64,000 nt of DNA from Luteolibacter rhizosphaerae. Lineage in GTDB: Bacteria > Verrucomicrobiota > Verrucomicrobiia > Verrucomicrobiales > Akkermansiaceae. This document shows, piece by piece, positions 1 to 64,000 of this stretch; position 1 is the first letter of the stretch; each line of letters opens with the position of its first letter. The DNA is taken from assembly GCF_025950095.1 (NCBI RefSeq), contig NZ_JAPDDR010000006.1:1-64000 (forward strand), written 5' to 3'. Below the pieces are notes generated by a model that did not search any database, had not been told where the DNA came from, and saw only the letters and a program-made list of their open reading frames with translations. The position numbers and the translations under genes were made by a program.

Positions 1-90
1 ATCGAAACCTTTTACAACCCGGTGCGCCTCCACAGCTCGCTGGGCTATCAATCGCCCGTGGAATACGAACAATCCCTCAACCACAGCTAA
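1..90 (+). CDS. IS3-family transposase OrfB, C-terminal end (cut by window edge)
   Basis: The first 29 codons in frame 1 read to a TAA stop and carry the YNPVRLHSSLGYQSP block. This is the characteristic C-terminal end of IS3-family DDE transposases (OrfB, rve integrase core), which cut and join the element ends. The catalytic core lies before the window, so intactness cannot be judged. The stop is followed within 11 bases by a sequence resembling the element's terminal inverted repeat, which supports a real IS end rather than a chance match. Confidence 0.85.
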   Translation: METFYNPVRLHSSLGYQSPVEYEQSLNHS

Positions 91-100
91 CCCCCGAAAC

Positions 101-127
101 CGTGTCCGCGCTTTCAAAGTAAGATCA
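101..127. repeat. Probable right terminal inverted repeat of the IS3-type element
   Basis: Read on the minus strand this stretch begins TGATCTTAC and continues to GCGGACACGG. It resembles IS3-group termini, which commonly start TGATC and contain GGACAC about 20 bases in. It sits directly after the transposase stop. The flanking GGT at 128-130 would be the 3-bp target duplication; the left end is outside the window, so this cannot be confirmed. Confidence 0.6.
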
Positions 128-217
128 GGTTGCGAGGAACGAGCTACCCCGGGTTGCATTCGGAGCAGATATCTACCTCGAAGAGGTTGCGCATGGGCGC
201 GGCCCGCCTTTCCTTTG

Positions 218-1423
218 TCAAACCCCTCCCAGCAGATATTTCGCCGCCTGCTCCACATCCTTATCCCCGCGCCCCGAAAGGTTCGCGATGATGATGGAAT
301 CCTTCGGGAGGCTCCCCGCGATTTTCGAGACGTAGGCCATCGCATGCGAGCTCTCCAGCGCGGGCAGGATGCCCTCCGTGTGCGCCAGTTCCTTGAACGC
401 GGACAGCGCCTCGTCGTCCGTCGCGTAGGTGTATTCCACCCGGCCGATGTTTTGAAGGTAGGCATGTTCCGGCCCCACGGCGGCATAATCGAGGCCTGCG
501 GAAACCGAATGCGTCAGCTCGATCTGCCCGTCCTCGTTCGCCAGCAACCAGGTCTTCGTGCCTTGCAGCACGCCCAGCTTGCCGCCTTGGAAACGCGCCG
601 CGTGCTTCTCCGGCAGAATGCCTAGACCACCAGCCTCCACGCCCACCATGCGGACGTCCTCGTCCTGCAGGAAGGGATGGAACAGGCCGATCGCATTCGA
701 TCCGCCTCCGACACAAGCCACCAGCAGGTCCGGCAAGCGGCCCTCCTTCGCCAGAATCTGCTCGCGGGCTTCCAAGCCGATCACGCGGTGGAAATCGCGG
801 ACCATCATCGGGAAGGGATGCGAGCCCAGCGCCGAGCCGAGAATGTAGTGGGTGTGATCCACCGTGGCCACCCAGTCGCGCATGGCCTCGTTCACCGCTT
901 CCTTCAGCGTCGCTTGGCCCGCCGTCACCGCGCGGACCTCGGCACCCATCAGGCGCATGCGGGCCACGTTCAGGGCCTGACGCTCCATGTCAACGGCACC
1001 CATGTAAACCACGCAGTCCATGCCGAAACGCGCGCACACCGTCGCCGTCGCCACGCCGTGCTGGCCGGCCCCGGTCTCCGCGATGATCCGCTTCTTGCCG
1101 AGCCGCTTCGCCAGCAGGATCTGGCCGATCGCGTTGTTGATCTTGTGAGCGCCCGTGTGCAGCAGGTCTTCCCGCTTCAGGTAAATCTTCGCGCCGCCCA
1201 GCTTTTCCGTCCATCGCTCCGCGAAATACAGTGGAGTCGGCCGGCCCACGTAATTCGTGAGCAAGTCGTCCAGTTCCCGTTGGAATTCCGGATCCTTCCG
1301 GGCCTCGTCGTAGGCCGTGGACAGCTCCTGCAGGGGAGCCATCAGGGTTTCCGGAACGAACATCCCGCCGAACTGTCCGAAGTGGCCGGTCGCGTCGGGA
1401 AGGGGAGTCGTCAGTGTTGGCAT
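218..1423 (-). CDS. trpB: Tryptophan synthase beta chain
   Basis: TrpB joins indole and L-serine to make L-tryptophan in the cytoplasm, working with TrpA. The PLP lysine lies in HTGAHKINN, and the phosphate-binding GGGSNAIG loop and the E-T-G-A-G-Q-H loop are present. I chose the ATG at 1423 ([10 protein letters not shown]), giving 401 residues, the usual TrpB length; an upstream extension to 1498 has no family support. No trpA or other trp gene is in the window, so trpB stands apart, downstream of bioD on the same strand. Its 3' end faces the IS3 element, and about 90 bases separate the two. Confidence 0.96.
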
Positions 1424-1523
1424 CGCGGCGGGAAGAAACCACAGCCGGACCCGGATGACAGCGGAAAAATCCGGGCAAAAGCCCTGCTGCCGATCCAACA
1501 GGAGAAAACCGAGGAAATGGAGA

Positions 1524-1541
1524 GGAAGCCCAGAGGCTTCC
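1524..1541 (-). terminator. Hairpin between bioD and trpB, weak terminator candidate
   Basis: GGAAGCC and GGCTTCC form a perfect 7-bp stem with a 4-base loop, 30 bases past the bioD stop. Read on the minus strand it is followed by a pyrimidine-rich but interrupted tail (TCTCCATTTCC), so termination may be partial and trpB could be read through. Confidence 0.4.
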
Positions 1542-1573
1542 TTCCCTCACTTTCCTCCTGTTCCAATCCTTCG

Positions 1574-2203
1574 CTATCCCTGCAAAAACGGCTCCACGTC
1601 TAGGAAGTCCTGCCCGTGGATGATCTCTGCCAGGATCGGCACGCCGGTGAGCTGCTCGATCATCCCTTTGTTCGTGATCGCCGCGGTATCCAGCTCGTCC
1701 GCCAGATGATTCATGACCAGTCCGGCGATCGTCAGACCTTTCGCGCGGATCGAATCAACCGTCAGGATCGTATGGTTCAGGGCACCGAGCCGGTTTCCCA
1801 CCACGAGGATCACCGGCAGGCCGAGATCCTTCGCCAAGTCTGCCATATCGTAGCCATCCGCCAGCGGCACGCGCCATCCGCCCGCTCCTTCCACGATCAC
1901 CTGGCGATGCTCGCAGGCGAAGCTGCGATACTTCGCGATCAGGTCCTGCGGATCCACCGGGCGGTTCTCCAGCATGCCCGCGACCAAGGGCGCCACCGAC
2001 GCCTTCAACCACACGGGATTCACCTCGTCCGGAGTCAGTCCGCCGGAAGCTGCTGCCAGATGGACGGCGTCGTCGCGATCGCCGCAGCACACCGGCTTGA
2101 AGCCTGCGGCATCGATTCCCTCGGCCCGGAGGGCCTCCACCAGCAGGCAGGAAAACCTAGTCTTGCCGACTCCCGTGTCCGTTCCGGTGACGAAGTAACT
2201 CAC
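1574..2203 (-). CDS. bioD: Dethiobiotin synthetase
   Basis: BioD forms the ureido ring of dethiobiotin from 7,8-diaminopelargonate, CO2 and ATP, the penultimate step of biotin synthesis. The protein opens with the P-loop TGTDTGVGKT at the N-terminus, has the EGAGGWRVPL block, and ends with a typical BioD tail (LTGVPILAEI). I chose the GTG at 2203 (VSYFVTGTD) because BioD proteins begin a few residues before the P-loop; the upstream in-frame extension is arginine-rich and unlike the family. The product is 209 residues. No other bio genes are in the window. It follows the small CdaR-like gene by 31 bases and may share its transcript. Confidence 0.93.
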   Translation of the reverse strand: MSYFVTGTDTGVGKTRFSCLLVEALRAEGIDAAGFKPVCCGDRDDAVHLAAASGGLTPDEVNPVWLKASVAPLVAGMLENRPVDPQDLIAKYRSFACEHRQVIVEGAGGWRVPLADGYDMADLAKDLGLPVILVVGNRLGALNHTILTVDSIRAKGLTIAGLVMNHLADELDTAAITNKGMIEQLTGVPILAEIIHGQDFLDVEPFLQG

Positions 2204-2234
2204 GCCGCAGCCGTGGCCGCAGCTATCCCGCCGG

Positions 2235-2402
2235 TCAAGGCTGATCCTGCTCGGGCACCACGTAAGCCTTCGGCGGCCGCTGTCCCGGCGCATAATACTC
2301 GCCGGTGCCTTCCAGATGGCGCTTAATCAGAAACCAGATCGCGATCGCGAGCAGCAGCGACACGATCTTCGGGATCCAGTTCTTTCGGAGCGCCTTTTTC
2401 AT
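2235..2402 (-). CDS. 55-residue CdaR/YbbR-like single-span membrane protein overlapping cdaA
   Basis: A short gene starts at ATG 2402 inside the 3' end of cdaA, in another frame, and stops with TGA at 2235. The product starts MKKALRKNWIPKIVSLLLAI and has one hydrophobic segment (about residues 12-26), then a polar proline-rich tail ending PEQDQP. The pattern K-N-W-x-P-K-hydrophobic-W is how CdaR/YbbR proteins begin. CdaR binds and modulates CdaA in Firmicutes and usually sits next to it. Here all extracytoplasmic YbbR domains are missing. The 80-bp overlap suggests translational coupling to cdaA. Membrane location is seen; a role as CdaA partner is inferred from position and N-terminal resemblance. 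Confidence 0.75.
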   Translation of the reverse strand: MKKALRKNWIPKIVSLLLAIAIWFLIKRHLEGTGEYYAPGQRPPKAYVVPEQDQP

Positions 2403-3165
2403 TTTTGTCGTCGTTCGCGAGGAAGATCTGGGCCATCCGCGCGCGGAACTTTTCCTCGCCCAAATTCCGCTCCAGCACGCCCTCGATGCAAATGGAAATC
2501 GCGCCGGTTTCCTCGCTCACGATCACCGCCACGCAGTCGGTTTCCTCCGTCACCCCGATCGCCGCGCGGTGGCGCAGGCCGATCGAGCGGTCGCTCAGTT
2601 CCCGCTGGCTCACGGGGAAGACGCAGGCTGCGGCGGACATCTTCTTGTCAGCGATCACCATGCCGCCGTCATGCAGCGGCGTCTTCGGGAAGAAAATCGT
2701 CATCGCCAGCTCCGGGGAGAAATCCGCGTTGAGCCTCACTCCGGTCTCCTCGAAGGGCTTCAGGTCGATGTCCCGCTCGATCGCGAAGAGCGCGCCGATG
2801 CGCTTTTTGGACAACATCACCACCGAGTCCTCGAAGACCTCCAGGAAGTCGAGCTGGCTCTTGTTGCTGAAATTGAAGAGCCGGCTGCTCCCCAGCTTGG
2901 AGAGGGCGTTGCGCAGCTCCGGCTGGAAGATGATCGGCAGCGAGAACAGCAGTAGGATCGCCGCCCGCTGCACCAGCCACCAGATTACTTGGAACTCGAA
3001 CTGGGAGAGGATCAGCGTGACCGAAACCAAGATCACCACCAGTCCGACCAGAATACGCGCGCCGCGGGTGGCCCGGAAGGCGCGGTAAATCTGATAGATC
3101 GCGACGGCCAGGATCAGAATTTCGACCCCGTCCCGCCAGTGATCTCTTAGCTGCTCCCACGCCAT
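2323..3165 (-). CDS. cdaA: Diadenylate cyclase CdaA (c-di-AMP synthase)
   Basis: CdaA condenses two ATP into c-di-AMP, a second messenger for potassium, osmotic and cell-wall control. The 280-residue protein has hydrophobic segments at about 13-30, 37-55 and 60-80, a short linker helix, then a DAC domain. The catalytic motifs differ slightly from the canonical form: DGA is DGG (166-168, LHDGG) and GTRHRA is GLRHRA (RHR at 198-200). The catalytic Asp and the RHR triad are kept, so activity is likely. It lies downstream of folP and the lipoprotein gene and overlaps the small CdaR-like gene. The C-terminal 35 residues are charged and probably disordered. Confidence 0.93.
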   Translation of the reverse strand: MAWEQLRDHWRDGVEILILAVAIYQIYRAFRATRGARILVGLVVILVSVTLILSQFEFQVIWWLVQRAAILLLFSLPIIFQPELRNALSKLGSSRLFNFSNKSQLDFLEVFEDSVVMLSKKRIGALFAIERDIDLKPFEETGVRLNADFSPELAMTIFFPKTPLHDGGMVIADKKMSAAACVFPVSQRELSDRSIGLRHRAAIGVTEETDCVAVIVSEETGAISICIEGVLERNLGEEKFRARMAQIFLANDDKNEKGAPKELDPEDRVAAARDRDLVSD

Positions 3166-3236
3166 TGCGCCACGGATACTACCCCCTCCACCAGCAAGCT
3201 GTCATTTCCTTTCGGCCCGCAGGCGAAATTCGTCCC

Positions 3237-3461
3237 TCAGTAGCAGTAGGGAGCGTAGTAGCCCGGATAATAGCCGCCGTGGTGGTGGTGATTGTGATGT
3301 CCCACCGCATAGCCGATCAGTCCGGCTGCCGCGATACCGGCTGCCGCTGCACCCGGATCCACGCTCTGCACCGGGCGCCCGTAGGCATCATAGGTGGTCA
3401 TGCAGGAAGTTCCGGTCACTGCCACCAAAAGGGCGGCTGTCTTGAGGAGGAGCGCTTTCAT
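3237..3461 (-). CDS. Small histidine- and tyrosine-rich lipoprotein
   Basis: This 74-residue protein has a lipoprotein signal with Cys in VTGTSC (residue 20), a short linker, a glycine/alanine-rich hydrophobic stretch around 38-52, and a tail rich in His and Tyr (GHHNHHHHGGYYPGYY). The stretch resembles glycine-zipper-type envelope proteins, and the His cluster could bind metal, but no function is known to me. It lies between folP and cdaA on the same strand, 71 bases before cdaA. The lipobox is seen; envelope location follows from it; metal binding is speculation. Confidence 0.75.
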   Translation of the reverse strand: MKALLLKTAALLVAVTGTSCMTTYDAYGRPVQSVDPGAAAAGIAAAGLIGYAVGHHNHHHHGGYYPGYYAPYCY

Positions 3462-3503
3462 CGATGATCGTGATTTCCCCGCTTGGACGCGGGCACTCTT
3501 GGA

Positions 3504-4355
3504 TTATTCGGGAAAATTCACGCCCTGCAAGATTGCCTCCGCCATCCGCAGTGCCTGGTGGTTTGGCTTCACCTCGTGCACCCGGTGGATCATCACCCCG
3601 GCCTCCCGGGTGGAAGCGGTGATCGCCACCGTCGGCCAAGCCCGGTCAGCCAGGTCGTCGCTGCCCAAGGCCTTTCCGATAAAAGACTTCCGCGAGACGC
3701 CGAGCAACACAGGGCGACCGCCCACGGTGAGGCTACCGATGTCCCGCAGGAGCTTGAGATTGTGCCGGATCGTCTTCCCGAAGCCGATTCCCGGATCGAA
3801 GCAAATCGCCTCCCGCCGGATACCCCCCCGCTCCAAGGTGGCGAGACGCTCTTCGAAAAACTCCCGGACCTCCGCCACCACATCTTCATAGTGCGGTGCC
3901 ACCTGCATCGTCCGCGGGTCGCCCTGCATGTGCATCACCACCACGCCGCAACCGCTCGCCGCGCAGACCCGGACCATCTCCGGATCCGCGGTCAGGCCGC
4001 TCACGTCGTTCACTACATCTGCCCCGGCCAGCAGTGCTGCCTCCGCGACCGCTGCCTTCGAGGTATCGATCGAAATGCACCCGTCCCACTCCGCTCGCAG
4101 CGCGTCGATCACCGGCCGGGTGCGGGCGATCTCTTCCGCGATGGCCACCTCCGGCGCGCCGGGTCGGGTCGATTCTCCGCCCACATCGATGATCTCCGCG
4201 CCGTCCCTAATCATCGTGCGAGCATGCTTCAGGGCAGCCTCCACCCCGGCATGCCGTCCGCCGTCCGAAAAGGAATCCGGGGTCACATTCAGAATCCCCA
4301 TGATTTTTCCCTGCCGGGTCAGATCCATCCGCGAACGCGCCGTTTGCCACCACAT
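3504..4355 (-). CDS. folP: Dihydropteroate synthase
   Basis: DHPS joins 6-hydroxymethyl-dihydropterin pyrophosphate with p-aminobenzoate to give dihydropteroate in folate synthesis and is the sulfonamide target. The signature IMGILNVTPDSFSDGG is near the N-terminus, followed by the GGESTRPG loop, FDPGIGFGKT, and SRKSFIG, the sulfa-site lysine region. I chose ATG 4355 (MWWQTARSR), giving 283 residues; an ATG at 4394 would lie only 17 bases from the divergent gene at 4412 and would add residues unlike the family. It heads the minus-strand run toward cdaA; folP and cdaA neighbourhoods also occur in related phyla. Confidence 0.95.
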   Translation of the reverse strand: MWWQTARSRMDLTRQGKIMGILNVTPDSFSDGGRHAGVEAALKHARTMIRDGAEIIDVGGESTRPGAPEVAIAEEIARTRPVIDALRAEWDGCISIDTSKAAVAEAALLAGADVVNDVSGLTADPEMVRVCAASGCGVVVMHMQGDPRTMQVAPHYEDVVAEVREFFEERLATLERGGIRREAICFDPGIGFGKTIRHNLKLLRDIGSLTVGGRPVLLGVSRKSFIGKALGSDDLADRAWPTVAITASTREAGVMIHRVHEVKPNHQALRMAEAILQGVNFPE

Positions 4356-4411
4356 GCCGGGTGGGAAATGGCCACTTGCCGCCGCTACCGCCAAGTCATA
4401 ATCTCCGCGCC

Positions 4412-4993
4412 ATGAACTTCAAAACCCTGCTTGCCACCACGCTCCTGCTCGCGGGAGTCGCCGCCGCCGCCGTGCCCGGCTTGGAGGTCAAGGGCCCCTA
4501 CGCCAGCGTGAAGCGGAACAAGGACGGCTCCTACGAGGAATTCTCCCGCCCGCCGGACGAGCGCACCATCACCAAGAAGCTCAAGAACGCGAACGGCACG
4601 CTGCTCACCACCACCGTGTATCGCCTCACCCCGCAGGGTCATCCGCTCACCTGCGACATCTTCGATGGCAAGGGCACCCGTCTTTTCAAATCCCGCTACG
4701 GCTACGACAAGCGCCCGGGCCTGACCTTCGGCAAGCTGCTGGAGGAGCAGATGTTCGATGCCCGCGTGACCCGCAAGGACCCGCAGACCGGCGAGGAGAT
4801 GCCGATCCGCCGCTTCATTTACACCTACGACGCCCGCGGCAACCGCAACGCGCCGATCGCCATCAACCTGGTCCCCGGCAAGATGGCGGAAGACGTCTTC
4901 GGTCCCTCCGGCCTGCAGTTCGACCCCTTCGAAGGACACCCGCTGCCCGGCAAGGACACGGCGAATCCGAAGGGCCAGAAGATCGGGAAGTGA
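4412..4993 (+). CDS. Secreted protein of unknown function
   Basis: The 193-residue product has a clear Sec signal peptide (MNFKTLLATTLLLAGVAAAA) and then a soluble domain rich in Gly, Lys and Arg. One segment, RFIYTYDARGNR near residue 146, looks like a single YD/RHS-style strand, and RLTPQGHPLTCDIFDGKGTRLF suggests similar beta-hairpins. I do not recognise a named family. It starts 57 bases from folP, divergently, and is followed after 12 bases by another exported protein, so the two are probably co-transcribed. Confidence 0.75.
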   Translation: MNFKTLLATTLLLAGVAAAAVPGLEVKGPYASVKRNKDGSYEEFSRPPDERTITKKLKNANGTLLTTTVYRLTPQGHPLTCDIFDGKGTRLFKSRYGYDKRPGLTFGKLLEEQMFDARVTRKDPQTGEEMPIRRFIYTYDARGNRNAPIAINLVPGKMAEDVFGPSGLQFDPFEGHPLPGKDTANPKGQKIGK

Positions 4994-5005
4994 TCGGTCT
5001 TTCGC

Positions 5006-6295
5006 ATGCGACCGCAAACTCTCCTGCCGTGTCTCCTCGGCGCGGCTGTCGGTGCCGCCGGGTGGATGCAAGCCCTGCACTGGAAGTCCGCCGCGCCCGC
5101 GCAGGGCGATGACGAGTCCTCCGCGCGCATCATCGCCTTGGAAGACGAAGTCGCGCTGCTGAAGCGCGAGAATGAGAGCCTGCGCTCGCTCGCGCAGGGC
5201 GGCGGCGATTTCAAGGTCGAGCCCGAACTCATCACCTTCGTCGAGCAAGCGCTCGGCTTGAACTTCCGCAGCAGCCCGGTCATCCACCAGATCGCGGTGG
5301 AGGAACTGCGCGGCCGCGTCCAAGCCACCATCGAGTCCCGCTACGACACTCATGGCCTCGACTCCCGCGAGCAGGCATGGAAGCTCATGGGCCTGCTTGG
5401 TGCCGAGGACCGCTTCGCCCCGCAGTTCGCCCTCACCAAGTCCGAGGGCGCCCGCTCCTGGTTCGATGAAGAGAGCGGCGAGGGCTGGGTGACCAACCGC
5501 TTCGACCCGCAATCCATCCCGGATCAAGCCGCGGTGGTCCGCAGCTTGGTGCGCATCCTCATCCACCAGAACTACCCGCCCGGCACCGGCTGGCCCGGCG
5601 ATGAGATCGCGAACTCCCGGGAAGCCCTTCACCATGGCACCGCCATCGCGATCGAAAGCCGCTTCCTCGCCCGTCAGGCCCTCGCCACCGGCTTCACCGG
5701 CGCGCAGGAAGACCAAGGCGTGCGCGGCCTCTTGGATTCCCTGCCCGCCTATGTCCGGGGACTCGCCACCTTTCCCTCCTCGCTGGGCATCCGCCTTGCC
5801 AGCCGCCTGATGGATCAGGAGGAGATCCTCTCCGGCCTCAAGCGTCCGCCCGAATTCACCGCTGCCTACTTCCCGGCCGGGGAGGAAATCGAGAAGCCGG
5901 ATCCGCCCGCACTCCCGGTTACCCCCGGAAACCAGCTCGTCGAGGAATCCGCCGGCATGCTCGGCCTGAACCTGTGGCTTGAGCCGCTGGGCCCGGAGTC
6001 AGCCCCCATCGCCGATAGCTGGCGCGGAGACCGCTATCGTCTCTTCGCCACCAGTGACACCGATCTCCATTTGGTATGGGATCTCCGGCTGGATTCGGAG
6101 AAGTCCGCCGATGCCTTCTCGGAAGCCGCTCGCTCGATGGTCTCTGCGATGGCCGGCACCGAGAATGATCCCGAGGCGGGCGTGATCACCGAAACCCCGG
6201 AGGCCCGCTTCATCGCCGTCGCCCGGCCTGCGCCGGATGTGGTCCGCTTCGTGAATGCGACCTCGCAAGAGATTGCGAAATCCTTTATCCCCTGA
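5006..6295 (+). CDS. Membrane-anchored or exported protein, possible inactive metallopeptidase-like fold
   Basis: The 429-residue protein has an N-terminal signal or anchor (residues 5-22), a short coiled coil (about 38-65, IIALEDEVALLKREN) and a large alpha-rich domain. The segment SLVRILIHQNYPP followed by SREALHHGTAIAIESR is laid out like HExxH metallopeptidase-like proteins, where a zinc helix is followed by an ALxEG helix. The HExxH itself is absent, so if related it would be catalytically dead. That relationship is only inferred from pattern. It follows the secreted-protein gene at 4412 by 12 bases and probably shares its transcript. Confidence 0.7.
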   Translation: MRPQTLLPCLLGAAVGAAGWMQALHWKSAAPAQGDDESSARIIALEDEVALLKRENESLRSLAQGGGDFKVEPELITFVEQALGLNFRSSPVIHQIAVEELRGRVQATIESRYDTHGLDSREQAWKLMGLLGAEDRFAPQFALTKSEGARSWFDEESGEGWVTNRFDPQSIPDQAAVVRSLVRILIHQNYPPGTGWPGDEIANSREALHHGTAIAIESRFLARQALATGFTGAQEDQGVRGLLDSLPAYVRGLATFPSSLGIRLASRLMDQEEILSGLKRPPEFTAAYFPAGEEIEKPDPPALPVTPGNQLVEESAGMLGLNLWLEPLGPESAPIADSWRGDRYRLFATSDTDLHLVWDLRLDSEKSADAFSEAARSMVSAMAGTENDPEAGVITETPEARFIAVARPAPDVVRFVNATSQEIAKSFIP

Positions 6296-6387
6296 GCAAT
6301 GCCCGTCGAAGCCGCCGCAGGACTTGCCGAAGCGGTGGCTGGATTGAATCCCGGCGAGCGGCAGGCTCTCGTGCGGAGACCAAGCTG

Positions 6388-6765
6388 GTGGCGCTTGTCA
6401 TGGTCATCCTCGGGTCCGCCGCAATGCTGACGGCACTGCATTTCGGGCGAACGGACATCCGCATCCGCCAGAAGGGCTGGAGCAGTCCTTATAATGTCCA
6501 AGTGGTTTTAGCCAAAGGAGAGCGGACGAAGACAGTCCACATCGAGAGGGACGAGCTGAAGATCCTTCGCGGGCGTTGGGATACCCTGACGGTGACGGAT
6601 TCCCGCTATCCCCCGTCCACCCACGCGATCTCCGGGACAAAGATGAAGCTTTGGCTCGATATAAAAACGACCCCCCGTGAAGATTTGAGGGATGCCGCCG
6701 TCAGAAAGACCGTGAACCTCATCGAGGAAAAACTTCGCAACAACGCGGAAAGGGGAAAGCCATGA
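6388..6765 (+). CDS. Small membrane-anchored protein, paralogue of the next gene; N-terminus uncertain
   Basis: From a GTG at 6388 the product has one membrane span (VMVILGSAAMLTAL) and a soluble domain with LKILRGRWDTLTVTD. That domain aligns with LRVLRWRWTHLEITD in the following gene, so the two are tandem duplicates. The paralogue carries about 45 more residues before the span. Here an ATG at 6299 opens a different frame (MPVEAAAGLAEAV, ending near 6430), so the N-terminal part may have been separated by a frameshift around 6388-6405. The stop overlaps the next ATG by four bases (ATGA), implying translational coupling. Function unknown. Confidence 0.65.
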   Translation: MALVMVILGSAAMLTALHFGRTDIRIRQKGWSSPYNVQVVLAKGERTKTVHIERDELKILRGRWDTLTVTDSRYPPSTHAISGTKMKLWLDIKTTPREDLRDAAVRKTVNLIEEKLRNNAERGKP

Positions 6766-7280
6766 GCTTCGATCCACCTCCGCTGCCGCCGGGATATGGC
6801 GAGGACGGGCCATTCAATCCTCCCGAAGGTGAAGAGCCGGATCTCGAGGTCGACTCACCACTGGTGCAGAAAGCCTCCGAGCCGGAGCTCATCCCGCCGC
6901 GGCGATCATGGCTCCCGGCACGTCTCGTCTGGATCTTCCTCGCCGCCGCCTGCCTCGGCCTCTATCTCGGCCCCCTGAGTGTGGAACTCAGCTTTCAGGA
7001 CGACCGCGGGCGTATCCCGCGCGAGTTCGTGGCGACCCTCCGTCGCGGCGATGCCGAGAAGAAAGTCATTGTGGACGATGGCGATCTGCGTGTCCTGCGC
7101 TGGCGCTGGACGCATCTTGAGATCACCGATCTCTCCTACATCGGGGAAACCCATGAGATTCAGGGCAAGCACATGACCATCGCCATCGAGCGGAATACCT
7201 CGCGCAAGCTGAAGGATGCCGCCCGCGGCTCCAGCTCCATCCCGCAGCGCGGCGATCCGGATCCGCGGCACGACCGTTGA
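6762..7280 (+). CDS. Single-span membrane protein of unknown function, paralogue of the preceding gene
   Basis: The 172-residue product has a proline- and acid-rich cytoplasmic N-terminus (MSFDPPPLPPGYGEDG), one membrane span at about 52-70 (LVWIFLAAACLGLYLG) and an extracytoplasmic domain with DLRVLRWRWTHLEITDLSY. It matches the domain of the gene at 6388 along its length, including the closing LKDAA. No family is recognised. It overlaps the previous gene by four bases and ends 35 bases before the MarC-like gene, so a small operon is likely. Confidence 0.7.
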   Translation: MSFDPPPLPPGYGEDGPFNPPEGEEPDLEVDSPLVQKASEPELIPPRRSWLPARLVWIFLAAACLGLYLGPLSVELSFQDDRGRIPREFVATLRRGDAEKKVIVDDGDLRVLRWRWTHLEITDLSYIGETHEIQGKHMTIAIERNTSRKLKDAARGSSSIPQRGDPDPRHDR

Positions 7281-7315
7281 CCTTGCCTCGGGCGGCTGGT
7301 CTGATCGGCTGGCCG

Positions 7316-7909
7316 ATGGACCTCCTAGCCCTCGCCGTCACCCTCTTCCTCGTTCTCGATCCCTTCGGGAATGCGGCGATCTTCCATTCCGTTCTGGCCA
7401 AGATCCCGGAAGACCGCCGTCGCCGCGTGCTTGCCCGTGAGCTGATCTTCGCCCTCGTGATCCTGCTGGGCTTCCTCTTCGTGGGGAAATACCTCCTCGC
7501 TTTCCTCGGCGTCAGGCCCGCCACGCTTAGCATCTCCGGCGGCATCCTGCTTTTCCTCATCGCCCTGGGCATGGTCTTTCCCACCCGTTCGATGCTCGGG
7601 GAGTCAGGGGATGAAGAGCCCTTCATCGTGCCTCTGGCCGTGCCGCTCATGGCCGGCCCTTCCAGCATCGCGCTGATCTTCCTCACCGCGACCAAGTATC
7701 CTCTCCAGATCGGCTCGATCGCCCTCGCGGTGAGCGCCGCATGGCTGGTCTCCGCTGTCATCCTTTACTTCTCGCCTGCACTGCTCCGCTTGCTTGGGAC
7801 GAAAGGAACCCGTGCTCTTGAGCGCCTCATGGGCCTCCTGCTCATCCTCGTCTCGGTTCAAATGTTCCTTGATGGGGTATCCACCTACAGCGCATCCTCC
7901 GCCCCGTGA
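7316..7909 (+). CDS. MarC/UPF0056-family integral membrane protein
   Basis: The protein has about six hydrophobic spans and the family's DPFGN motif in the first span, with MAGPSSIALI in the middle matching the second conserved half-motif. MarC proteins are inner-membrane proteins of unresolved transport function; despite the name they are not established drug pumps. I chose ATG 7316 (MDLLALAVTL), giving 197 residues, because it places the first span at the N-terminus as in the family; an upstream ATG at 7277 overlaps the previous gene. It overlaps the acylphosphatase gene by four bases. Confidence 0.88.
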   Translation: MDLLALAVTLFLVLDPFGNAAIFHSVLAKIPEDRRRRVLARELIFALVILLGFLFVGKYLLAFLGVRPATLSISGGILLFLIALGMVFPTRSMLGESGDEEPFIVPLAVPLMAGPSSIALIFLTATKYPLQIGSIALAVSAAWLVSAVILYFSPALLRLLGTKGTRALERLMGLLLILVSVQMFLDGVSTYSASSAP

Positions 7910-8181
7910 TTGCCCGACGCGTCATCTTCGAGGGCCGCGTGCAAGGCGTGGGTTTCCGCTATACCACCAAGGACATTGCCAAGGGCTTCGAGGTCTGCGG
8001 CACGGTCAAGAATCTCGTCGACGGCACCGTCGAACTGGAGGTCATGGGCGAGCGCGACGAGGTCGAAGCCTTCCTCAAGGAAATCGCGGAGGAGTCCCCG
8101 CTGGCCCATAACATCAAGGGCATGCACGTGAAGAACATCCCGCCGCTTGAAGGCGTGAAGGGCTTCACGATCGAGCGCTAG
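7906..8181 (+). CDS. acyP: Acylphosphatase
   Basis: Acylphosphatase hydrolyses carboxyl-phosphate bonds such as in carbamoyl phosphate or 1,3-bisphosphoglycerate. The 91-residue length and the motif GRVQGVGFRYTT (catalytic Arg in VGFR) plus GTVKNLVDGTVE (catalytic Asn) are diagnostic. The start is a GTG overlapping the MarC-like stop by four bases (GTGA), which indicates translational coupling, although no functional link between the two is known. Confidence 0.94.
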   Translation: MIARRVIFEGRVQGVGFRYTTKDIAKGFEVCGTVKNLVDGTVELEVMGERDEVEAFLKEIAEESPLAHNIKGMHVKNIPPLEGVKGFTIER

Positions 8182-8229
8182 CGCTTTTCCCTGAATAGAC
8201 CGCGGGCAGGGCCGTCTGTTCTTGTTAGA

Positions 8230-8763
8230 ATGCCCCTGCCGAACTCCGTATCCGCCATGTCGCCCCGCCGTCCTCAAGTCTGCGTCCTCGGCAGCGCCGA
8301 GCCCGGCTCGCCCGCCTTCGAATTGGCCGCCGCCGCAGGCACTTTGTTGGCCAGGCTCGGCATCACCGTAGTCAGCGGCTGCGGCAGCCCGGCCACCCGC
8401 GTCGCTGCGGAGAGCGCGCTCGCTGCCGGAGGCGAGGTCGTCAGCATCATCCCTTCGGACGATATAAAGACGGAGAACTGGCCCTGCACCGTGCTCATCC
8501 CCTGCGGCATGGGGGATGCCCGGAATCTCCTCATGGCCCTCGCCGGAGATGCCTGCATCGTCATTGGCGGCCGCGCCGGCACCATTTCGGAAGTCTGCCT
8601 CGCATGGCTCCATCGCCGCCCCTTGCTTCCTCTAACAGGTTGCGGCGGATGGTCCGATCAGCTTGAGCAGAACCCGCCCGACGAGCGCAAGAACTCGCCG
8701 ATCCTACCTTGGTCCTCGGTCGAGATGCTGCAAGCCCGCCTGAAAGAACTCGGTTTGGTCTAG
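8230..8763 (+). CDS. SLOG/Rossmann-like protein (LOG-related, TIGR00725-like)
   Basis: The protein has a Rossmann-like N-terminus (VCVLGSAEPG), a central SGCGSPA turn and the loop GGRAGTISEV, equivalent to the nucleotide-binding GGxGTxxE loop of LOG, TIGR00725 and SLOG proteins. LOG members release cytokinin-like bases from nucleotides, but many relatives are uncharacterised ligand-binding proteins. The 177-residue size fits. The start may be ATG 8257 (MSPRRPQV) rather than 8230. It runs convergently into the gene at 8768 with a 4-base gap. Confidence 0.8.
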   Translation: MPLPNSVSAMSPRRPQVCVLGSAEPGSPAFELAAAAGTLLARLGITVVSGCGSPATRVAAESALAAGGEVVSIIPSDDIKTENWPCTVLIPCGMGDARNLLMALAGDACIVIGGRAGTISEVCLAWLHRRPLLPLTGCGGWSDQLEQNPPDERKNSPILPWSSVEMLQARLKELGLV

Positions 8764-8767
8764 GCCA

Positions 8768-9238
8768 CTAGCGGTTCGGCCAGGTTTTGGCCAAGGCATC
8801 GTCCGATTCTCCATCGAACTCCATCAGAGAGTAGCTCCGCTTGAATTCGTCCAGCGACGCAGCTTGGTCGTTTGAGCCTAGAACCATTGCATCGATGCAG
8901 AAGTGATAGCTGGAGTAGTACCATTTGCCGTCTGATCCCTTCGCGATAAAGAGGTCATAGACCTTCGGATCCTGCTTGTGGCAGCGGGAACGATAAGCCA
9001 GCCACGAGCCGTCTTCATTGAAGATCGCTTCGCCATCATACCATTCGCCGTCACCGGGCTGTGCAGGCGTCGGAGCCGCGGCGAGGTCGGCGCGGATCGA
9101 CTGGATCATCGCATCCTTCGCGGCCCTCCGTTCCCGGGTGTGATAAACGTCACCGCCGTTCCTGAGGTAGTGCAATGAAGCGCCCGCCGCGAGGACCGCG
9201 ATCAAGCTCAAGGTGAGCAGCATCGTCTTGCGCTTCAT
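8768..9238 (-). CDS. Membrane-anchored or secreted protein of unknown function
   Basis: From ATG 9238 the 156-residue product has an N-terminal hydrophobic segment (MLLTLSLIAVLAAGASL) after a KRK n-region. A soluble domain follows with several aromatic residues (GEWYDGEAIF, KWYYSSYHFC) and two Cys that might form a disulfide. I recognise no family. It is followed upstream on the same strand by the small membrane protein at 9252, only 13 bases away, so the two are probably co-transcribed. Confidence 0.68.
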   Translation of the reverse strand: MKRKTMLLTLSLIAVLAAGASLHYLRNGGDVYHTRERRAAKDAMIQSIRADLAAAPTPAQPGDGEWYDGEAIFNEDGSWLAYRSRCHKQDPKVYDLFIAKGSDGKWYYSSYHFCIDAMVLGSNDQAASLDEFKRSYSLMEFDGESDDALAKTWPNR

Positions 9239-9251
9239 GGACCGTCTCAAT

Positions 9252-9569
9252 CTATCCGAAACTGGCGCGGGAGAAAGCATGAATCATCAAGCTCACCAGT
9301 GAAAGTAGCACCAGAAGCCCACTCAGCACCGTCCACCGTTTCGTGAACCAATCCGAGCGGTGCCGCTCCAGCCAGATCGTCCCCACAACCCACGCCGCAG
9401 GGATCAGCAGTAGCAGGAAGCCCCAGTCGCGCAGCATGAGGATCTCCCAAGGCCCTTCGCCTCTCCTGACTCGCGGGGCCGCTGCCACGAACATCGACCC
9501 GGCCAAAATCACCACGCAGTGCGCCACCGCGAAGATCGACTGCATGGCGTTGTCGCGGACGATAGGCAT
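9252..9569 (-). CDS. Small three-span membrane protein
   Basis: A 105-residue protein with hydrophobic segments at about 11-31, 48-66 and 80-96, separated by short basic loops (APRVRRGEG, ERHRSDWF). This resembles small inner-membrane proteins of unknown function common in PVC genomes. The gene sits between cutA and the anchored protein at 8768 on the same strand, with gaps of 17 and 13 bases, suggesting one transcript. No function can be assigned. Confidence 0.6.
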   Translation of the reverse strand: MPIVRDNAMQSIFAVAHCVVILAGSMFVAAAPRVRRGEGPWEILMLRDWGFLLLLIPAAWVVGTIWLERHRSDWFTKRWTVLSGLLVLLSLVSLMIHAFSRASFG

Positions 9570-9586
9570 GGATCCTCAATCTTGTC

Positions 9587-9901
9587 TCAGCCCCGGCAAC
9601 TCGCCACCAGCCATTCCAGATAGCCCGTGGATCCTGCCGCGATGGGGAGCGCCAGAATTTCCGGCACCTCATACGGATGCAGCTCACGGATCGCGGCCTC
9701 CAACTCCGGGTAGCAGGTGGTCTTGATGATCCCCATCACCTCGCTCGCCTGCTCCACCTTCCCCTCCCAGCGGTAGATGGATTCCACGCCGGGCAGAAGA
9801 TTGACGCAGGCCGCCACTTGCCTTTCCACCAAGGCTGCGCCAATCTGTCGCGCCTGCTCGATATCCGGGAAAGTGCAAAGAACGACCATGGCGTTTTCCA
9901 T
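9587..9901 (-). CDS. cutA: Divalent-ion tolerance protein CutA
   Basis: CutA is a small trimeric PII-like cytoplasmic protein historically linked to copper tolerance; its molecular role is unsettled. The sequence shows the family hallmarks: VVLCTFPD at the N-terminus, AACVNLLPGVESIYRWEGK in the middle, and LHPYEVPEILALPI near the C-terminus. I chose ATG 9901 (MENAMVV), giving 104 residues, the usual length; a longer reading to 9988 has no family support. It is divergent from the sensor kinase gene at 9951, 49 bases away. Confidence 0.95.
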   Translation of the reverse strand: MENAMVVLCTFPDIEQARQIGAALVERQVAACVNLLPGVESIYRWEGKVEQASEVMGIIKTTCYPELEAAIRELHPYEVPEILALPIAAGSTGYLEWLVASCRG

Positions 9902-9950
9902 GGCTCTTCTGAACACTTGAAACCGACAACTAGCAAACTCTGCCTTCTCT

Positions 9951-11135
9951 TTGAAACCCGGCTTCCTTGACAAAATCCTCGCCCGCATCGACCGGATCGA
10001 TCCGGCGGAAGCACGCCAACTTCTCGACCGTCTGGTGCGGGAGAAGGGTTTCCTGGAGCAGGTCTTCGAGGCGCTTCACGAGGGCGTCATCGTGCTGGAT
10101 GGGGAAGGGGAGATCTCCTTCATCAACGGGGCCGCCTGCCGCTTCTTCGGCCTGAATCCGGAAGCTGCCCAAGGCACCCTCATCACCGCCCGCATCCCAG
10201 GACTGGATTGGGCCTCGCTGGTGAAGCCCGGCATGGTGGTCTCGCGGGATCTGGAGATCTTCTATCCGGAGAACCGCTTCCTGAATTTCTATCTCTCGCC
10301 GATCAAACACGAGCAGTCCCCGGGCACCAATTTCGGCTGGGTCATGCTCGTCCGCGACCTGACCGTGACGCGCGCCGAGGCGGAGCAGACCTTGGAGTCC
10401 GAGCGCTTGAATGCCCTGACCCTGCTTGCCGCCGGCGTCGCCCATGAAATCGGGAATCCCCTGAACTCGCTGGACATCCATCTCCAGCTCATGGCCCGCA
10501 AGCTGAAGAAGCTGCCGCCCGGGGACCGCAAGCCGCTGGAGGAAAATCTCGAAACCGCCCGCAGCGAGATCAAGCGGCTCGATACGATCCTCCGCCAGTT
10601 CCTGCAGGCCATCCGCCCCACCACGCCGAACCGCGAGCGCTGCGATCTGCCCAAGGTGCTCTCCGACGCGCTGCGGCTCCTCGAACCGGAACTCGAAACC
10701 CGCGGCATCGCCGTCGAGCTTTCCCTCGCTACCGATTTTCCGCTCATGGAGGTGGATTCAGGGCAGTTCCAGCAGGTCTTCTACAACCTGATCCGGAATG
10801 CCTATCAGGCCATCGGCGGGGCAGGCGGCATCATCCGCGTGAGCGCCCGCGCGAACGAATACGAGGCCATCTTCACCATCGAGGACAACGGCACCGGCAT
10901 CCCCCCGGAGCAGATGGGCTCCCTGTTCGAACCCTACCGCACTACCAAGCAATCCGGCACCGGCCTCGGCCTGCTGATCGTTCGCCGCGTCGTCCGCGAG
11001 CACGGTGGCGAGATCGAGGTCCAGAGCGAACCCGGCAGCGGCACCCGCATCCTCATCCATCTTCCCCGCGGTCCGCGCCCGGTCCGCTTGCTGGAAGCCG
11101 ACCGCGTGATCGATATCGAAGCCAGCAGCCACTAG
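9951..11135 (+). CDS. NtrB-like soluble sensor histidine kinase with PAS domain
   Basis: This kinase phosphorylates a partner regulator, almost certainly the NtrC-like protein encoded 44 bases downstream. It has no membrane span. A PAS domain covers about residues 35-140 (EALHEGVIVLDGEGEI), then a HisKA helix with the H-box AAGVAHEIGNPLN, then an ATPase domain with NLIRNAYQ (N box), DNGTGIP (G1) and GTGLGL (G2). The first usable start is TTG 9951; no ATG lies near the N-terminus, so the exact start is uncertain. The signal sensed by the PAS domain is unknown; NtrB proteins respond to nitrogen status, but that is not shown here. Confidence 0.92.
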   Translation: MKPGFLDKILARIDRIDPAEARQLLDRLVREKGFLEQVFEALHEGVIVLDGEGEISFINGAACRFFGLNPEAAQGTLITARIPGLDWASLVKPGMVVSRDLEIFYPENRFLNFYLSPIKHEQSPGTNFGWVMLVRDLTVTRAEAEQTLESERLNALTLLAAGVAHEIGNPLNSLDIHLQLMARKLKKLPPGDRKPLEENLETARSEIKRLDTILRQFLQAIRPTTPNRERCDLPKVLSDALRLLEPELETRGIAVELSLATDFPLMEVDSGQFQQVFYNLIRNAYQAIGGAGGIIRVSARANEYEAIFTIEDNGTGIPPEQMGSLFEPYRTTKQSGTGLGLLIVRRVVREHGGEIEVQSEPGSGTRILIHLPRGPRPVRLLEADRVIDIEASSH

Positions 11136-11147
11136 ATGCCGGTTCCA

Positions 11148-11176
11148 TCGTTCGGAAATTCTGAATTCGTCATTTC
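11148..11176. repeat. 29-base intergenic motif, related copy at 58534-58562
   Basis: The stretch between the kinase and regulator genes, TCGTTCGGAAATTCTGAA followed by TTCGTCATTTC, differs at only a few positions from one downstream of the M42 peptidase gene (58534-58562). There it forms half of a hairpin. Both are intergenic. This may be a short dispersed element or a chance shared processing signal. Confidence 0.4.
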
Positions 11177-11179
11177 CTC

Positions 11180-12556
11180 ATGACTCCGACTCTCCTGATC
11201 GCCGACGACGAACGCGCCACCCGTGATGGCCTCCGCTCCGCCTTGGAGGAGGAGTTCGAGGTATTCACCGCTTCGAATTCGAAGGAGGCACTCCAAGTCC
11301 TCAAGTCCGAGCCTATCGACCTCCTCCTCACCGATCTCCGCATGGGCGGGGATTCCGGTATGGACCTTCTGAGCGAGGCGATGAAGCTGCCCAATCCGCC
11401 CGTGTCCATCATGATGACGGCCTATGGCTCGGTGGATACCGCAGTGGAGGCCATGCGCCGCGGGGCCTGGCACTTCGTCACCAAGCCGCTGAATCTTGAC
11501 GAGGTCGAAATGCTGCTGAAGCGCGCCCTGCGCAATCGCAAGCTGGAGACGGAGAACACCCAGCTCCGCGCGCAAATCGCGGATTCCTCCGGTCTGGAAC
11601 GCCTTGCAGGCAAGTCGCCTGCCATCCAGCGCGTGATCGATGTGGTCAGGCAGGTCGCGCCCACCCGCGCCACCGTGCTGATCGAAGGGGAATCAGGTAC
11701 CGGGAAGGAGGTGGTGGCGCATGCAATCCACCGTCTCAGCGGCCGCCCGCCGGAGAAACTGGTGATCGTCCACTGCGCCGCTCTCGCCCCGCAGATTCTG
11801 GAAAGCGAGCTCTTCGGCCACGAGAAGGGGGCCTTCACCGGCGCGGTCCAGCGCCGCATCGGCCGCTTCGAGCAGGCGGATGGCGGCACCCTCTTCCTCG
11901 ATGAGATCGGTGAGATCGATGCCTCGATCCAAGTGAAGCTCCTCCGCGCCCTTTCCGAGCGCACCATCGAGCGGGTCGGCTCGAATACCCCGGTGAAGGT
12001 GGATGTCCGCCTCGTCGCCGCCACCAACAAGAATCTCTCGGCCATGGTCGCGCGCGGGGATTTCCGGGAAGATCTTTACTTCCGCTTGAATGTCGTGCGG
12101 ATCGAAATGCCGCCGTTGCGGGAGCGCGCGGAGGACATCGTGATCCTCGCCGGAGCCTTCCTGAAGGAGTTCGCGGAGGAAAACGGTCGCCCGGTGAAGC
12201 CTCTCAGCGATGCCGCACTTTCCCGCCTCCGTGCCTATCCGTGGCCCGGTAATGTCCGCGAGCTCCGCACCGCCATCGAGCACGGTGTGGTGATGAGCAA
12301 TGACCCGGTGATCGACCTGCATCATTTGCCCTCCTCCGTGACGGGAGATGCCCCCCTCGCGATTCTCCCCGTGACGGTCCCGGCAGAGGGTAAAATCACC
12401 CTTGCCGCTCCCCGGGAATTCAACTTGCATGCGCTCGAAACTAGCGCCATCCGCTCCGCCCTGGCACAAGCCGGAGGCAACCGGACGCGGGCTGCCGAAC
12501 TTCTCGGCATCAGCCGCCGAACCCTCCAGCGCAAGCTGAAGGAGGAGGAAGACTGA
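11180..12556 (+). CDS. NtrC-like sigma-54-dependent response regulator
   Basis: An activator that remodels sigma-54 RNA polymerase when phosphorylated. In order: receiver domain (acidic pocket DDE at 11-13, phospho-Asp in LLLTDLRM), AAA+ domain with Walker A GESGTGKE and the GAFTGA loop that contacts sigma-54, Walker B GGTLFLDEIGE, and a Fis-type helix-turn-helix (RAAELLGISRRTLQRKL). All key residues are intact at 458 residues. It pairs with the PAS kinase just upstream. Its presence implies an rpoN gene elsewhere in the genome. I saw no convincing -24/-12 promoter in the window, so targets are unknown. Confidence 0.95.
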   Translation: MTPTLLIADDERATRDGLRSALEEEFEVFTASNSKEALQVLKSEPIDLLLTDLRMGGDSGMDLLSEAMKLPNPPVSIMMTAYGSVDTAVEAMRRGAWHFVTKPLNLDEVEMLLKRALRNRKLETENTQLRAQIADSSGLERLAGKSPAIQRVIDVVRQVAPTRATVLIEGESGTGKEVVAHAIHRLSGRPPEKLVIVHCAALAPQILESELFGHEKGAFTGAVQRRIGRFEQADGGTLFLDEIGEIDASIQVKLLRALSERTIERVGSNTPVKVDVRLVAATNKNLSAMVARGDFREDLYFRLNVVRIEMPPLRERAEDIVILAGAFLKEFAEENGRPVKPLSDAALSRLRAYPWPGNVRELRTAIEHGVVMSNDPVIDLHHLPSSVTGDAPLAILPVTVPAEGKITLAAPREFNLHALETSAIRSALAQAGGNRTRAAELLGISRRTLQRKLKEEED

Positions 12557-12586
12557 AGCTCGCCGAGGCCCCGCGACCGATTCCAC

Positions 12587-14425
12587 ATGAGCAGCCCCAC
12601 GACCTCGCATTTTGAAACGGCGGTGATGATCCGCCGGATCTTGTTTTTCCTGGTTCTGATCAGTTTCACCCTGCTCAACCTGCTGCCTCTTTTCCGGGGG
12701 CTGAATACGCCGCAGGCCATGGAGCAGGCGGCCATCGGGCGGGAGATCGCCCGCGGCAATGGCTTTGTGACCAAGATGGTCCGCCCGCTCGCCTATTATG
12801 AGGCGGAGAAGGAGAACAGCGGCCCGGTGGCCTTCACCGATTTCCGGGACACCTATCATGCGCCGCTGAACCCCTTGATCCTCGGGGCCGCGCTCAAGCT
12901 CGTGGGGGCCGACAAGCCCGACGCTTGGCCGATGGGCACCGGCGAGTTGATCTATCCCTTGGACCGTGTGGTCGCCTTGGTCTCGACACTCTTCTTTCTG
13001 ATGTCGATCGGGGTCTGCTACCTGCTGGTAGGCAGGATATTCGATCCCAAGATAGCCGGCGTCACCGCGGTGCTCATGATGCTCTGCGACCTGATGTGGC
13101 AGTTTTCCCAGAGCGGCCTGCCGCAGATGCTGCTCATGCTGCTCTTTTCCTGCGGCCTCTATTTCACCTACCGCGCCATGGAGGCGCAGGAGGAAGGTCG
13201 GAGTAGCTTGGGCATGGCCATCCTCGGCACGGCCTTCTTCGTGCTGATGTGCTTGGCCCATTGGATCGCAATCTGGATCTTTCTCGGCTTCGCGATCTTC
13301 GCCGCCGTGGTCTTCCGGCCGCGCGGTGTGGTGGCTCTGGCCGCCCTCGGCCTGCTGGCGGTGGCCATCAGCGTCCCGCTGATCCGGGCAAACGATATCA
13401 CGGGCCAGCCTTTCGGCACCGGCTTCTACGTCTTCTATAATGGCCTCGCCGGTGGTGCGGAGTCCATGGTGATGAGAAACCATGACCTCCAGAGCGAGCC
13501 CCTTTCCTTGGATGGTCTCCTGTTGAAAATCCTCGGCACGACCTTGGTGCAGGCTTCGGACCTCCTGCCCTTCCTGGGCGGTATTCTTGCCGCGCCGGTG
13601 TTCTTCATCTCCTTGCTCCACCCCTTCAAGCGCCGAACCATCGCCCATTTCCGCTGGGGGATCCTGCTCATGTGGGCATTCGCCGCCCTCGGCATGGCCG
13701 TTTTCGGGATTGATCGGGATCTCTCCACCAACCCGAACCAGATCCATATTCTCTTTGCCCCGATCATGGCGGCCTATGGATTGGCCTTCATCTCCATCCT
13801 TTGGACCCGGCTTGATTTCGTGGCCCAGGCTCCCTTCCTGCGGAACGCCCATTTCGTGGTGCTCATCGTTCTTTCCGCCGCCCCCATGCTCCTCACGCTC
13901 CCGAACAAGGTGAAGATCGGCATGTGGCTCAGCAAGGGCGGCGTTCCATGGGAGGGCTATCGCGCCGACTTGCTGAGCAAGAATCTCCCGGAATACTTCA
14001 AGCCGAAGGACAAGACCAGTGAGGTTCCGACTCCCGTGATCGTCTCCGACCAACCTTGGGCGGTCGCATGGTACACGGACACGCCCTCCGTCTGGTTGCC
14101 CAAGAACCGTCGTGGTTTCGAGAAATTGGAAGACACGGCCGCCCGTCTTGGCACTCCCTTCACTGGCATCCTCATCACTCCGAGCTCCTTCGATTCGGGT
14201 ATCCCATCGACAGTCCGGGGCCAGTATGGCGAGTTCGGATCCTTGGTTTTCAACGGCTACGTGAGCACCCTCACCGCCAGCAGCGCCCAGCGGAATGGCA
14301 TCGCCATCATGTCCATGGACGGCAAGCTCGAGCCCATCGCCCGCCGCTATGACGTCCTGCGCCCTCTCACTTGGGAGTTCGTCTGGTACGGCAGCCGAAC
14401 CACCGCCCCGGAGGGTCAGCGCTGA
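12587..14425 (+). CDS. Polytopic GT-C-like membrane protein (ArnT/PMT-like)
   Basis: A 612-residue protein with about ten hydrophobic spans and a C-terminal soluble domain (about 460-612). The first extracytoplasmic loop contains FRDTYHAPLNPLIL, resembling the acidic and His-Pro loop of ArnT/PMT-type GT-C glycosyltransferases, which use polyprenyl-linked sugars at the outer face of the membrane. Sugar and acceptor cannot be told. Its stop overlaps the xseB start by one base (TGATG), so expression is likely coupled to xseB-dxs. The glycosyltransferase call rests on topology and loop pattern only. Confidence 0.72.
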   Translation: MSSPTTSHFETAVMIRRILFFLVLISFTLLNLLPLFRGLNTPQAMEQAAIGREIARGNGFVTKMVRPLAYYEAEKENSGPVAFTDFRDTYHAPLNPLILGAALKLVGADKPDAWPMGTGELIYPLDRVVALVSTLFFLMSIGVCYLLVGRIFDPKIAGVTAVLMMLCDLMWQFSQSGLPQMLLMLLFSCGLYFTYRAMEAQEEGRSSLGMAILGTAFFVLMCLAHWIAIWIFLGFAIFAAVVFRPRGVVALAALGLLAVAISVPLIRANDITGQPFGTGFYVFYNGLAGGAESMVMRNHDLQSEPLSLDGLLLKILGTTLVQASDLLPFLGGILAAPVFFISLLHPFKRRTIAHFRWGILLMWAFAALGMAVFGIDRDLSTNPNQIHILFAPIMAAYGLAFISILWTRLDFVAQAPFLRNAHFVVLIVLSAAPMLLTLPNKVKIGMWLSKGGVPWEGYRADLLSKNLPEYFKPKDKTSEVPTPVIVSDQPWAVAWYTDTPSVWLPKNRRGFEKLEDTAARLGTPFTGILITPSSFDSGIPSTVRGQYGEFGSLVFNGYVSTLTASSAQRNGIAIMSMDGKLEPIARRYDVLRPLTWEFVWYGSRTTAPEGQR

Positions 14426-14775
14426 TGGCTACCCGTAAAAAAGCCGATCCGGCAGCCGCCGAAACGGGCGAAACCAGCTTCGAAGCCGCCCTCGCCGAGC
14501 TGGAGGGAATCGTCGCCGCCATGGAGGAAGAGCAACTTCCTCTTGAGGAATTGGTCGCCCGCTACGAAAAGGGCTCGAAATTGCTCGCGCGCTGCGAGAC
14601 GGTCCTCGCCTCCGCCCGGAAACGCCTCCAAACCATCTCCGCCCAAGCCGCTGCCGATGCCGCGGCGGCCGCCGGGGAGAATGAAGATTCTCCGGACGAA
14701 GACGACGAACCTGCCGGCCACCAGCCCGGCACCCCGGACGATAACGACGACGATGACGACATCCGCCTCTTCTGA
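14425..14775 (+). CDS. xseB: Exodeoxyribonuclease VII small subunit
   Basis: XseB is the small subunit of ExoVII, which degrades single-stranded DNA with XseA. The core (about residues 18-66) has the family pattern SFEAALAELEGIVAAME followed by LPLEELVARYEKG. Unlike the usual 70-80 residues it is 116 long, because of an Ala-rich stretch and a strongly acidic tail (DDNDDDDDIRLF). The last 23 bases overlap the dxs start in another frame. No xseA is in the window. xseB next to isoprenoid genes such as dxs is a known arrangement in other bacteria. Confidence 0.92.
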   Translation: MATRKKADPAAAETGETSFEAALAELEGIVAAMEEEQLPLEELVARYEKGSKLLARCETVLASARKRLQTISAQAAADAAAAAGENEDSPDEDDEPAGHQPGTPDDNDDDDDIRLF

Positions 14776-16645
14776 GCATTCCGCCCTCGGCCCCTTGCTT
14801 GCCGCCATCCGTTCGCCTGAAGACGTCAAAAATCTCCCGGAGGCCGATCTGATCAAGCTGGCCGCGGAGATCCGGCATTCGCTCATCACCTGCCTTTCCC
14901 GGACCGGCGGTCACCTCGGCCCGAATCTCGGCGTCGTCGAACTCACCGTCGCGCTTCACCGCGTCTTCTCCACGCCGGAGGACCAGTTCGTCTTCGATGT
15001 CGCCCACCAGGGTTACGTCCACAAGATGCTCACCGGCCGTGCCGACCGCATCCACACGATCCGCACTTACCAAGGCTTGAACGGCTTCCTGCTCCGCAGC
15101 GAGTCGGAGCACGATAGCTACGGCGCGGGCCACGCCGGCACCGCTCTTTCCGCCGCCCTTGGCATGGCCGCCGCCCGCGATCTCGCGAAGGAAGACAGCC
15201 ATGTCGTCGCCGTGGCCGGAGATGCCGCGTTTACTTGCGGCCCTACCCTCGAGGCGCTCAACAACATCGCGGAAACCACCAAGCGTTTCATCGTCGTGCT
15301 GAACGACAACGAGTGGTCGATCGACAAGAACGTCGGCGCCATCGCCCGCTATTTCAACGCCCTCCAGACCCACTCGACCTACGCCAGCGTCCGCAACACC
15401 GCCGCGGATTTCGTAGAGAAAGTGGCCGGCAAGGCCGTCCGCAAGCTCGCCCACAAGGTCGAGGAAGGCGCGAAGAACCTGCTCTTCCCGAACGTGCTTT
15501 TCGAGAAGTTCGGCCTGCGCTACTACGGCCCGATCGACGGTCACGATCTGCCGCTATTGGTCCGCACCTTCGAGCACCTCAAGACGCTCAACGAGCCGGT
15601 CGTCCTCCACATCATCACGGAGAAGGGCCGCGGCTATCAGCCGGCCCTCGACAATCCCGGCAAGTTCCACGGCCTCGGCGCCTACAAGATCGAGGACGGC
15701 TCCACCGATGTCTCGGCGACTCCGACTTGCTCGGACATCTTCGGCCGCACCGTGACCGACATGGCCAAGGCGGACGAAAAGGTCGTCGCCATCACCGCCG
15801 CCATGCCCGGCGGCACCAAGCTGGAGATCTTCAAGAAGGAGCTTCCCGCCCGCTACTATGACGTGGGCATCGCGGAAGAACACGCCGCGCTCTTCGCTTG
15901 CGGCATGGCCACGAAGGGTTTCAAGCCCTTCCTCGCCATCTACTCCACCTTCATGCAGCGCGCCTATGACATGATCATCCATGACATGGCGCTGCAGGGA
16001 CTGCCCGTCCGCCTCTGCATGGACCGTGGCGGTCTCTCCGGCGATGACGGCCCGACCCACCACGGCCTTTTCGATATCGGCTACCTCCGCCCCGTTCCCG
16101 GCTTGGTTCACATGCAGCCTGCGAATGAAGCGGAGTTCATCGCGATGCTGAAGTGGATGTCTACCTACGAGGCCGGCCCCTCGGCCATCCGTTATCCCCG
16201 CGGCCCGATCAACGGTACCCCGCTCGAAGCCTCGGTCACGCCGATCGAACTCGGCAAGTCGGTGGTCGTCGCGGAAGGCACGGATGTTCTTCTCCTGGGT
16301 CTCGGTACCCTTTTCTCCATGGCGGAGAAGACCAAGGCCATGCTTGAAGAGCGCGGCCTTTCCGTCTCCCTAGTCAACCCGCGCTTCATCAAGCCTCTCG
16401 ACACCTCGGTCATCGAGCGCCTCGCCAAGCAAGCCAAGGTCGTCTGCACCTTCGAGGACCACGTCCTCCACAATGGTTTCGGCTGCGGCGTCATCGAGCT
16501 CCTCTCCGACGCCCGCATCACCACTCCCGTCGAGCGCATCGGCTGGCCGGATGAGTTCGTCGAGCACGGCAAGCCGGACATCCTCATGAAGCTCCACGGC
16601 ATGACCGCGGAAGCCGCATTCGAGAAGATCATCGCGCACTTCTAA
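14753..16645 (+). CDS. dxs: 1-deoxy-D-xylulose-5-phosphate synthase
   Basis: Dxs condenses pyruvate and glyceraldehyde-3-phosphate with thiamine diphosphate, the first step of the MEP isoprenoid pathway. The product is 630 residues. It shows GGHLGPNLGVVELTVALH, the ThDP-binding GDAAFTCG followed by NDNEWSIDKNVG, and the DRGGLSGDDGPTHHG block with the family's catalytic histidines. I chose ATG 14753 (MTTSASSEHS) because the family domain begins soon after; earlier in-frame codons lie inside xseB. The 23-base overlap with xseB points to co-translation. Confidence 0.96.
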   Translation: MTTSASSEHSALGPLLAAIRSPEDVKNLPEADLIKLAAEIRHSLITCLSRTGGHLGPNLGVVELTVALHRVFSTPEDQFVFDVAHQGYVHKMLTGRADRIHTIRTYQGLNGFLLRSESEHDSYGAGHAGTALSAALGMAAARDLAKEDSHVVAVAGDAAFTCGPTLEALNNIAETTKRFIVVLNDNEWSIDKNVGAIARYFNALQTHSTYASVRNTAADFVEKVAGKAVRKLAHKVEEGAKNLLFPNVLFEKFGLRYYGPIDGHDLPLLVRTFEHLKTLNEPVVLHIITEKGRGYQPALDNPGKFHGLGAYKIEDGSTDVSATPTCSDIFGRTVTDMAKADEKVVAITAAMPGGTKLEIFKKELPARYYDVGIAEEHAALFACGMATKGFKPFLAIYSTFMQRAYDMIIHDMALQGLPVRLCMDRGGLSGDDGPTHHGLFDIGYLRPVPGLVHMQPANEAEFIAMLKWMSTYEAGPSAIRYPRGPINGTPLEASVTPIELGKSVVVAEGTDVLLLGLGTLFSMAEKTKAMLEERGLSVSLVNPRFIKPLDTSVIERLAKQAKVVCTFEDHVLHNGFGCGVIELLSDARITTPVERIGWPDEFVEHGKPDILMKLHGMTAEAAFEKIIAHF

Positions 16646-16660
16646 GAGCCTCTCTCCATC

Positions 16661-16897
16661 ATGGCCGAGTTCATCGAAAGAGTCGCCACCGACTGGATCG
16701 AAGTCCGTGCCAAACACGTGCGCGTCCGCAAGGGCCACCCCGGCATGCTGCAAATGAAGCAGCTCCGGGCGCTCTTTGAAGCCGATAGTCTCCCGGTAAT
16801 GAGTTGCTTTTGGATCACCCGGGACAAGCGCATCCACTTCAAGCCGAACTTCCCGGCCTCCCTGCGCCCCGCAGTTCGCGCGATCATGCTCCCCTGA
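16661..16897 (+). CDS. Small hypothetical protein
   Basis: A 78-residue protein, mildly basic, with no signal peptide or membrane span. It is rich in Arg, Lys and His (VRAKHVRVRKGHPGML) and has one Trp-containing segment (MSCFWITRDKRIHF). I recognise no family. It lies 15 bases after dxs on the same strand and could be the last gene of that operon. A coding function is supported by its position, ATG start and codon pattern, but not proven. Confidence 0.5.
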   Translation: MAEFIERVATDWIEVRAKHVRVRKGHPGMLQMKQLRALFEADSLPVMSCFWITRDKRIHFKPNFPASLRPAVRAIMLP

Positions 16898-16980
16898 AAC
16901 GCAGGGTTGCAATTTGCCCGATCTAACGGTTTGAGCATCTCCGTTTCTCGTTCATTATCAGCAATCGGGATCCGGGCATG

Positions 16981-17001
16981 CCCCTTGCGAATGGGAAGGG
17001 G
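16981..17001 (+). promoter_or_regulatory. Hairpin covering the ribosome-binding site of the lipoprotein gene
   Basis: CCCCTT (16981-16986) can pair with AAGGGG (16996-17001). The second half is the Shine-Dalgarno-like sequence two bases before the ATG at 17004. If formed, this 6-bp stem with a 9-base loop would hide the ribosome-binding site and dampen translation. It is short, and no ligand or RNA partner is implied. Confidence 0.35.
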
Positions 17002-17003
17002 TT

Positions 17004-17459
17004 ATGAAACAGCCCTTATGGATTGCCGCAGGCATGCTCTCCCTCGCCACTCTCACCCAGTGCGACAAGGCCGAGCACCAGGTTGAAAAGATCGAGAGCA
17101 AGGCCGACATGAGCTTTGCCAAGAACACCTTCGAGTCCCTCGCGCGGGGTGATTCCGCCGTCATCGACAAGATCGACTGGGCCACTCTCACCGCGATGGG
17201 CCAGAATATCGGTGCCGCCTACTCCCAGCTTCCCTCGGAAACCGAGAAGCGGAACCTCGAAACCACCTTCGTCACCCAGTTCGCCACCTCCTTCCGTGAG
17301 TCCGGCGGCTCCCCTGACAAGTTCGAGAACTGGCGCGTCAGCCATCACGACGATCTCAAGACCGAGGTCGCTGCCGACTCCGGCGGCGGTACCATCACGA
17401 TCACCGTCACCGAGCGCGACAGCAAGGAGCGCATCTCCGGCCTCGGCTTCATCCGTTAA
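17004..17459 (+). CDS. Lipoprotein of unknown function
   Basis: The 151-residue product begins with a lipoprotein signal (MKQPLWIAAGMLSLATLTQC), Cys at residue 20, and is followed by a soluble domain of helical character (VEKIESKADMSFAKNTFESL). The layout resembles small envelope proteins with a transport-factor-like (SnoaL/NTF2) fold, but I cannot confirm that. It is preceded by a strong purine-rich ribosome-binding site that lies within a hairpin. It runs convergently to the epimerase gene with a 6-base gap. Confidence 0.72.
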   Translation: MKQPLWIAAGMLSLATLTQCDKAEHQVEKIESKADMSFAKNTFESLARGDSAVIDKIDWATLTAMGQNIGAAYSQLPSETEKRNLETTFVTQFATSFRESGGSPDKFENWRVSHHDDLKTEVAADSGGGTITITVTERDSKERISGLGFIR

Positions 17460-17465
17460 TTCGGC

Positions 17466-18287
17466 TCACGCCTCGACTTCCAAGGTCGGGGCCACCGACA
17501 CCACCGCGTCCAGAAAGGATGGGAACTCCGGTTCCCATCCTATTTTCCGCAGCTTGGCATTCGACACCCGCTTGTGCGTCCAACCCCGCTTCCGGTTCGG
17601 ATCCCTTGGTCCGCTCGGCGGCAACTCCCTCCCGAAGATGTCGGCGAGCGCCTCATAGCACGCCCTCTGGCTCATCGGCCCCGAATCGGAAACATTGTAG
17701 ATCCCCGGCCCCTCCACCTCAGCCAGCGTCCGCACCGCCCTCGCCGCATCATCGCGATGGATCTGGTTCAAAAATCGCCGACCATCCTCCTCGATCACCG
17801 CCTCGCCGTTCAGGAACTTCTTCAGAATCACGCTGCGGCCCGGCCCATAGATCCCGGAGAGCCGTGCCACGCCCCCCCCCGCAGCCAGCACCAGCTCCTC
17901 CGTCTCGCGCAGGATCATCCCCGTCTCGCGATCCGGCATGGCCGCGCTCTCCTCCGTCACCTCCGAGCCATCCGTCTGCGCATAGACCGAGCTGCTCGAA
18001 GTGAAGATCAGCCTCACGCCCGGAAACGCCTCTAGCAGATTCCGGCACCCGTCCCGATACACCGCACGGTAAGCCTCCGGCCCGCCCCGGCCCGATGCCG
18101 CGCAGTGCACGATCAAGTCCGGTGCGATGTCCAAGCCTCCCACCGCCTCCGCCGAGGACACATCGCAGGCAAGCGTCCCATCTCCTCCTGAAAGCGACAG
18201 CGCCACCACCTCCCAGCCTTCCTCGCGGAACTCGCGGGAAATCGCTTGGCCCAGATAGCCATGGCCGCAGAGCAGGAGAATCGGCAT
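17466..18287 (-). CDS. NAD(P)-binding epimerase/dehydratase-like protein (extended SDR)
   Basis: The 273-residue protein opens with a Rossmann motif (LCGHGYLGQAI) and has the IFTSSSSVYA strand and VARLSGIYGPGR loop typical of NAD-dependent sugar epimerase/dehydratase relatives. The usual catalytic YxxxK pair is not seen: the region that should carry it reads ETGMILRETEE. It may therefore be an atypical SDR acting as a reductase or binding protein. It resembles YeeZ-like proteins in size and lack of the motif. The substrate is unknown. It is convergent with the lipoprotein gene at 17004. Confidence 0.82.
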   Translation of the reverse strand: MPILLLCGHGYLGQAISREFREEGWEVVALSLSGGDGTLACDVSSAEAVGGLDIAPDLIVHCAASGRGGPEAYRAVYRDGCRNLLEAFPGVRLIFTSSSSVYAQTDGSEVTEESAAMPDRETGMILRETEELVLAAGGGVARLSGIYGPGRSVILKKFLNGEAVIEEDGRRFLNQIHRDDAARAVRTLAEVEGPGIYNVSDSGPMSQRACYEALADIFGRELPPSGPRDPNRKRGWTHKRVSNAKLRKIGWEPEFPSFLDAVVSVAPTLEVEA

Positions 18288-18339
18288 GCCGCTTTCTCAC
18301 CCCGCCTCGGCATCATGTAAAGAAGCTCAAGCCCCCGCC

Positions 18340-19293
18340 TCAACCGATCGGCTTGATATAATAGCTCCGCGACACCCCCTCGATATCGTGGTGGATATGG
18401 AAGGCCTCCGGGCAATCCTGCTCGATCGCATCCAGAATCTCCGGCAGCTCCTCGTGCGTCACGATCGTCCGCACCAGATGCAGCGGCTCCGCCGAGTATC
18501 CGCCCGTCCCGCCTTGGATCGTGAAGGTCCGGTGCGGCGCCGCCTTCGTGATCGCCCTCCCGATCTTGTCCGGCTCTTTCCCGAAGGCCGTGATCATCAC
18601 CAGTTTGAACTTCCGGAAGAAGTTGTTCAGCGTCTCCGCCCCGGTGAAGATGAAGATCGCCGTATACATCAGCGTGTTGATCACCGGCTCGATCTTCCCG
18701 GACGAGAAGTATTCCAGCACCAGACCGAAGACGCAGGAGATCGCCGCGGAAATCACCGCGATGCTTCCCACCGGCTTCAGATACTTCATCGCGAACCACG
18801 CCCCCAGGATGTCCTCGTCCCCGGTCGAGCCCCGCAGCCGCAGCGCCAGCGCCTTCGCCAGTCCCGACAAGATCCCGCCGAAGAGCACCAGGATCAGCCG
18901 CTCGTCATGCGCATCCGCCATCTTCATCTCCGGCAGCAGCGGCAGCGCCACCAGTACCATCCCTACCGAGAGCGCCGTCCGGATCGCAAAGGTTTTACTG
19001 ATCTTCTTGAAGGCGAATCCCACCAGGATCGCCTGCGAGATCCCGTAGAGGATCATGAACAGCGAATCGCTCTTGAAGAAATAAGCCAGCGCCGCCGCCA
19101 CCCCCTCGAAGCCCGTCAGGATCACCTTCGCGGGGAACACGAAATACTTCAGCGCGATGGCGTACAATAACCCGGAGGCCGCCAGCGCGGTGTATTCCAG
19201 CACGGGGTGCCGCCGATCAAGCCAAGCGCGGAGGTTCAATGCACCGACAGTAGTGATACCGGTCTCTCCTCGGCAAGGCTGTCCCCATTCCAA
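18340..19293 (-). CDS. YitT-family membrane protein with C-terminal DUF2179 domain
   Basis: The 317-residue protein has five or six hydrophobic spans within about 32-225, including SGLLYAIALKYFVFPAKVILTG and ILFGGILSGLAKAL-type segments, followed by a soluble domain at about 230-317 (AFGKEPDKIGRAIT, TFTIQGGTGGYS). This order is that of YitT/DUF161 membrane proteins with a C-terminal DUF2179 ligand-binding domain. No transported substrate is established for the family. The first 25 residues are polar and arginine-rich, so the true start may lie slightly downstream. Confidence 0.86.
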   Translation of the reverse strand: MEWGQPCRGETGITTVGALNLRAWLDRRHPVLEYTALAASGLLYAIALKYFVFPAKVILTGFEGVAAALAYFFKSDSLFMILYGISQAILVGFAFKKISKTFAIRTALSVGMVLVALPLLPEMKMADAHDERLILVLFGGILSGLAKALALRLRGSTGDEDILGAWFAMKYLKPVGSIAVISAAISCVFGLVLEYFSSGKIEPVINTLMYTAIFIFTGAETLNNFFRKFKLVMITAFGKEPDKIGRAITKAAPHRTFTIQGGTGGYSAEPLHLVRTIVTHEELPEILDAIEQDCPEAFHIHHDIEGVSRSYYIKPIG

Positions 19294-19319
19294 TTCGACC
19301 TGTTATCTCCACTAGCCCC

Positions 19320-20786
19320 TCACTTCGGTATCTCGTTCAGCGTATACCACCCCTCGTCATGCCATAGCTTCGCCCCGGAGGCCGCCTTCACCCCTGCCGC
19401 CTTCAAATGGTGCACATGCCCCTGCACCATCCCGTTCACCTTCAGCCGCACCTTCATCTTGTCCGCGGATACTTCCGCAGCCATCACCTTCGGCTTGAAG
19501 TGATCCACCTCCGGCGAGCCATACTCCGCCTGATAGATGTAGGTCCAAGCATCCAGCGCATAGGACTCCGGCTTGCCCGCCGTCTCCGCATCCACCGGCT
19601 CGGTGAAGCTCACCTCGAAGCCATCCCGCAGCGCCGAGATTGTATGCATCTCGAAGGGCGTCTTGCCCGTCCACCGCACCCGCTCGAAGGTGAAGGGCTT
19701 GCTCCCGCTCGATGCCCAACCGCGGTTCGTCCCGCCGATGAATACCGTGCCGTCCTCCGCCTGCCGCACGGGCACCAGCCCGGCTTCAAAGCCTTCCAGA
19801 AAATGGAACACCGCGCCCTGATAGAGCCCGTTCACCTTCTCCAGACACACGCGCTGCAGTTCGGATTTCGTCTGCTCGCCCACGTAGAGCTGCTTCTCCC
19901 AGGGGCCGAACTTCCCGCCCGTCGTGTCCGCCACGATCCCCGAGGGTGAGTGCCCCACCTTCGCGTGCGGGAATACCACTGTCGGCGGCACGAATTCCGG
20001 GATCCGCTTCCGCTCTGCCAGGATCCGTGACTTGTCGTTCGGCTCCACCGGCCGCGGCCCGATCGCCTTCGTATCCGCATAGAACTTGTTCCCCTGCGGA
20101 TTGCCTTGGAAGGAACCCGGCTTCAGCCACTTCAGCGAGGACGAGCCGTTCCACGGCCCTTGGTTGTCGGTATAGAAGACATCGCCCTCCGCATTCATGC
20201 CAATCCCCCCCGGCGAGCGGATTCCCGAGCAGGTCGGGATCATCTCGCCCTTCGGCGTGATCCTCAGCGCCCAGCCACGATACGGCGATTCCGCGGTGAA
20301 GGAGCCCGTCAGGCACAGCACCGTCCAGATATCCCCGTTCTTATCCGGATCGGAGCCGAAGATATATTCATGATAGTCCCCCTTGATCCCCCAGTCCGAG
20401 TTGATCGTCTCGAAGGTATCGGCCTTGCCGTCGCCGTCGCTATCCTTGATCCGCGTGATCTCCGGGCGCTGCGTCAGATACAGCCAGCCATCCTTCCAGA
20501 ACATTCCCAGCGGCTCGTGCAGCCCCTCCGCGAACTTCGACCAGTTCACCTTCGAGAGATCGGAGCCATACGCGCCCGTGCAGATCCACAGGTCGCCGCG
20601 CCGCGAAGTCACCGCGATCTTCTGCTCCGGCATCAGCGCGATCGAGCCCAGCTCCATCACCTCGCCCGGTGGTAGCGGGATCTCCTCCCGGATGTAGAAG
20701 TCGGATTGCTGCTGGGCCTGAAGCGCGGTCACCAGACCGGTGGCGATCAATCCGCAGAGGGAAGCGTGGGTGAGTAGGCTGTTCAT
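19320..20786 (-). CDS. Exported beta-propeller protein, PVC type
   Basis: A 488-residue exported protein with a signal peptide ending near LVTALQA. It then has a propeller-like domain with NHL/sorbosone-dehydrogenase-like repeats (GSIALMPEQKIAVTSRRGDL, GLHEPLGMFWKDGWLYLTQ, IKDSDGDGKADTFE) and a C-terminal beta domain. Such proteins are abundant in Verrucomicrobia and Planctomycetes and are usually next to cytochrome c proteins, suggesting periplasmic redox or carbohydrate catabolism. The cytochrome c-PA14 gene follows 320 bases upstream on the same strand, with a hairpin repeat array between. I chose ATG 20786 for the signal peptide. The substrate is unknown. Confidence 0.8.
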   Translation of the reverse strand: MNSLLTHASLCGLIATGLVTALQAQQQSDFYIREEIPLPPGEVMELGSIALMPEQKIAVTSRRGDLWICTGAYGSDLSKVNWSKFAEGLHEPLGMFWKDGWLYLTQRPEITRIKDSDGDGKADTFETINSDWGIKGDYHEYIFGSDPDKNGDIWTVLCLTGSFTAESPYRGWALRITPKGEMIPTCSGIRSPGGIGMNAEGDVFYTDNQGPWNGSSSLKWLKPGSFQGNPQGNKFYADTKAIGPRPVEPNDKSRILAERKRIPEFVPPTVVFPHAKVGHSPSGIVADTTGGKFGPWEKQLYVGEQTKSELQRVCLEKVNGLYQGAVFHFLEGFEAGLVPVRQAEDGTVFIGGTNRGWASSGSKPFTFERVRWTGKTPFEMHTISALRDGFEVSFTEPVDAETAGKPESYALDAWTYIYQAEYGSPEVDHFKPKVMAAEVSADKMKVRLKVNGMVQGHVHHLKAAGVKAASGAKLWHDEGWYTLNEIPK

Positions 20787-20840
20787 GGAAAAGGCACTTG
20801 AAACTTTGTAACTCATCGATCGTCGTCTCTAACGACACAT

Positions 20841-21074
20841 CTCTCGCCTTCGAGAGCTAACGGGGTGGCCATCAGACACCCCGAGGTAAGCGGAGCGCGA
20901 AATTTGCTCCCCCAGGCGACGGAAAGGAGGCAGCCCGGTGTAAGCGCGGCGCCAACCTTCTCCTTCCTCTAGAGCCCCAAAGGGGCGGCGAGGAGAAAGC
21001 CCAAGGGAAGCGAAGCGCAACCCTGGGTCAGACCCCGACCCACCTGCGCACCCTGAAGGGGTGCGAGGAGGATG
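20841..21074. repeat. Intergenic palindromic repeat array
   Basis: This gene-free stretch is an array of short hairpins: CTCTCG/CGAGAG (20841-20856), GGGGTG/CACCCC (20862-20882), GCCCC-AAA-GGGGC (20974-20986), CCCAAGGG...CCCTGGG (21000-21027) and GCACCC/GGGTGC (21048-21064). Two sequence modules alternate: one like AAGCGAAGCGCAACCC, the other a GC palindrome followed by GAGGAG. This matches a repeat style dispersed in Planctomycetes and Verrucomicrobia genomes, of unknown function. It is not a CRISPR: the units differ and there are no spacers of fixed length. Confidence 0.75.
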
Positions 21075-21106
21075 GGATAAACCCTTGCGTCTCCGCACTT
21101 GGACCA

Positions 21107-22585
21107 TCACTTCCACGAGTAGGTAACCGTTGCCGGCTTTCCGGGTGAAACCTTCACGAAGACCTTCCCATCCCGACTGACGAGACCTTCCCCCTCCGCC
21201 TTCACGCGAACCGCACCCAGCTCGAAACCCTCCGGCCCCTCCTTCACCCCCGCCTTCTCCGCGATCAGGATCTCCATCGGGCCTCCCTCTCCATTCACGG
21301 CGATCGTGCGCGCTAGGGCCGGCTCTCCGGTAGCACCTGCAGGCTTCCACGTGTCTAACAAAAACTGCGCTCCCACCTGCACCGAGAAGGTCGGGTTCCC
21401 TGCCGCATCCAGCTTGTAGCCGCGGAAGCGCGCATTATCCGGCAGCGCCCGACTCCCGCTCAGCTTCACCACCTTCTCGCCCGCCGGCGCCTGGTTACCT
21501 TGCCCGCGATCCGTCCAGTGCCGCGAGGCATCCATGAACGAGCCGGTCCAGATCAGCTCCGGCGCGAGATCGTCCGCGCTGTATGCCATGTTCACGTTGC
21601 CCGGGAATCCGATGCCGATGCCACGCGGCGTGGTTCCCTCGATGAAGTTGCGGTAGACCACGGCCCGCCCGTTCAGCGGCACCAGCGGGATCGGTTCGCG
21701 TCCGCCTTTCACCGAGGTGTCGGAGAGGCTCTTCCAGCCCGGCACGCTCGCATTCCGCCACGCCAGCGCGATACCCTCGTTGCCGTAATACTCGAAGTAT
21801 TCCACGCGGATTTTGTGAGGACCGGCCTCCAGCTTGATCGAGCCTTCTTTCCCGCGACCGCCATCCATCGGCCCGGTCCCGTTCACCTCCGCCACCGTCT
21901 TCCCGTCGATGATCACGCGCGCACCGTCGTCGGCATCGATGCGGAAAAGATAGTCCGCAGAGTAGGGGGCAGTCAGGTCTCCTTCCCACACCATCCCGAA
22001 GAGATCCGTATGTCCGGCCTTCTTGATGCTGATCTTGCCATCGTGCTCTTCCTCGATGTTCTCCGCCTTGAGCGTGGAGAAGTCCGGCAGCTTCTGCCAC
22101 TCGCCTTTGTAGACCTGTGAGATCAGGTTCGCGATCGGTGGCTTTGCCGCGGGTAGGGGATGCAGCTTCAGGATCTCATCCTGGGTCCACGGCCCTTTCC
22201 GGTCCGCCGTGGCCTCTCGCGTCGCCTTCACGAACTCCGCCGTCACCACCTCCGCCTTGTTGCCCCAGCTCGTCCGCGCATAGCTCAGGATCGCCGCGAT
22301 CTGGTCGTCCGGCAGCACGCTGCCTTGCGGTGGCATCTCCAGGTTGAATTTCCGGCCGTCCACCTCCACCTCGCCGTGCAGGCCGTGCAGCACGATCTTC
22401 ACCGGCCGCGCCGCATCGCCCATCACCCAATCGCTCCCGGCCAGCGGTGGAAAGGTTCCTCCCGTTGCCCCCTTGCCATCGGCACCGTGGCAGGCGGAGC
22501 AGTAGAGCGTGTAGAGCTGGCCTCCGTCCTGGGCATGGAGTGGCAGGGCACAGAGCGGGGCGAGGAGAGCGGCGCGGAGCAGCAT
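21107..22585 (-). CDS. Exported cytochrome c with PA14 domain
   Basis: The 492-residue protein has a signal peptide (MLLRAALLAPLCALPLHA), a class I cytochrome c domain with the heme motif CSACH at about residue 29-33, and a second heme-ligand Met region (MPPQGSVLPDDQIAAIL). A PA14-like carbohydrate-binding domain follows (about 170-290: YSADYLFRIDADDGARVIIDGK, then EYYGNEGIALAW), then a C-terminal beta domain. In PVC bacteria such proteins are thought to feed electrons from periplasmic sugar oxidation. Its partner is probably the propeller protein at 19320. Sugar and electron acceptor are unknown. Confidence 0.88.
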   Translation of the reverse strand: MLLRAALLAPLCALPLHAQDGGQLYTLYCSACHGADGKGATGGTFPPLAGSDWVMGDAARPVKIVLHGLHGEVEVDGRKFNLEMPPQGSVLPDDQIAAILSYARTSWGNKAEVVTAEFVKATREATADRKGPWTQDEILKLHPLPAAKPPIANLISQVYKGEWQKLPDFSTLKAENIEEEHDGKISIKKAGHTDLFGMVWEGDLTAPYSADYLFRIDADDGARVIIDGKTVAEVNGTGPMDGGRGKEGSIKLEAGPHKIRVEYFEYYGNEGIALAWRNASVPGWKSLSDTSVKGGREPIPLVPLNGRAVVYRNFIEGTTPRGIGIGFPGNVNMAYSADDLAPELIWTGSFMDASRHWTDRGQGNQAPAGEKVVKLSGSRALPDNARFRGYKLDAAGNPTFSVQVGAQFLLDTWKPAGATGEPALARTIAVNGEGGPMEILIAEKAGVKEGPEGFELGAVRVKAEGEGLVSRDGKVFVKVSPGKPATVTYSWK

Positions 22586-22679
22586 GGGTCACAGAAGAAC
22601 GTTTATCGGCGGCGCTGCCTATCCCCTGATCTGGTGATATGACAGGAATGGCCCCGAAGCCGGTCTCCGTGTCCGCAGA

Positions 22680-23243
22680 TCAGCGCCGGAAGATTCTCCC
22701 CAAAGGAATCTCCAGCCCGGGAAGCAGTTTGGTAGTGATCGCGGGATGGGTCCCGTTCTCCAGCACCATTACCGGTTCGTCACGCTTCGTGAAGAAATCG
22801 AAAACCTCGATCGTCTCGGTATCCGGACTTACCAACCACAGCTCCTTCGCGCCATATCGAGCATAGATCTCCCGCTTTACCTTGCGGTCCCGCCGGGCGG
22901 TGGATGGCGATAGCACTTCGATCACTAAGTCCGGGGCTCCTTCCGCACCTCGCTCGGAAAGAAGTTCAAGCCGCTCCCCGGAGAAAAAGCAGAGATCCGG
23001 GCAGAGCACGTTGTGCTCGCTCAGGTGCACGTCAAAGGGGGCGACAAATAACTTCCCGGGATCTGCACCGGACTCCAAGTGGTTCCCGATGACCAGGATC
23101 AAGTTCAATACCAGTTGTTGGTGATTCCGGAAAGGGGAGGGGGCCATGATGATCTCGCCGTCGATCAGCTGGGCGTAGGGCGGGCCTTCCCCGAGCGCCA
23201 TGAAATCGGCGACGGTTTTCTTGTGCTCCGCGACTACAGCCAT
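22680..23243 (-). CDS. Uma2-family PD-(D/E)XK endonuclease-like protein
   Basis: The 187-residue protein has the Uma2/DUF820 pattern: YAQLIDGEIIM near the N-terminus, NVLCPDLCFF, then PDLVIEVLSPST followed by REIYARYGAKELWLV, which carries the family's D, E and K/R active-site positions. Members are predicted restriction-type nucleases of unknown biological role, often present in many copies. It stands alone here. Catalytic competence is predicted from motifs only. Confidence 0.9.
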   Translation of the reverse strand: MAVVAEHKKTVADFMALGEGPPYAQLIDGEIIMAPSPFRNHQQLVLNLILVIGNHLESGADPGKLFVAPFDVHLSEHNVLCPDLCFFSGERLELLSERGAEGAPDLVIEVLSPSTARRDRKVKREIYARYGAKELWLVSPDTETIEVFDFFTKRDEPVMVLENGTHPAITTKLLPGLEIPLGRIFRR

Positions 23244-23294
23244 GCTTGCAAGCTAGCAGCTCTTTCCCCGAGCGCCAAGACGGGACTTCCCGCT

Positions 23295-24566
23295 TCACCG
23301 CTCCACCGCCCGGTTGGAGGTATAGTAGCGCTGCAGCCCCAGCACCGCCGCATCCGCATACTCGCGGAAGATCGAGGGCCGGTTCTTTCCCGCCACCTCC
23401 CGCAGGCCTTCATAGTCCCCCGCGATCATCCGCGCATGATCCTCCTGCGAGTTCATCACGTAGGGTTCATAGTAGAGCACCGGGCAGTGATAGATGCGGT
23501 TGGCCAGGAGATTGCGCGCCCACAGATAGGGGTTCCCCTGCACGTTCTTCGCCGTGCCCACCCCGCCGAAGTAAATGTAGGGCGGCATCGCGGTGCGCTC
23601 CACGAAGGCCGTCGCCGTCGCCTGGGCCAGGTTCGCCTCCTCCGTGTGGATGCCCTGCAGCAGCTTTAGCAGCAGGTCGTGCCGCTGGTCCGCCAGGCCG
23701 ACCTCGTCGTCCGTGTAAGCCCCGTTCAGGATCATGTGGAAGTGATTCTTCGGCACTAGCGTTGGTGCCGCGGGATTGCCCCAGGCATCCGCGTTGAAGT
23801 GCAGGCACAGCACCAGATCCGGCTGGATCGTTTCGTTCACCAGCTTGGCGCGCGCACGGATCTCCGCGGTGCGGTAGAAAAGCCTCTCGGATAGCCTCAC
23901 GATGTCCCCGCCCGCGCTGCTCTTGCCGGCTTCCTCGCGCAGCATCTCCGGGCGCAGCGGCGTCACCGGTTCGGTCTTGTCGCGCACCAGCGTCACGATC
24001 GCGCCCATTGCCTCCAGCTTCGGCTTCATCAGCTTCGCCACCTGCAGAGTCATGTCGCCCTCCTGCACCGGCGGAGATCCCGGGATCTGGAACCAGCGCT
24101 CCTCCATCTTCGCCCAGTCCCCGCCGATGTGGCCGGGATCGATCGCGATCTTCAGGCCCGCCAGCGGCTGGTCCGCCGGGGCCGCGGGCAGCTCCAGGCA
24201 GCTCCGCCAGTAGCGCGGGGCAGGGGACTCGATTCCCTCCGGTGCGAATCGCAGCTGGAAGCTTTCGCCCGGCGCGGTCTGGATCTCGACTGCCTGATCC
24301 CCCACCTTGAAGTAGTCCCGCCACGCGGGCGAAACGGTGAAAACATCGTCCATCAGCCGCAGGAAGTTTCGGCGCGAGATGGTCGATTGGTAGCGGTTGA
24401 TTTCCAGCCAGTCCGGGCTACCTGCCAAGTCCGAGAGTGTGGCCTTCCCCGCCGTCCTCCCGGGGTCTTCCGGGGTCGGGCCGGGGGGCGCTTTCCGGAG
24501 CACCAGCAGCATCACGGCCGCGCCCAGTACAATCGGGATCAGGAAGGGCAGCGCGCGGGACTTCAT
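23295..24566 (-). CDS. N-acetylmuramoyl-L-alanine amidase (Amidase_3)
   Basis: A zinc amidase that cleaves the bond between muramic acid and the stem peptide of peptidoglycan. The protein has an N-terminal membrane anchor (residues 7-24) and a membrane-distal region to about 135. The amidase domain carries the zinc ligands in IAIDPGHIGG (His), the EGD region (Glu) and CLHFNADAWG (His), as in the Amidase_3 family. At 423 residues it is longer than the minimal domain because of the N-terminal part. It is divergent from ymdB, 87 bases away. Confidence 0.9.
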   Translation of the reverse strand: MKSRALPFLIPIVLGAAVMLLVLRKAPPGPTPEDPGRTAGKATLSDLAGSPDWLEINRYQSTISRRNFLRLMDDVFTVSPAWRDYFKVGDQAVEIQTAPGESFQLRFAPEGIESPAPRYWRSCLELPAAPADQPLAGLKIAIDPGHIGGDWAKMEERWFQIPGSPPVQEGDMTLQVAKLMKPKLEAMGAIVTLVRDKTEPVTPLRPEMLREEAGKSSAGGDIVRLSERLFYRTAEIRARAKLVNETIQPDLVLCLHFNADAWGNPAAPTLVPKNHFHMILNGAYTDDEVGLADQRHDLLLKLLQGIHTEEANLAQATATAFVERTAMPPYIYFGGVGTAKNVQGNPYLWARNLLANRIYHCPVLYYEPYVMNSQEDHARMIAGDYEGLREVAGKNRPSIFREYADAAVLGLQRYYTSNRAVER

Positions 24567-24653
24567 CGGGGATTTGGCTTGGCGGTACTAAGGCTGGAGC
24601 GATATGCCTCGCGGGCCGTGGCGATGCCGCCGCGGCCGGAATCTCCCGGTTTC

Positions 24654-25472
24654 ATGGAGTCGATTCGCATACTTTTTCTCGGAGACATCGTTGGCGAACC
24701 CGGTCGCAAGGCCGTGATCGAGCATTTGCCGCTCCTGCGCAAGGAGCTGAACCTCGATTTCATCATCGTGAACGGCGAAAACGCCGCCGGCGGCCGTGGC
24801 ATTACACCCCGTATCGCCATTGACCTGCTGCGCGCCGGTGCCGCGGTCATCACCACGGGCGACCACGTCTGGGATCAGGCGGAGATCGTCGATTACTTCC
24901 CCACGGAGCCGCGCCTGCTCCGCCCGATCAACTATCCCGCGGACACTCCGGGGCAGGGTTCGGTCGTCTTGGATACACCCAAGGGTCGCGTGGGAGTCAT
25001 TCAAGCTCAAGGCCGTTCCTTCATGAATCCGCCCTTGGAGAATCCCTTCCTGCTGGCGGAGGCGGAAGCCGACCGCCTCCGCGCGGAGGGGGTGCAGGTG
25101 ATTTTCGTCGATTTCCACGCCGAGACCACCAGCGAGAAGATCGCCATGTGCCGCGCACTCGATGGTAAGGTTTCCGCAGTCGTCGGCACCCACACCCACG
25201 TCCAGACCGCCGATGAGCGGATTCTTGCCGGGGGCACCGGAGCCCTTACCGATGCCGGCATGTGCGGACCGGAGGAGTCCGTTCTCGGCCGTGCTCCGGA
25301 ATCCGTGATCTGGCGCTTCCGCACCGGCATGCCCACCCGTTTCCCCATCGCCTCCGGCCCGGTGCGTCTCTGTGGAGCGCTCGTCGATGTCGACCCGGCG
25401 ACCGGTTCTTGCCGGGAGATTTCCCGATTTAACCGGCTTCTGATCGCGGAAGAGCCTGTGGAACATTCTTAA
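24654..25472 (+). CDS. ymdB: YmdB-family metallophosphoesterase
   Basis: The 272-residue protein contains all the metal-ligand motifs of the YmdB/TIGR00282 family: FLGDIVGEPG, NGENAAGGRG, TGDHVWD, VDFHAETTSEK and GTHTHVQTAD. Characterised homologues hydrolyse 2',3'-cyclic nucleotides and influence biofilm and sporulation decisions in Bacillus. I chose ATG 24654 because FLGDIVGEPG lies at the N-terminus in the family; reading further upstream crosses the divergent amidase gene. It is the last gene before the tRNA-tuf cluster. Confidence 0.92.
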   Translation: MESIRILFLGDIVGEPGRKAVIEHLPLLRKELNLDFIIVNGENAAGGRGITPRIAIDLLRAGAAVITTGDHVWDQAEIVDYFPTEPRLLRPINYPADTPGQGSVVLDTPKGRVGVIQAQGRSFMNPPLENPFLLAEAEADRLRAEGVQVIFVDFHAETTSEKIAMCRALDGKVSAVVGTHTHVQTADERILAGGTGALTDAGMCGPEESVLGRAPESVIWRFRTGMPTRFPIASGPVRLCGALVDVDPATGSCREISRFNRLLIAEEPVEHS

Positions 25473-25535
25473 GTGATTGGATTTCAGGGAATTTAGGGCT
25501 AATTCCGATAAATCTTCTTCCAATCGATATTTTTT

Positions 25536-25564
25536 TTGACAGTATGGGCGGCTTTGTTCAACTT
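25536..25564 (+). promoter_or_regulatory. Candidate sigma-70-type promoter for the tRNA-Thr/tuf cluster
   Basis: A consensus -35 TTGACA (25536-25541) follows a T-tract, with a 17-base spacer to CAACTT (25559-25564), a poor -10. It sits about 115 bases before tRNA-Thr in the only sizeable gap upstream of the cluster, which is why I read it as the promoter. The weak -10 keeps confidence moderate. Confidence 0.45.
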
Positions 25565-25678
25565 CCGCCCCGCTTTTCCCGGAACCGACGGGAGATTCGC
25601 AGGGGCTTCTTCGTCTCAGGACACAGCCTCCCGGATCTCACCGGAAGAACCCGGAAATCGCATCAGATCAGCCGTCAG

Positions 25679-25753
<75 letters not shown>

Positions 25754-25807
25754 GCGGTCGCTAGAGCGGAAGAGCAGCCCAAGTCTTAAAGCGTAACCAC
25801 CACAACC

Positions 25808-26989
25808 ATGGCCAAAGAATCATTCAAGCGGAACAAGCCGCACGTTAATATCGGAACCATCGGTCACGTTGACCACGGCAAGACCACCCTCACCGCAGCG
25901 ATCACCAACACGCTGGCCGATAAAGGTTTCGCAGAAAAGAAGAGCTATGCTGACATCGACGCCGCTCCGGAAGAGCGCGAGCGCGGTATCACCATCAACA
26001 CCGCTCACGTTGAGTACGAGACCGACAAGCGTCACTACGCTCACGTCGACTGTCCGGGTCACGCTGACTATGTGAAGAACATGATCACCGGCGCCGCCCA
26101 GATGGACGGTGGCATCCTCGTGGTGTCCGCTGCCGACGGCCCGATGCCGCAAACCCGCGAGCACATCCTTCTCGCCCGCCAGGTCGGCGTGCCCGCCCTC
26201 GTGGTGTTCATGAACAAGGTTGACCTCGTCGACGACGCCGAGCTCCTCGAGCTCGTTGAGATGGAAGTCCGCGACCTCCTCTCCACCTACGAATTCCCGG
26301 GCGACGAGATCCCGATCGTCATGGGCTCTGCCAAGCAGGCCCTCGACGGCGACGCCACCCACAAGGAGAACATCCTCAAGCTGATGGAAGCCGTCGACTC
26401 CTACATCCCGGAGCCGGAGCGCGCCATCGACAAGCCCTTCCTCATGCCCGTGGAAGACGTGTTCTCGATCGAAGGTCGCGGAACGGTCTGCACCGGTCGT
26501 GTCGAGCGCGGCATCATCAAGAAGATGGAGGAAATCGAGATCGTGGGCATCCGCGATACCCAGAAGACCACCGTCACCGACATCGAAATGTTCCGCAAGC
26601 TGCTCGACGAAGGTCGTGCAGGTGACAACGTGGGTCTCCTGATCCGCGGCCTCAAGAAGGACCAGGTCGAGCGCGGTCAGGTGATCGCCAAGCCGGGTTC
26701 GGTGAAGGCTCACAGCAAGTTCAAGGGTGAAATCTACGTCCTCTCCAAGGACGAAGGTGGCCGTCACACCCCGTTCTTCTCGAACTACCGCCCGCAGTTC
26801 TACTTCCGCACCACCGACGTGACCGGAAGCATCAAGCTGCCGGAAGGTGTCGAAATGGTGATGCCTGGCGATAACGTGAACCTCGAAGTCGAGCTCATCA
26901 CACCGATCGCCATGGAGCAGACCATGCGCTTCGCTATCCGCGAAGGCGGCCGCACCGTGGGTGCCGGTCGTGTCAGCGAAATTCTTTGA
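25808..26989 (+). CDS. tuf: Elongation factor Tu
   Basis: EF-Tu delivers aminoacyl-tRNA to the ribosome as a GTPase. The 393-residue protein has G1 GHVDHGKT, the switch-I region [15 protein letters not shown]3 [13 protein letters not shown]4 NKVD and the C-terminal aminoacyl-tRNA-binding domain ending GRVSEIL. It follows tRNA-Thr directly and precedes tRNA-Trp and secE, so the cluster encodes translation and transcription functions together. It shows no unusual residues. Only one tuf copy is present in this window. Confidence 0.99.
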
Positions 26990-27007
26990 CTAACCCTTAG
27001 GAAGGTC

Positions 27008-27080
27008 CTCAGTCTGTCGCCCCGCGACGCCCGGCTGAGACGATTTCCGGGGCACTTCGGCACTTTGCCGGGGTGCCCCG
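27008..27080 (+). other. Two hairpins between tuf and tRNA-Trp
   Basis: A stem CTCAG/CTGAG with inner GTCG/CGAC spans 27008-27039. A longer one, CGGGGCAC-TT-CGGCA-CTT-TGCCG-GG-GTGCCCCG, spans 27048-27080 and closes with two matched arms. Neither is followed by a T-run, so simple termination is unlikely. RNA processing that separates tuf mRNA from tRNA-Trp, or a partial attenuator, fits better. Confidence 0.45.
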
Positions 27081-27109
27081 CCATCGCCTCCACCGGTCAC
27101 GAAGATAAA

Positions 27110-27185
27110 ACGGAAGTAGCTCAATTGGTAGAGTAGCGGTCTCCAAAACCGTTGGTTGTGGGTTCGAGTCCCACCTTCCGTGCCA
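27110..27185 (+). tRNA. trnW: tRNA-Trp(CCA)
   Basis: A 76-base cloverleaf: acceptor ACGGAAG with CTTCCGT; D arm GCTC...GAGT; anticodon stem GCGGT/ACCGT with loop CTCCAAA (anticodon CCA, Trp); T arm GTGGG/CCCAC around TTCGAGT; discriminator G and encoded CCA. It lies 38 bases before secE, the same tRNA-Trp-secE-nusG order seen in many bacteria. Confidence 0.97.
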
Positions 27186-27223
27186 TCTTCTTCATCACTC
27201 TTTCCCTCTCAGGTAACCCCGGC

Positions 27224-27451
27224 ATGTTCGCAAAAGTCTCACGTTTCGTCGGCGAAGTGAAAGGCGAACTCCGCAAGGCCAGCTGGCCTTGGGAGTCCGA
27301 TCCCAAGGTCAAGGGTTTCAAGAAGTACAAGGAGTTGGTCGATTCGACCGTCGTGGTCCTCATCGCCACGATCCTCTTGGCAGGATTCGTGTCGTTCTGG
27401 GACTTCATCTGCACGACCGTCCTGAACTTCATCACGAAGCTGGGCCACTGA
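27224..27451 (+). CDS. secE: Preprotein translocase subunit SecE
   Basis: SecE clamps SecY in the Sec channel. The 75-residue product starts at ATG 27224 (MFAKVSRFVGEVKGELRK). It has the amphipathic helix with KGELRKASWP and a single C-terminal membrane span (VVVLIATILLAGFVSFWDF), matching the minimal one-span SecE. It is followed by nusG after 50 bases. Earlier in-frame codons run through tRNA-Trp and are not used. Confidence 0.95.
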   Translation: MFAKVSRFVGEVKGELRKASWPWESDPKVKGFKKYKELVDSTVVVLIATILLAGFVSFWDFICTTVLNFITKLGH

Positions 27452-27501
27452 GCCCCGTTTCGGATCCCGCTTTTTCCCGGCCAGCCTTTTTCCATCCCGT
27501 C

Positions 27502-28068
27502 ATGCCAACCCCGTCTCCAGAAAACCAGTGGTACGTCGTCCACGTCCTTTCCGGACAAGAAGGACGAGTCAAGGAGCGCATCCTCCGCCAGCGCGAAGCG
27601 GAAGAAATGGGAGACTATATCTTCGAGGTGCTGGTCCCGACCGAAATGGTTTCCGAGATCCGCCGCGGTAAGAAGACCTCCACCAAACGGAAGTTCTTCC
27701 CCGGCTACATCATCGTGAACATGAATCTCCTCACTCCGGAAAACCAGCTCGTCGAGAAGACCTGGTATTTCATCAAGGAGATGGAAGGTGTCATCGGCTT
27801 CGCCGGCACCAAGGACCGCCCCATCCCCATGCGCCAGAGCGAGGTGGACGGCATGCTTTCCCAGATCAAGGAGCGCGAGGAGCACGCTCGCCCCGCCATC
27901 AGTTTCGAAGTCGGCGATACCGTCAAGGTCGCCGATGGCCCCTTCCAGAGCCAGAACGGCATCGTCGAGGAAATCGATCCCGAGCGCGGCAAGCTGCGCG
28001 TCTCGGTTACCATCTTCGGTCGCTCCACTCCGGTCGAACTTGAATACTGGCAGGTCGAACGCGCCTGA
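27502..28068 (+). CDS. nusG: Transcription termination/antitermination protein NusG
   Basis: NusG binds RNA polymerase, suppresses pausing and links to Rho or ribosomes. The 188-residue protein has the NGN domain (WYVVHVLSGQEGRVKERI, RKFFPGYI) and a C-terminal KOW domain (GDTVKVADGPFQSQNGIVEEI). I chose ATG 27502 because the NGN domain starts directly after it. It precedes rplK by 44 bases in the canonical secE-nusG-rplK-rplA order. Confidence 0.97.
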   Translation: MPTPSPENQWYVVHVLSGQEGRVKERILRQREAEEMGDYIFEVLVPTEMVSEIRRGKKTSTKRKFFPGYIIVNMNLLTPENQLVEKTWYFIKEMEGVIGFAGTKDRPIPMRQSEVDGMLSQIKEREEHARPAISFEVGDTVKVADGPFQSQNGIVEEIDPERGKLRVSVTIFGRSTPVELEYWQVERA

Positions 28069-28112
28069 CCGATTCGCTCTCAAAACACTGATCCCGCAAT
28101 CCCTCTACCACC

Positions 28113-28541
<429 letters not shown>

Positions 28542-28622
28542 ATTTTCCCGCTCTGGCTCCGGCCGGGGCAAGAAACCGCAGGAGGGCGCCCCCGGGCGTC
28601 CGCCAGCACTGCAAAAAGAAAC

Positions 28623-29324
28623 ATGAAGACCCGCAGCAAGCGATACACGAAAGCCGCCGCCCTCGTGCCGGCCGGCAAGTCCTACGGCTTGGAAGAAGCT
28701 GTCGGCACCGTGAAGAAGTTCCCGGCGCCGAAGTTCGACCCCACCGTCACCGTTTCCTTCCACCTCGGCGTGGATCCCCGCAAGAGCGACCAGATGGTTC
28801 GTGGTTCCGTGGCACTGCCGCACGGCACCGGTAAGAACGTCCGCGTCGCCGTCTTCGCCGCCGGTGCCGCCGCTGAGGCCGCCACCGCCTCCGGCGCCGA
28901 GTTCGTCGGTTTCGAGGAACTCATCAAGAAGGTCCAAGGCGGGTTCACCGACTTCGACGTGGCCATCGCCACGCCGGACGCCATGACCGAAGTCCGTAAG
29001 ATCGCCCGTGTCCTTGGTCCCCGCGGCCTCATGCCGAACCCGAAGACCGGCACCGTCACCGACGATGTTGCCAAGGCCGTCAAGGAAGTGAAGGCCGGTC
29101 GTATCGACTACAAGCTCGACAAGAACGGCAACGTCTCCGGCGCTGTCGGCAAGGCTTCCTTCTCTGAAGAAGCCCTCCTCGAGAACGCCCGCGCTTTCAT
29201 TGATAGCGTCGTCCGCGCCAAGCCGGCTTCCGCCAAGGGCAACTTCGTCCGCAGCGTGACGCTCGCCGCCTCCATGTGCCCCGGTATCGCGCTGGAATCC
29301 AGCGTCTACACCAAGTCCGTCTAA
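28623..29324 (+). CDS. rplA: 50S ribosomal protein L1
   Basis: L1 forms the mobile stalk near the tRNA exit site and represses its own operon in other bacteria. The 233-residue product has GLMPNPKTGTVT in domain II and the C-terminal RIDYKLDKNGNVSGAVGK, both diagnostic. It follows rplK after an 81-base gap and is followed by rplJ after only 13 bases, so an L10-type leader has no room between them. Confidence 0.99.
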   Translation: MKTRSKRYTKAAALVPAGKSYGLEEAVGTVKKFPAPKFDPTVTVSFHLGVDPRKSDQMVRGSVALPHGTGKNVRVAVFAAGAAAEAATASGAEFVGFEELIKKVQGGFTDFDVAIATPDAMTEVRKIARVLGPRGLMPNPKTGTVTDDVAKAVKEVKAGRIDYKLDKNGNVSGAVGKASFSEEALLENARAFIDSVVRAKPASAKGNFVRSVTLAASMCPGIALESSVYTKSV

Positions 29325-29337
29325 CCTTTCCACGACC

Positions 29338-29895
29338 ATGAATCCCGACAAGAAAGTCATCATCGACGGTCTGCTCGAAAAGGTGAACGCCTCGCCGTAC
29401 GTGCTCGTGGTGGATTACACCGGCATGACGGTTCCGCAGTTCTCCGAACTCCGTAACCGCCTCGGTGCGGCCGGTGCCGAGTGCCACGTCGCCAAGAACA
29501 CCTACGTCAAGAAGGCTCTCTCCGAAGCCGGTCTCCCGGACATCGGCGAGTCCCTCGTCGGCCAGACCGCTTTCGTCACCGGTGACAGCGAGGTCTTCGC
29601 TGCCGCCAAGGCCATCAAGAACTTCGAGAAGGAGTTCAAGAAGCCGGAACTGAAGGTCGGCATCCTCGACGGTGCCATCCTCGGCCCGGACAAGCTGAAG
29701 GTCATCGCCGACATCCCGTCCCGCGAAGCCATCCTTTCCCAGCTTCTTGCCACGATCCTCGAGCCTTCCACCCGGATCGCCCGCGTCATCCAGAAGAAGT
29801 TCAACCCGGATGCGGACTCCAAGAAGGACGAAGCCCCGGCCGAAGAAGCAGCTCCCGCAGCCGAAGCCGCTGCGGAGCCCGCCGCCGAAGCCTGA
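29338..29895 (+). CDS. rplJ: 50S ribosomal protein L10
   Basis: L10 anchors L7/L12 dimers to the ribosome. The 185-residue protein has the N-terminal rRNA-binding region (YVLVVDYTGMTVPQFSELR, HVAKNTYVKKAL) and the C-terminal helix for L12. An Ala/Glu-rich tail (AEEAAPAAEAAAEPAAEA) of about 20 residues extends it beyond the usual 165-175. The start is 13 bases after rplA, implying co-transcription with it. Confidence 0.98.
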   Translation: MNPDKKVIIDGLLEKVNASPYVLVVDYTGMTVPQFSELRNRLGAAGAECHVAKNTYVKKALSEAGLPDIGESLVGQTAFVTGDSEVFAAAKAIKNFEKEFKKPELKVGILDGAILGPDKLKVIADIPSREAILSQLLATILEPSTRIARVIQKKFNPDADSKKDEAPAEEAAPAAEAAAEPAAEA

Positions 29896-29912
29896 TAACA
29901 ATCTGAATAGAC

Positions 29913-29937
29913 GGTCGCGGCGTCTCCCGCCGCGGCC
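29913..29937 (+). other. Hairpin between rplJ and rplL
   Basis: GGTCGCGGCG and CGCCGCGGCC pair over 10 bp (one G-T) around a 5-base loop TCTCC, 18 bases after the rplJ stop. No T-run follows, so this is more likely an mRNA processing or stability element than a terminator. Such a site could help set the higher L12:L10 ratio, though that is inference. Confidence 0.5.
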
Positions 29938-30030
29938 TGAACCCACAATGGTTCCTCGTCGGGGTGGCGGCCGCCTCCCTCAAATGTCCGGAAGCCTCCG
30001 GGCGCGACGATACCGCAAAGGAGAAATACA

Positions 30031-30402
30031 ATGGCCAATATCGAACAACTCGTTGAAGAACTCGGCAAGCTCACCGTTCTGGAAGCTGCCGACCTCGTGA
30101 AGAAGCTGGAAGAGACCTGGGGCGTTTCCGCCGCAGCTCCCGTCGGCGTTGCCGTGGCTGCTGGCCCGGCTGAAGCCGTCGAAGAGAAGACCGAATTCGA
30201 TGTCGTCATCACCGACGGTGGTGCCAACAAGATCGCCGTCATTAAGGCAGTCCGCGAAGTTTCGCCGGGCCTAGGCCTTGCGGACGCGAAGAAGGTCGTC
30301 GAAAGTGCTCCTGCCAAGGTGCTCGAAGGTGTCTCCAAGGACGCCGCCGAAGCTGCCAAGAAGAAGCTCGAAGAGGCCGGCGCCAAGGTCGATCTCAAGT
30401 AA
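30031..30402 (+). CDS. rplL: 50S ribosomal protein L7/L12
   Basis: L7/L12 forms the factor-recruiting stalk. The 123-residue protein has the N-terminal dimerisation helix ([24 protein letters not shown]), an Ala/Pro hinge and the C-terminal domain with [21 protein letters not shown]. The ATG is preceded by a strong Shine-Dalgarno AAAGGAG at about 7 bases, which fits the multi-copy need of L12. It is separated from rpoB by a hairpin. Confidence 0.99.
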
Positions 30403-30419
30403 TCCAGTTTACCGGATTT

Positions 30420-30456
30420 GCTTCGCGGCCGGTGTCCCGGCCGCGAAGCCTTTTCC
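30420..30456 (+). terminator. Attenuator-type terminator between rplL and rpoB
   Basis: A perfect 13-bp stem, GCTTCGCGGCCGG with CCGGCCGCGAAGC, closes on a TGTC loop and is followed by CTTTTCC. It lies 17 bases after the rplL stop. In Escherichia coli a partial terminator in the same gap lowers rpoBC relative to ribosomal genes; an equivalent role here is likely. No rpoB promoter is evident in the remaining 130 bases. Confidence 0.75.
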
Positions 30457-30588
30457 GGAACCGGCGGAAGCCGTCACAAAATCAAGCGACCGTTTCCGCC
30501 GATCCCGGACCATTTTTCCATCCTCTGAATCTCATCTGCCCGGCACCGCTTGCGGTCCGGGCTCAACTTGCAAGCACCATATCCAGCC

Positions 30589-33500
30589 ATGGCCGACCGT
30601 CTCCAATTCGGGAAAATCGAGGAAGTCATTGAACCGCCGAACCTGATCGAGGTTCAGAGCCGCTCCTACGAGGAGTTCATGCAAAAGGACGTACCGGCAG
30701 GCGAGCGCACCGATTCGGGGCTCCAAGCCGTCTTCCGCGAAGTTTTCCCGATCAAGAGTTACGACGAAGCGATCGAACTCGACTTCGTCACCTACGACAT
30801 CGAGGACCCGAAGATCACTTCGCTCGACGCCCTGCGTTCCGGCGAAAGCTTCTCCGCCGCCCTCTACGTGACTTTCAAGCTGAAGGATGAGACCGGCACC
30901 AAGAAGGAGCGCGTCTACATGGGCGAACTCCCGATGATGACCCGTCGTGGTACCTTCATCATCAACGGTGCAGAGCGCGTCATTGTGTCGCAGCTCCACC
31001 GCTCCCCGGGCATTTGCTTCGAAACCTCGCAGCACCTGAACGGCAAAATCCTCCACTCCTTCCGCATCATCCCGGACCGCGGTTCCTGGTTGGAAGTGCA
31101 GTTCGATACGAACGACCTGCTCTACGTTTATCTCGACCGCCGCCGCCGTCGCCGCAAGTTCTTGGCGACCACTTTCCTGCGCGCCCTCGGCTACCCGACG
31201 GACCGCGACATCGTGACGAATTTCTACGGCGTCGAGAACCTGAAGCTGAAGGAAGAGATGGACGAGCAGGAGCTCGGTCACAAGGTTCCCTTCGAGGACA
31301 TCCTCGATGGCGAGCTCGTCGTGGCGAAGGCCTACGAGCCGCTCACCATCGGCATCGTCCGCCAGCTCATCGCACTCGGCCACAAGCAGATCGAAGTGAT
31401 CGACGGTCGCGAAGACGAAATCCTGCTCAAGTCGCTCCGCAAGGACCCGGCGAAGGATGAGGATAGCGCCCTTAAGGACATCTACCGCAAGCTGCGCCCC
31501 GGCGATCCGCCGACCGCCGCGAACGCCCGCGCCCTGCTCAAGCGCCTCTTCTTCGACCCGAAGAAGTACGACCTGACCCGCGTCGGTCGTTACAAGATCA
31601 ACAGCAAGCTGGAGAGCAAGGTCAGCTCCGACGAGCGCATCATGGTCCCCGAGGACTTCCTCGGTGCCGTGAAATACCTGCTCAAGCTCAAGAAGGGGGA
31701 AGGCGTGATCGATGATATCGATCACCTTGGCTCCCGCCGCGTCCGTGCCGTGGGCGAACTTCTCTCCAATCAGTGCCGCGTGGGCCTCGCCCGCACCGAG
31801 CGTCTGGTCAAGGAGCGCATGACCCTGTTCGACGTGAACATCGAGGGCATGACCCCGCAGAAGCTGATCAACCCGAAGGCCCTTTCGGCCGTCGTGCGTG
31901 ACTTCTTCGGCCGGTCCCAGCTCTCCCAGTTCATGGACCAGACCAACCCGCTGGCCGAGCTGACGCACAAGCGCCGTCTCTCCGCCCTCGGACCTGGCGG
32001 TCTGAACCGCGACCGCGCTGGCTTCGAAGTCCGCGACGTTCACCCGTCCCACTATGGCCGTATCTGCCCGATCGAGACCCCGGAAGGTCCGAACATCGGT
32101 CTGATCAACTCGATGTGTACCTACGCTCGTATCAACGAGTTCGGCTTCATCGAAACGCCATACCGCAAGGTCAAAAACGGCAAGGTCACCAAGGAGATCG
32201 AATATCTTAGCGCCGACCAGGAAGAGAAGTTCCTCATCGCGCAGGCCAACAACCCGATCGACAAGGACGGTAAGTTCCTCAACGAAAAGGTCACCGCCCG
32301 TGAAGTGGGTGGCGAATTCATCGAAGTCGGTCCGACCGAAGTGAACTACATGGACGTCTCGCCGAAGCAGATGGTCTCCATCGCTGCCGGTCTGATTCCC
32401 TTCCTCGAACACGACGACGCCAACCGCGCTCTGATGGGTTCGAACATGCAGCGCCAAGGCGTGCCGCTTCTCGTGTCCGATTCGCCGTATGTCGGCACCG
32501 GTCTCGAAGGCAAAACCGCCCGCGACTCGCGCTCGGTGGTTGTCTCCGAACTGGACGGCGTCGTTGCCGCGGCCACCGCGGAAATGATCGTCACCACCCC
32601 GGACGGGAAGCTCCCCGTGGCCGATGAGAAGTTCCTCTCCGACCCGGAGTCGGTGAAGACCAATCTCGACAAGGGCATCATGGCCTATCCGCTGCGGAAG
32701 TTCATGCGCTCGAACGCCGGCACCTGCATCAACCAGAAGCCGATCGTCAAGAAGGGCCAGAAGATCAAGAAGGGTGACGTCCTTGCGGACGGACCGAACA
32801 CCGAGAAGGGCGAACTCGCGCTCGGCCGCAACGTGCTGGTCGCCTTCATGCCTTGGAACGGCTACAACTTCGAGGATGCCATCGTCATCTCCGAGCGAGT
32901 GAAGAAGGAGGACATCTACACCTCCATTCACATCGCCGAATTCGACGTGGCCGCCCGCGACACCAAGCTGGGTCCGGAAGAAATCACCCGGGATATCCCG
33001 AACGTGGGTGAAGAAGCGCTCAAGAACCTCGACCACGACGGTATCATCCGCATCGGTGCCGAGGTGAAGCCGGGCGACATCCTCGTCGGCAAGATCACGC
33101 CGAAGTCCGAGACCGAACTCGCCCCGGAAGAGCGCCTGCTGCGCGCCATCTTCGGTGAGAAGGCCGCGGACGTGAAGGACACCTCGCTGCGCGTGCCCTC
33201 CGGTTGCATCGGTATCGTCCAAGACATCCGCGTCTCCTCTCACGGCAATGCCCGCAAGCGCGCCGAGAAGGTGGATCCGGTCGAGCTGAAGAAGCAGCTC
33301 AAGAAGATCAACGACGAGCACAAGAAGAAGGCCGACAAGCTCACCGACGATCTGACGGAGAAGCTTTCGGACATCCTGCTTGGCGAGAAGATCCCGCTTG
33401 ATGTCGTGAACGCCCAGACCGGCGAGATCATCATCCCGGCGAACCGCAAGATCACCAAGACCCTGCTGCGCAAGCTGGCCTCGGTGCACGACCACATCGA

Positions 33501-34473
33501 AATCGATCCGTCCCCGATCCGGAACAAGATCCTTGAGATCATCGGTTCCTTCGAACAACGCTTCCAGGAGCTCGACACCGAGCGCGAGCGCAAGCTCGAC
33601 CAACTGGAAGCCGGTGACGACGTCGATCCCGGCGTCATCAAGGAAGTGAAGGTCTTCATCGCCGCCAAGCGAAAGCTGTCCGTCGGTGACAAGATGGCCG
33701 GTCGTCACGGTAACAAGGGCGTTGTCGCCACCATCGTTCCCGAGGAAGACATGCCCTTCCTTGCGGACGGAACTCCGGTGGACATCGTACTTAACCCGCT
33801 CGGCGTGCCTTCCCGTATGAACGTGGGCCAGGTGCTCGAGACTCACTTGGGTGTCGCTGCCAAGGCCCTCGGCTTCAAGGTGGCCACCCCGATCTTCGAC
33901 GGTATCCCCGAAGCGAAGATCTGGGAGTACATGTCGGAGGCCAAGAAGGTCGATGGCTACACTTGGATCGGCGACGGCAAGGATGGCAGCACCGGAGGTA
34001 AGTCGACCCTGTTCGACGGCCGCACCGGCGAGCCTTTCCACCAGCCGGTCGTGGTCGGCATTATCTACATGCTGAAGCTCGGTCACTTGGTCGCGGACAA
34101 GATCCACGCCCGTGCCGTCGGTCCCTATAGCCTCGTCACGCAGCAGCCGCTGGGTGGTAAGGCCCAGTACGGTGGCCAGCGCTTCGGGGAAATGGAAGTC
34201 TGGGCCCTCGAGGCCTACGGCGCCGCCTATACCCTTCAGGAACTGCTCACCGTCAAATCCGACGACGTGCAGGGACGCACCCGTATTTACGAAGCGATTG
34301 TCAAGGGGGACAACAACCTGGAAGCCGGCACGCCGGAATCCTTCAACGTCCTCATCAAGGAGATGCAGTCACTCGGTCTCGACGTCCGCCCCGGACGCCG
34401 CGGCTCGACGCCGGGCGGCGTGCCGTCCATCGGCGGAGTGGACGACTTCTCGCTCGACGATCTCACCCTCTGA
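30589..34473 (+). CDS. rpoB: RNA polymerase beta subunit
   Basis: RpoB forms one side of the catalytic cleft of RNA polymerase. The 1294-residue protein begins at ATG 30589 (MADRLQFGK). It carries the rifampicin-pocket region ([29 protein letters not shown] is present in full) with the usual sensitive-type residues, then [20 protein letters not shown] and the C-terminal [11 protein letters not shown] Lys/Glu-rich insert with coiled-coil character ([14 protein letters not shown]) lies before the GRHGNKG region. It is followed by rpoC after 43 bases. Confidence 0.99.
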
Positions 34474-34516
34474 TAGCCCGAACCACGAACCGACATCCTA
34501 ACAAGCCTTAGATAGC

Positions 34517-38665
<4,149 letters not shown>

Positions 38666-38694
38666 GCGTGATCGCCTAATCCAGGCAAGAATTC

Positions 38695-38732
38695 AAAAGC
38701 CCGGTCGTGCGAAAGTGCGGCCGGGCTTTTTC
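38695..38732 (+). terminator. Rho-independent terminator after rpoC
   Basis: AAAAGCCC-GGTCGTGC, a GAAA tetraloop and GTGCGGCC-GGGCTTTTT form a 16-bp stem (a few G-T pairs) capped by a GNRA loop and followed by a T-run. It lies 30 bases past the rpoC stop. Read on the minus strand the A-tract also becomes a T-run, so it can serve the convergent transporter gene at 38759. Confidence 0.93.
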
Positions 38733-38758
38733 TTGTAGAACTCCGGTGACGAATCTCG

Positions 38759-40087
38759 TCAGGTGGACTCGTGCCCGGGAGCGGGAGAACGGTGGAGCCG
38801 GAGATACTTGCGGCCGAGCCACAGCGCGAGGGCCAGCCATAGGATCGATAGCGGGATCATGCTGTAGGAGAGGCCGGACATGCTCAGTCCCAGGGCCCCC
38901 ATCGCGGGATAGGACCATGCGCCGATCTGATCTCCCGCGCGGTAGACGAAGGTATCGTTGAAGTTCTTCGCCTTGTACTTATCGCTCCGTGGTAGCACGG
39001 TGTAGAGGGCCTCGCGAGCGGGGCGTTGGATCGCGAAGTTCGCGGCGCGGCGGAGAACATCAAAGATCAATACCACGCTGAGAACCGGGGATGCTCCGAG
39101 CAGCGCGAAGCCCGCGATACCCAATGCCGGGACGAATGCCAGGGCCACACCGATGCCGAACCATCGGACGACTCGCCCGGTGAGGAACAGCTGTGTGAGC
39201 AAGGTCAACACGTTCACCGCCAGATCCCGATTGGCGAAGAGCTTCGTCCTGGCCGTGCGATCATCCCCGAACACTTGCGAGATGATGTCCGCTTGTTGGA
39301 AATAGATGAAGGTGGACGAGATGGTGAAGAACAGCATTAGCCCCGAGATCCCGAGAAGGTAGGGGGAGGCGACGACGCTCTTGATGCCGTCAAAGAAGCT
39401 GCCACCGATAAGCTCGTCGCTGCTGCCCTTTGCTTCGCCGATGTCTTCCTCATCGGCTGCGGTGGCAAGTGCGGCTTCGTGGCGTTCGAGGGCCTTGGAA
39501 GCAAAACAGGCGAGCTCCAGAAGTAGTGCCGAGACCAAGAGCAGATTGACCGGACCGAGGGGGGCAGCGAGGGCGGAGGTGATGGATGATCCGGTGATGG
39601 CGCCGATGGTGCCGCCCACCGCGACCATCCCGAAGAGCCGTTTGCTCTGCCCGGATCGGAAAATGTCGGTCATGAAGGACCAGAAGACCGAGACGACGAA
39701 GAGATTGAAGATGCTGCCCCAGATGAAGAACACCCGCCCGATCCAGACGTCCTTTGCGGGATCAGTGAACCTGTAAAGAACGTAGAAGATCCCCAGATGG
39801 AGGATGAAGAAGCGGTAGGTGAGGGGGACGAAGCGTCTACGCGGAAGCCGACTTACCAGAGAGGCGAAGATCGGGTGCACCAGAAGCATGCCTACCAAGG
39901 TGCCGGTGAAGAGCCAAGGCAGATTCTCCACTCCGCCCGCAACGCCGGCCTCGTCGCGAATCGGCCGGAGAACGTAGTAGGCGCAGAGGACGAAGAAGAA
40001 GTAGGCGGCCGACCAGAGCAGGGCGGCAAACTCCTGCTCCTTCACGTCCACCGTACGTCGGATGAGGCGGGAGAAGGTTCCATTCAT
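38759..40087 (-). CDS. MFS-type transporter, distant relative of nucleotide (Npt/ATP:ADP) transporters
   Basis: The 442-residue protein has about twelve hydrophobic spans. The first, AYFFFVLCAYYVLRPIRDEAG, carries the YYxLRPIRD motif seen in proteins annotated as NTP/NDP exchange transporters and distant MFS relatives. A second conserved block is DKYKAKNFNDTFVYRAGDQ near residue 385. In free-living bacteria such proteins are unlikely to parasitise host ATP, and their substrates are unknown. It is convergent with rpoC across the shared terminator, and lies 12 bases after the aldo/keto reductase gene on the same strand. Confidence 0.8.
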   Translation of the reverse strand: MNGTFSRLIRRTVDVKEQEFAALLWSAAYFFFVLCAYYVLRPIRDEAGVAGGVENLPWLFTGTLVGMLLVHPIFASLVSRLPRRRFVPLTYRFFILHLGIFYVLYRFTDPAKDVWIGRVFFIWGSIFNLFVVSVFWSFMTDIFRSGQSKRLFGMVAVGGTIGAITGSSITSALAAPLGPVNLLLVSALLLELACFASKALERHEAALATAADEEDIGEAKGSSDELIGGSFFDGIKSVVASPYLLGISGLMLFFTISSTFIYFQQADIISQVFGDDRTARTKLFANRDLAVNVLTLLTQLFLTGRVVRWFGIGVALAFVPALGIAGFALLGASPVLSVVLIFDVLRRAANFAIQRPAREALYTVLPRSDKYKAKNFNDTFVYRAGDQIGAWSYPAMGALGLSMSGLSYSMIPLSILWLALALWLGRKYLRLHRSPAPGHEST

Positions 40088-40099
40088 GGCACCGCTGGT

Positions 40100-41053
40100 T
40101 CAGAGAGCGGCGAAGGCCTCTTCGATCCTCTTGCGCATCCCCGCGTCCGGCAGCGCGCCACGGGCGGCGGCGGCATTGTCTTGCAGATGCTTCAGTTTGG
40201 TGGTGCCGGGGATTGCCGCGGTGACGGCTGGATGAGAGACGACATATTTCAGGAGAATCTGTGCCCAACTGCTCGCATCGATCTCCTTGGCGAAATCCGG
40301 TAGGGCTTTGCCCGCAGTCTTGGCGATGATGTGTGGTCCCCTGCGTCCTCCGAAAGGCATGTTGACCAGGGCGGCGATCTTCTTCTCCGCGACCAGAGGG
40401 AGGATCTTCTCTTCCGCATTCCGGTTACCCACCGAATAGTCGAACTGTACGAAATCCAGCTCCTCTGTTTCGAGGATCTTCGCCAGATCATCGTACTGAT
40501 TGTCCTCCGAGGTGGTGACGCCGTAGTAGCTGATGCGGCCTTCTTTCTTCCACTCCCGCAGGATTGGCAGAAGCGTCTTCCAGCCGCGCAGGCTGTGCAC
40601 TTGGATCAGCTCGATATGCTTGGTCTGAAGCCGCTTGAAAGACTCTTCAAGCATGGCGATGCCTTTGGCCTCGTCGCCGTCGTCAGTAGTGACCTTCGTG
40701 GCGAAGAAGAGTTGGTCCCGAATGCCGAGCTCGGTCACCAGCTTGCCGAGGACCTCCTCCGATTTGCCGTAGCCCGGGGCAGTATCGACGAGGCTCAGCC
40801 CGAGCTTCGGGAACTGGCGGAGCACGTCGCGGCGGGGTGCGAGTTCCTCCTCGGTGCTTACGCCATATTGGTTGGTGCCAAGGCCGATCACGGGGATTTT
40901 CTTCCCCGAACCGGGGATAGCCCGGGTGATGAGTGGCAGCGCTCCGGCTTCCTCGGCGTGCAGTGCGAATTGGCTCAGGCTGACACCGGCTCCTGCCGCG
41001 ATGCCAAGCTTCATGGCCCCGCGCCGGCTTAGATGGGTTTTGGCGGTATTCAT
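40100..41053 (-). CDS. Exported aldo/keto reductase
   Basis: The 317-residue protein has a twin-arginine-type signal (LSRRGAMKLGIAAGAG), so it is probably folded with NADP(H) before export. The AKR barrel shows the catalytic tetrad: Asp and Tyr in VDTAPGYG, Lys in FATKV and His in IQVHSL. The usual C-terminal cofactor loop is IPGTTKLKHLQDN. Exported AKRs are common in Planctomycetes and Verrucomicrobia. It is transcribed toward the transporter gene, 12 bases away, so they probably share an operon. The substrate is unknown. Confidence 0.88.
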   Translation of the reverse strand: MNTAKTHLSRRGAMKLGIAAGAGVSLSQFALHAEEAGALPLITRAIPGSGKKIPVIGLGTNQYGVSTEEELAPRRDVLRQFPKLGLSLVDTAPGYGKSEEVLGKLVTELGIRDQLFFATKVTTDDGDEAKGIAMLEESFKRLQTKHIELIQVHSLRGWKTLLPILREWKKEGRISYYGVTTSEDNQYDDLAKILETEELDFVQFDYSVGNRNAEEKILPLVAEKKIAALVNMPFGGRRGPHIIAKTAGKALPDFAKEIDASSWAQILLKYVVSHPAVTAAIPGTTKLKHLQDNAAAARGALPDAGMRKRIEEAFAAL

Positions 41054-41273
41054 GGCTAGATAAGTATCGGGTGAGCTCCGGAGGTTTTTTCAGTGTCGGA
41101 CAATTGAGTGTGGCATGACCCCGCCGCGGAACGGCAGGCCCGGGCAAAACCCGACTCGCAAAGTAGCGCCGATACACGCGGTAGCAAATCTGCGGTTGTG
41201 CCTTCGGCATCGATTCGATGTTGCCGCCGTGCCGGGATCGGCGCAGTGTTAGCGTCGAAACCGGAGAAGAGTC

Positions 41274-42116
41274 ATGCGCTGGGAAGGACGTGAGCAGAGT
41301 GGCAATGTGGAGGACCGCCGTGGTGGCGGTGGGGGGCGGATGGCTTTGGGCGGTGGTCTCGGCACGCTTGTGCTTCTGTTGATCGTCTGGCTTCTCGGCG
41401 GAGATCCCATGCAGCTCCTGCAGCAGACAGGCGGTGGAGGCTCCGCGGTGGAAGCGCCAGCCTCGCCGGGGGAGGAACGGGCCAAGGCTTTCGTCGCGAC
41501 GGTGCTGAAGGACACCGAGACGATCTGGCATGAGGAATTCGCGAGAATGGGGAAGAGGTATGAGGAACCCCGGTTGGTGCTCTTCACCAGCAAGGTTCAG
41601 AGCGGCTGCGGCTTCGCGGGTGCCCAGATGGGCCCCTTCTACTGTCCTGCGGACCGCACGGTGTACATCGATCTCTCCTTCTTCGATGAACTGAGCGAAC
41701 GCTTCGGGGCTCCGGGTGATTTCGCGCAAGCCTATGTCGTTGCCCACGAGGTCGGCCATCACGTGCAGAATCTTTTGGGCATCTCCGGAAAAGTGCAGCA
41801 GATGCGCCAGCGTTCCAGCGAGGTGGAGGGCAACGATCTTTCGGTAAGGCTGGAGCTACAGGCGGATTTCCTGGCGGGCATGTGGGCGCGGAAGGGACAG
41901 CAGAAGTTCGACTTCCTCGAGGAGGGAGATCTGGAGGAAGCACTGCGGGCGGCAAACCAGATCGGGGATGATACCCTGCAGCGGCAGGCTCAGGGCACCG
42001 TGGTGCCGGATTCCTTCACCCATGGCAGCTCCGCCCAGCGCATGCGTTGGTTCAAGAAAGGGCTGCAGAGTGATCGATTTGACCCGAACAACACGTTTCA
42101 GACCGACGATCTCTAA
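41274..42116 (+). CDS. Membrane-anchored neutral zinc metallopeptidase (YpfJ/COG2321 family)
   Basis: The 280-residue protein has an N-terminal cytoplasmic, Gly-rich stretch, one membrane span (about 27-42, LGTLVLLLIVWLLGG) and a peptidase domain with the zinc motif HEVGHHVQ and a downstream Glu helix (LELQADFLAGMWA). It also has the family's SGCGFAGAQMGPFYCPADRTVY block. Targets of this family are not known. It is divergent from the aldo/keto reductase (220 bases between) and 7 bases before the Gfo/Idh gene. Confidence 0.92.
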   Translation: MRWEGREQSGNVEDRRGGGGGRMALGGGLGTLVLLLIVWLLGGDPMQLLQQTGGGGSAVEAPASPGEERAKAFVATVLKDTETIWHEEFARMGKRYEEPRLVLFTSKVQSGCGFAGAQMGPFYCPADRTVYIDLSFFDELSERFGAPGDFAQAYVVAHEVGHHVQNLLGISGKVQQMRQRSSEVEGNDLSVRLELQADFLAGMWARKGQQKFDFLEEGDLEEALRAANQIGDDTLQRQAQGTVVPDSFTHGSSAQRMRWFKKGLQSDRFDPNNTFQTDDL

Positions 42117-42123
42117 CAAACCC

Positions 42124-43212
42124 ATGCAACGCCGTCCCTTTCTCGCCACCCTTGGCGCCACCGCTGCCGCCTTCGCCTCCGGAGCCCGTGCCCAGGAGGA
42201 GGGCGGGAAGAAGCTCGGCTGGGCGCTTGTCGGTCTCGGTTCCCTGAGCACACATCAGATTGCTCCCGCGCTTGCGAAGGCGAAGCACTCCAGGCTCTCC
42301 GCCATCGTGACCGGCACGCCCGCCAAGGCCGAGCAATGGAAAGCCAAGTATGCCATCCCGGATTCGCACATCTACAATTACGAGACTTTCGACAAGATCG
42401 CGGAGAACCCGGACGTGGATGTCATCTACATCGTGCTGCCGAATTCGATGCACGAGGAATTCGTAGTCCGCGGCGCAAAAGCCGGGAAGCATGTCTTCTG
42501 CGAGAAGCCGATGGCGAACACGGCCGACGAATGCCGCCGCATGATCGCCGCCATGAAGCAGGCGGGGAAGATGCTTGGTGTCGGCTATCGCTGCCAGTTC
42601 GAGCCGCACCATCGGGAGTGCATGCGGCTAGCCCGCGAGAAGACCTTCGGCGCGCTGAAGTTCATCGAGGCCGGCTTCGGCTTCCAGATCGGTGATCCCA
42701 CCCAATGGCGCCTGCGTAAGAACCTGGCCGGCGGCGGTGCCCTCATGGATGTGGGAATCTATGCTCTGCAGGCTTGCCGCTACATTGCGGGCGAGGAGCC
42801 GGTGGAGATCGCGGCGCAAGAAACGAAGACCGATCCGGTGAAGTTCGCCGAGGTGGACGAGACGATTTCCTGGTCGATGAAGTTCCCCTCCGGCGTGATT
42901 GCCTCCGTGATGACCACCTACGGGTTCAACGGGGCGAACTACTTTACGGCCACCTGTGAGAAGGGTCGCTTCGGCATGGATCCTGCCTACAGCTACGACG
43001 GATTGAAGGGGTGGACCTCAAGACCGGAGGTAAAAATCGAGTTCCCCGCGACCGACCACTTCGAGGTGGAGATGGATGCCTTCTCGGAGGCGATCCTCGC
43101 GAACAAGCCCTTCGCGCCTTCCGGTGAGCAGGGCCTGAAGGACTTGCTGGCGATCGAGGCGATCTACAAGTCGATACGCGAGGGCAAGGCGGTGAAGGTG
43201 GAAGGCATCTGA
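42124..43212 (+). CDS. Exported Gfo/Idh/MocA-family oxidoreductase
   Basis: From ATG 42124 the protein is 362 residues with a Tat-like signal (MQRRPFLATLGATAAAFASG), as in glucose-fructose oxidoreductase. The Rossmann domain opens WALVGLGSLSTHQIAPAL and has the EKP motif in FCEKPMANT. The C-terminal domain carries the GGGALMDVGIYALQACR region with the usual His-adjacent catalytic segment. Export with bound NADP is typical of GFOR-like enzymes acting on sugars in the periplasm. It follows the peptidase by 7 bases and precedes GH76 by 60. Confidence 0.9.
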   Translation: MQRRPFLATLGATAAAFASGARAQEEGGKKLGWALVGLGSLSTHQIAPALAKAKHSRLSAIVTGTPAKAEQWKAKYAIPDSHIYNYETFDKIAENPDVDVIYIVLPNSMHEEFVVRGAKAGKHVFCEKPMANTADECRRMIAAMKQAGKMLGVGYRCQFEPHHRECMRLAREKTFGALKFIEAGFGFQIGDPTQWRLRKNLAGGGALMDVGIYALQACRYIAGEEPVEIAAQETKTDPVKFAEVDETISWSMKFPSGVIASVMTTYGFNGANYFTATCEKGRFGMDPAYSYDGLKGWTSRPEVKIEFPATDHFEVEMDAFSEAILANKPFAPSGEQGLKDLLAIEAIYKSIREGKAVKVEGI

Positions 43213-43272
43213 GCCGGAAATCGTGCGCCTTTTTCATTCTCTCTCCGTGCTGATTTCCGTTTCCTCACGGCG

Positions 43273-44511
43273 ATGATCACCCGTGCCCGATTCCTCCAGC
43301 TGCTCTCGGCAAGCGCATTTCTCCCCGTTTTCTCAAGAGCAAATGAGAAGACCGGCAAGCAAGAGCTCGCGAAGTTGTTCCGGGAGGGAATGGCGAAAAT
43401 AGACGAGATCTTCTGGGTGCCGGAGATCGCCAATTGGCTCGACCGCCCCGGCAAGGATCTCCGCGGACACTTCGATGGCAGCATCAATCCGCCATGGTGG
43501 TCCTGCGCGAATGCGGTGGAGGCCATGGTCGATTACATGGATCTCACCGGCACGGATATCTATGACGCCCGTCTGCGCGAGCTGCACGCGGGTAATGTCC
43601 TGAGAGGCAGCCGTCTTCCGGAGATCGCCGCGGGCCTTAAGAAGGCTGGCAAGTGGGCGAATCAAGACGAGGAAAAGCTGCGCCGTAGGATGAAGCGCCT
43701 CGATCCCAAGCGCGTTCACGATACCGAGTTCCGCAACGAGTACCTCGACGATTCCGCCTGGTGGGGCATCGCGTGGCTCAAGTTTCACGAACGCACGAAG
43801 GATCCGCGCTATCTCCGCACCGCTCGCGCTATCCACGAGCACATGGCGAACAACTGGCGCAAGGAAGGCGGCGTGTCTTGGGCGGAGGATGCCGACAAGC
43901 GCGACCCGAATGCCATCACCAACAGCCTCTTCGTTGTGCTATCGGCGCGGCTCTTCCGCGTGACCAAGCAGCAGGCCTTCCTCGACTGGGCGCTGAAGAC
44001 CCTCGCTTGGGAAAAGGAGGCGAAGCTCTACGACGGCTCGGGGATTGTCGACCGGCCGGGCCATGTCGGTGACTATTGGACCTACAACCAAGGAGCGTAT
44101 GTCGGTGGCTTGGAGGCTCTCCACGCCGCCACGGGTAAGAGCGAGTACCTCGACGAGGCGGCTGCGGTAGCCGTCACGATTCTCTCCAAGACCGGTGTCG
44201 TCCGCGAGGATGGTGTCTTGTACGAGAAGCTTAGTACCGACGGCTGGGATGTCGGAATGTTCAAGGGCATCTGCTGCCGTTACTTCGGTATTCTCGCCAA
44301 GTCCCTGCGAAGGAAGAATGCGCACCTCGAGGTGGCGGAGGGTTTGGAGAAGGTGCTGTCCTCCAGCGTGGCCGCGATTTTGAAGAGCCGTCCGGAAGAG
44401 GGGCTCTACCCGTTGGAATGGCAGGAAGCCCCGCGTGCGGAGATCCACAATTTCAATACCCAGCTTTCCGCCCTGATCACGTTTGCCGCAGCGATCCCGA
44501 TCGAAAGCTGA
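43273..44511 (+). CDS. Exported GH76-like glycosidase (alpha-1,6-mannanase family)
   Basis: The 412-residue protein has a Sec-type signal (FLQLLSASAFLPVFSRA) and an (alpha/alpha)6 pattern. The GH76 hallmark DDSAWWGIAWLKFHE carries the family's paired catalytic Asp residues, and TYNQGAYVGGLEAL is the second conserved block. GH76 enzymes cut alpha-1,6-mannans, for instance of fungal or mycobacterial origin. Position next to Gfo/Idh and near a sulfatase suggests a small glycan-use locus. Substrate specificity beyond the family is inference. Confidence 0.85.
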   Translation: MITRARFLQLLSASAFLPVFSRANEKTGKQELAKLFREGMAKIDEIFWVPEIANWLDRPGKDLRGHFDGSINPPWWSCANAVEAMVDYMDLTGTDIYDARLRELHAGNVLRGSRLPEIAAGLKKAGKWANQDEEKLRRRMKRLDPKRVHDTEFRNEYLDDSAWWGIAWLKFHERTKDPRYLRTARAIHEHMANNWRKEGGVSWAEDADKRDPNAITNSLFVVLSARLFRVTKQQAFLDWALKTLAWEKEAKLYDGSGIVDRPGHVGDYWTYNQGAYVGGLEALHAATGKSEYLDEAAAVAVTILSKTGVVREDGVLYEKLSTDGWDVGMFKGICCRYFGILAKSLRRKNAHLEVAEGLEKVLSSSVAAILKSRPEEGLYPLEWQEAPRAEIHNFNTQLSALITFAAAIPIES

Positions 44512-44523
44512 GGGCTGTCGATC

Positions 44524-44853
44524 TCAGCGACGATCCAAGGATCGGTTGATGATCCCCCTGTCGTGCTTCGGCGTCAGTGTCCAATTGGGAGCAAGCGGCA
44601 TCAGCCCGGACTCGGAGCCCCGTGTGAGCTTCACCTCTACCGGGATGGCTTTCTTTTCATATTCCCGGATCTCGGCTGGCGTCGGCTCCGGCATCTTCTT
44701 GGCGGAGAAGTGAACCAAGGTTTTGGAAGACTCCGACTTCAAGGCCTCCACCTGTTCATCATAGCTGAGCACCTTCAGTTCAGTTGGTAATTCGGCCCCG
44801 TGGATCGGAGCTGCAGCGAATACGACGATAAGCGGAATCAGACGATCAAGCAT
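44524..44853 (-). CDS. Small secreted protein of unknown function
   Basis: From ATG 44853 the 109-residue product has a signal peptide (MLDRLIPLIVVFAAAPIHGA) and a short soluble domain with LSYDEQVEALKSESSKTLVHFSA, which recalls thioredoxin-like small proteins but lacks a CxxC. I assign no family. It is convergent with GH76 (12 bases) and divergent from the sulfatase. Confidence 0.6.
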   Translation of the reverse strand: MLDRLIPLIVVFAAAPIHGAELPTELKVLSYDEQVEALKSESSKTLVHFSAKKMPEPTPAEIREYEKKAIPVEVKLTRGSESGLMPLAPNWTLTPKHDRGIINRSLDRR

Positions 44854-44961
44854 GGCTATCCCTCCAGTTCTTCGACGTGTAGCAGGATGCAGGAGCCCAT
44901 GCAAGGCGCCCCATGGTTTTTCGGCCTTGAAAGAGGCAAGGTTCCGGGTCGTAGTGTTTGC

Positions 44962-46455
44962 GTGCTGGATCATCTTAAATTGGCTTCAAAAGTAGCGTTT
45001 GTCGCCTTATTCTGCTCCCTGGCTTCCGCTGCCGAAAAGCCAAACGTCGTCTTCATCCTCGCGGATGACCTTGGCTACGGTGAGGTTGGTTGCTTCGGAC
45101 AGAAGAAGATCCCCACGCCAAATATCGACCGCCTCGCAACGGAGGGGGTGAAGCTCACGCAATTTTATAGCGGCGCCCCCACCTGTGCTCCTTCGCGTTG
45201 CGTGCTCATGAGCGGCAAGCACCTCGGGCACGCGGACATCCGCGGCAATCGTCAGGCCAAGGTCTCCTTCCCGCAGTTCGAAGAGGGCCAGCATCCGATC
45301 AAAGCGGATACCGTCCTGATGCCTGAGCTTTTCAAGAAAGCCGGCTACGCCACCGCTGCGATCGGCAAATGGGGACTCGGCCCGGTTGGTAGCACCGGCG
45401 ATCCGAACAAGCACGGCTTCGATCTTTTCTTCGGCTACAACTGCCAGGCCATCGCCCACAGCTACTTCCCGAAATACCTCTGGCGGAATGCGGAGAAGGT
45501 GGAGATCAATGCCAAGCCGATCCCCGGGCACGTGAAGCCGGTGAGCGAGGCCAGAATGGAGGATTACCTTGGCGAGAACTATGCTCCGAAGCTGATGATC
45601 GACGAGGCGGAGAAATTCATCGCCGAGAAGAAGGATCAGCCCTTCTTTCTCTACCTTGCCTTCATCGAGCCCCATGTGGCCATGCACCCGCCCAAGGACT
45701 CGGTGGAGAGATTTCCCAAGGAGTGGGATCAACAGCCTTATCTCGGGGAGTCCGGTTATCTCCCGCATCCACGGCCACGGGCTGCCTATGCTGCCATGAT
45801 CTCGGATCTCGATTCCCATGTGGGTCGAGTGATGGCTGCTCTCAAGAAGGCCGGGGTGGACGAGCGGACCTTGATCGTCTTCACCAGCGATAATGGCACC
45901 ACCCACAAGAACAATAAGAAATCGCCTTTCAATATCGGTGGAGCGGACGTCGATTTCTTCAACAGCACCGCCGGTCTCCGCGGCTTCAAGGGCAGCGTCT
46001 ACGAAGGTGGATTGCGCGTACCTACCGTCGTCCGCTACCCCGGGAAGCTGAAGCCCGGGACTTCATCGGATGTTCCCGGCTACTTCGCCGATTGGTTCCC
46101 AACACTGTGCGCTGCCACCGGCACCGAGCCTGCAGCCGCACTGGATGGCGAAAACCTGCTCCCGATCCTCAAAGGAGAGGCCTCTGCAAAACGTCAGAAG
46201 CCGATGGTTTGGACCTTCGCTGAATACGGCGGGCAAGTGGTTGTCCGCATCGGCGACTACAAGGTTCTTCGCAGGGGACTTCTCACCAAGAAGCCAGGCG
46301 ATTGGGAAATCTACGATATCCCGGCGGACCGAGGCGAAACCAAGGATCTCGCAAAAGAAAAACCGGAATTGATCGGGAAGGCTGTCGGCGTGCTGAAGAA
46401 TGAGGTGGCGGATAACGCGGTGTTCCCGCTCAAGATTCCCGGAGCGAACGATTGA
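44962..46455 (+). CDS. Exported sulfatase (arylsulfatase family S1)
   Basis: The 497-residue protein has a signal ending LFCSLASAA and the sulfatase domain. NVVFILADDLGYGEVGCFG carries metal-binding Asp residues; TCAPSR holds the formylglycine Cys at about 75; and GKWGLGPVG and TSDNGTTHKNN are further active-site blocks. The C-x-P-S-R motif requires formylglycine-generating enzyme, which is not in this window. The start is uncertain: GTG 44962 gives a good signal peptide; TTG 44980 and ATG 44899 are alternatives. A terminator follows. It probably removes sulfate from algal or host-type glycans; the substrate is unknown. Confidence 0.93.
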   Translation: MLDHLKLASKVAFVALFCSLASAAEKPNVVFILADDLGYGEVGCFGQKKIPTPNIDRLATEGVKLTQFYSGAPTCAPSRCVLMSGKHLGHADIRGNRQAKVSFPQFEEGQHPIKADTVLMPELFKKAGYATAAIGKWGLGPVGSTGDPNKHGFDLFFGYNCQAIAHSYFPKYLWRNAEKVEINAKPIPGHVKPVSEARMEDYLGENYAPKLMIDEAEKFIAEKKDQPFFLYLAFIEPHVAMHPPKDSVERFPKEWDQQPYLGESGYLPHPRPRAAYAAMISDLDSHVGRVMAALKKAGVDERTLIVFTSDNGTTHKNNKKSPFNIGGADVDFFNSTAGLRGFKGSVYEGGLRVPTVVRYPGKLKPGTSSDVPGYFADWFPTLCAATGTEPAAALDGENLLPILKGEASAKRQKPMVWTFAEYGGQVVVRIGDYKVLRRGLLTKKPGDWEIYDIPADRGETKDLAKEKPELIGKAVGVLKNEVADNAVFPLKIPGAND

Positions 46456-46458
46456 AGG

Positions 46459-46484
46459 GAAGCCGGGAGGTGGTTGGCTTTTTC
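46459..46484 (+). terminator. Terminator after the sulfatase gene
   Basis: GAAGCC pairs with GGCTTT (one G-T) around an 11-base loop, followed by TTTC, three bases past the sulfatase stop. It lies between the convergent sulfatase and AraC-type genes. Confidence 0.55.
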
Positions 46485-46506
46485 TATCGCAGTAAATCCG
46501 CTGTGT

Positions 46507-47178
46507 TCACGAGGTCTCCGGCGTCGGGCCGTATTCCGCCGGTTTCCTCACCGCGTAGTTGCGCCGCCATTCGGTGGGGCTGATCCCGGTCGCCGCCACG
46601 AAGCTCCGGTTGAATTGGGACAGCGAAAGTCCGCCCATTTTGGCTGCAATCTCGGCGATGCGCTGGCCGGAATCTTCCAGCATCTCGCAAGCCCGCGCCA
46701 TGCGCTCGTCGCGCAGTATCCGCTTGAAGCTGCTGCCGGTGATTTTTTCAAACTGTTCGCCAAGATAGCCTGCAGAAAGGCCTACACATGAGGCCACTTC
46801 GGCCAAGGTCATGGGTCGACAAGGGTGACCGGTCACCAGTTGCCAAGTTGCTCTTACTGCGGCTGGCCAGTGGTTGATGGTGCGGGGGCCGCCGAGATTT
46901 TCCTGCATTGCGGACAGCATCCGAATGAGCGCGGGCTCGCGCCAAGCCAAGGGCCCCTCCGGATCTTTCGGGCGATCCACACGGATCAGCCATGCACCGT
47001 CGTTCTTCGGAAGCGAAAGCGACCATGCTTCCGCCGCGCAGAGGTCGGCGGGAGCGGGATCGCCGGAGCTACAGGTTACCTTGCCCCGGCTCATTCGCGA
47101 GAGGGCATCCACATAAAAGGCCAGTGCCGGCCACGAGCGGAACTCCTCAATCTTCGGGATCTGTTGGTCGGTAATCAT
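46507..47178 (-). CDS. AraC-family transcriptional regulator
   Basis: The 223-residue protein has an N-terminal ligand or dimerisation region (1-115) with no recognised family and a C-terminal AraC domain with two helix-turn-helix units (MTLAEVASCVGLSAGYLGEQFEKITG and RIAEIAAKMGGLSLSQFNRSF). It is divergent from the small winged-helix gene at 47304 and convergent with the sulfatase, so it may control the glycan locus or itself. The CCGGTAT repeats in the divergent gap are candidate operators. Confidence 0.92.
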   Translation of the reverse strand: MITDQQIPKIEEFRSWPALAFYVDALSRMSRGKVTCSSGDPAPADLCAAEAWSLSLPKNDGAWLIRVDRPKDPEGPLAWREPALIRMLSAMQENLGGPRTINHWPAAVRATWQLVTGHPCRPMTLAEVASCVGLSAGYLGEQFEKITGSSFKRILRDERMARACEMLEDSGQRIAEIAAKMGGLSLSQFNRSFVAATGISPTEWRRNYAVRKPAEYGPTPETS

Positions 47179-47191
47179 ACGTAGGTTTTAA

Positions 47192-47263
47192 CCGGTATTT
47201 TTCTTCCGGTATGAGGAACGGTTCCCTGCATTTCGCGGAAAGCAAAAATTTATTTCCGGTTTT
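47192..47263. promoter_or_regulatory. AT-rich divergent control region with CCGGTAT repeats
   Basis: CCGGTAT occurs at 47192-47198 and 47206-47212 (14 bases apart), and a related TTTCCGGTTTTTTT lies at about 47253-47263. The region is clearly AT-richer than its surroundings and sits between the divergent AraC and winged-helix genes. Direct repeats of this kind suit AraC-type binding. This is inferred from pattern only. Confidence 0.35.
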
Positions 47264-47303
47264 TTTATTCACCTTTATTTGAGGTTCGGCTAAGTTGCTT
47301 CCT

Positions 47304-47600
47304 ATGAACTCTGCACCACGCCCATGGGCCCTGCTTAGTCGGCACGGGCACGCGTTGATCCATCTTGCCCGCAATCCACGCATGCGGCTTGTCGATCTGG
47401 CGCGGGACATGGATCTCACGGAGCGTTCGGTCCGTCTTTTGATCGGCTCCCTCGGTCGCTCAGAATTCCTCCACATCGTGAAAGCCGGTCGGAACAACTC
47501 CTACCAACTCGATTTTGAGCGGGAACTGCCTCATCCTTTCGAGCGGCAGATCTCGCTTCGAAAAATCATCGATCTCGCCACGATCACCGGCGGGGAGTAA
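47304..47600 (+). CDS. Small winged-helix DNA-binding protein
   Basis: The 98-residue product starts at ATG 47304 (MNSAPRPWALLSRHGHALIH). It has a MarR/ArsR-like helix-turn-helix: MRLVDLARDMDLTERSVRLLIGSLGRSEFLH, then a wing (KAGRNNSYQLDFE). The size and domain suggest a one-domain regulator. It is divergent from the AraC-type gene with a 125-base shared control region, so mutual regulation is possible. Confidence 0.75.
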   Translation: MNSAPRPWALLSRHGHALIHLARNPRMRLVDLARDMDLTERSVRLLIGSLGRSEFLHIVKAGRNNSYQLDFERELPHPFERQISLRKIIDLATITGGE

Positions 47601-47750
47601 GCGCCCGACGGTCAGGCGAAATGCATGGGCGGGGTGCGAGGGGTGCTTTTTCGGACCTCCTCTCGCGAAGGTTTCCCGCGGCTAAGTAGCTGAATGGCAG
47701 ACCTGCGCACGAGCTGGCCTCTCTGGCATCAAGGATGCGAAAGGGAAGGG

Positions 47751-48203
47751 ATGGATACCATCCCGCTTCACACTTCCGATTCCGTTCGCCTCCAAGAAGT
47801 TCTCACGCGCTACGTCGATTCGCGCGATGGCTACCTTGAAGCTTCCAAGCTGGTGCAATCCACCGGCTTGTCCGAAACCTTCAGCTTGATCGCGCAGCGC
47901 CGCGACCTGATTGCCTCCAAGGTGGCTGCCCTGATCGAACAACAGGGCACAAAACCGGACGAAGAAGGCAGTGTGGAAGCGGGAATCCATCGCTGGTGGA
48001 TCCGCCTTCGCGAGAAGATGACGGGCCAGGATGCCGATGCGATCCTTGCCGAGTGCGTGCGAGGGGAACAAGAGCTGGCCCGAACCCTCCAAGCGGCCTT
48101 GGAGGATGAACATACTCTTGAAGAGCACCGGGAAGTTCTCTCGGATGCCTTGTCGGAGGTAAAGCTGGCCGTGCGGGCCTTCGATTCGGTGATCGATTCT
48201 TGA
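47751..48203 (+). CDS. DUF2383-like four-helix protein (PA2169 family)
   Basis: From ATG 47751 the 150-residue protein is all-helical: LQEVLTRYVDSRDGYLEASKLV, AQRRDLIASKVAALIEQQGTKP, GIHRWWIRLREKMTGQDADAILAECVRGEQEL. The order of an N-terminal DUF2383-type unit and an E-rich second helix pair recalls PA2169-family ferritin-like proteins, linked to stress response in annotations. It precedes a DUF883-like protein, a combination seen in general stress loci. The start might extend to 47694, but the purine-rich AAAGGGAAGGG just before 47751 favours that ATG. Confidence 0.72.
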   Translation: MDTIPLHTSDSVRLQEVLTRYVDSRDGYLEASKLVQSTGLSETFSLIAQRRDLIASKVAALIEQQGTKPDEEGSVEAGIHRWWIRLREKMTGQDADAILAECVRGEQELARTLQAALEDEHTLEEHREVLSDALSEVKLAVRAFDSVIDS

Positions 48204-48282
48204 GCGCTTTGCAACAACGGCAAACTTGCGCCCGCATCGATGTAGTTGTTAGCTCGCGATGCGCGATAGACGCCCGACCGCT

Positions 48283-48645
48283 ATGAGCAATCCATTTCAA
48301 GATCCCGGTGCCTCGAAACTTCTTTCACGAGTGAGGGAGGACATCTCCCTTCTCCGCGGGGATGTCACCAAGCTGCTCACCTATACCACCCGTTACACCT
48401 TGCCGAAGGGGGCGCGTGAGCTGGCCGGCACCGCCCGTCAGGGCCTTCTGGACGGGCGCAGCTATGCGGCGCAACACCTCCGCTCGATCGGCTCTAGCGC
48501 TCCCCGGCAAGCTGCGGGTGTGGTGGCCGGAGCTGCCATCGTGGGCCTGCTTGCGGTCGGGGTCTATGCGCTTTGCAAGAGCGAGCGCGCCCGTGCTGCG
48601 CGCCTGGCGGAAGAGGATGAGGCGATGGACGAAATTGGGATCTGA
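48283..48645 (+). CDS. Small membrane protein resembling ElaB/YqjD-DUF883 proteins
   Basis: The 120-residue protein starts at ATG 48283 (MSNPFQDPGAS). It has an amphipathic helical stretch (LLSRVREDISLLRGDVTKLLTYTTRY) and one C-terminal membrane span (VVAGAAIVGLLAVGVYAL) followed by a short charged tail. This is the layout of ElaB/YqjD-type tail-anchored ribosome-hibernation proteins, though I cannot show homology. It follows the DUF2383-like gene by 79 bases on the same strand. Confidence 0.6.
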   Translation: MSNPFQDPGASKLLSRVREDISLLRGDVTKLLTYTTRYTLPKGARELAGTARQGLLDGRSYAAQHLRSIGSSAPRQAAGVVAGAAIVGLLAVGVYALCKSERARAARLAEEDEAMDEIGI

Positions 48646-48710
48646 GCGGGTGCCGCAAAGATGCGGCTAGAATCCGGTGGCCAAGCTCAACTAGGCAATA
48701 TACTGTTCGG

Positions 48711-49952
48711 GTGAACGGTATGAAGCTTGGCGAAAAACTGGCGATTCTAGCGGATGCGGCGAAGTATGACGCCTCGTGCGCAAGTTCCGGGGCGAATCGC
48801 CGGGATTCTACCGGTGGTAGGGGAGTTGGCTCCGCAGGCGGCGCGGGCATCTGCCACAGCTATGCGCCGGATGGCCGCTGCATCTCCCTGCTCAAGATTC
48901 TTCTGACGAACCGCTGCCTTTACGATTGCCACTACTGCATCAATCGACGTTCGAGCAATGTCCGCCGCGCGGCCTTTACGGCGGAGGAGGCAGTGAAGCT
49001 CACACTCGATTTCTATAAGAGGAATTACATCGAAGGCCTCTTCCTCAGCTCGGGAATCATCCGCAGCGCCGATCACACCATGGAGCAGGTGGTGAATGTC
49101 GCCCGCACCCTGCGGGAGGAACATGACTTCCGGGGCTACATTCATCTCAAAACCATTCCCGAGGCGTCTGCGGAACTGATCGAGCAAGCGGCCTGCTATG
49201 CGGACCGGATCAGCATCAATCTCGAACTGCCCACCCAGGAAAGTCTGGAAACACTTGCACCCGAGAAGAATCTGGGACGGACGAAGCAGGCCATGGGGCG
49301 CATCCGCGTGAAGCTGGAAGATGCGGCGGAACGGAAGCGGACGGGCGACCGCAAGTTGCGCCATGCCACCGGGCAGAGCACGCAGGTTATCGTGGGTGCC
49401 GATGCTTCGACCGATGCCGATTTCCTAGCGCGCTCGGACGAGCTCTACCGTTCCTATCGCCTGAAGCGGGTCTACTACTCGGCTTTCAGCCCGATTCCCG
49501 AGCCGTCCTCGATCCTCCCTGCCGCTGCCCCGCCTCTGCTCCGCGAACATCGCCTTTACCAAGCGGATTGGATGATGCGCTACTATGGCTTTAGTAAATC
49601 GGAGATCGTCCCCGCGGATCATCCCCATCTGGATCTCCACATGGATCCCAAGCTGGCCTGGGCCTTGAGAAACCGGGAGGAATTCCCCTTGGATCTCCAG
49701 CGTGCTTCCCGTGACCGGCTTCTCCGTATCCCGGGTTTGGGGGTGAAGAATGTTGATCGACTTCTGGTGATTCGCCGTCACAAGAATTTGCGGCTGGAGG
49801 ATCTCGCCCGCTTGCGCGTCTCGCTGGATAAGGTGCGGCCCTTCGTGATCACGGCGGATCATCACCCGGCCCGCTATCATCTCGATAGCGATCGCTTGCT
49901 GGCGCGTTTCGCGCCGAAGCCCGAGCAACTCGAACTCTTCGGTCGTGCGTAG
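48711..49952 (+). CDS. Radical SAM DNA modification/repair protein (TIGR03916 type)
   Basis: The 413-residue protein has the radical SAM cysteines C69-x3-C73-x2-C76 in NRCLYDCHYCINRR, an SPL-like core and a C-terminal helix-hairpin-helix (LLRIPGLGVKNVDRLLV) for DNA binding. It belongs with proteins annotated as putative DNA modification/repair radical SAM, related to spore photoproduct lyase. Its stop overlaps the next start by 8 bases, and the partner is a DUF4130-UdgX fusion; this pair recurs widely. The lesion is not established. Confidence 0.93.
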   Translation: MNGMKLGEKLAILADAAKYDASCASSGANRRDSTGGRGVGSAGGAGICHSYAPDGRCISLLKILLTNRCLYDCHYCINRRSSNVRRAAFTAEEAVKLTLDFYKRNYIEGLFLSSGIIRSADHTMEQVVNVARTLREEHDFRGYIHLKTIPEASAELIEQAACYADRISINLELPTQESLETLAPEKNLGRTKQAMGRIRVKLEDAAERKRTGDRKLRHATGQSTQVIVGADASTDADFLARSDELYRSYRLKRVYYSAFSPIPEPSSILPAAAPPLLREHRLYQADWMMRYYGFSKSEIVPADHPHLDLHMDPKLAWALRNREEFPLDLQRASRDRLLRIPGLGVKNVDRLLVIRRHKNLRLEDLARLRVSLDKVRPFVITADHHPARYHLDSDRLLARFAPKPEQLELFGRA

Positions 49953-51375
49953 GGTTGACCCGGGAAATGGTTTCGAGTCGTGGCGGAAGGCTGCCCGGGG
50001 CTTGCTTGGCGAAGGTGTGCCGCCCGGCGAGGTGCTGTGGGAGGCGGAAGAGAACGGCTCGCTCTTCGGCTTTGAAGAGACCGCCCCGGTCACGGTTTCG
50101 GTTCGACCGGTCCCGCCCGCTTTCCTCGATCTCGCACGAGAGGTTGCTTGCCATTCGGATGCGCGGCGCTGGGCCTTGCTCTATCGCTTGCTCTGGAGAA
50201 TTGCGTGCTTGGGCGAGCGCAGTCTTCTCGAAATCGCCAGCGATCCAGATGTCGCGCGGGCAAGGTTGATGGCGAAGAACGTGCGCCGGGAGATTCACAA
50301 GATGCATGCCTTCGTACGCTTTCGGAAAGCAGGCGAGAACGAAGAGCGGCGCGAACGCTTCGTCGCATGTTTCGAGCCGGATCACTTCATCGTGGAGCCC
50401 GGCGTGCCCTTTTTCCGGAAGCGCTTCGCGAATATGGACTGGTCGATCTTCACTCCCAAGGGCTGCGCCCACTGGATCGGTGGAGAGATGCGTTTCAGTC
50501 CCGGTGTGGAGAAAGATCCCTGCGACGACCCGGACCTCATGGAGGAGATCTGGCGTACCTATTATCGCAGCATCTTCAATCCGGCCCGGCTCAAGATGAA
50601 AGCCATGCAGGCGGAGATGCCCAAACGCTATTGGAAGAATTTGCCGGAGGCGGGCCTGATTCAGGAGTTGGCACGCGGGAGCGCGGTCCGTACCCAGGGA
50701 ATGATCGAGGAGGAGGGGCGGGACGTGCGTCCCGAGCCGCGCAATGCCTATCTATCCCACTTGCGGGAGATCTCCCTGCCGCCCCGCGAAGCCGAACCAG
50801 ATTCCCTTGATGAGATCGCGAAGATGGTGACCGCTTGCCGCCGCTGCGCCTTGTGGAACAATGCGACCTGCGGCGTTCCCGGTGTCGGTCCCGGCGATGC
50901 CCGGATCATGATCGTCGGTGAGCAACCGGGTGATCGTGAGGATCTCGAAGGAAAGCCCTTCGTCGGGCCGGCGGGTCAGCTTCTCGATCGCGCACTTGCC
51001 GAGGCAGGAATCGATCGGGGTTCCGCCTATCTCACGAATGCCGTGAAGCACTTCAAGTGGACTCCTCGTGGAAAGATCCGCCTCCACCAGAAACCCGGTG
51101 CCGGGGAGATCGAAGCTTGCAAGCCATGGCTCCTCGCGGAGCTTTCAAGGCTGGCACCTCAGGTTCTGGTTCTCCTCGGGAACACTGCCGCACGGTCTCT
51201 CCTCGGGCCGGGCGTTCAAGTGTCCAAGATGCATGGCTTGATCGAAGCTCCGCATCTCGCGTCCCGCGTGATCCTCACGGTGCACCCCTCCTTTCTCCTA
51301 CGGCAGGTGGATGAGATGAAGAAGGAAATCGAGTTCCGTCAGTTCATCGCGGACCTGCGCTTGGCTGTGGTCTAA
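49945..51375 (+). CDS. DUF4130 (TIGR03915)-UdgX fusion, uracil-DNA binding protein
   Basis: Two domains are fused. Residues about 45-265 match DUF4130/TIGR03915 (FEPDHFIVEPGVPFFRKRFAN, DWSIFTPKGCAHWIGGEMRF). Residues about 285-476 are UdgX: CRRC for the iron-sulfur cluster (C298, C301), GEQPGDREDLEGKPF (325-339), the UdgX-specific loop RLHQKPG with His381, and VHPSF. In UdgX that His forms a covalent bond with the uracil site. The start is GTG 49945, overlapping the radical SAM gene by 8 bases. The two probably act in one repair pathway. Confidence 0.93.
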   Translation: MRRVDPGNGFESWRKAARGLLGEGVPPGEVLWEAEENGSLFGFEETAPVTVSVRPVPPAFLDLAREVACHSDARRWALLYRLLWRIACLGERSLLEIASDPDVARARLMAKNVRREIHKMHAFVRFRKAGENEERRERFVACFEPDHFIVEPGVPFFRKRFANMDWSIFTPKGCAHWIGGEMRFSPGVEKDPCDDPDLMEEIWRTYYRSIFNPARLKMKAMQAEMPKRYWKNLPEAGLIQELARGSAVRTQGMIEEEGRDVRPEPRNAYLSHLREISLPPREAEPDSLDEIAKMVTACRRCALWNNATCGVPGVGPGDARIMIVGEQPGDREDLEGKPFVGPAGQLLDRALAEAGIDRGSAYLTNAVKHFKWTPRGKIRLHQKPGAGEIEACKPWLLAELSRLAPQVLVLLGNTAARSLLGPGVQVSKMHGLIEAPHLASRVILTVHPSFLLRQVDEMKKEIEFRQFIADLRLAVV

Positions 51376-51477
51376 CCATCTATGGCGATTCCCGCAGGAT
51401 CTGCGCAGCTTGAGCGGAGCAGCGCTTAGCGCGTGATTCGATGCTCCGGCATCATGGTGGCGATCCTTGAAGACGCC

Positions 51478-51967
51478 ATGATCACCATCAATTCCGCGGT
51501 CATTGCCGCTCTCGTTTCCCTCTCCGCGGCGCAGGCCGGGACCATCGTGACCGAATCGCCTGCTTCGACAGGAGGCTTCTCCAATGCCCGGCGTCCGATC
51601 AGCAATCCCACGCTTTTCGATCTGGCTCTGCCGACAACCCATATTCACCCCATCGCCATCTACCAGCGGCTGCCGGATTTCGTAAACTCGACCATTGGGG
51701 CCCTTCTTCAGCCAGGCGGGCGGCGCGGTCCCTGTCGTGGCCACTTTCGAGGGGATGGATCTGCTGGACTTCGGATCATCGAATGCCTCGCAGAACCGGG
51801 ATTTCGTGACGGCGGCGGTCGGGTTTCGTTCCCGGCTTGCCGATGATATCGATGCGGGCTTGGCCTACGAAATCCCGCTCAAGGATAAAGGCGACGGCAT
51901 CATGGAAGATCGCGTCACGCTGATCTGGTTTGGACATTCTAAGCGAGCTCAAGGCTCCAAGCGGTAA
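51478..51967 (+). pseudogene. Frameshifted secreted-protein gene
   Basis: Reading from ATG 51478 gives a signal peptide (SAVIAALVSLSAAQAG) and SNPTLFDLALPTTHIHPIAIYQRLP, typical of outer-surface proteins in PVC genomes. Continuation in the same frame becomes Gly/Arg-rich nonsense after TIG. Removing one G from GGGG (51697-51700) joins it to PFFSQAGGAVPVVATFEGMD, which runs to a stop at 51967 and gives a sensible 162-residue protein. So it has a one-base frameshift: inactivated, or a sequencing error in that run. It ends convergently on the response regulator, overlapping by 19 bases. Confidence 0.75.
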
Positions 51968-52626
51968 CCGGTCCCTCGCACGGTTACGAGGTATCGTGGC
52001 CGTGCGGGATCGTCTTCCAGCTTGGTCCGCAGCGCGGCGATGAAGTTGTCCACGGTCCGCGTGCTGGGATAGGCATGGTAACCCCAGACGACATCCAGGA
52101 ATCTCTCGCGGCTTACAGTCTCTCCCGGATGAGACGCGAGAAGGCGCAGCATTCCAGCTTCCTTCTCGGAAAGCTCCAGCGTTGTGCCGTCGCGAACCAG
52201 CAGGCGCTTGGAGAGATCGATCCTCGCGTTCCCCAAGCTGAACTCGTCGCTTATCGTGCTCTCGCGATCCTTCCGGCGTAGCAGTGCCCGGATCCGGGCG
52301 AGGAGCTCGTCGAGACTGAAGGGTTTGACGAGGTAATCATCCGCTCCGCTGTCGAGTCCGTTGACGCGGTCTTCCACCTGACCCTTGGCCGTTAGCATGA
52401 GCACGGCGCTGTCACGGCCACGCTTGCGCAGCTCACGGCACAATGCGAAGCCATCGAGGCCGGGCATCATCACGTCCAACAGGATAAGGTCGAAACCTTC
52501 GGTGCAGGCGAGTTCAAGTCCGGAGATCCCATCCGGAGCGGAAGTGACCCGGTAGCCCTCGGCGCGGAGTGTCTCGACCAATGCGGTGCGCATCGGCGCC
52601 TCGTCTTCGATCACCAGAAGTCTCAT
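51949..52626 (-). CDS. OmpR-family response regulator
   Basis: The 225-residue protein has a receiver domain (VIEDEAPMR, phospho-Asp in LILLDVMMPG, Lys in LVKPFS) and a winged-helix DNA-binding domain (FLDVVWGYHAYPSTRTVDNFIAALRTKLE). It overlaps the upstream histidine kinase gene by four bases, which in turn overlaps the ankyrin gene. It is the output of that operon; its target genes are not visible here. Confidence 0.97.
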   Translation of the reverse strand: MRLLVIEDEAPMRTALVETLRAEGYRVTSAPDGISGLELACTEGFDLILLDVMMPGLDGFALCRELRKRGRDSAVLMLTAKGQVEDRVNGLDSGADDYLVKPFSLDELLARIRALLRRKDRESTISDEFSLGNARIDLSKRLLVRDGTTLELSEKEAGMLRLLASHPGETVSRERFLDVVWGYHAYPSTRTVDNFIAALRTKLEDDPARPRYLVTVRGTGYRLEP

Positions 52627-54212
52627 CGGGGGAGGTGGAGGATGAAGGTGCTTCCCTTGCCCGGCTCGCTCTCGAGGTCAACCGAGCCGTCATGGGCTTC
52701 GGCGATGGACTTCACCAGGCTCAGCCCGATGCCGCTGCCCTGTGTCTCGCGGCGGAGTTCATCGCCCGGGCGGTAAAAACGTTCGAAGATCCGCTTGTGT
52801 TCGTGCTTCGGAATGCCGGTTCCTTCGTCCTTCACGCGAAGTTGGAATCTCGGCCCATCCTCGTAAAGCGAGACCTCGACCTGGCTGTCTGCCGGCGAGA
52901 ACTTGATCGCGTTGTCGAGCAGGTTGACCAATGCCTGTTGAATCGCTCCGGCATCAACTTTGGCTTCCACGGGCGCAAGCCGGGTTTCAAGGCTGATGTT
53001 CTTCTCCTTCGCGAGAGGCTCCATGAGCAGAACCGTGTCCGCTACCAAGGATTCCAGATCGGAGGGTTCAAGCTTCCACTGCCGCAGCCCTCGCTCGATC
53101 CGTGAGTGATCGAGCACGTTGCCGACCAAGGTCGAAAGTCGTGCTCCCTCCCGGGCGATCAGGCGATGGAATTCTTTCGCCGTCTCCGGTGCCACCTTCC
53201 CGGCTTCCAGGGCATCCGCCATCAATCGGATCGAGGCCACCGGTGCACGAAGTTCATGCGAAACACTCGCGACGAACTGGCTCTTCATGTCGTTTAGCTG
53301 GCGCTCGCGGCGCAGGCTCCGCTGCATAACAGCAAGGGCCCCCAGAACGGTGGCGGCTGCGAGTCCAAGAGTGAGGAATGTCCATCGCTGCTGTCGACGG
53401 ATCGGTGCTTCGAGCTGATCTCCGAAGCCGTAGGCGTAAATTCCCAGTGTGAGCCCATCGCCGAGGGGAACAGGAGCAGTAGCGAGCGAGGGCCAGCGCG
53501 ACTTTTCCGCAAAGATGTAACTGAAGGCCCAACGTGGTAGGCCGAGTTTATGTTCAGTCGCTACGAGAGGCGCTGCGCCTGGCCTAAGATAGCTGGCGTA
53601 TCTGCCGCCGACCTTCACGAAGACGATCTGGGTCCCAAGCTCGGGCGCAGGTTCAAACCACTTGCCTTCCGGGTTATGCGCCTTTCTTGCAAGTTGCCTC
53701 ACAGCTTCATGCTCGTGCCACGTGTTCCGGCCAAGAACCAGAAGGCGCTTGCTGAAAGCAGCACGCGTGATGACTGATGGAGCCTCCTTCACCAGAATCT
53801 GCTCAAGAAGATCCTGCTTCTGGCGATGCCGATCCAGAGTCTGAATTCGCAATGCTGCCAAAGCTCGCCGCGGAATTCCTCCCGGCGATATCCCTGCATT
53901 CGGATCGTCTCTTAGCTTCTCAAGAGCGGTAAGATCTTCGCCATCGAGAATCGCATCGAGCTCCGATGCTTCTCCGGGAACCGGCGGGTCGGGATAGATA
54001 GGGATGGTCGTCATCTGCGCTTGCAGATCCTTGGCGAGCGCCCCGGCAAGGATGGGGGCCATACGCTCGGCCTCTCCCCGCGCATCTGCCCAAGCCGCTT
54101 TCATCTGAGCACGGGTTCCCATGACCGCTAGCGCTACAAGCACAACCAGCGGTAGAATCACCGCCAGCCAAGGCCACAGCGGGAGCTTCGCGGAATGTCT
54201 TTTTCCCTTCAT
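52623..54212 (-). CDS. Membrane sensor histidine kinase
   Basis: The 529-residue kinase has one span near the N-terminus (about 12-32, PWLAVILPLVVLVALAVMG), a large extracytoplasmic domain (33-275), a second span (about 280-297), and HisKA (ASVSHELRAPVASIRLMADAL) plus HATPase (LLDNAIKFSP, DEGTGIP, GSGIGLSL) domains. The sensor domain has no recognised family. Gene order ankyrin protein, kinase, regulator with four-base overlaps at both junctions suggests the exported ankyrin protein is its accessory or signal input. Confidence 0.95.
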   Translation of the reverse strand: MKGKRHSAKLPLWPWLAVILPLVVLVALAVMGTRAQMKAAWADARGEAERMAPILAGALAKDLQAQMTTIPIYPDPPVPGEASELDAILDGEDLTALEKLRDDPNAGISPGGIPRRALAALRIQTLDRHRQKQDLLEQILVKEAPSVITRAAFSKRLLVLGRNTWHEHEAVRQLARKAHNPEGKWFEPAPELGTQIVFVKVGGRYASYLRPGAAPLVATEHKLGLPRWAFSYIFAEKSRWPSLATAPVPLGDGLTLGIYAYGFGDQLEAPIRRQQRWTFLTLGLAAATVLGALAVMQRSLRRERQLNDMKSQFVASVSHELRAPVASIRLMADALEAGKVAPETAKEFHRLIAREGARLSTLVGNVLDHSRIERGLRQWKLEPSDLESLVADTVLLMEPLAKEKNISLETRLAPVEAKVDAGAIQQALVNLLDNAIKFSPADSQVEVSLYEDGPRFQLRVKDEGTGIPKHEHKRIFERFYRPGDELRRETQGSGIGLSLVKSIAEAHDGSVDLESEPGKGSTFILHLPR

Positions 54213-57200
54213 CGGGTGCTCGGCAGCTCAAGCGATGTGTTGCCGCTCCACTGGATCTTCAAACCATCTTTGAGGAAAAGGTTGCGAGTCGGGCCATCCC
54301 AAGAACTCCCGCTCCCCGCGGTTGTTTTGACATCGGCGTCGATCCCCAAGGCTCCTTCGGCGATGAACGTCGAGGTGCCTTCCTGCGGAGGCAGCGGAAT
54401 CCAACTTGCTCCCGCTTGGACATAGCGGGGCGGCTGATAACGGATCTGCCGCACCGAGAGTTGGTTCTCCTGATCGATGTATTGGATCTGCGCATCCAGC
54501 GCCTTTGAGAAGAGTAGCTGCTCGCGCGGACCGAAGCCTTTCCATGGCTCTTCAGGCAAGGGCGAACGGACGGGGATCTCGACGATATCCCCCGCTTTCA
54601 AAGCCACGTCGAAGTTGCGGGCGACTTCGACCGACAGTGAATCGTTGGCGGCCTCCAAGGCAGCTGTGAGATCCACGGAAATCTTCTCGTCGCTGCCGAC
54701 ATCCTTGAGCCGATGAATAACGATGCGGCTGAGGTCAGGATGAGAGAAGGTGCTGAGTATCACCTTGCGCTCTTGCTGCAGCTCGCAGAGCCAAGGCGCG
54801 AGTAGCGTGGGATCTGCAGGAGCATCCTTCAGTGTTTTCTGATTCGAGCCCTCAAGCTCGACAAGCAGTTGGAGTAGCGTGGGAACCGCGTCGGCTTGGG
54901 ACCACCCGGTGTTCCAACGGGAAGGAAAGCGGAAGTCCCGTTTGAACCGCGACCCAGGAGATACCACACGGACACGCTCCATGCGTGCCTCGTTCTCCAT
55001 GTCCTCCGCCTGCTCGCGAATCACGAGCTTCACATGGTCGCCGGCTTCGAGCGGGAAGTCGCGTCCGTCCGCATTCAAGGGCAGCTTGATTTCCGGCCAA
55101 TCCGTCCGCCTGACCAGAACGTGGTCGTCGGATCGCCACGGTTCGTCCCGATAGGTGGCTATCGCCGCCAGTGCGCGGGCCCCGACATAAGGTAACTCAT
55201 CCCCCGAAGGATCATCAGCAAGACGGGCACCATTGACTCGATAGTTTCGGTTCTCGCTGCCTTGCTCAACTGTGATCCCGAAAGCCAAATCCTTCCGGAG
55301 CAACCATGAGGCGGAATGGATGGGGGCTCCACCTGGCCGCATCCTAACCGGCGGGGATGTATCGCCTGCGGGGGCGACAGCCGATTCAACGATATCGCCC
55401 CACTGAAGCGCCGGAATGGCTGCCGGGTCTTCAGTGCCGAACTCGATCGCCTTGCGGCCTCCTTCCGGCGTCTCACGCCACAAGATGAAACGGAGGCGAA
55501 GCTGGTCCGAGGGACTCTGATCCGTCCAAGGCATTGGTCGGTCGAGCAGCGCCTTGAGAAGTGGAGGTGGTGCCGCGGAAGGCGTCTTAGGACAGAGAAC
55601 CGCGATGTCCGAGTAGGTTATGGTGTGATGAACCCACCGCACCTCATCGCGATGCTCGATGGCTTGGGCCACGAACTGGCGGAAGAGCTCAGGCCTCGCG
55701 GGAAGGGATGCCCGGCGACTTCCCATCGGCTGAGGAGTTCCGGGTGTCGGTAGCGACTGCACTTCAGCGGAAGCAGGCTTCAGGATGACACGGAAGTTCT
55801 CGCTCAGCCACCCTGCGTCGGGTTTTGCGCCTTTTTCTATCAGCTTCTTGAGGAGGCCCGAACCCGAGGATTGGGATGCCGCGATGATGAGCGGTGAAGC
55901 TCCAACACCCGGCGAGGGATCGGGATCGGCGCCCTTCTCCAAAAGCTTCTCCGCCACGCCCCATTCTTGCGAGAGGCAGGCCTTGAGAAGGAGAGCTTCC
56001 CGTCCTTTCCTCACGTTCGGATCCGCCCCGGCATCGAGAAGTAGCTGCGCTACCGGACTTTTGGCATAGAAGAGAATCGGCCCGCCTTCATATTGGGCAT
56101 TTGGATCTGCCCCTAGGGAGAGGATCAGCTCCACCCGTTTGAGGGCGTCGTGCGAGAACGAGTCGGCGGCATTCTTTACCGCTTCCCCGAGAAGCTCGGG
56201 ATCCTGGATCTTACCTCCAGCTTTCCGGATGGATTCACACGCCTTCGTCGCCCCTTTCCTGAATCCGAAATCGAGCGCCGAAATGGGTTTCTCGGTGCCC
56301 CAGGGAGATGAATCGGTGGGCGCAAGGCGACTGAGCGCATTGGGATCCGCCCCGGCCTGGAGAAGCCGTTCGATCAAAGCTACGTCACCCAATCCTGCCG
56401 CCAGGTGCAGCGGCGTGAAACCCGTTCCCGCCGCCGCGGCCTTCACATCCGCCTTAGCTTCCAGAAGCAGATCCACCGTCTTGGTTTGACCCGCCGCAAT
56501 CGCTTCCATCAGCGGGGTGCCAATCGGCCGTTCGGGCTGATCGGCCGCCCGATAGAAAGGCAGTGCGGACTGATCGGAGGACCAGTTGATGTCCGCCCCA
56601 GCCGCGATCAGGGCCTTCGCGATGTGTAAATGGCCGAGTGCTGCGGCTTTAAGCAAAGCCTCGTTCTCACCCGGTGAGTCAGGCTTGATGCCCTTCTTGA
56701 TCAGCAGATTGACCGTCTCCAGGGATCCGCTCGCGACTGCAATAGGCAGAAGCGCGAGGGTGTCCGGAGGTCCTGCTGTCTCCAGCAGATACGTGATGCT
56801 CTCGGCATCGCCCTTGCGAATCGCATCCACGAAAAGCTCTGGATCATTCAGGCGATCCGGACTGGTCTTCGCGAGCTGCTGTAGCGATGCGAGCATCGTC
56901 GGGGCCGGTGCCACTTTATCCGCTTCCAAGGGTTCCGCACCTAGGGCCGATAGATGGCCGCGTGCCAGCTTCAGCTCAGCCTCGGCCTGGGGAAACTCCC
57001 GGATCAGCCGCTGATACAGCCGGATCGCCTCGTCCTTGCGCTCCTGCTTGCGCCGCACCTCCGCCAATCGGAATAGCGCCGTTGCGGCGAATGGCCGCTG
57101 CTCCTCATGCAGGCGCAGGACCTTTTCGTAGCTCGCCGCGGCCTCCTCGGCATTTCGGCTGACTTCCTCCGCATAGAGTCCGTCTCTCAGAAGATCCCGC

Positions 57201-57292
57201 GGCGCGGCACCCTCCTCGGCTCGGAGGGAGAGAAGCGGCATGGTCATCGCGGCGATCAGCAGACTAAGGCGAGGAGTGGGGAATCGGGTCAT
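54209..57292 (-). CDS. Large exported TPR/ankyrin-repeat protein in a two-component operon
   Basis: The 1027-residue protein has a signal peptide (LSLLIAAMTMPLLSLRA), a TPR-like region (about 30-110: AASYEKVLRLHEEQRPFAATALFRLAEV), then some ten ankyrin-type repeats (about 150-510: GTPLMEAIAAGQTKTVDLLLEAKADV, TPLHLAAGLGDVALIERLLQAGADPN). A C-terminal region of about 450 residues has two GD-type segments (LEAGDHVKLVIRE, LKAGDIVEIPVRS) that recall SLBB-like polysaccharide-export modules. The stop overlaps the kinase start by four bases. It is probably periplasmic and feeds the kinase; this is inference. Confidence 0.9.
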   Translation of the reverse strand: MTRFPTPRLSLLIAAMTMPLLSLRAEEGAAPRDLLRDGLYAEEVSRNAEEAAASYEKVLRLHEEQRPFAATALFRLAEVRRKQERKDEAIRLYQRLIREFPQAEAELKLARGHLSALGAEPLEADKVAPAPTMLASLQQLAKTSPDRLNDPELFVDAIRKGDAESITYLLETAGPPDTLALLPIAVASGSLETVNLLIKKGIKPDSPGENEALLKAAALGHLHIAKALIAAGADINWSSDQSALPFYRAADQPERPIGTPLMEAIAAGQTKTVDLLLEAKADVKAAAAGTGFTPLHLAAGLGDVALIERLLQAGADPNALSRLAPTDSSPWGTEKPISALDFGFRKGATKACESIRKAGGKIQDPELLGEAVKNAADSFSHDALKRVELILSLGADPNAQYEGGPILFYAKSPVAQLLLDAGADPNVRKGREALLLKACLSQEWGVAEKLLEKGADPDPSPGVGASPLIIAASQSSGSGLLKKLIEKGAKPDAGWLSENFRVILKPASAEVQSLPTPGTPQPMGSRRASLPARPELFRQFVAQAIEHRDEVRWVHHTITYSDIAVLCPKTPSAAPPPLLKALLDRPMPWTDQSPSDQLRLRFILWRETPEGGRKAIEFGTEDPAAIPALQWGDIVESAVAPAGDTSPPVRMRPGGAPIHSASWLLRKDLAFGITVEQGSENRNYRVNGARLADDPSGDELPYVGARALAAIATYRDEPWRSDDHVLVRRTDWPEIKLPLNADGRDFPLEAGDHVKLVIREQAEDMENEARMERVRVVSPGSRFKRDFRFPSRWNTGWSQADAVPTLLQLLVELEGSNQKTLKDAPADPTLLAPWLCELQQERKVILSTFSHPDLSRIVIHRLKDVGSDEKISVDLTAALEAANDSLSVEVARNFDVALKAGDIVEIPVRSPLPEEPWKGFGPREQLLFSKALDAQIQYIDQENQLSVRQIRYQPPRYVQAGASWIPLPPQEGTSTFIAEGALGIDADVKTTAGSGSSWDGPTRNLFLKDGLKIQWSGNTSLELPSTR

Positions 57293-57419
57293 GGCGGGAC
57301 ATTCGCAGGTTCCGTCCTCCGGTTTGTCATGGAACGGTCATGAACGCAAGGTGACCGCCTGTCTCCGGGCCCGGACCTTCGGCATTGCGCCGCCGCCCGG
57401 TGTCGATAGCGTCACGGGC

Positions 57420-58499
57420 GTGAAGGAAAAGGCGATCTCCCTGCTGCAGGAACTGACGGAGGCCCACTCGGTGCCGGGTCATGAGGACGAAGTGCGCGCC
57501 ATCTTCGTGGACGAACTCGAGGAGTGTGGCACGCTCTCCGCCGATCGCTCCGGCTGCGTCTTCTGCGAGCTGGAAGGGGAGGGGCCCCGCGTCATCATCG
57601 CCGGACACATGGATGAAGTCGGCTTCCTAGTACAGAACATCACGCCCGACGGCTTCATCCAGTTCCTTGCCGTCGGCGGTTGGTGGGAGCACAGCCTGCT
57701 CTCCCAGCGCGTCGAGATCCGCACCCGCTCCGGGGAGAAGATCACCGGCGTCGTCGCTTCCAAGCCTCCTCACTTCCTGCCGGAAGCCCAGCGCCGCCAG
57801 GTCATGACCATCGACCAGATGTTCATCGACGTTGGCGCCACTTCCCGTCTCGAGGTCGAACAGGAATTCGGCATCTCGCTCGGCGATCCGATCGCACCGC
57901 TCTCGCCCTTCACTCCCATGCAACGCGAGGACTGGTACATGGCGAAAGCCTTCGACAACCGCGTGGGCATGGCCGGCACCATCCAGGCAGGCAAGCAACT
58001 CGCCGGGACCCTGCACTCTAACAAAATCATCCTCGCCGGCACCGTGCAGGAGGAGGTCGGACTTCGCGGGGCGAAGACCGCCGCCAACTTCGCCAAGCCG
58101 GATGTCGCCATCATCCTCGAAGGCCCTCCTGCCGATGATACTCCCGGCTTCTCTCGTGCCGAATCCCAAGGCCGCCTCGGCGGTGGCGTGCAGATCCGCC
58201 TCTTCGATCCCAGCGCAATCATGAATCCGCGCCTTGCCGATCTAGCGATCCGCACCGCGAAGGAAGAAGGCATCCCGCATCAAGTCACCGTCCGACGCAG
58301 CGGCGGTACGGATGCCGGCTCATTCCATCTTGCGGGGGAGGGGATCCCCTCCGTTGTGCTCGGTGTGCCGGCCCGCTACATCCACTCGCACAACTCGATC
58401 ATCGATCTGAACGACTACCTCCACATGGTATCGCTCGCCGTCGCCCTGGCGCGCCGCCTCGATGACTCCACGGTCAAGGGCCTCACCCGTTTCCTCTGA
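57420..58499 (+). CDS. M42-family glutamyl/deblocking aminopeptidase
   Basis: The 359-residue protein has the co-catalytic metal site of the M42 family: GHMDEVG, KAFDNRVG, QEEVGLRG and the final SHNSI. M42 enzymes trim peptides in the cytoplasm, often as 12-subunit tetrahedra. I chose GTG 57420 (VKEKAISLLQELTEAHSVPGHE) because the family begins there; the in-frame ATG at 57240 lies inside the divergent ankyrin gene. A strong terminator follows. Confidence 0.93.
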   Translation: MKEKAISLLQELTEAHSVPGHEDEVRAIFVDELEECGTLSADRSGCVFCELEGEGPRVIIAGHMDEVGFLVQNITPDGFIQFLAVGGWWEHSLLSQRVEIRTRSGEKITGVVASKPPHFLPEAQRRQVMTIDQMFIDVGATSRLEVEQEFGISLGDPIAPLSPFTPMQREDWYMAKAFDNRVGMAGTIQAGKQLAGTLHSNKIILAGTVQEEVGLRGAKTAANFAKPDVAIILEGPPADDTPGFSRAESQGRLGGGVQIRLFDPSAIMNPRLADLAIRTAKEEGIPHQVTVRRSGGTDAGSFHLAGEGIPSVVLGVPARYIHSHNSIIDLNDYLHMVSLAVALARRLDDSTVKGLTRFL

Positions 58500-58513
58500 G
58501 ATCTGGACCGGAA

Positions 58514-58544
58514 TTCCCGAACGACCTCAGCCGTCGTTCGGGAA
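58514..58544 (+). terminator. Long hairpin between convergent M42 peptidase and sufT
   Basis: TTCCCGAACGAC and GTCGTTCGGGAA form a perfect 12-bp stem around a 7-base loop in the 62-base gap between two convergent genes, so it can act on both strands. There is no T-run, so it may protect mRNA 3' ends more than stop polymerase. Its 3' arm begins the sequence shared with 11148-11176. Confidence 0.55.
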
Positions 58545-58561
58545 CTCTGAATCCGTCACTC

Positions 58562-59107
58562 TCAGATCATCCCGAGCTTCATCTTCCCTTCCTCGGAGAT
58601 CATGTCCTGATTCCAGGCCGGATCCCAGACCAGCTCCACCTTGGCATCATCGATGCCCTCGATGGTCATGATCTTGGCCTGCGCATCCGCCGCGATCACC
58701 GGACCCATGCCGCAGCCTGGAGCCGTCAGGGTCATCTTCACCGCCACGGTCTTCTTGCCGTTCTCCTCCTCGATCCCGCAGTCGTAGACCAAGCCGAGGT
58801 TCACAATATCGACCGGGATTTCCGGATCGTACACGCTCTTAAGCTGCGCCCAGACCTGCTCTTCCAGCGGCGCGTCCTTCAGGCGCTCGGCCTCGGCGTG
58901 CTTCTCCTTTTCCTTCTCCAGGTCCACGCCCAGGGCGTCCGCATCCTTGGAGGAGATCCGCGCCAGACCGGCAGAGGTTGCCACCGTGTAGGTGCCGCCC
59001 AGCCGCTGGGTGATGAATACGGGAGTCCCGGCGGGCAGGGTGATCGCATCCCCGCTGGGGATCTGGATGGCTTCGACTTCGCGTGCCAGGGAGATTTCCT
59101 CGTGCAT
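58562..59107 (-). CDS. sufT: Iron-sulfur cluster assembly protein SufT
   Basis: SufT (DUF59/MIP18 family) helps mature Fe-S proteins. From ATG 59107 the 181-residue product has the N-terminal SufT-specific region (ITLPAGTPVFITQRLGGTYTV) and the DUF59 domain (LKSVYDPEIPVDIVNLGLVYDCGI, TLTAPGCGMGPVIAADAQ) with the conserved Cys. The ATG suits the family; upstream codons are Arg-rich and unlike it. No suf operon surrounds it. It is convergent with the M42 gene. Confidence 0.93.
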   Translation of the reverse strand: MHEEISLAREVEAIQIPSGDAITLPAGTPVFITQRLGGTYTVATSAGLARISSKDADALGVDLEKEKEKHAEAERLKDAPLEEQVWAQLKSVYDPEIPVDIVNLGLVYDCGIEEENGKKTVAVKMTLTAPGCGMGPVIAADAQAKIMTIEGIDDAKVELVWDPAWNQDMISEEGKMKLGMI

Positions 59108-59181
59108 GGGGGCAGTGTAGCGGCGGCTCCCGGCGGTGCAAGCGGCTTGCCGCGCCGGGCTAAACCGGCCAGCTTCCGAAC

Positions 59182-60726
59182 ATGAGCCGGAGACAGAGGA
59201 AAAGGGCCGCCGCCGCGGGCAGCAAGCTGCGTCCACGCTGGTGGGGGCGAGTGCTCGTCGTGTGCCTCATCCTCGGTGTCCTCGCCATGGGCGGCAGCTA
59301 CCTATGGCTTCGCGCTTGGCTCCATGGCGAGTCCTTCCGCCGCATGCTCGCGGGTCAGACCGACGAGGCGCTCAATGTCTCCAGCCAGTTCGGCCCCTTC
59401 CGCTGGTCTGGCACCCGCATGGACACTTCCTCTTTCACCGCCTCCAGCGAGGGCCTCGTGAAATCGATCGATGCCGAGGATCTCCTCGTCGAAGTCGGCC
59501 TCGGCGGCTGGTGGAAGGGCGTCTGGCAGATCGAGGATGCCGGCGCCCGCCGCATCGATATCGAGATCGATACCACCGCCGCTGACCGGGTGAAGAAGGA
59601 CCCGCTGGCTGCCACTGCCCCTCCCGGCCCCGTGGCGAGGCAGAAGAAGTGGTACGACTCCCTCATCCCGCACGAGGTAGAGCTGAAGCAATTCGAACTC
59701 TCCTCTTCCTCCGTGAAGGTCATCACCCGTTCCGGTCCCGTCGGCATTTCCGGCACTTCGTGGAGCCTCGTGCCGGACAAGGCCGGGAAGAACAGCTATC
59801 GCGCCGAGGGGACTGGTGGTGTCGTGAAGATGCCTTGGCAATGGGCTCCGCGCATGAATCTCGGCCGCGCCCGCCTGAATTATCGCGGCGATGTCGTCTA
59901 TCTCACCGGCGCCGACTTCCAAGTTTACGAGAGCGGTCGCCTCGATCTCGCGGGTGAAATGTCCGTGAAAGGGGATGGCTACACCTTCACCGGTGATCTC
60001 CGCGATGTCTTTTGCGCGGAAGTCCTGCCCGAGAACTGGAAGCAAAGGTTGAGCGGCAAGGTGGATGCCGAATTTACCGCGGAGGGCCGCAAATCGGGAC
60101 CCAAGGTCGATGGCGAAATCGGCCTTTCCAATGGTGTGCTCACCGCGCTCCCGCTGCTGGATTCCCTTTCCGCCTATGCGGATACCACCCGCTTCCGCCG
60201 CATCGCTCTGGAGGAGGGGAAAAGCGACTTCTCATGGGAGGACGAGATCTTGGTTCTCAGCAATCTCGTCATCGCCAGCGAGGGACTCATGCGTCTTGAA
60301 GGCGGGCTCCGGATGGACCCCCGCAAACAGCTCGACGGTCGCTTCCGCCTCGGCCTCGTCCCCGGTGTCCTCGCCCGCATCCCGGGTGCGGAAACGGTCG
60401 TGTTCTCACCGGGGGAACGTGGCCTCCTCTGGACCGATCTCCGCATCACCGGCACTCTGGATGACCCCAAGGAAGATCTCAGCCGCCGCTTGGTGGCCGC
60501 CGCCGGCCTGCGGATGTTCGAGGTGCTGCCGGAAACCGGCGAGAAAGTCCTCAAGTTCACCAAGGACGTCATCGATCAGGATCTGGAAACCCATCTCCAG
60601 AATGGCGCTGCTGTCATTGAACAGGGCCGTGCCGTCATCGACGAGGCCAAGGGCGTCGTCGATGAGGTTGAGGGAATCTTTGATGTCCTGCGCGGCAAGG
60701 ATGAGCCGCGGAAGAAGCAAGAGTGA
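59182..60726 (+). CDS. AsmA-like membrane-anchored protein
   Basis: The 514-residue protein has one N-terminal span (about 24-42) after a basic segment (MSRRQRKRAAAAGSKLRPRWW) and a long beta-rich periplasmic part with repeated strands (RMDTSSFTASSEGLVKSIDAEDLLVEVGLGG, LSGKVDAEFTAEGRKSGPKVDGEIGLSNG) as in AsmA-type lipid-transfer proteins. The C-terminal 60 residues are helical. The substrate is unknown. It is divergent from sufT, 74 bases away. Confidence 0.72.
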   Translation: MSRRQRKRAAAAGSKLRPRWWGRVLVVCLILGVLAMGGSYLWLRAWLHGESFRRMLAGQTDEALNVSSQFGPFRWSGTRMDTSSFTASSEGLVKSIDAEDLLVEVGLGGWWKGVWQIEDAGARRIDIEIDTTAADRVKKDPLAATAPPGPVARQKKWYDSLIPHEVELKQFELSSSSVKVITRSGPVGISGTSWSLVPDKAGKNSYRAEGTGGVVKMPWQWAPRMNLGRARLNYRGDVVYLTGADFQVYESGRLDLAGEMSVKGDGYTFTGDLRDVFCAEVLPENWKQRLSGKVDAEFTAEGRKSGPKVDGEIGLSNGVLTALPLLDSLSAYADTTRFRRIALEEGKSDFSWEDEILVLSNLVIASEGLMRLEGGLRMDPRKQLDGRFRLGLVPGVLARIPGAETVVFSPGERGLLWTDLRITGTLDDPKEDLSRRLVAAAGLRMFEVLPETGEKVLKFTKDVIDQDLETHLQNGAAVIEQGRAVIDEAKGVVDEVEGIFDVLRGKDEPRKKQE

Positions 60727-60747
60727 GGTGGCGACTCCTGCCCGCTC

Positions 60748-61323
60748 TCACTTGATCGTCACCTTCTTTCCGGTGTTCGATTCCCAAGCGCCTTGGATGC
60801 TCTTGTGCAGGGCCTTCAGATCGTTGAGCCGCATCAGGCGGAACTCGATCATCCCGGCGTGGCTGGTGGTCGGATAGTCCTTCTGAGGCAGATTGTGGAA
60901 ATCGACTTTGGCCCGTCGGCCGGCACCGTCGATCAGGTCCTTGCCGCGCTCCACCAGCCGCCCGCCCGCTCCGGATGCGGTGTCCTCCGCCACCGAGCGC
61001 ACATGATAGAAGCGCGCCAGCGCGCGTCCGTCCGTGTCGATGACCATCTCGGTCACGATCAGGTTGGCGTTCAGCACATACTCGTGGATGCTCACCGAGC
61101 TGACCTTGTCCAGAGCCACCGAGTAATCGCCGCCTTGCAAGCTGGCGCTCCAGAAGCGCTTCGGTCCTTGGGACTCTTCCGCCGAGCTATCCTCTCCCGC
61201 GTTGTCCTCATCCACCTGCTCGGTTCCATCCCCATCGTCCTCGTTGTTTTGCTGGGCCTGCAGAGGCAGCGGCTGGAGCAGCACGCACAAAGCGTAAAGG
61301 AGGAGGAAAGCGGGTTTCTTCAT
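60748..61323 (-). CDS. Secreted protein of unknown function
   Basis: From ATG 61323 the 191-residue product has a signal peptide (LLLYALCVLLQPLPLQA), an acidic low-complexity stretch (NNEDDGDGTEQVDEDNAGEDSS) and a soluble domain with KRFWSASLQGGDYSVALDKVSS. I recognise no family. It is convergent with the AsmA-like gene (21 bases) and divergent from the Nudix gene. Confidence 0.65.
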   Translation of the reverse strand: MKKPAFLLLYALCVLLQPLPLQAQQNNEDDGDGTEQVDEDNAGEDSSAEESQGPKRFWSASLQGGDYSVALDKVSSVSIHEYVLNANLIVTEMVIDTDGRALARFYHVRSVAEDTASGAGGRLVERGKDLIDGAGRRAKVDFHNLPQKDYPTTSHAGMIEFRLMRLNDLKALHKSIQGAWESNTGKKVTIK

Positions 61324-61392
61324 ATACCGCGAGTGTGAACGCGGCTCATGGATTTGGCCAGTGCCCACATCTTATTTCGGGAAAGTTAAGGA

Positions 61393-61893
61393 TTGAGAAT
61401 CCTCCGCCGGTTGCATAGAAATCCACCCGTGGTTCGTTTCCGGCCAAATGTCGCCGCGTTGATGGTGAAGCCTCAGGGGCAATTGCTCGTCTGCGAGAGG
61501 TGGTCCATCCCCGGCGCGTGGCAATTTCCGCAGGGTGGCGTGGATGACGGGGAGACTCTCGAAGAGGCCTTGTTCCGCGAAGTGCGGGAGGAGATCGGCC
61601 TGCTGCCGCAGCACTACGAGTTGCTGGGATTCCGCACCGGTTATCGCTATCTGTATCCGGAGGAAGTCCGCATGAAGAAGATGCGCAAGCATGGCTGCCA
61701 CGGTCAGGAACAGACTTACTATCACTGCTTGCTCAAGGACGGTGCTCCTGCAATCAATGTGGACCAACGGCCGCGCGAGTTTGGAGCATACCGTTGGATT
61801 ATGCCCGAGGAGTTTGATCTGGAGTGGCTTCCGGAATTTAAAAGGGATGTGTATCGGCAGGTCATGAAAGACTTTTTCGGAGTCATGCTCTAA
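61393..61893 (+). CDS. Nudix hydrolase (RppH-like)
   Basis: The protein has a complete Nudix box, GGVDDGETLEEALFREVREEIGL, and an RppH-like frame (RPNVAALMV, WQFPQGG, QEQTYYHCLLK). RppH removes pyrophosphate from the 5' end of mRNA to start decay; other homologues hydrolyse diadenosine polyphosphates. The start is TTG 61393 (166 residues) or GTG 61429. It is divergent from the secreted protein gene at 60748 and lies 86 bases before the methyltransferase gene. Confidence 0.88.
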   Translation: MRILRRLHRNPPVVRFRPNVAALMVKPQGQLLVCERWSIPGAWQFPQGGVDDGETLEEALFREVREEIGLLPQHYELLGFRTGYRYLYPEEVRMKKMRKHGCHGQEQTYYHCLLKDGAPAINVDQRPREFGAYRWIMPEEFDLEWLPEFKRDVYRQVMKDFFGVML

Positions 61894-61979
61894 CCCTGCA
61901 AGAATTGCAGGAATGAGACTAGAGCTTGCTCGCATGTCCGATTTCGGGTGTCGTGCCTTCCTAAGAAATACAATCGCTG

Positions 61980-63398
61980 ATGGAGATCCTTCCCGACCAG
62001 TCGCAGAGCGTCATCAAGTGCCGTAACAGCCAAGGAATGGAGGTGCAGGCTAACCTGCTCCGATTGACCCGCTACTCGGTCGTTTTCGAGGTCTACAATC
62101 CATACAGCATCCTCCAGCTCTCGGAGGTCCTGTCCGATTTTCGCATCCTTGCGAATCGTCGCCTGATCTATCGCGGCAAGGCCGTGGTCAGCAACCTCCT
62201 CAATACCGGCTTGGTGCTGGTCTGCGAGGCAAACCTTGAAGACGGCTGGCAGGAAGTCGACTTCCTGTCCGGGGTCACCGGCGAGGCGGATCTCGGGGCC
62301 CAGTTCTCCTCCTTCATGGCCGAATGGAAGGCCGCCAACCACGTCCAAGATCCTTTCAAGGTCGCCGTGGCGGATATGGCCAGCGCTCTAACGGGCGTGC
62401 AGCACTGGATGGGTGGCATCGATGTCGGCATCCGTTCCACCGCGACACGCCGCCGCGACGATCTGGAGCGGGAGATCTTCTCGAATATCCAACAGAAGGT
62501 GGTGGAGGAAGTCATCCCCGCCATGGAGAACTTCGAGTCCGTGGCCGGACAGGTCAGCGAGGAGGAGGTGCCCTCACATAAATCTTATATCCGGCGCGAA
62601 CTTCATCCGATCGTCCTCTGTTCACCCTTCCTTTATCGTACTTATACGAAGCCGCTCGGCTATGCGGGCGACTATGAAATGGTCAACATGATGCTGAGAG
62701 ATCCTTACGAAGGGGCATCCTCCTTCGCCAAGCTCCTCAACTATGCAATGCTCAATACCGAGCCGGTCGTCGCTCACCGCAATCGTATCGACTATCTGGT
62801 CGATATGCTCGACCGCGAGTCGAACCGCCGCTTCGGCCGCGGCCGTGCCCGCGCCTTCAACCTTGGATGTGGTCCGGCGGAAGAAGTGCTGCGCTTCCTC
62901 CGCGAGCACGATTCCAGCGACCTGATGGAGTTCGACCTCCTCGACTTCAATCCCGAGACCCTTGACTACACCCGCGAGCGCCTCGACAAGGTCCGCATGT
63001 CGGAAGGCCGTAACACCCGCCTCCGCTTCATCCCGCGCTCCGTCCACCAGATCCTCAAGGCGGCCGTTCAGCCGGGTGGCGATCCCGAGCTTTCTTCTTA
63101 CGACGTGGTCTACTGCGCCGGTCTCTTCGACTACCTGTCACAGCGCGTCGGCAAGCGCCTTGTCGAGTTCTTCTGCTCCATCGCCAAACCCGGCGGGGTC
63201 GTGGTGGTGACCAACGTGGCGGATTCCAACCCGCGCCGGGCGTGGATGGAATATCTCATGGAGTGGAATCTCATTTACCGCGGCAAGGAAGAGATGCTCG
63301 ATCTCGTGCCCGCGGGCCTCCCCGTGAAACGCGTGGATGTAAAAGCGGATTCGACCGGTGTGAACCTATTCCTTGAAATCGAGCTCGCTGATGGCTGA
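61980..63398 (+). CDS. PhcB-like SAM-dependent methyltransferase with PilZ-like N-terminus
   Basis: The 472-residue protein has a PilZ-like N-terminal domain (about 8-100: QANLLRLTRYSVVFEVYNP), a helical linker, the block YTKPLGYAGDYEMVNMML (about 222-240) and a class I SAM methyltransferase core with FNLGCGPAEEVLRFL (293-307) and LLDFNPETLDY (320-330). This order, with GYAGD, is how proteins annotated as extracellular factor 3-hydroxypalmitic acid methyl ester biosynthesis (PhcB type) look. The next gene overlaps by 8 bases and encodes a polytopic membrane protein. That fits phcB-phcS; the signal molecule is inference. Confidence 0.8.
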   Translation: MEILPDQSQSVIKCRNSQGMEVQANLLRLTRYSVVFEVYNPYSILQLSEVLSDFRILANRRLIYRGKAVVSNLLNTGLVLVCEANLEDGWQEVDFLSGVTGEADLGAQFSSFMAEWKAANHVQDPFKVAVADMASALTGVQHWMGGIDVGIRSTATRRRDDLEREIFSNIQQKVVEEVIPAMENFESVAGQVSEEEVPSHKSYIRRELHPIVLCSPFLYRTYTKPLGYAGDYEMVNMMLRDPYEGASSFAKLLNYAMLNTEPVVAHRNRIDYLVDMLDRESNRRFGRGRARAFNLGCGPAEEVLRFLREHDSSDLMEFDLLDFNPETLDYTRERLDKVRMSEGRNTRLRFIPRSVHQILKAAVQPGGDPELSSYDVVYCAGLFDYLSQRVGKRLVEFFCSIAKPGGVVVVTNVADSNPRRAWMEYLMEWNLIYRGKEEMLDLVPAGLPVKRVDVKADSTGVNLFLEIELADG

Positions 63399-64000
63399 GG
63401 CCTCGACAGAACCATTCTCCCCCGCGGACGAAGCCGAGCTGAAAAGCGCTTTCCAGCGCTACGAGCACGGCGTGTCGGTGGACAATGCCCGACGCGCGGC
63501 GTCCTTGGCCGCGCTCTTCATGCTCGCAGGCACCACCCTCGATTGGATGGTTTATCCCGAGCAGGCATGGCACTTCCTGTTCATCCGCGGCATCGTCACG
63601 CTTCTTCTCTGCGTCGTTTTCTGGGCTCTCGGGCAGCTTTCCCGGGAGATCTCGCGCAATTGGATTGCCCAAGCCATCCCCTTCCTCCCCACCGCCGGCA
63701 TCTGCTGGATGATCGCGAAGACCGGCGGGGGTGTCTCTCCGTACTATGCCGGCCTGAATCTCGTGTTCCTCGGCATGGCGCTGCTGCTGCGCTGGTCCTT
63801 CTGGAATTCGGTCGCGATGATCGTGATCTGCATCGGCACCTACTTCGCCGCGGTCATGCTTTCCGACCAGCACCGCGACCACCGGCTCTTCTTTAACAAT
63901 TCGTACTTCCTCTTTGTCACCGGCGTCTTCGTGCTGGCTGGTAGCTATTTCTACGAGCGCCTCCGCTTCCGTGAGTTCGCCCTGCGGAAGGAGGTGGAGG
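63391..64000 (+). CDS. N-terminal membrane part of a PhcS-like sensor (cut by window edge)
   Basis: From ATG 63391, overlapping the methyltransferase gene by 8 bases, an open frame runs past the window end (at least 203 codons). It has about six hydrophobic spans (for example AASLAALFMLAGTTLDWMV, IVTLLLCVVFWALG, FLFVTGVFVLAGSYFY) and then a charged linker helix (ERLRFREFALRKEVE) leading toward the unseen cytoplasmic part. A six-span input followed by such a linker is the layout of PhcS/LqsS/CqsS-type histidine kinases. The kinase domain itself is outside the window, so this is inferred. Confidence 0.7.
   Translation, partial: MAEASTEPFSPADEAELKSAFQRYEHGVSVDNARRAASLAALFMLAGTTLDWMVYPEQAWHFLFIRGIVTLLLCVVFWALGQLSREISRNWIAQAIPFLPTAGICWMIAKTGGGVSPYYAGLNLVFLGMALLLRWSFWNSVAMIVICIGTYFAAVMLSDQHRDHRLFFNNSYFLFVTGVFVLAGSYFYERLRFREFALRKEVE

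Follow-up and report, generated by a model that had tools for sequence, protein, structure and literature searches.

Three adjacent genes on the minus strand of Luteolibacter rhizosphaerae, encoding a large repeat protein with an exported-type start, a sensor histidine kinase and an OmpR/PhoB-type response regulator, probably make up a three-component envelope signalling module that regulates itself. The apparently exported protein would be the dedicated target of this system and probably also the extracytoplasmic partner of the kinase. The literature that we searched, which lies mostly outside subscription journals, yielded no publication on this triplet. The features are listed below by their positions in the window, i.e. 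the whole stretch of 64,000 nucleotides that was analysed.

57323..57343, minus strand: putative operator TCATGACCGTTCCATGACAAA, a direct repeat of two 7-bp units set 4 bp apart, whose end lies 30 bp ahead of the ATG
54209..57292, minus strand: repeat-protein gene (TPR–ankyrin–β-grasp, signal-peptide-like start), ORF of 1027 aa, domains from Pfam and a model
57215..57292, minus strand: signal-peptide-like N-terminus (residues 1–26), a hydrophobic stretch and an A-x-A-like site by a simple rule
56918..57211, minus strand: TPR segment (residues 28–125; Pfam), the most conserved part
55808..56845, minus strand: ankyrin repeats (residues ~150–495; Pfam), variable
54239..55657, minus strand: four tandem β-grasp units as predicted by AlphaFold2 (model m00601b19da91)
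52623..54212, minus strand: sensor histidine kinase gene, ORF of 529 aa, with two hydrophobic segments flanking the sensor
53382..54119, minus strand: predicted extracytoplasmic sensor (residues 32–277; model m6af4e86abc99, pLDDT 85.4)
51949..52626, minus strand: OmpR/PhoB-type response regulator gene, ORF of 225 aa, recognition-helix motif RTVDNFI

The ORFs agree with the original prediction of three minus-strand genes that overlap by 4 bases at each of the two junctions. Among 24 other modules sharing this gene order, the repeat-to-kinase gap is at most 31 bp in 22, the exceptions being 1001 bp in L069 and 372 bp in L071; the gaps were measured from the in-frame start codon nearest the stop, so that the figures are tilted towards short values. 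An AbiEii-type nucleotidyltransferase gene (L069:4485-5093; 202 residues, Pfam E 2e-18) lies between the repeat and kinase genes of L069. Two genes at window 48711-51375, which we take to be radical-SAM-like and uracil-DNA-glycosylase-like, are oriented towards the module; counterparts of both adjoin the module in G154 (L049), and of the second one only in G097 (L053). The divergent peptidase-like gene at 57240-58499 is presumably of the M42 type, and its mechanical ORF overlaps both the start of the repeat gene and the candidate operator; its homology starts at codon 45–49 in two relatives and at codon 17 in another, which probably places the real start codon downstream of the ORF start.

The repeat protein evolves at very different rates along its length: mean pairwise identity among 20 sequences is 53% over TPR residues 30–125 and 60% over the TPR core (66–112), 29% in the ankyrin part and 22–30% in the C-terminal β-grasp units. 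Pfam bears out the TPR and ankyrin repeats claimed for this product (TPR ~45–103, ankyrin up to ~490), and the exported-type start claimed for it is seen as a signal-peptide-like N-terminus in 18 of the 20 sequences, the window's included, by a rule that is simple and untrained. Past about residue 490 Pfam is empty, in line with the earlier statement that the C-terminus matches no known family. Our AlphaFold2 model of the C-terminal 531 residues (mean pLDDT 77.8, pTM 0.77) has the β-grasp fold of the SLBB family (PF10531), and the C-terminus models as four tandem β-grasp units of SLBB-like fold, at about residues 546–646, 659–764, 768–914 and 920–1018. The “two SLBB-like GD segments” noted earlier correspond to ends of β-grasp units, and the model shows four such units.

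With VIA-align, the best match of unit 3 is WzaB (Z 6.1, rmsd 2.9, 84 aligned), Wza also matches unit 3 (Z 5.7, rmsd 2.9, 80 aligned) and GfcC matches unit 2 (Z 5.5, rmsd 5.4, 79 aligned); since all Z scores are below 8 and unrelated β-grasp chains come within one unit of them, these alignments back the fold and not family membership. Foldseek returned tandem ubiquitin-like chains with low TM-scores for the C-terminus, which we took as the common β-grasp fold only. In hhalign, unit 1 is related to unit 3 (E 9e-7), unit 2 weakly to unit 3 (6e-4), and the other pairs are unrelated. The SLBB sequence profile gave no Pfam match in 13 members; hhalign against six SLBB segments of the same genome reached E 0.029 at best, which is not significant; and profile searches of PDB sequences with the C-terminus and with the sensor gave nothing below E 0.2. 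The Poly_export domain is absent from the window protein according to Pfam and appears in one of 13 C-termini at E 0.22 only, and ThiS, a β-grasp protein, is a weak match below the cut-off (E 5.8e-4) at the C-terminus of the relative in L146. The C-terminal profile is unmatched in 11 of 29 complete modules, so the β-grasp part is non-universal or diverged; the L054 protein has another kind of C-terminus behind its TPR, in which no ankyrin or β-grasp part is recognised, and the kinase and regulator are kept.

Neither the kinase nor the regulator is unusual in its catalytic or DNA-binding part: Pfam finds HisKA (residues 309–375) and HATPase_c (420–528) in the kinase, and Response_reg and Trans_reg_C in the regulator, i.e. 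the histidine kinase and the receiver/winged-helix protein of an OmpR/PhoB-type two-component system; and the phosphoacceptor histidine H319 is invariant in 19 of 19 kinases. Named NCBIfam orthologues were considered and set aside, all models listed (25 of 88 for the kinase, 25 of 104 for the regulator) being under their cut-offs.

The kinase sensor had been called unrecognised, and Pfam indeed has no match for residues 32–277 of the window kinase; among 11 members the best E is 0.072, which is at chance level, and there is no Cache match. In structure, the model of the sensor resembles a divergent dCache domain and includes a conserved helical insert: it consists of a long first helix, a helical insert at about residues 73–160 and a β-sheet near the membrane; identity is 34% in the helical insert vs. 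20% in the sheet; and a G-x-P motif within the insert is invariant in 33 aligned sensors. VIA-align ranks four chemoreceptor sensor regions first (Z 5.1–6.1, rmsd 4.5–6.2, 135–147 aligned) and the LuxQ periplasmic domain also aligns (Z 4.0, rmsd 5.6, 124 aligned), all of them below Z 8, the level at which the tool warns; Foldseek with the sensor model returned nothing at E ≤ 0.001. The kinase as query has 43 matches in its own genome, and the other 42 span only residue 242 onward, so a second copy of the sensor was not found in that genome.

Profile maps of related genomes indicate that the repeat gene, the kinase gene and the regulator gene stay linked despite rearranged gene order. We searched the 288 genomes of the window's order with the sensor, matched in 18 genomes, and with the C-terminus, matched in 17, and inspected the flanks of the matches. 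The TPR segment proved the best family marker: a profile from 20 TPR segments separates 43 family places (E ≤ 6.6e-16) from ordinary TPRs (E ≥ 5e-11) by a clear gap, 20 of the 43 matching by construction as profile members and 23 lying outside the profile. These places make up 40 modules, because G265, G154 and G222:C74 carry two tandem repeat genes each. According to six-frame profile maps of the 288 genomes, the kinase and regulator adjoin the repeat gene in 29 of the 40 (the kinase being truncated by a contig end in two); 21 of these, including the window, have the order repeat gene–kinase–regulator and eight the order kinase–regulator–repeat gene. A contig end restricts the view in six more modules, one of which shows a partial kinase, and the remaining five are lone or broken (repeat gene alone in G134 and G043; fragments in G130, G098:C285 and G199).

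Kinase–regulator pairs without the ankyrin gene, which the original prediction had named as an observation that would break its functional link, were sought in the 288 genomes and were not seen. For the converse search we used 33 diverse sensors, which matched 34 places at E ≤ 1e-20: 29 share a contig with a repeat gene (the G199 module among them being broken), four are at contig ends and one, in G208, is a chimera lacking a kinase domain; distant kinases of the same kind could escape this count because the sensor profiles were made from module members. No complete kinase–regulator pair with both flanks readable was found without a repeat gene in these genomes. At G098:C165, where the sensor match is weaker, a full kinase and a regulator are present on a contig that stops ~220 bases upstream of the kinase. 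As to the earlier question of conservation across Verrucomicrobia, we saw the triplet in the window's order only: over the phylum the sensor was found in 5 of 387 genomes, all of the window's family, and the C-terminus in the same five plus one 25-residue match elsewhere; distant cases may be missed because this first look scored at most seven and at most three candidates per genome. The 15 named module loci belong to strains of Haloferula and Luteolibacter and to bins labelled as follows (Verrucomicrobia, Verrucomicrobiales, Akkermansiaceae, Verrucomicrobiaceae and, once, Akkermansia muciniphila). Only among members of one genus or family does any further gene recur beside the triplet in the partly annotated flanks, so the triplet is kept across many contexts.

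Several modules depart from the common form. Two tandem repeat genes stand before one kinase at L047:8504-15456, L049:3634-10127 and L147:7009-12616; each of those in G154 (L049) has its own exact operator copy, and the second one in G265 (L047) has a two-mismatch copy. The G134 repeat gene (L130:7047-8672) encodes TPR, ankyrin and a short C-terminus and has a top-scoring operator, and that of G043 (L143:4617-7779) is split into a TPR–ankyrin ORF and a separate C-terminal ORF; neither has a kinase or regulator within the 15 kb inspected. G208 (L153:6819-8414) joins a family sensor and the start of HisKA only to a C-terminus resembling a sulfatase-modifying factor, without a regulator or repeat gene, and is a chimera or a remnant.

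A PhoB-type operator motif, TCATGAC-N4-CCATGACA, recurs ahead of the module genes, the motif from 25 upstream regions being TCATGAC-N4-CCATGACAA. The top 8-mers (one mismatch allowed) occur in 22 of the 25 upstream regions vs. at most 13 in three shuffled sets; and tandem repeats upstream exceed the shuffles most at a period of 11, and slightly at periods of 9, 10 and 12. A matrix scan covering both strands of 47 sources (701,548 bases) returned 44 sites with a score of at least 18, all of them 81–170 bp before a TPR or sensor segment (41 at the repeat gene, three at the kinase gene); because the matrix was fitted to module regions, the presence of sites there is partly circular, and their absence elsewhere is not. 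The window site, a direct repeat upstream of its putative target gene, scores 29.6 with a matrix built without it, the runner-up in the window scoring 9.4. The RNA fold of the leader does not exceed shuffles.

Seven of the 47 sources have no site of at least 18 (L058, L067, L139, L143, L146, L147 and L148); complete modules among them are L067, L146 and L147, with best scores of 14.0, −6.3 and 15.8. Among modules with the order kinase–regulator–repeat gene, L133 and L138 carry the operator before both units, and L064 carries it before the kinase gene with a weaker one (about 16–18) before the repeat gene. Three of the six rearranged modules with a readable kinase start lack a good kinase-gene site: L142 and L145 have the operator before the repeat gene only, and L146 at neither place.

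In a genome-wide pattern search of 11 whole genomes, all with modules and chosen from the window's family, exact operator copies number 11, in 10 of the 11 genomes, and all lie before a repeat gene (two at the tandem genes of G154); in the eleventh genome, G091, the copy at the module departs from the motif by one mismatch. When up to two mismatches are allowed there are 95 matches, 14 at modules and 81 elsewhere; the latter number is at chance level, because the same pattern with its spacer altered to 6 or 9 bases gives 117 and 135 matches, none exact. A reversed-pattern control gave 0–2 matches per genome and is unmatched in dinucleotides, which makes the altered-spacer controls the fairer ones. 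Twenty-three of the 81 lie in a palindromic repeat of G100, a dispersed element of the type TCATGGCGCAGCCATGACG that occurs in 12 places and is apparently unrelated to the operator.

Weak additional targets may nevertheless exist: some two-mismatch non-module sites score up to 26.4, and one in G143:C2 (score 17.4) is ~50 bp before a 545-residue ORF without a Pfam family. Other candidates were discarded. The one-mismatch sites outside modules score 10.9 (G265:C12) and 18.7 (G143:C7, within an ORF); four of the six highest other non-module sites lie within ORFs (one of these 213 bp before a gene), and downstream of the other two no ORF on the same strand begins within 250 bp. The window genome has four two-mismatch sites: two within ORFs, one scoring 9.7 and one before an MFS transporter gene (score 22.1), the last without counterpart within 1.5 kb of three orthologues (six genomes searched, three having no orthologue).

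Across the candidate sites, half-site 1 varies with one recognition-helix residue of the regulator: TGAC accompanies F at 26 of 26 sites, H at 0 of 8 and Q at 2 of 2 (Fisher P 1.5e-6 for F vs. the rest, ignoring kinship and counting one H row, the second L147 gene with a score of −0.4, that is not a real site; one regulator has no readable motif). PhoP, a related regulator, recognises 7-bp repeats that a 4-bp spacer separates (PMC4832192), and the PhoB half-site TGTCA(T/C) (PMC3264566) is the reverse complement of the module half-site. The module resembles PhoB/PhoP-type systems in its receiver/winged-helix regulator and in direct repeats with an 11-bp period; unlike in those systems, the exact sites are at its own modules only among the 11 genomes. 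We infer that the module regulator binds the operator and controls transcription of its own module. This amends the earlier picture of a repeat protein that feeds the kinase: with the operator candidate preceding it, the repeat gene counts as an output at the least, and maybe as an input too; less surely, its product would also be the partner of the kinase outside the cytoplasmic membrane.

The strongest challenge to this dual role is that the repeat protein is an output only: the kinase would sense an envelope signal through its dCache-like domain, the regulator would switch the ankyrin gene, and the product of that gene would serve as an envelope scaffold or binding protein that makes no contact with the kinase. 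The candidate operator ahead of the ankyrin gene, with no other exact copy in the 11 genomes, and the modelled ligand-binding type of sensor fold both suit such an arrangement. We nevertheless regard it as rather unlikely: an output gene need not remain linked to its regulators, yet the linkage outlasts rearrangement, and of all extracytoplasmic parts the TPR and the helical insert of the sensor are conserved best.

A general Pho box, or the site of another global regulator, is a far less probable reading of the operator, and would imply a wider regulon and a binder other than the neighbouring regulator. The half-site does equal that of PhoB on the opposite strand (PMC3264566), and the lone repeat gene of G134 (L130) retains a top-scoring site with no regulator nearby; but exact copies occur at modules only in the 11 genomes, the half-site changes with the recognition helix of the module regulator, and the only good site that the window genome has outside modules, at the MFS gene, has no counterpart at the three orthologues. 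That the three genes are neighbours through chance or common expression only, as the lone repeat genes of G134 and G043 might suggest, is hard to credit with 29 of 40 modules complete, in two gene orders and among many unrelated flanks.

Our analysis points to a three-component module, with an accessory gene linked to its kinase, and strengthens the suspected functional link between the repeat protein and the kinase–regulator pair. In LuxP–LuxQ and HptA–HptS the partner of the kinase is a periplasmic binding protein. These are the closest known systems in their working: their partner outside the cytoplasmic membrane complexes with the kinase, and the LuxQ sensor is of PDC type (PMC8534201). 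By comparison with both, the putative partner here, judged from its sequence, is a TPR–ankyrin–β-grasp repeat protein. In the CpxP–CpxA–CpxR system an envelope protein is both the target of the regulator and the partner of the kinase; CpxR controls many genes and CpxP is small, whereas the present module has one clear predicted target, a protein of 1027 residues. The repeat protein resembles OPX/Wza export proteins in its predicted tandem β-grasp units, with WzaB, Wza and GfcC among the top structural matches, and differs from them in lacking Poly_export above the Pfam cut-off and in carrying TPR and ankyrin repeats in front.

We propose that the module regulator would bind the direct repeat ahead of the module genes and control module transcription; that, outside the cytoplasmic membrane, the TPR and the helical insert in the sensor of the kinase, both conserved, would form the docking contact; that the fast-evolving ankyrin and β-grasp parts would bind a variable ligand, protein or glycan; and that ligand occupancy would set kinase activity, such that the system would adjust the amount of its own receptor. 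A bolder version, which we offer tentatively as a possibility, is a closed loop with its own receptor as sole product, in which the regulator serves the module alone and the exported protein combines a conserved docking TPR with swappable, fast-diverging recognition parts (ankyrin and β-grasp), making up a self-contained device for surveillance or recognition that lineages have duplicated and refitted.

The targets of two-component systems commonly lie at other places in the genome, and ankyrin repeats have mostly been studied intracellularly; here we describe a two-component system that possibly serves nothing but itself and a repeat protein of giant size that is apparently exported. The module thereby opens the questions of what purpose a receptor-only signalling loop may have and what use is made of ankyrin repeats outside the cytoplasm, and the pairing of a helix residue with a half-site offers a handle on how such regulators shift their DNA specificity.
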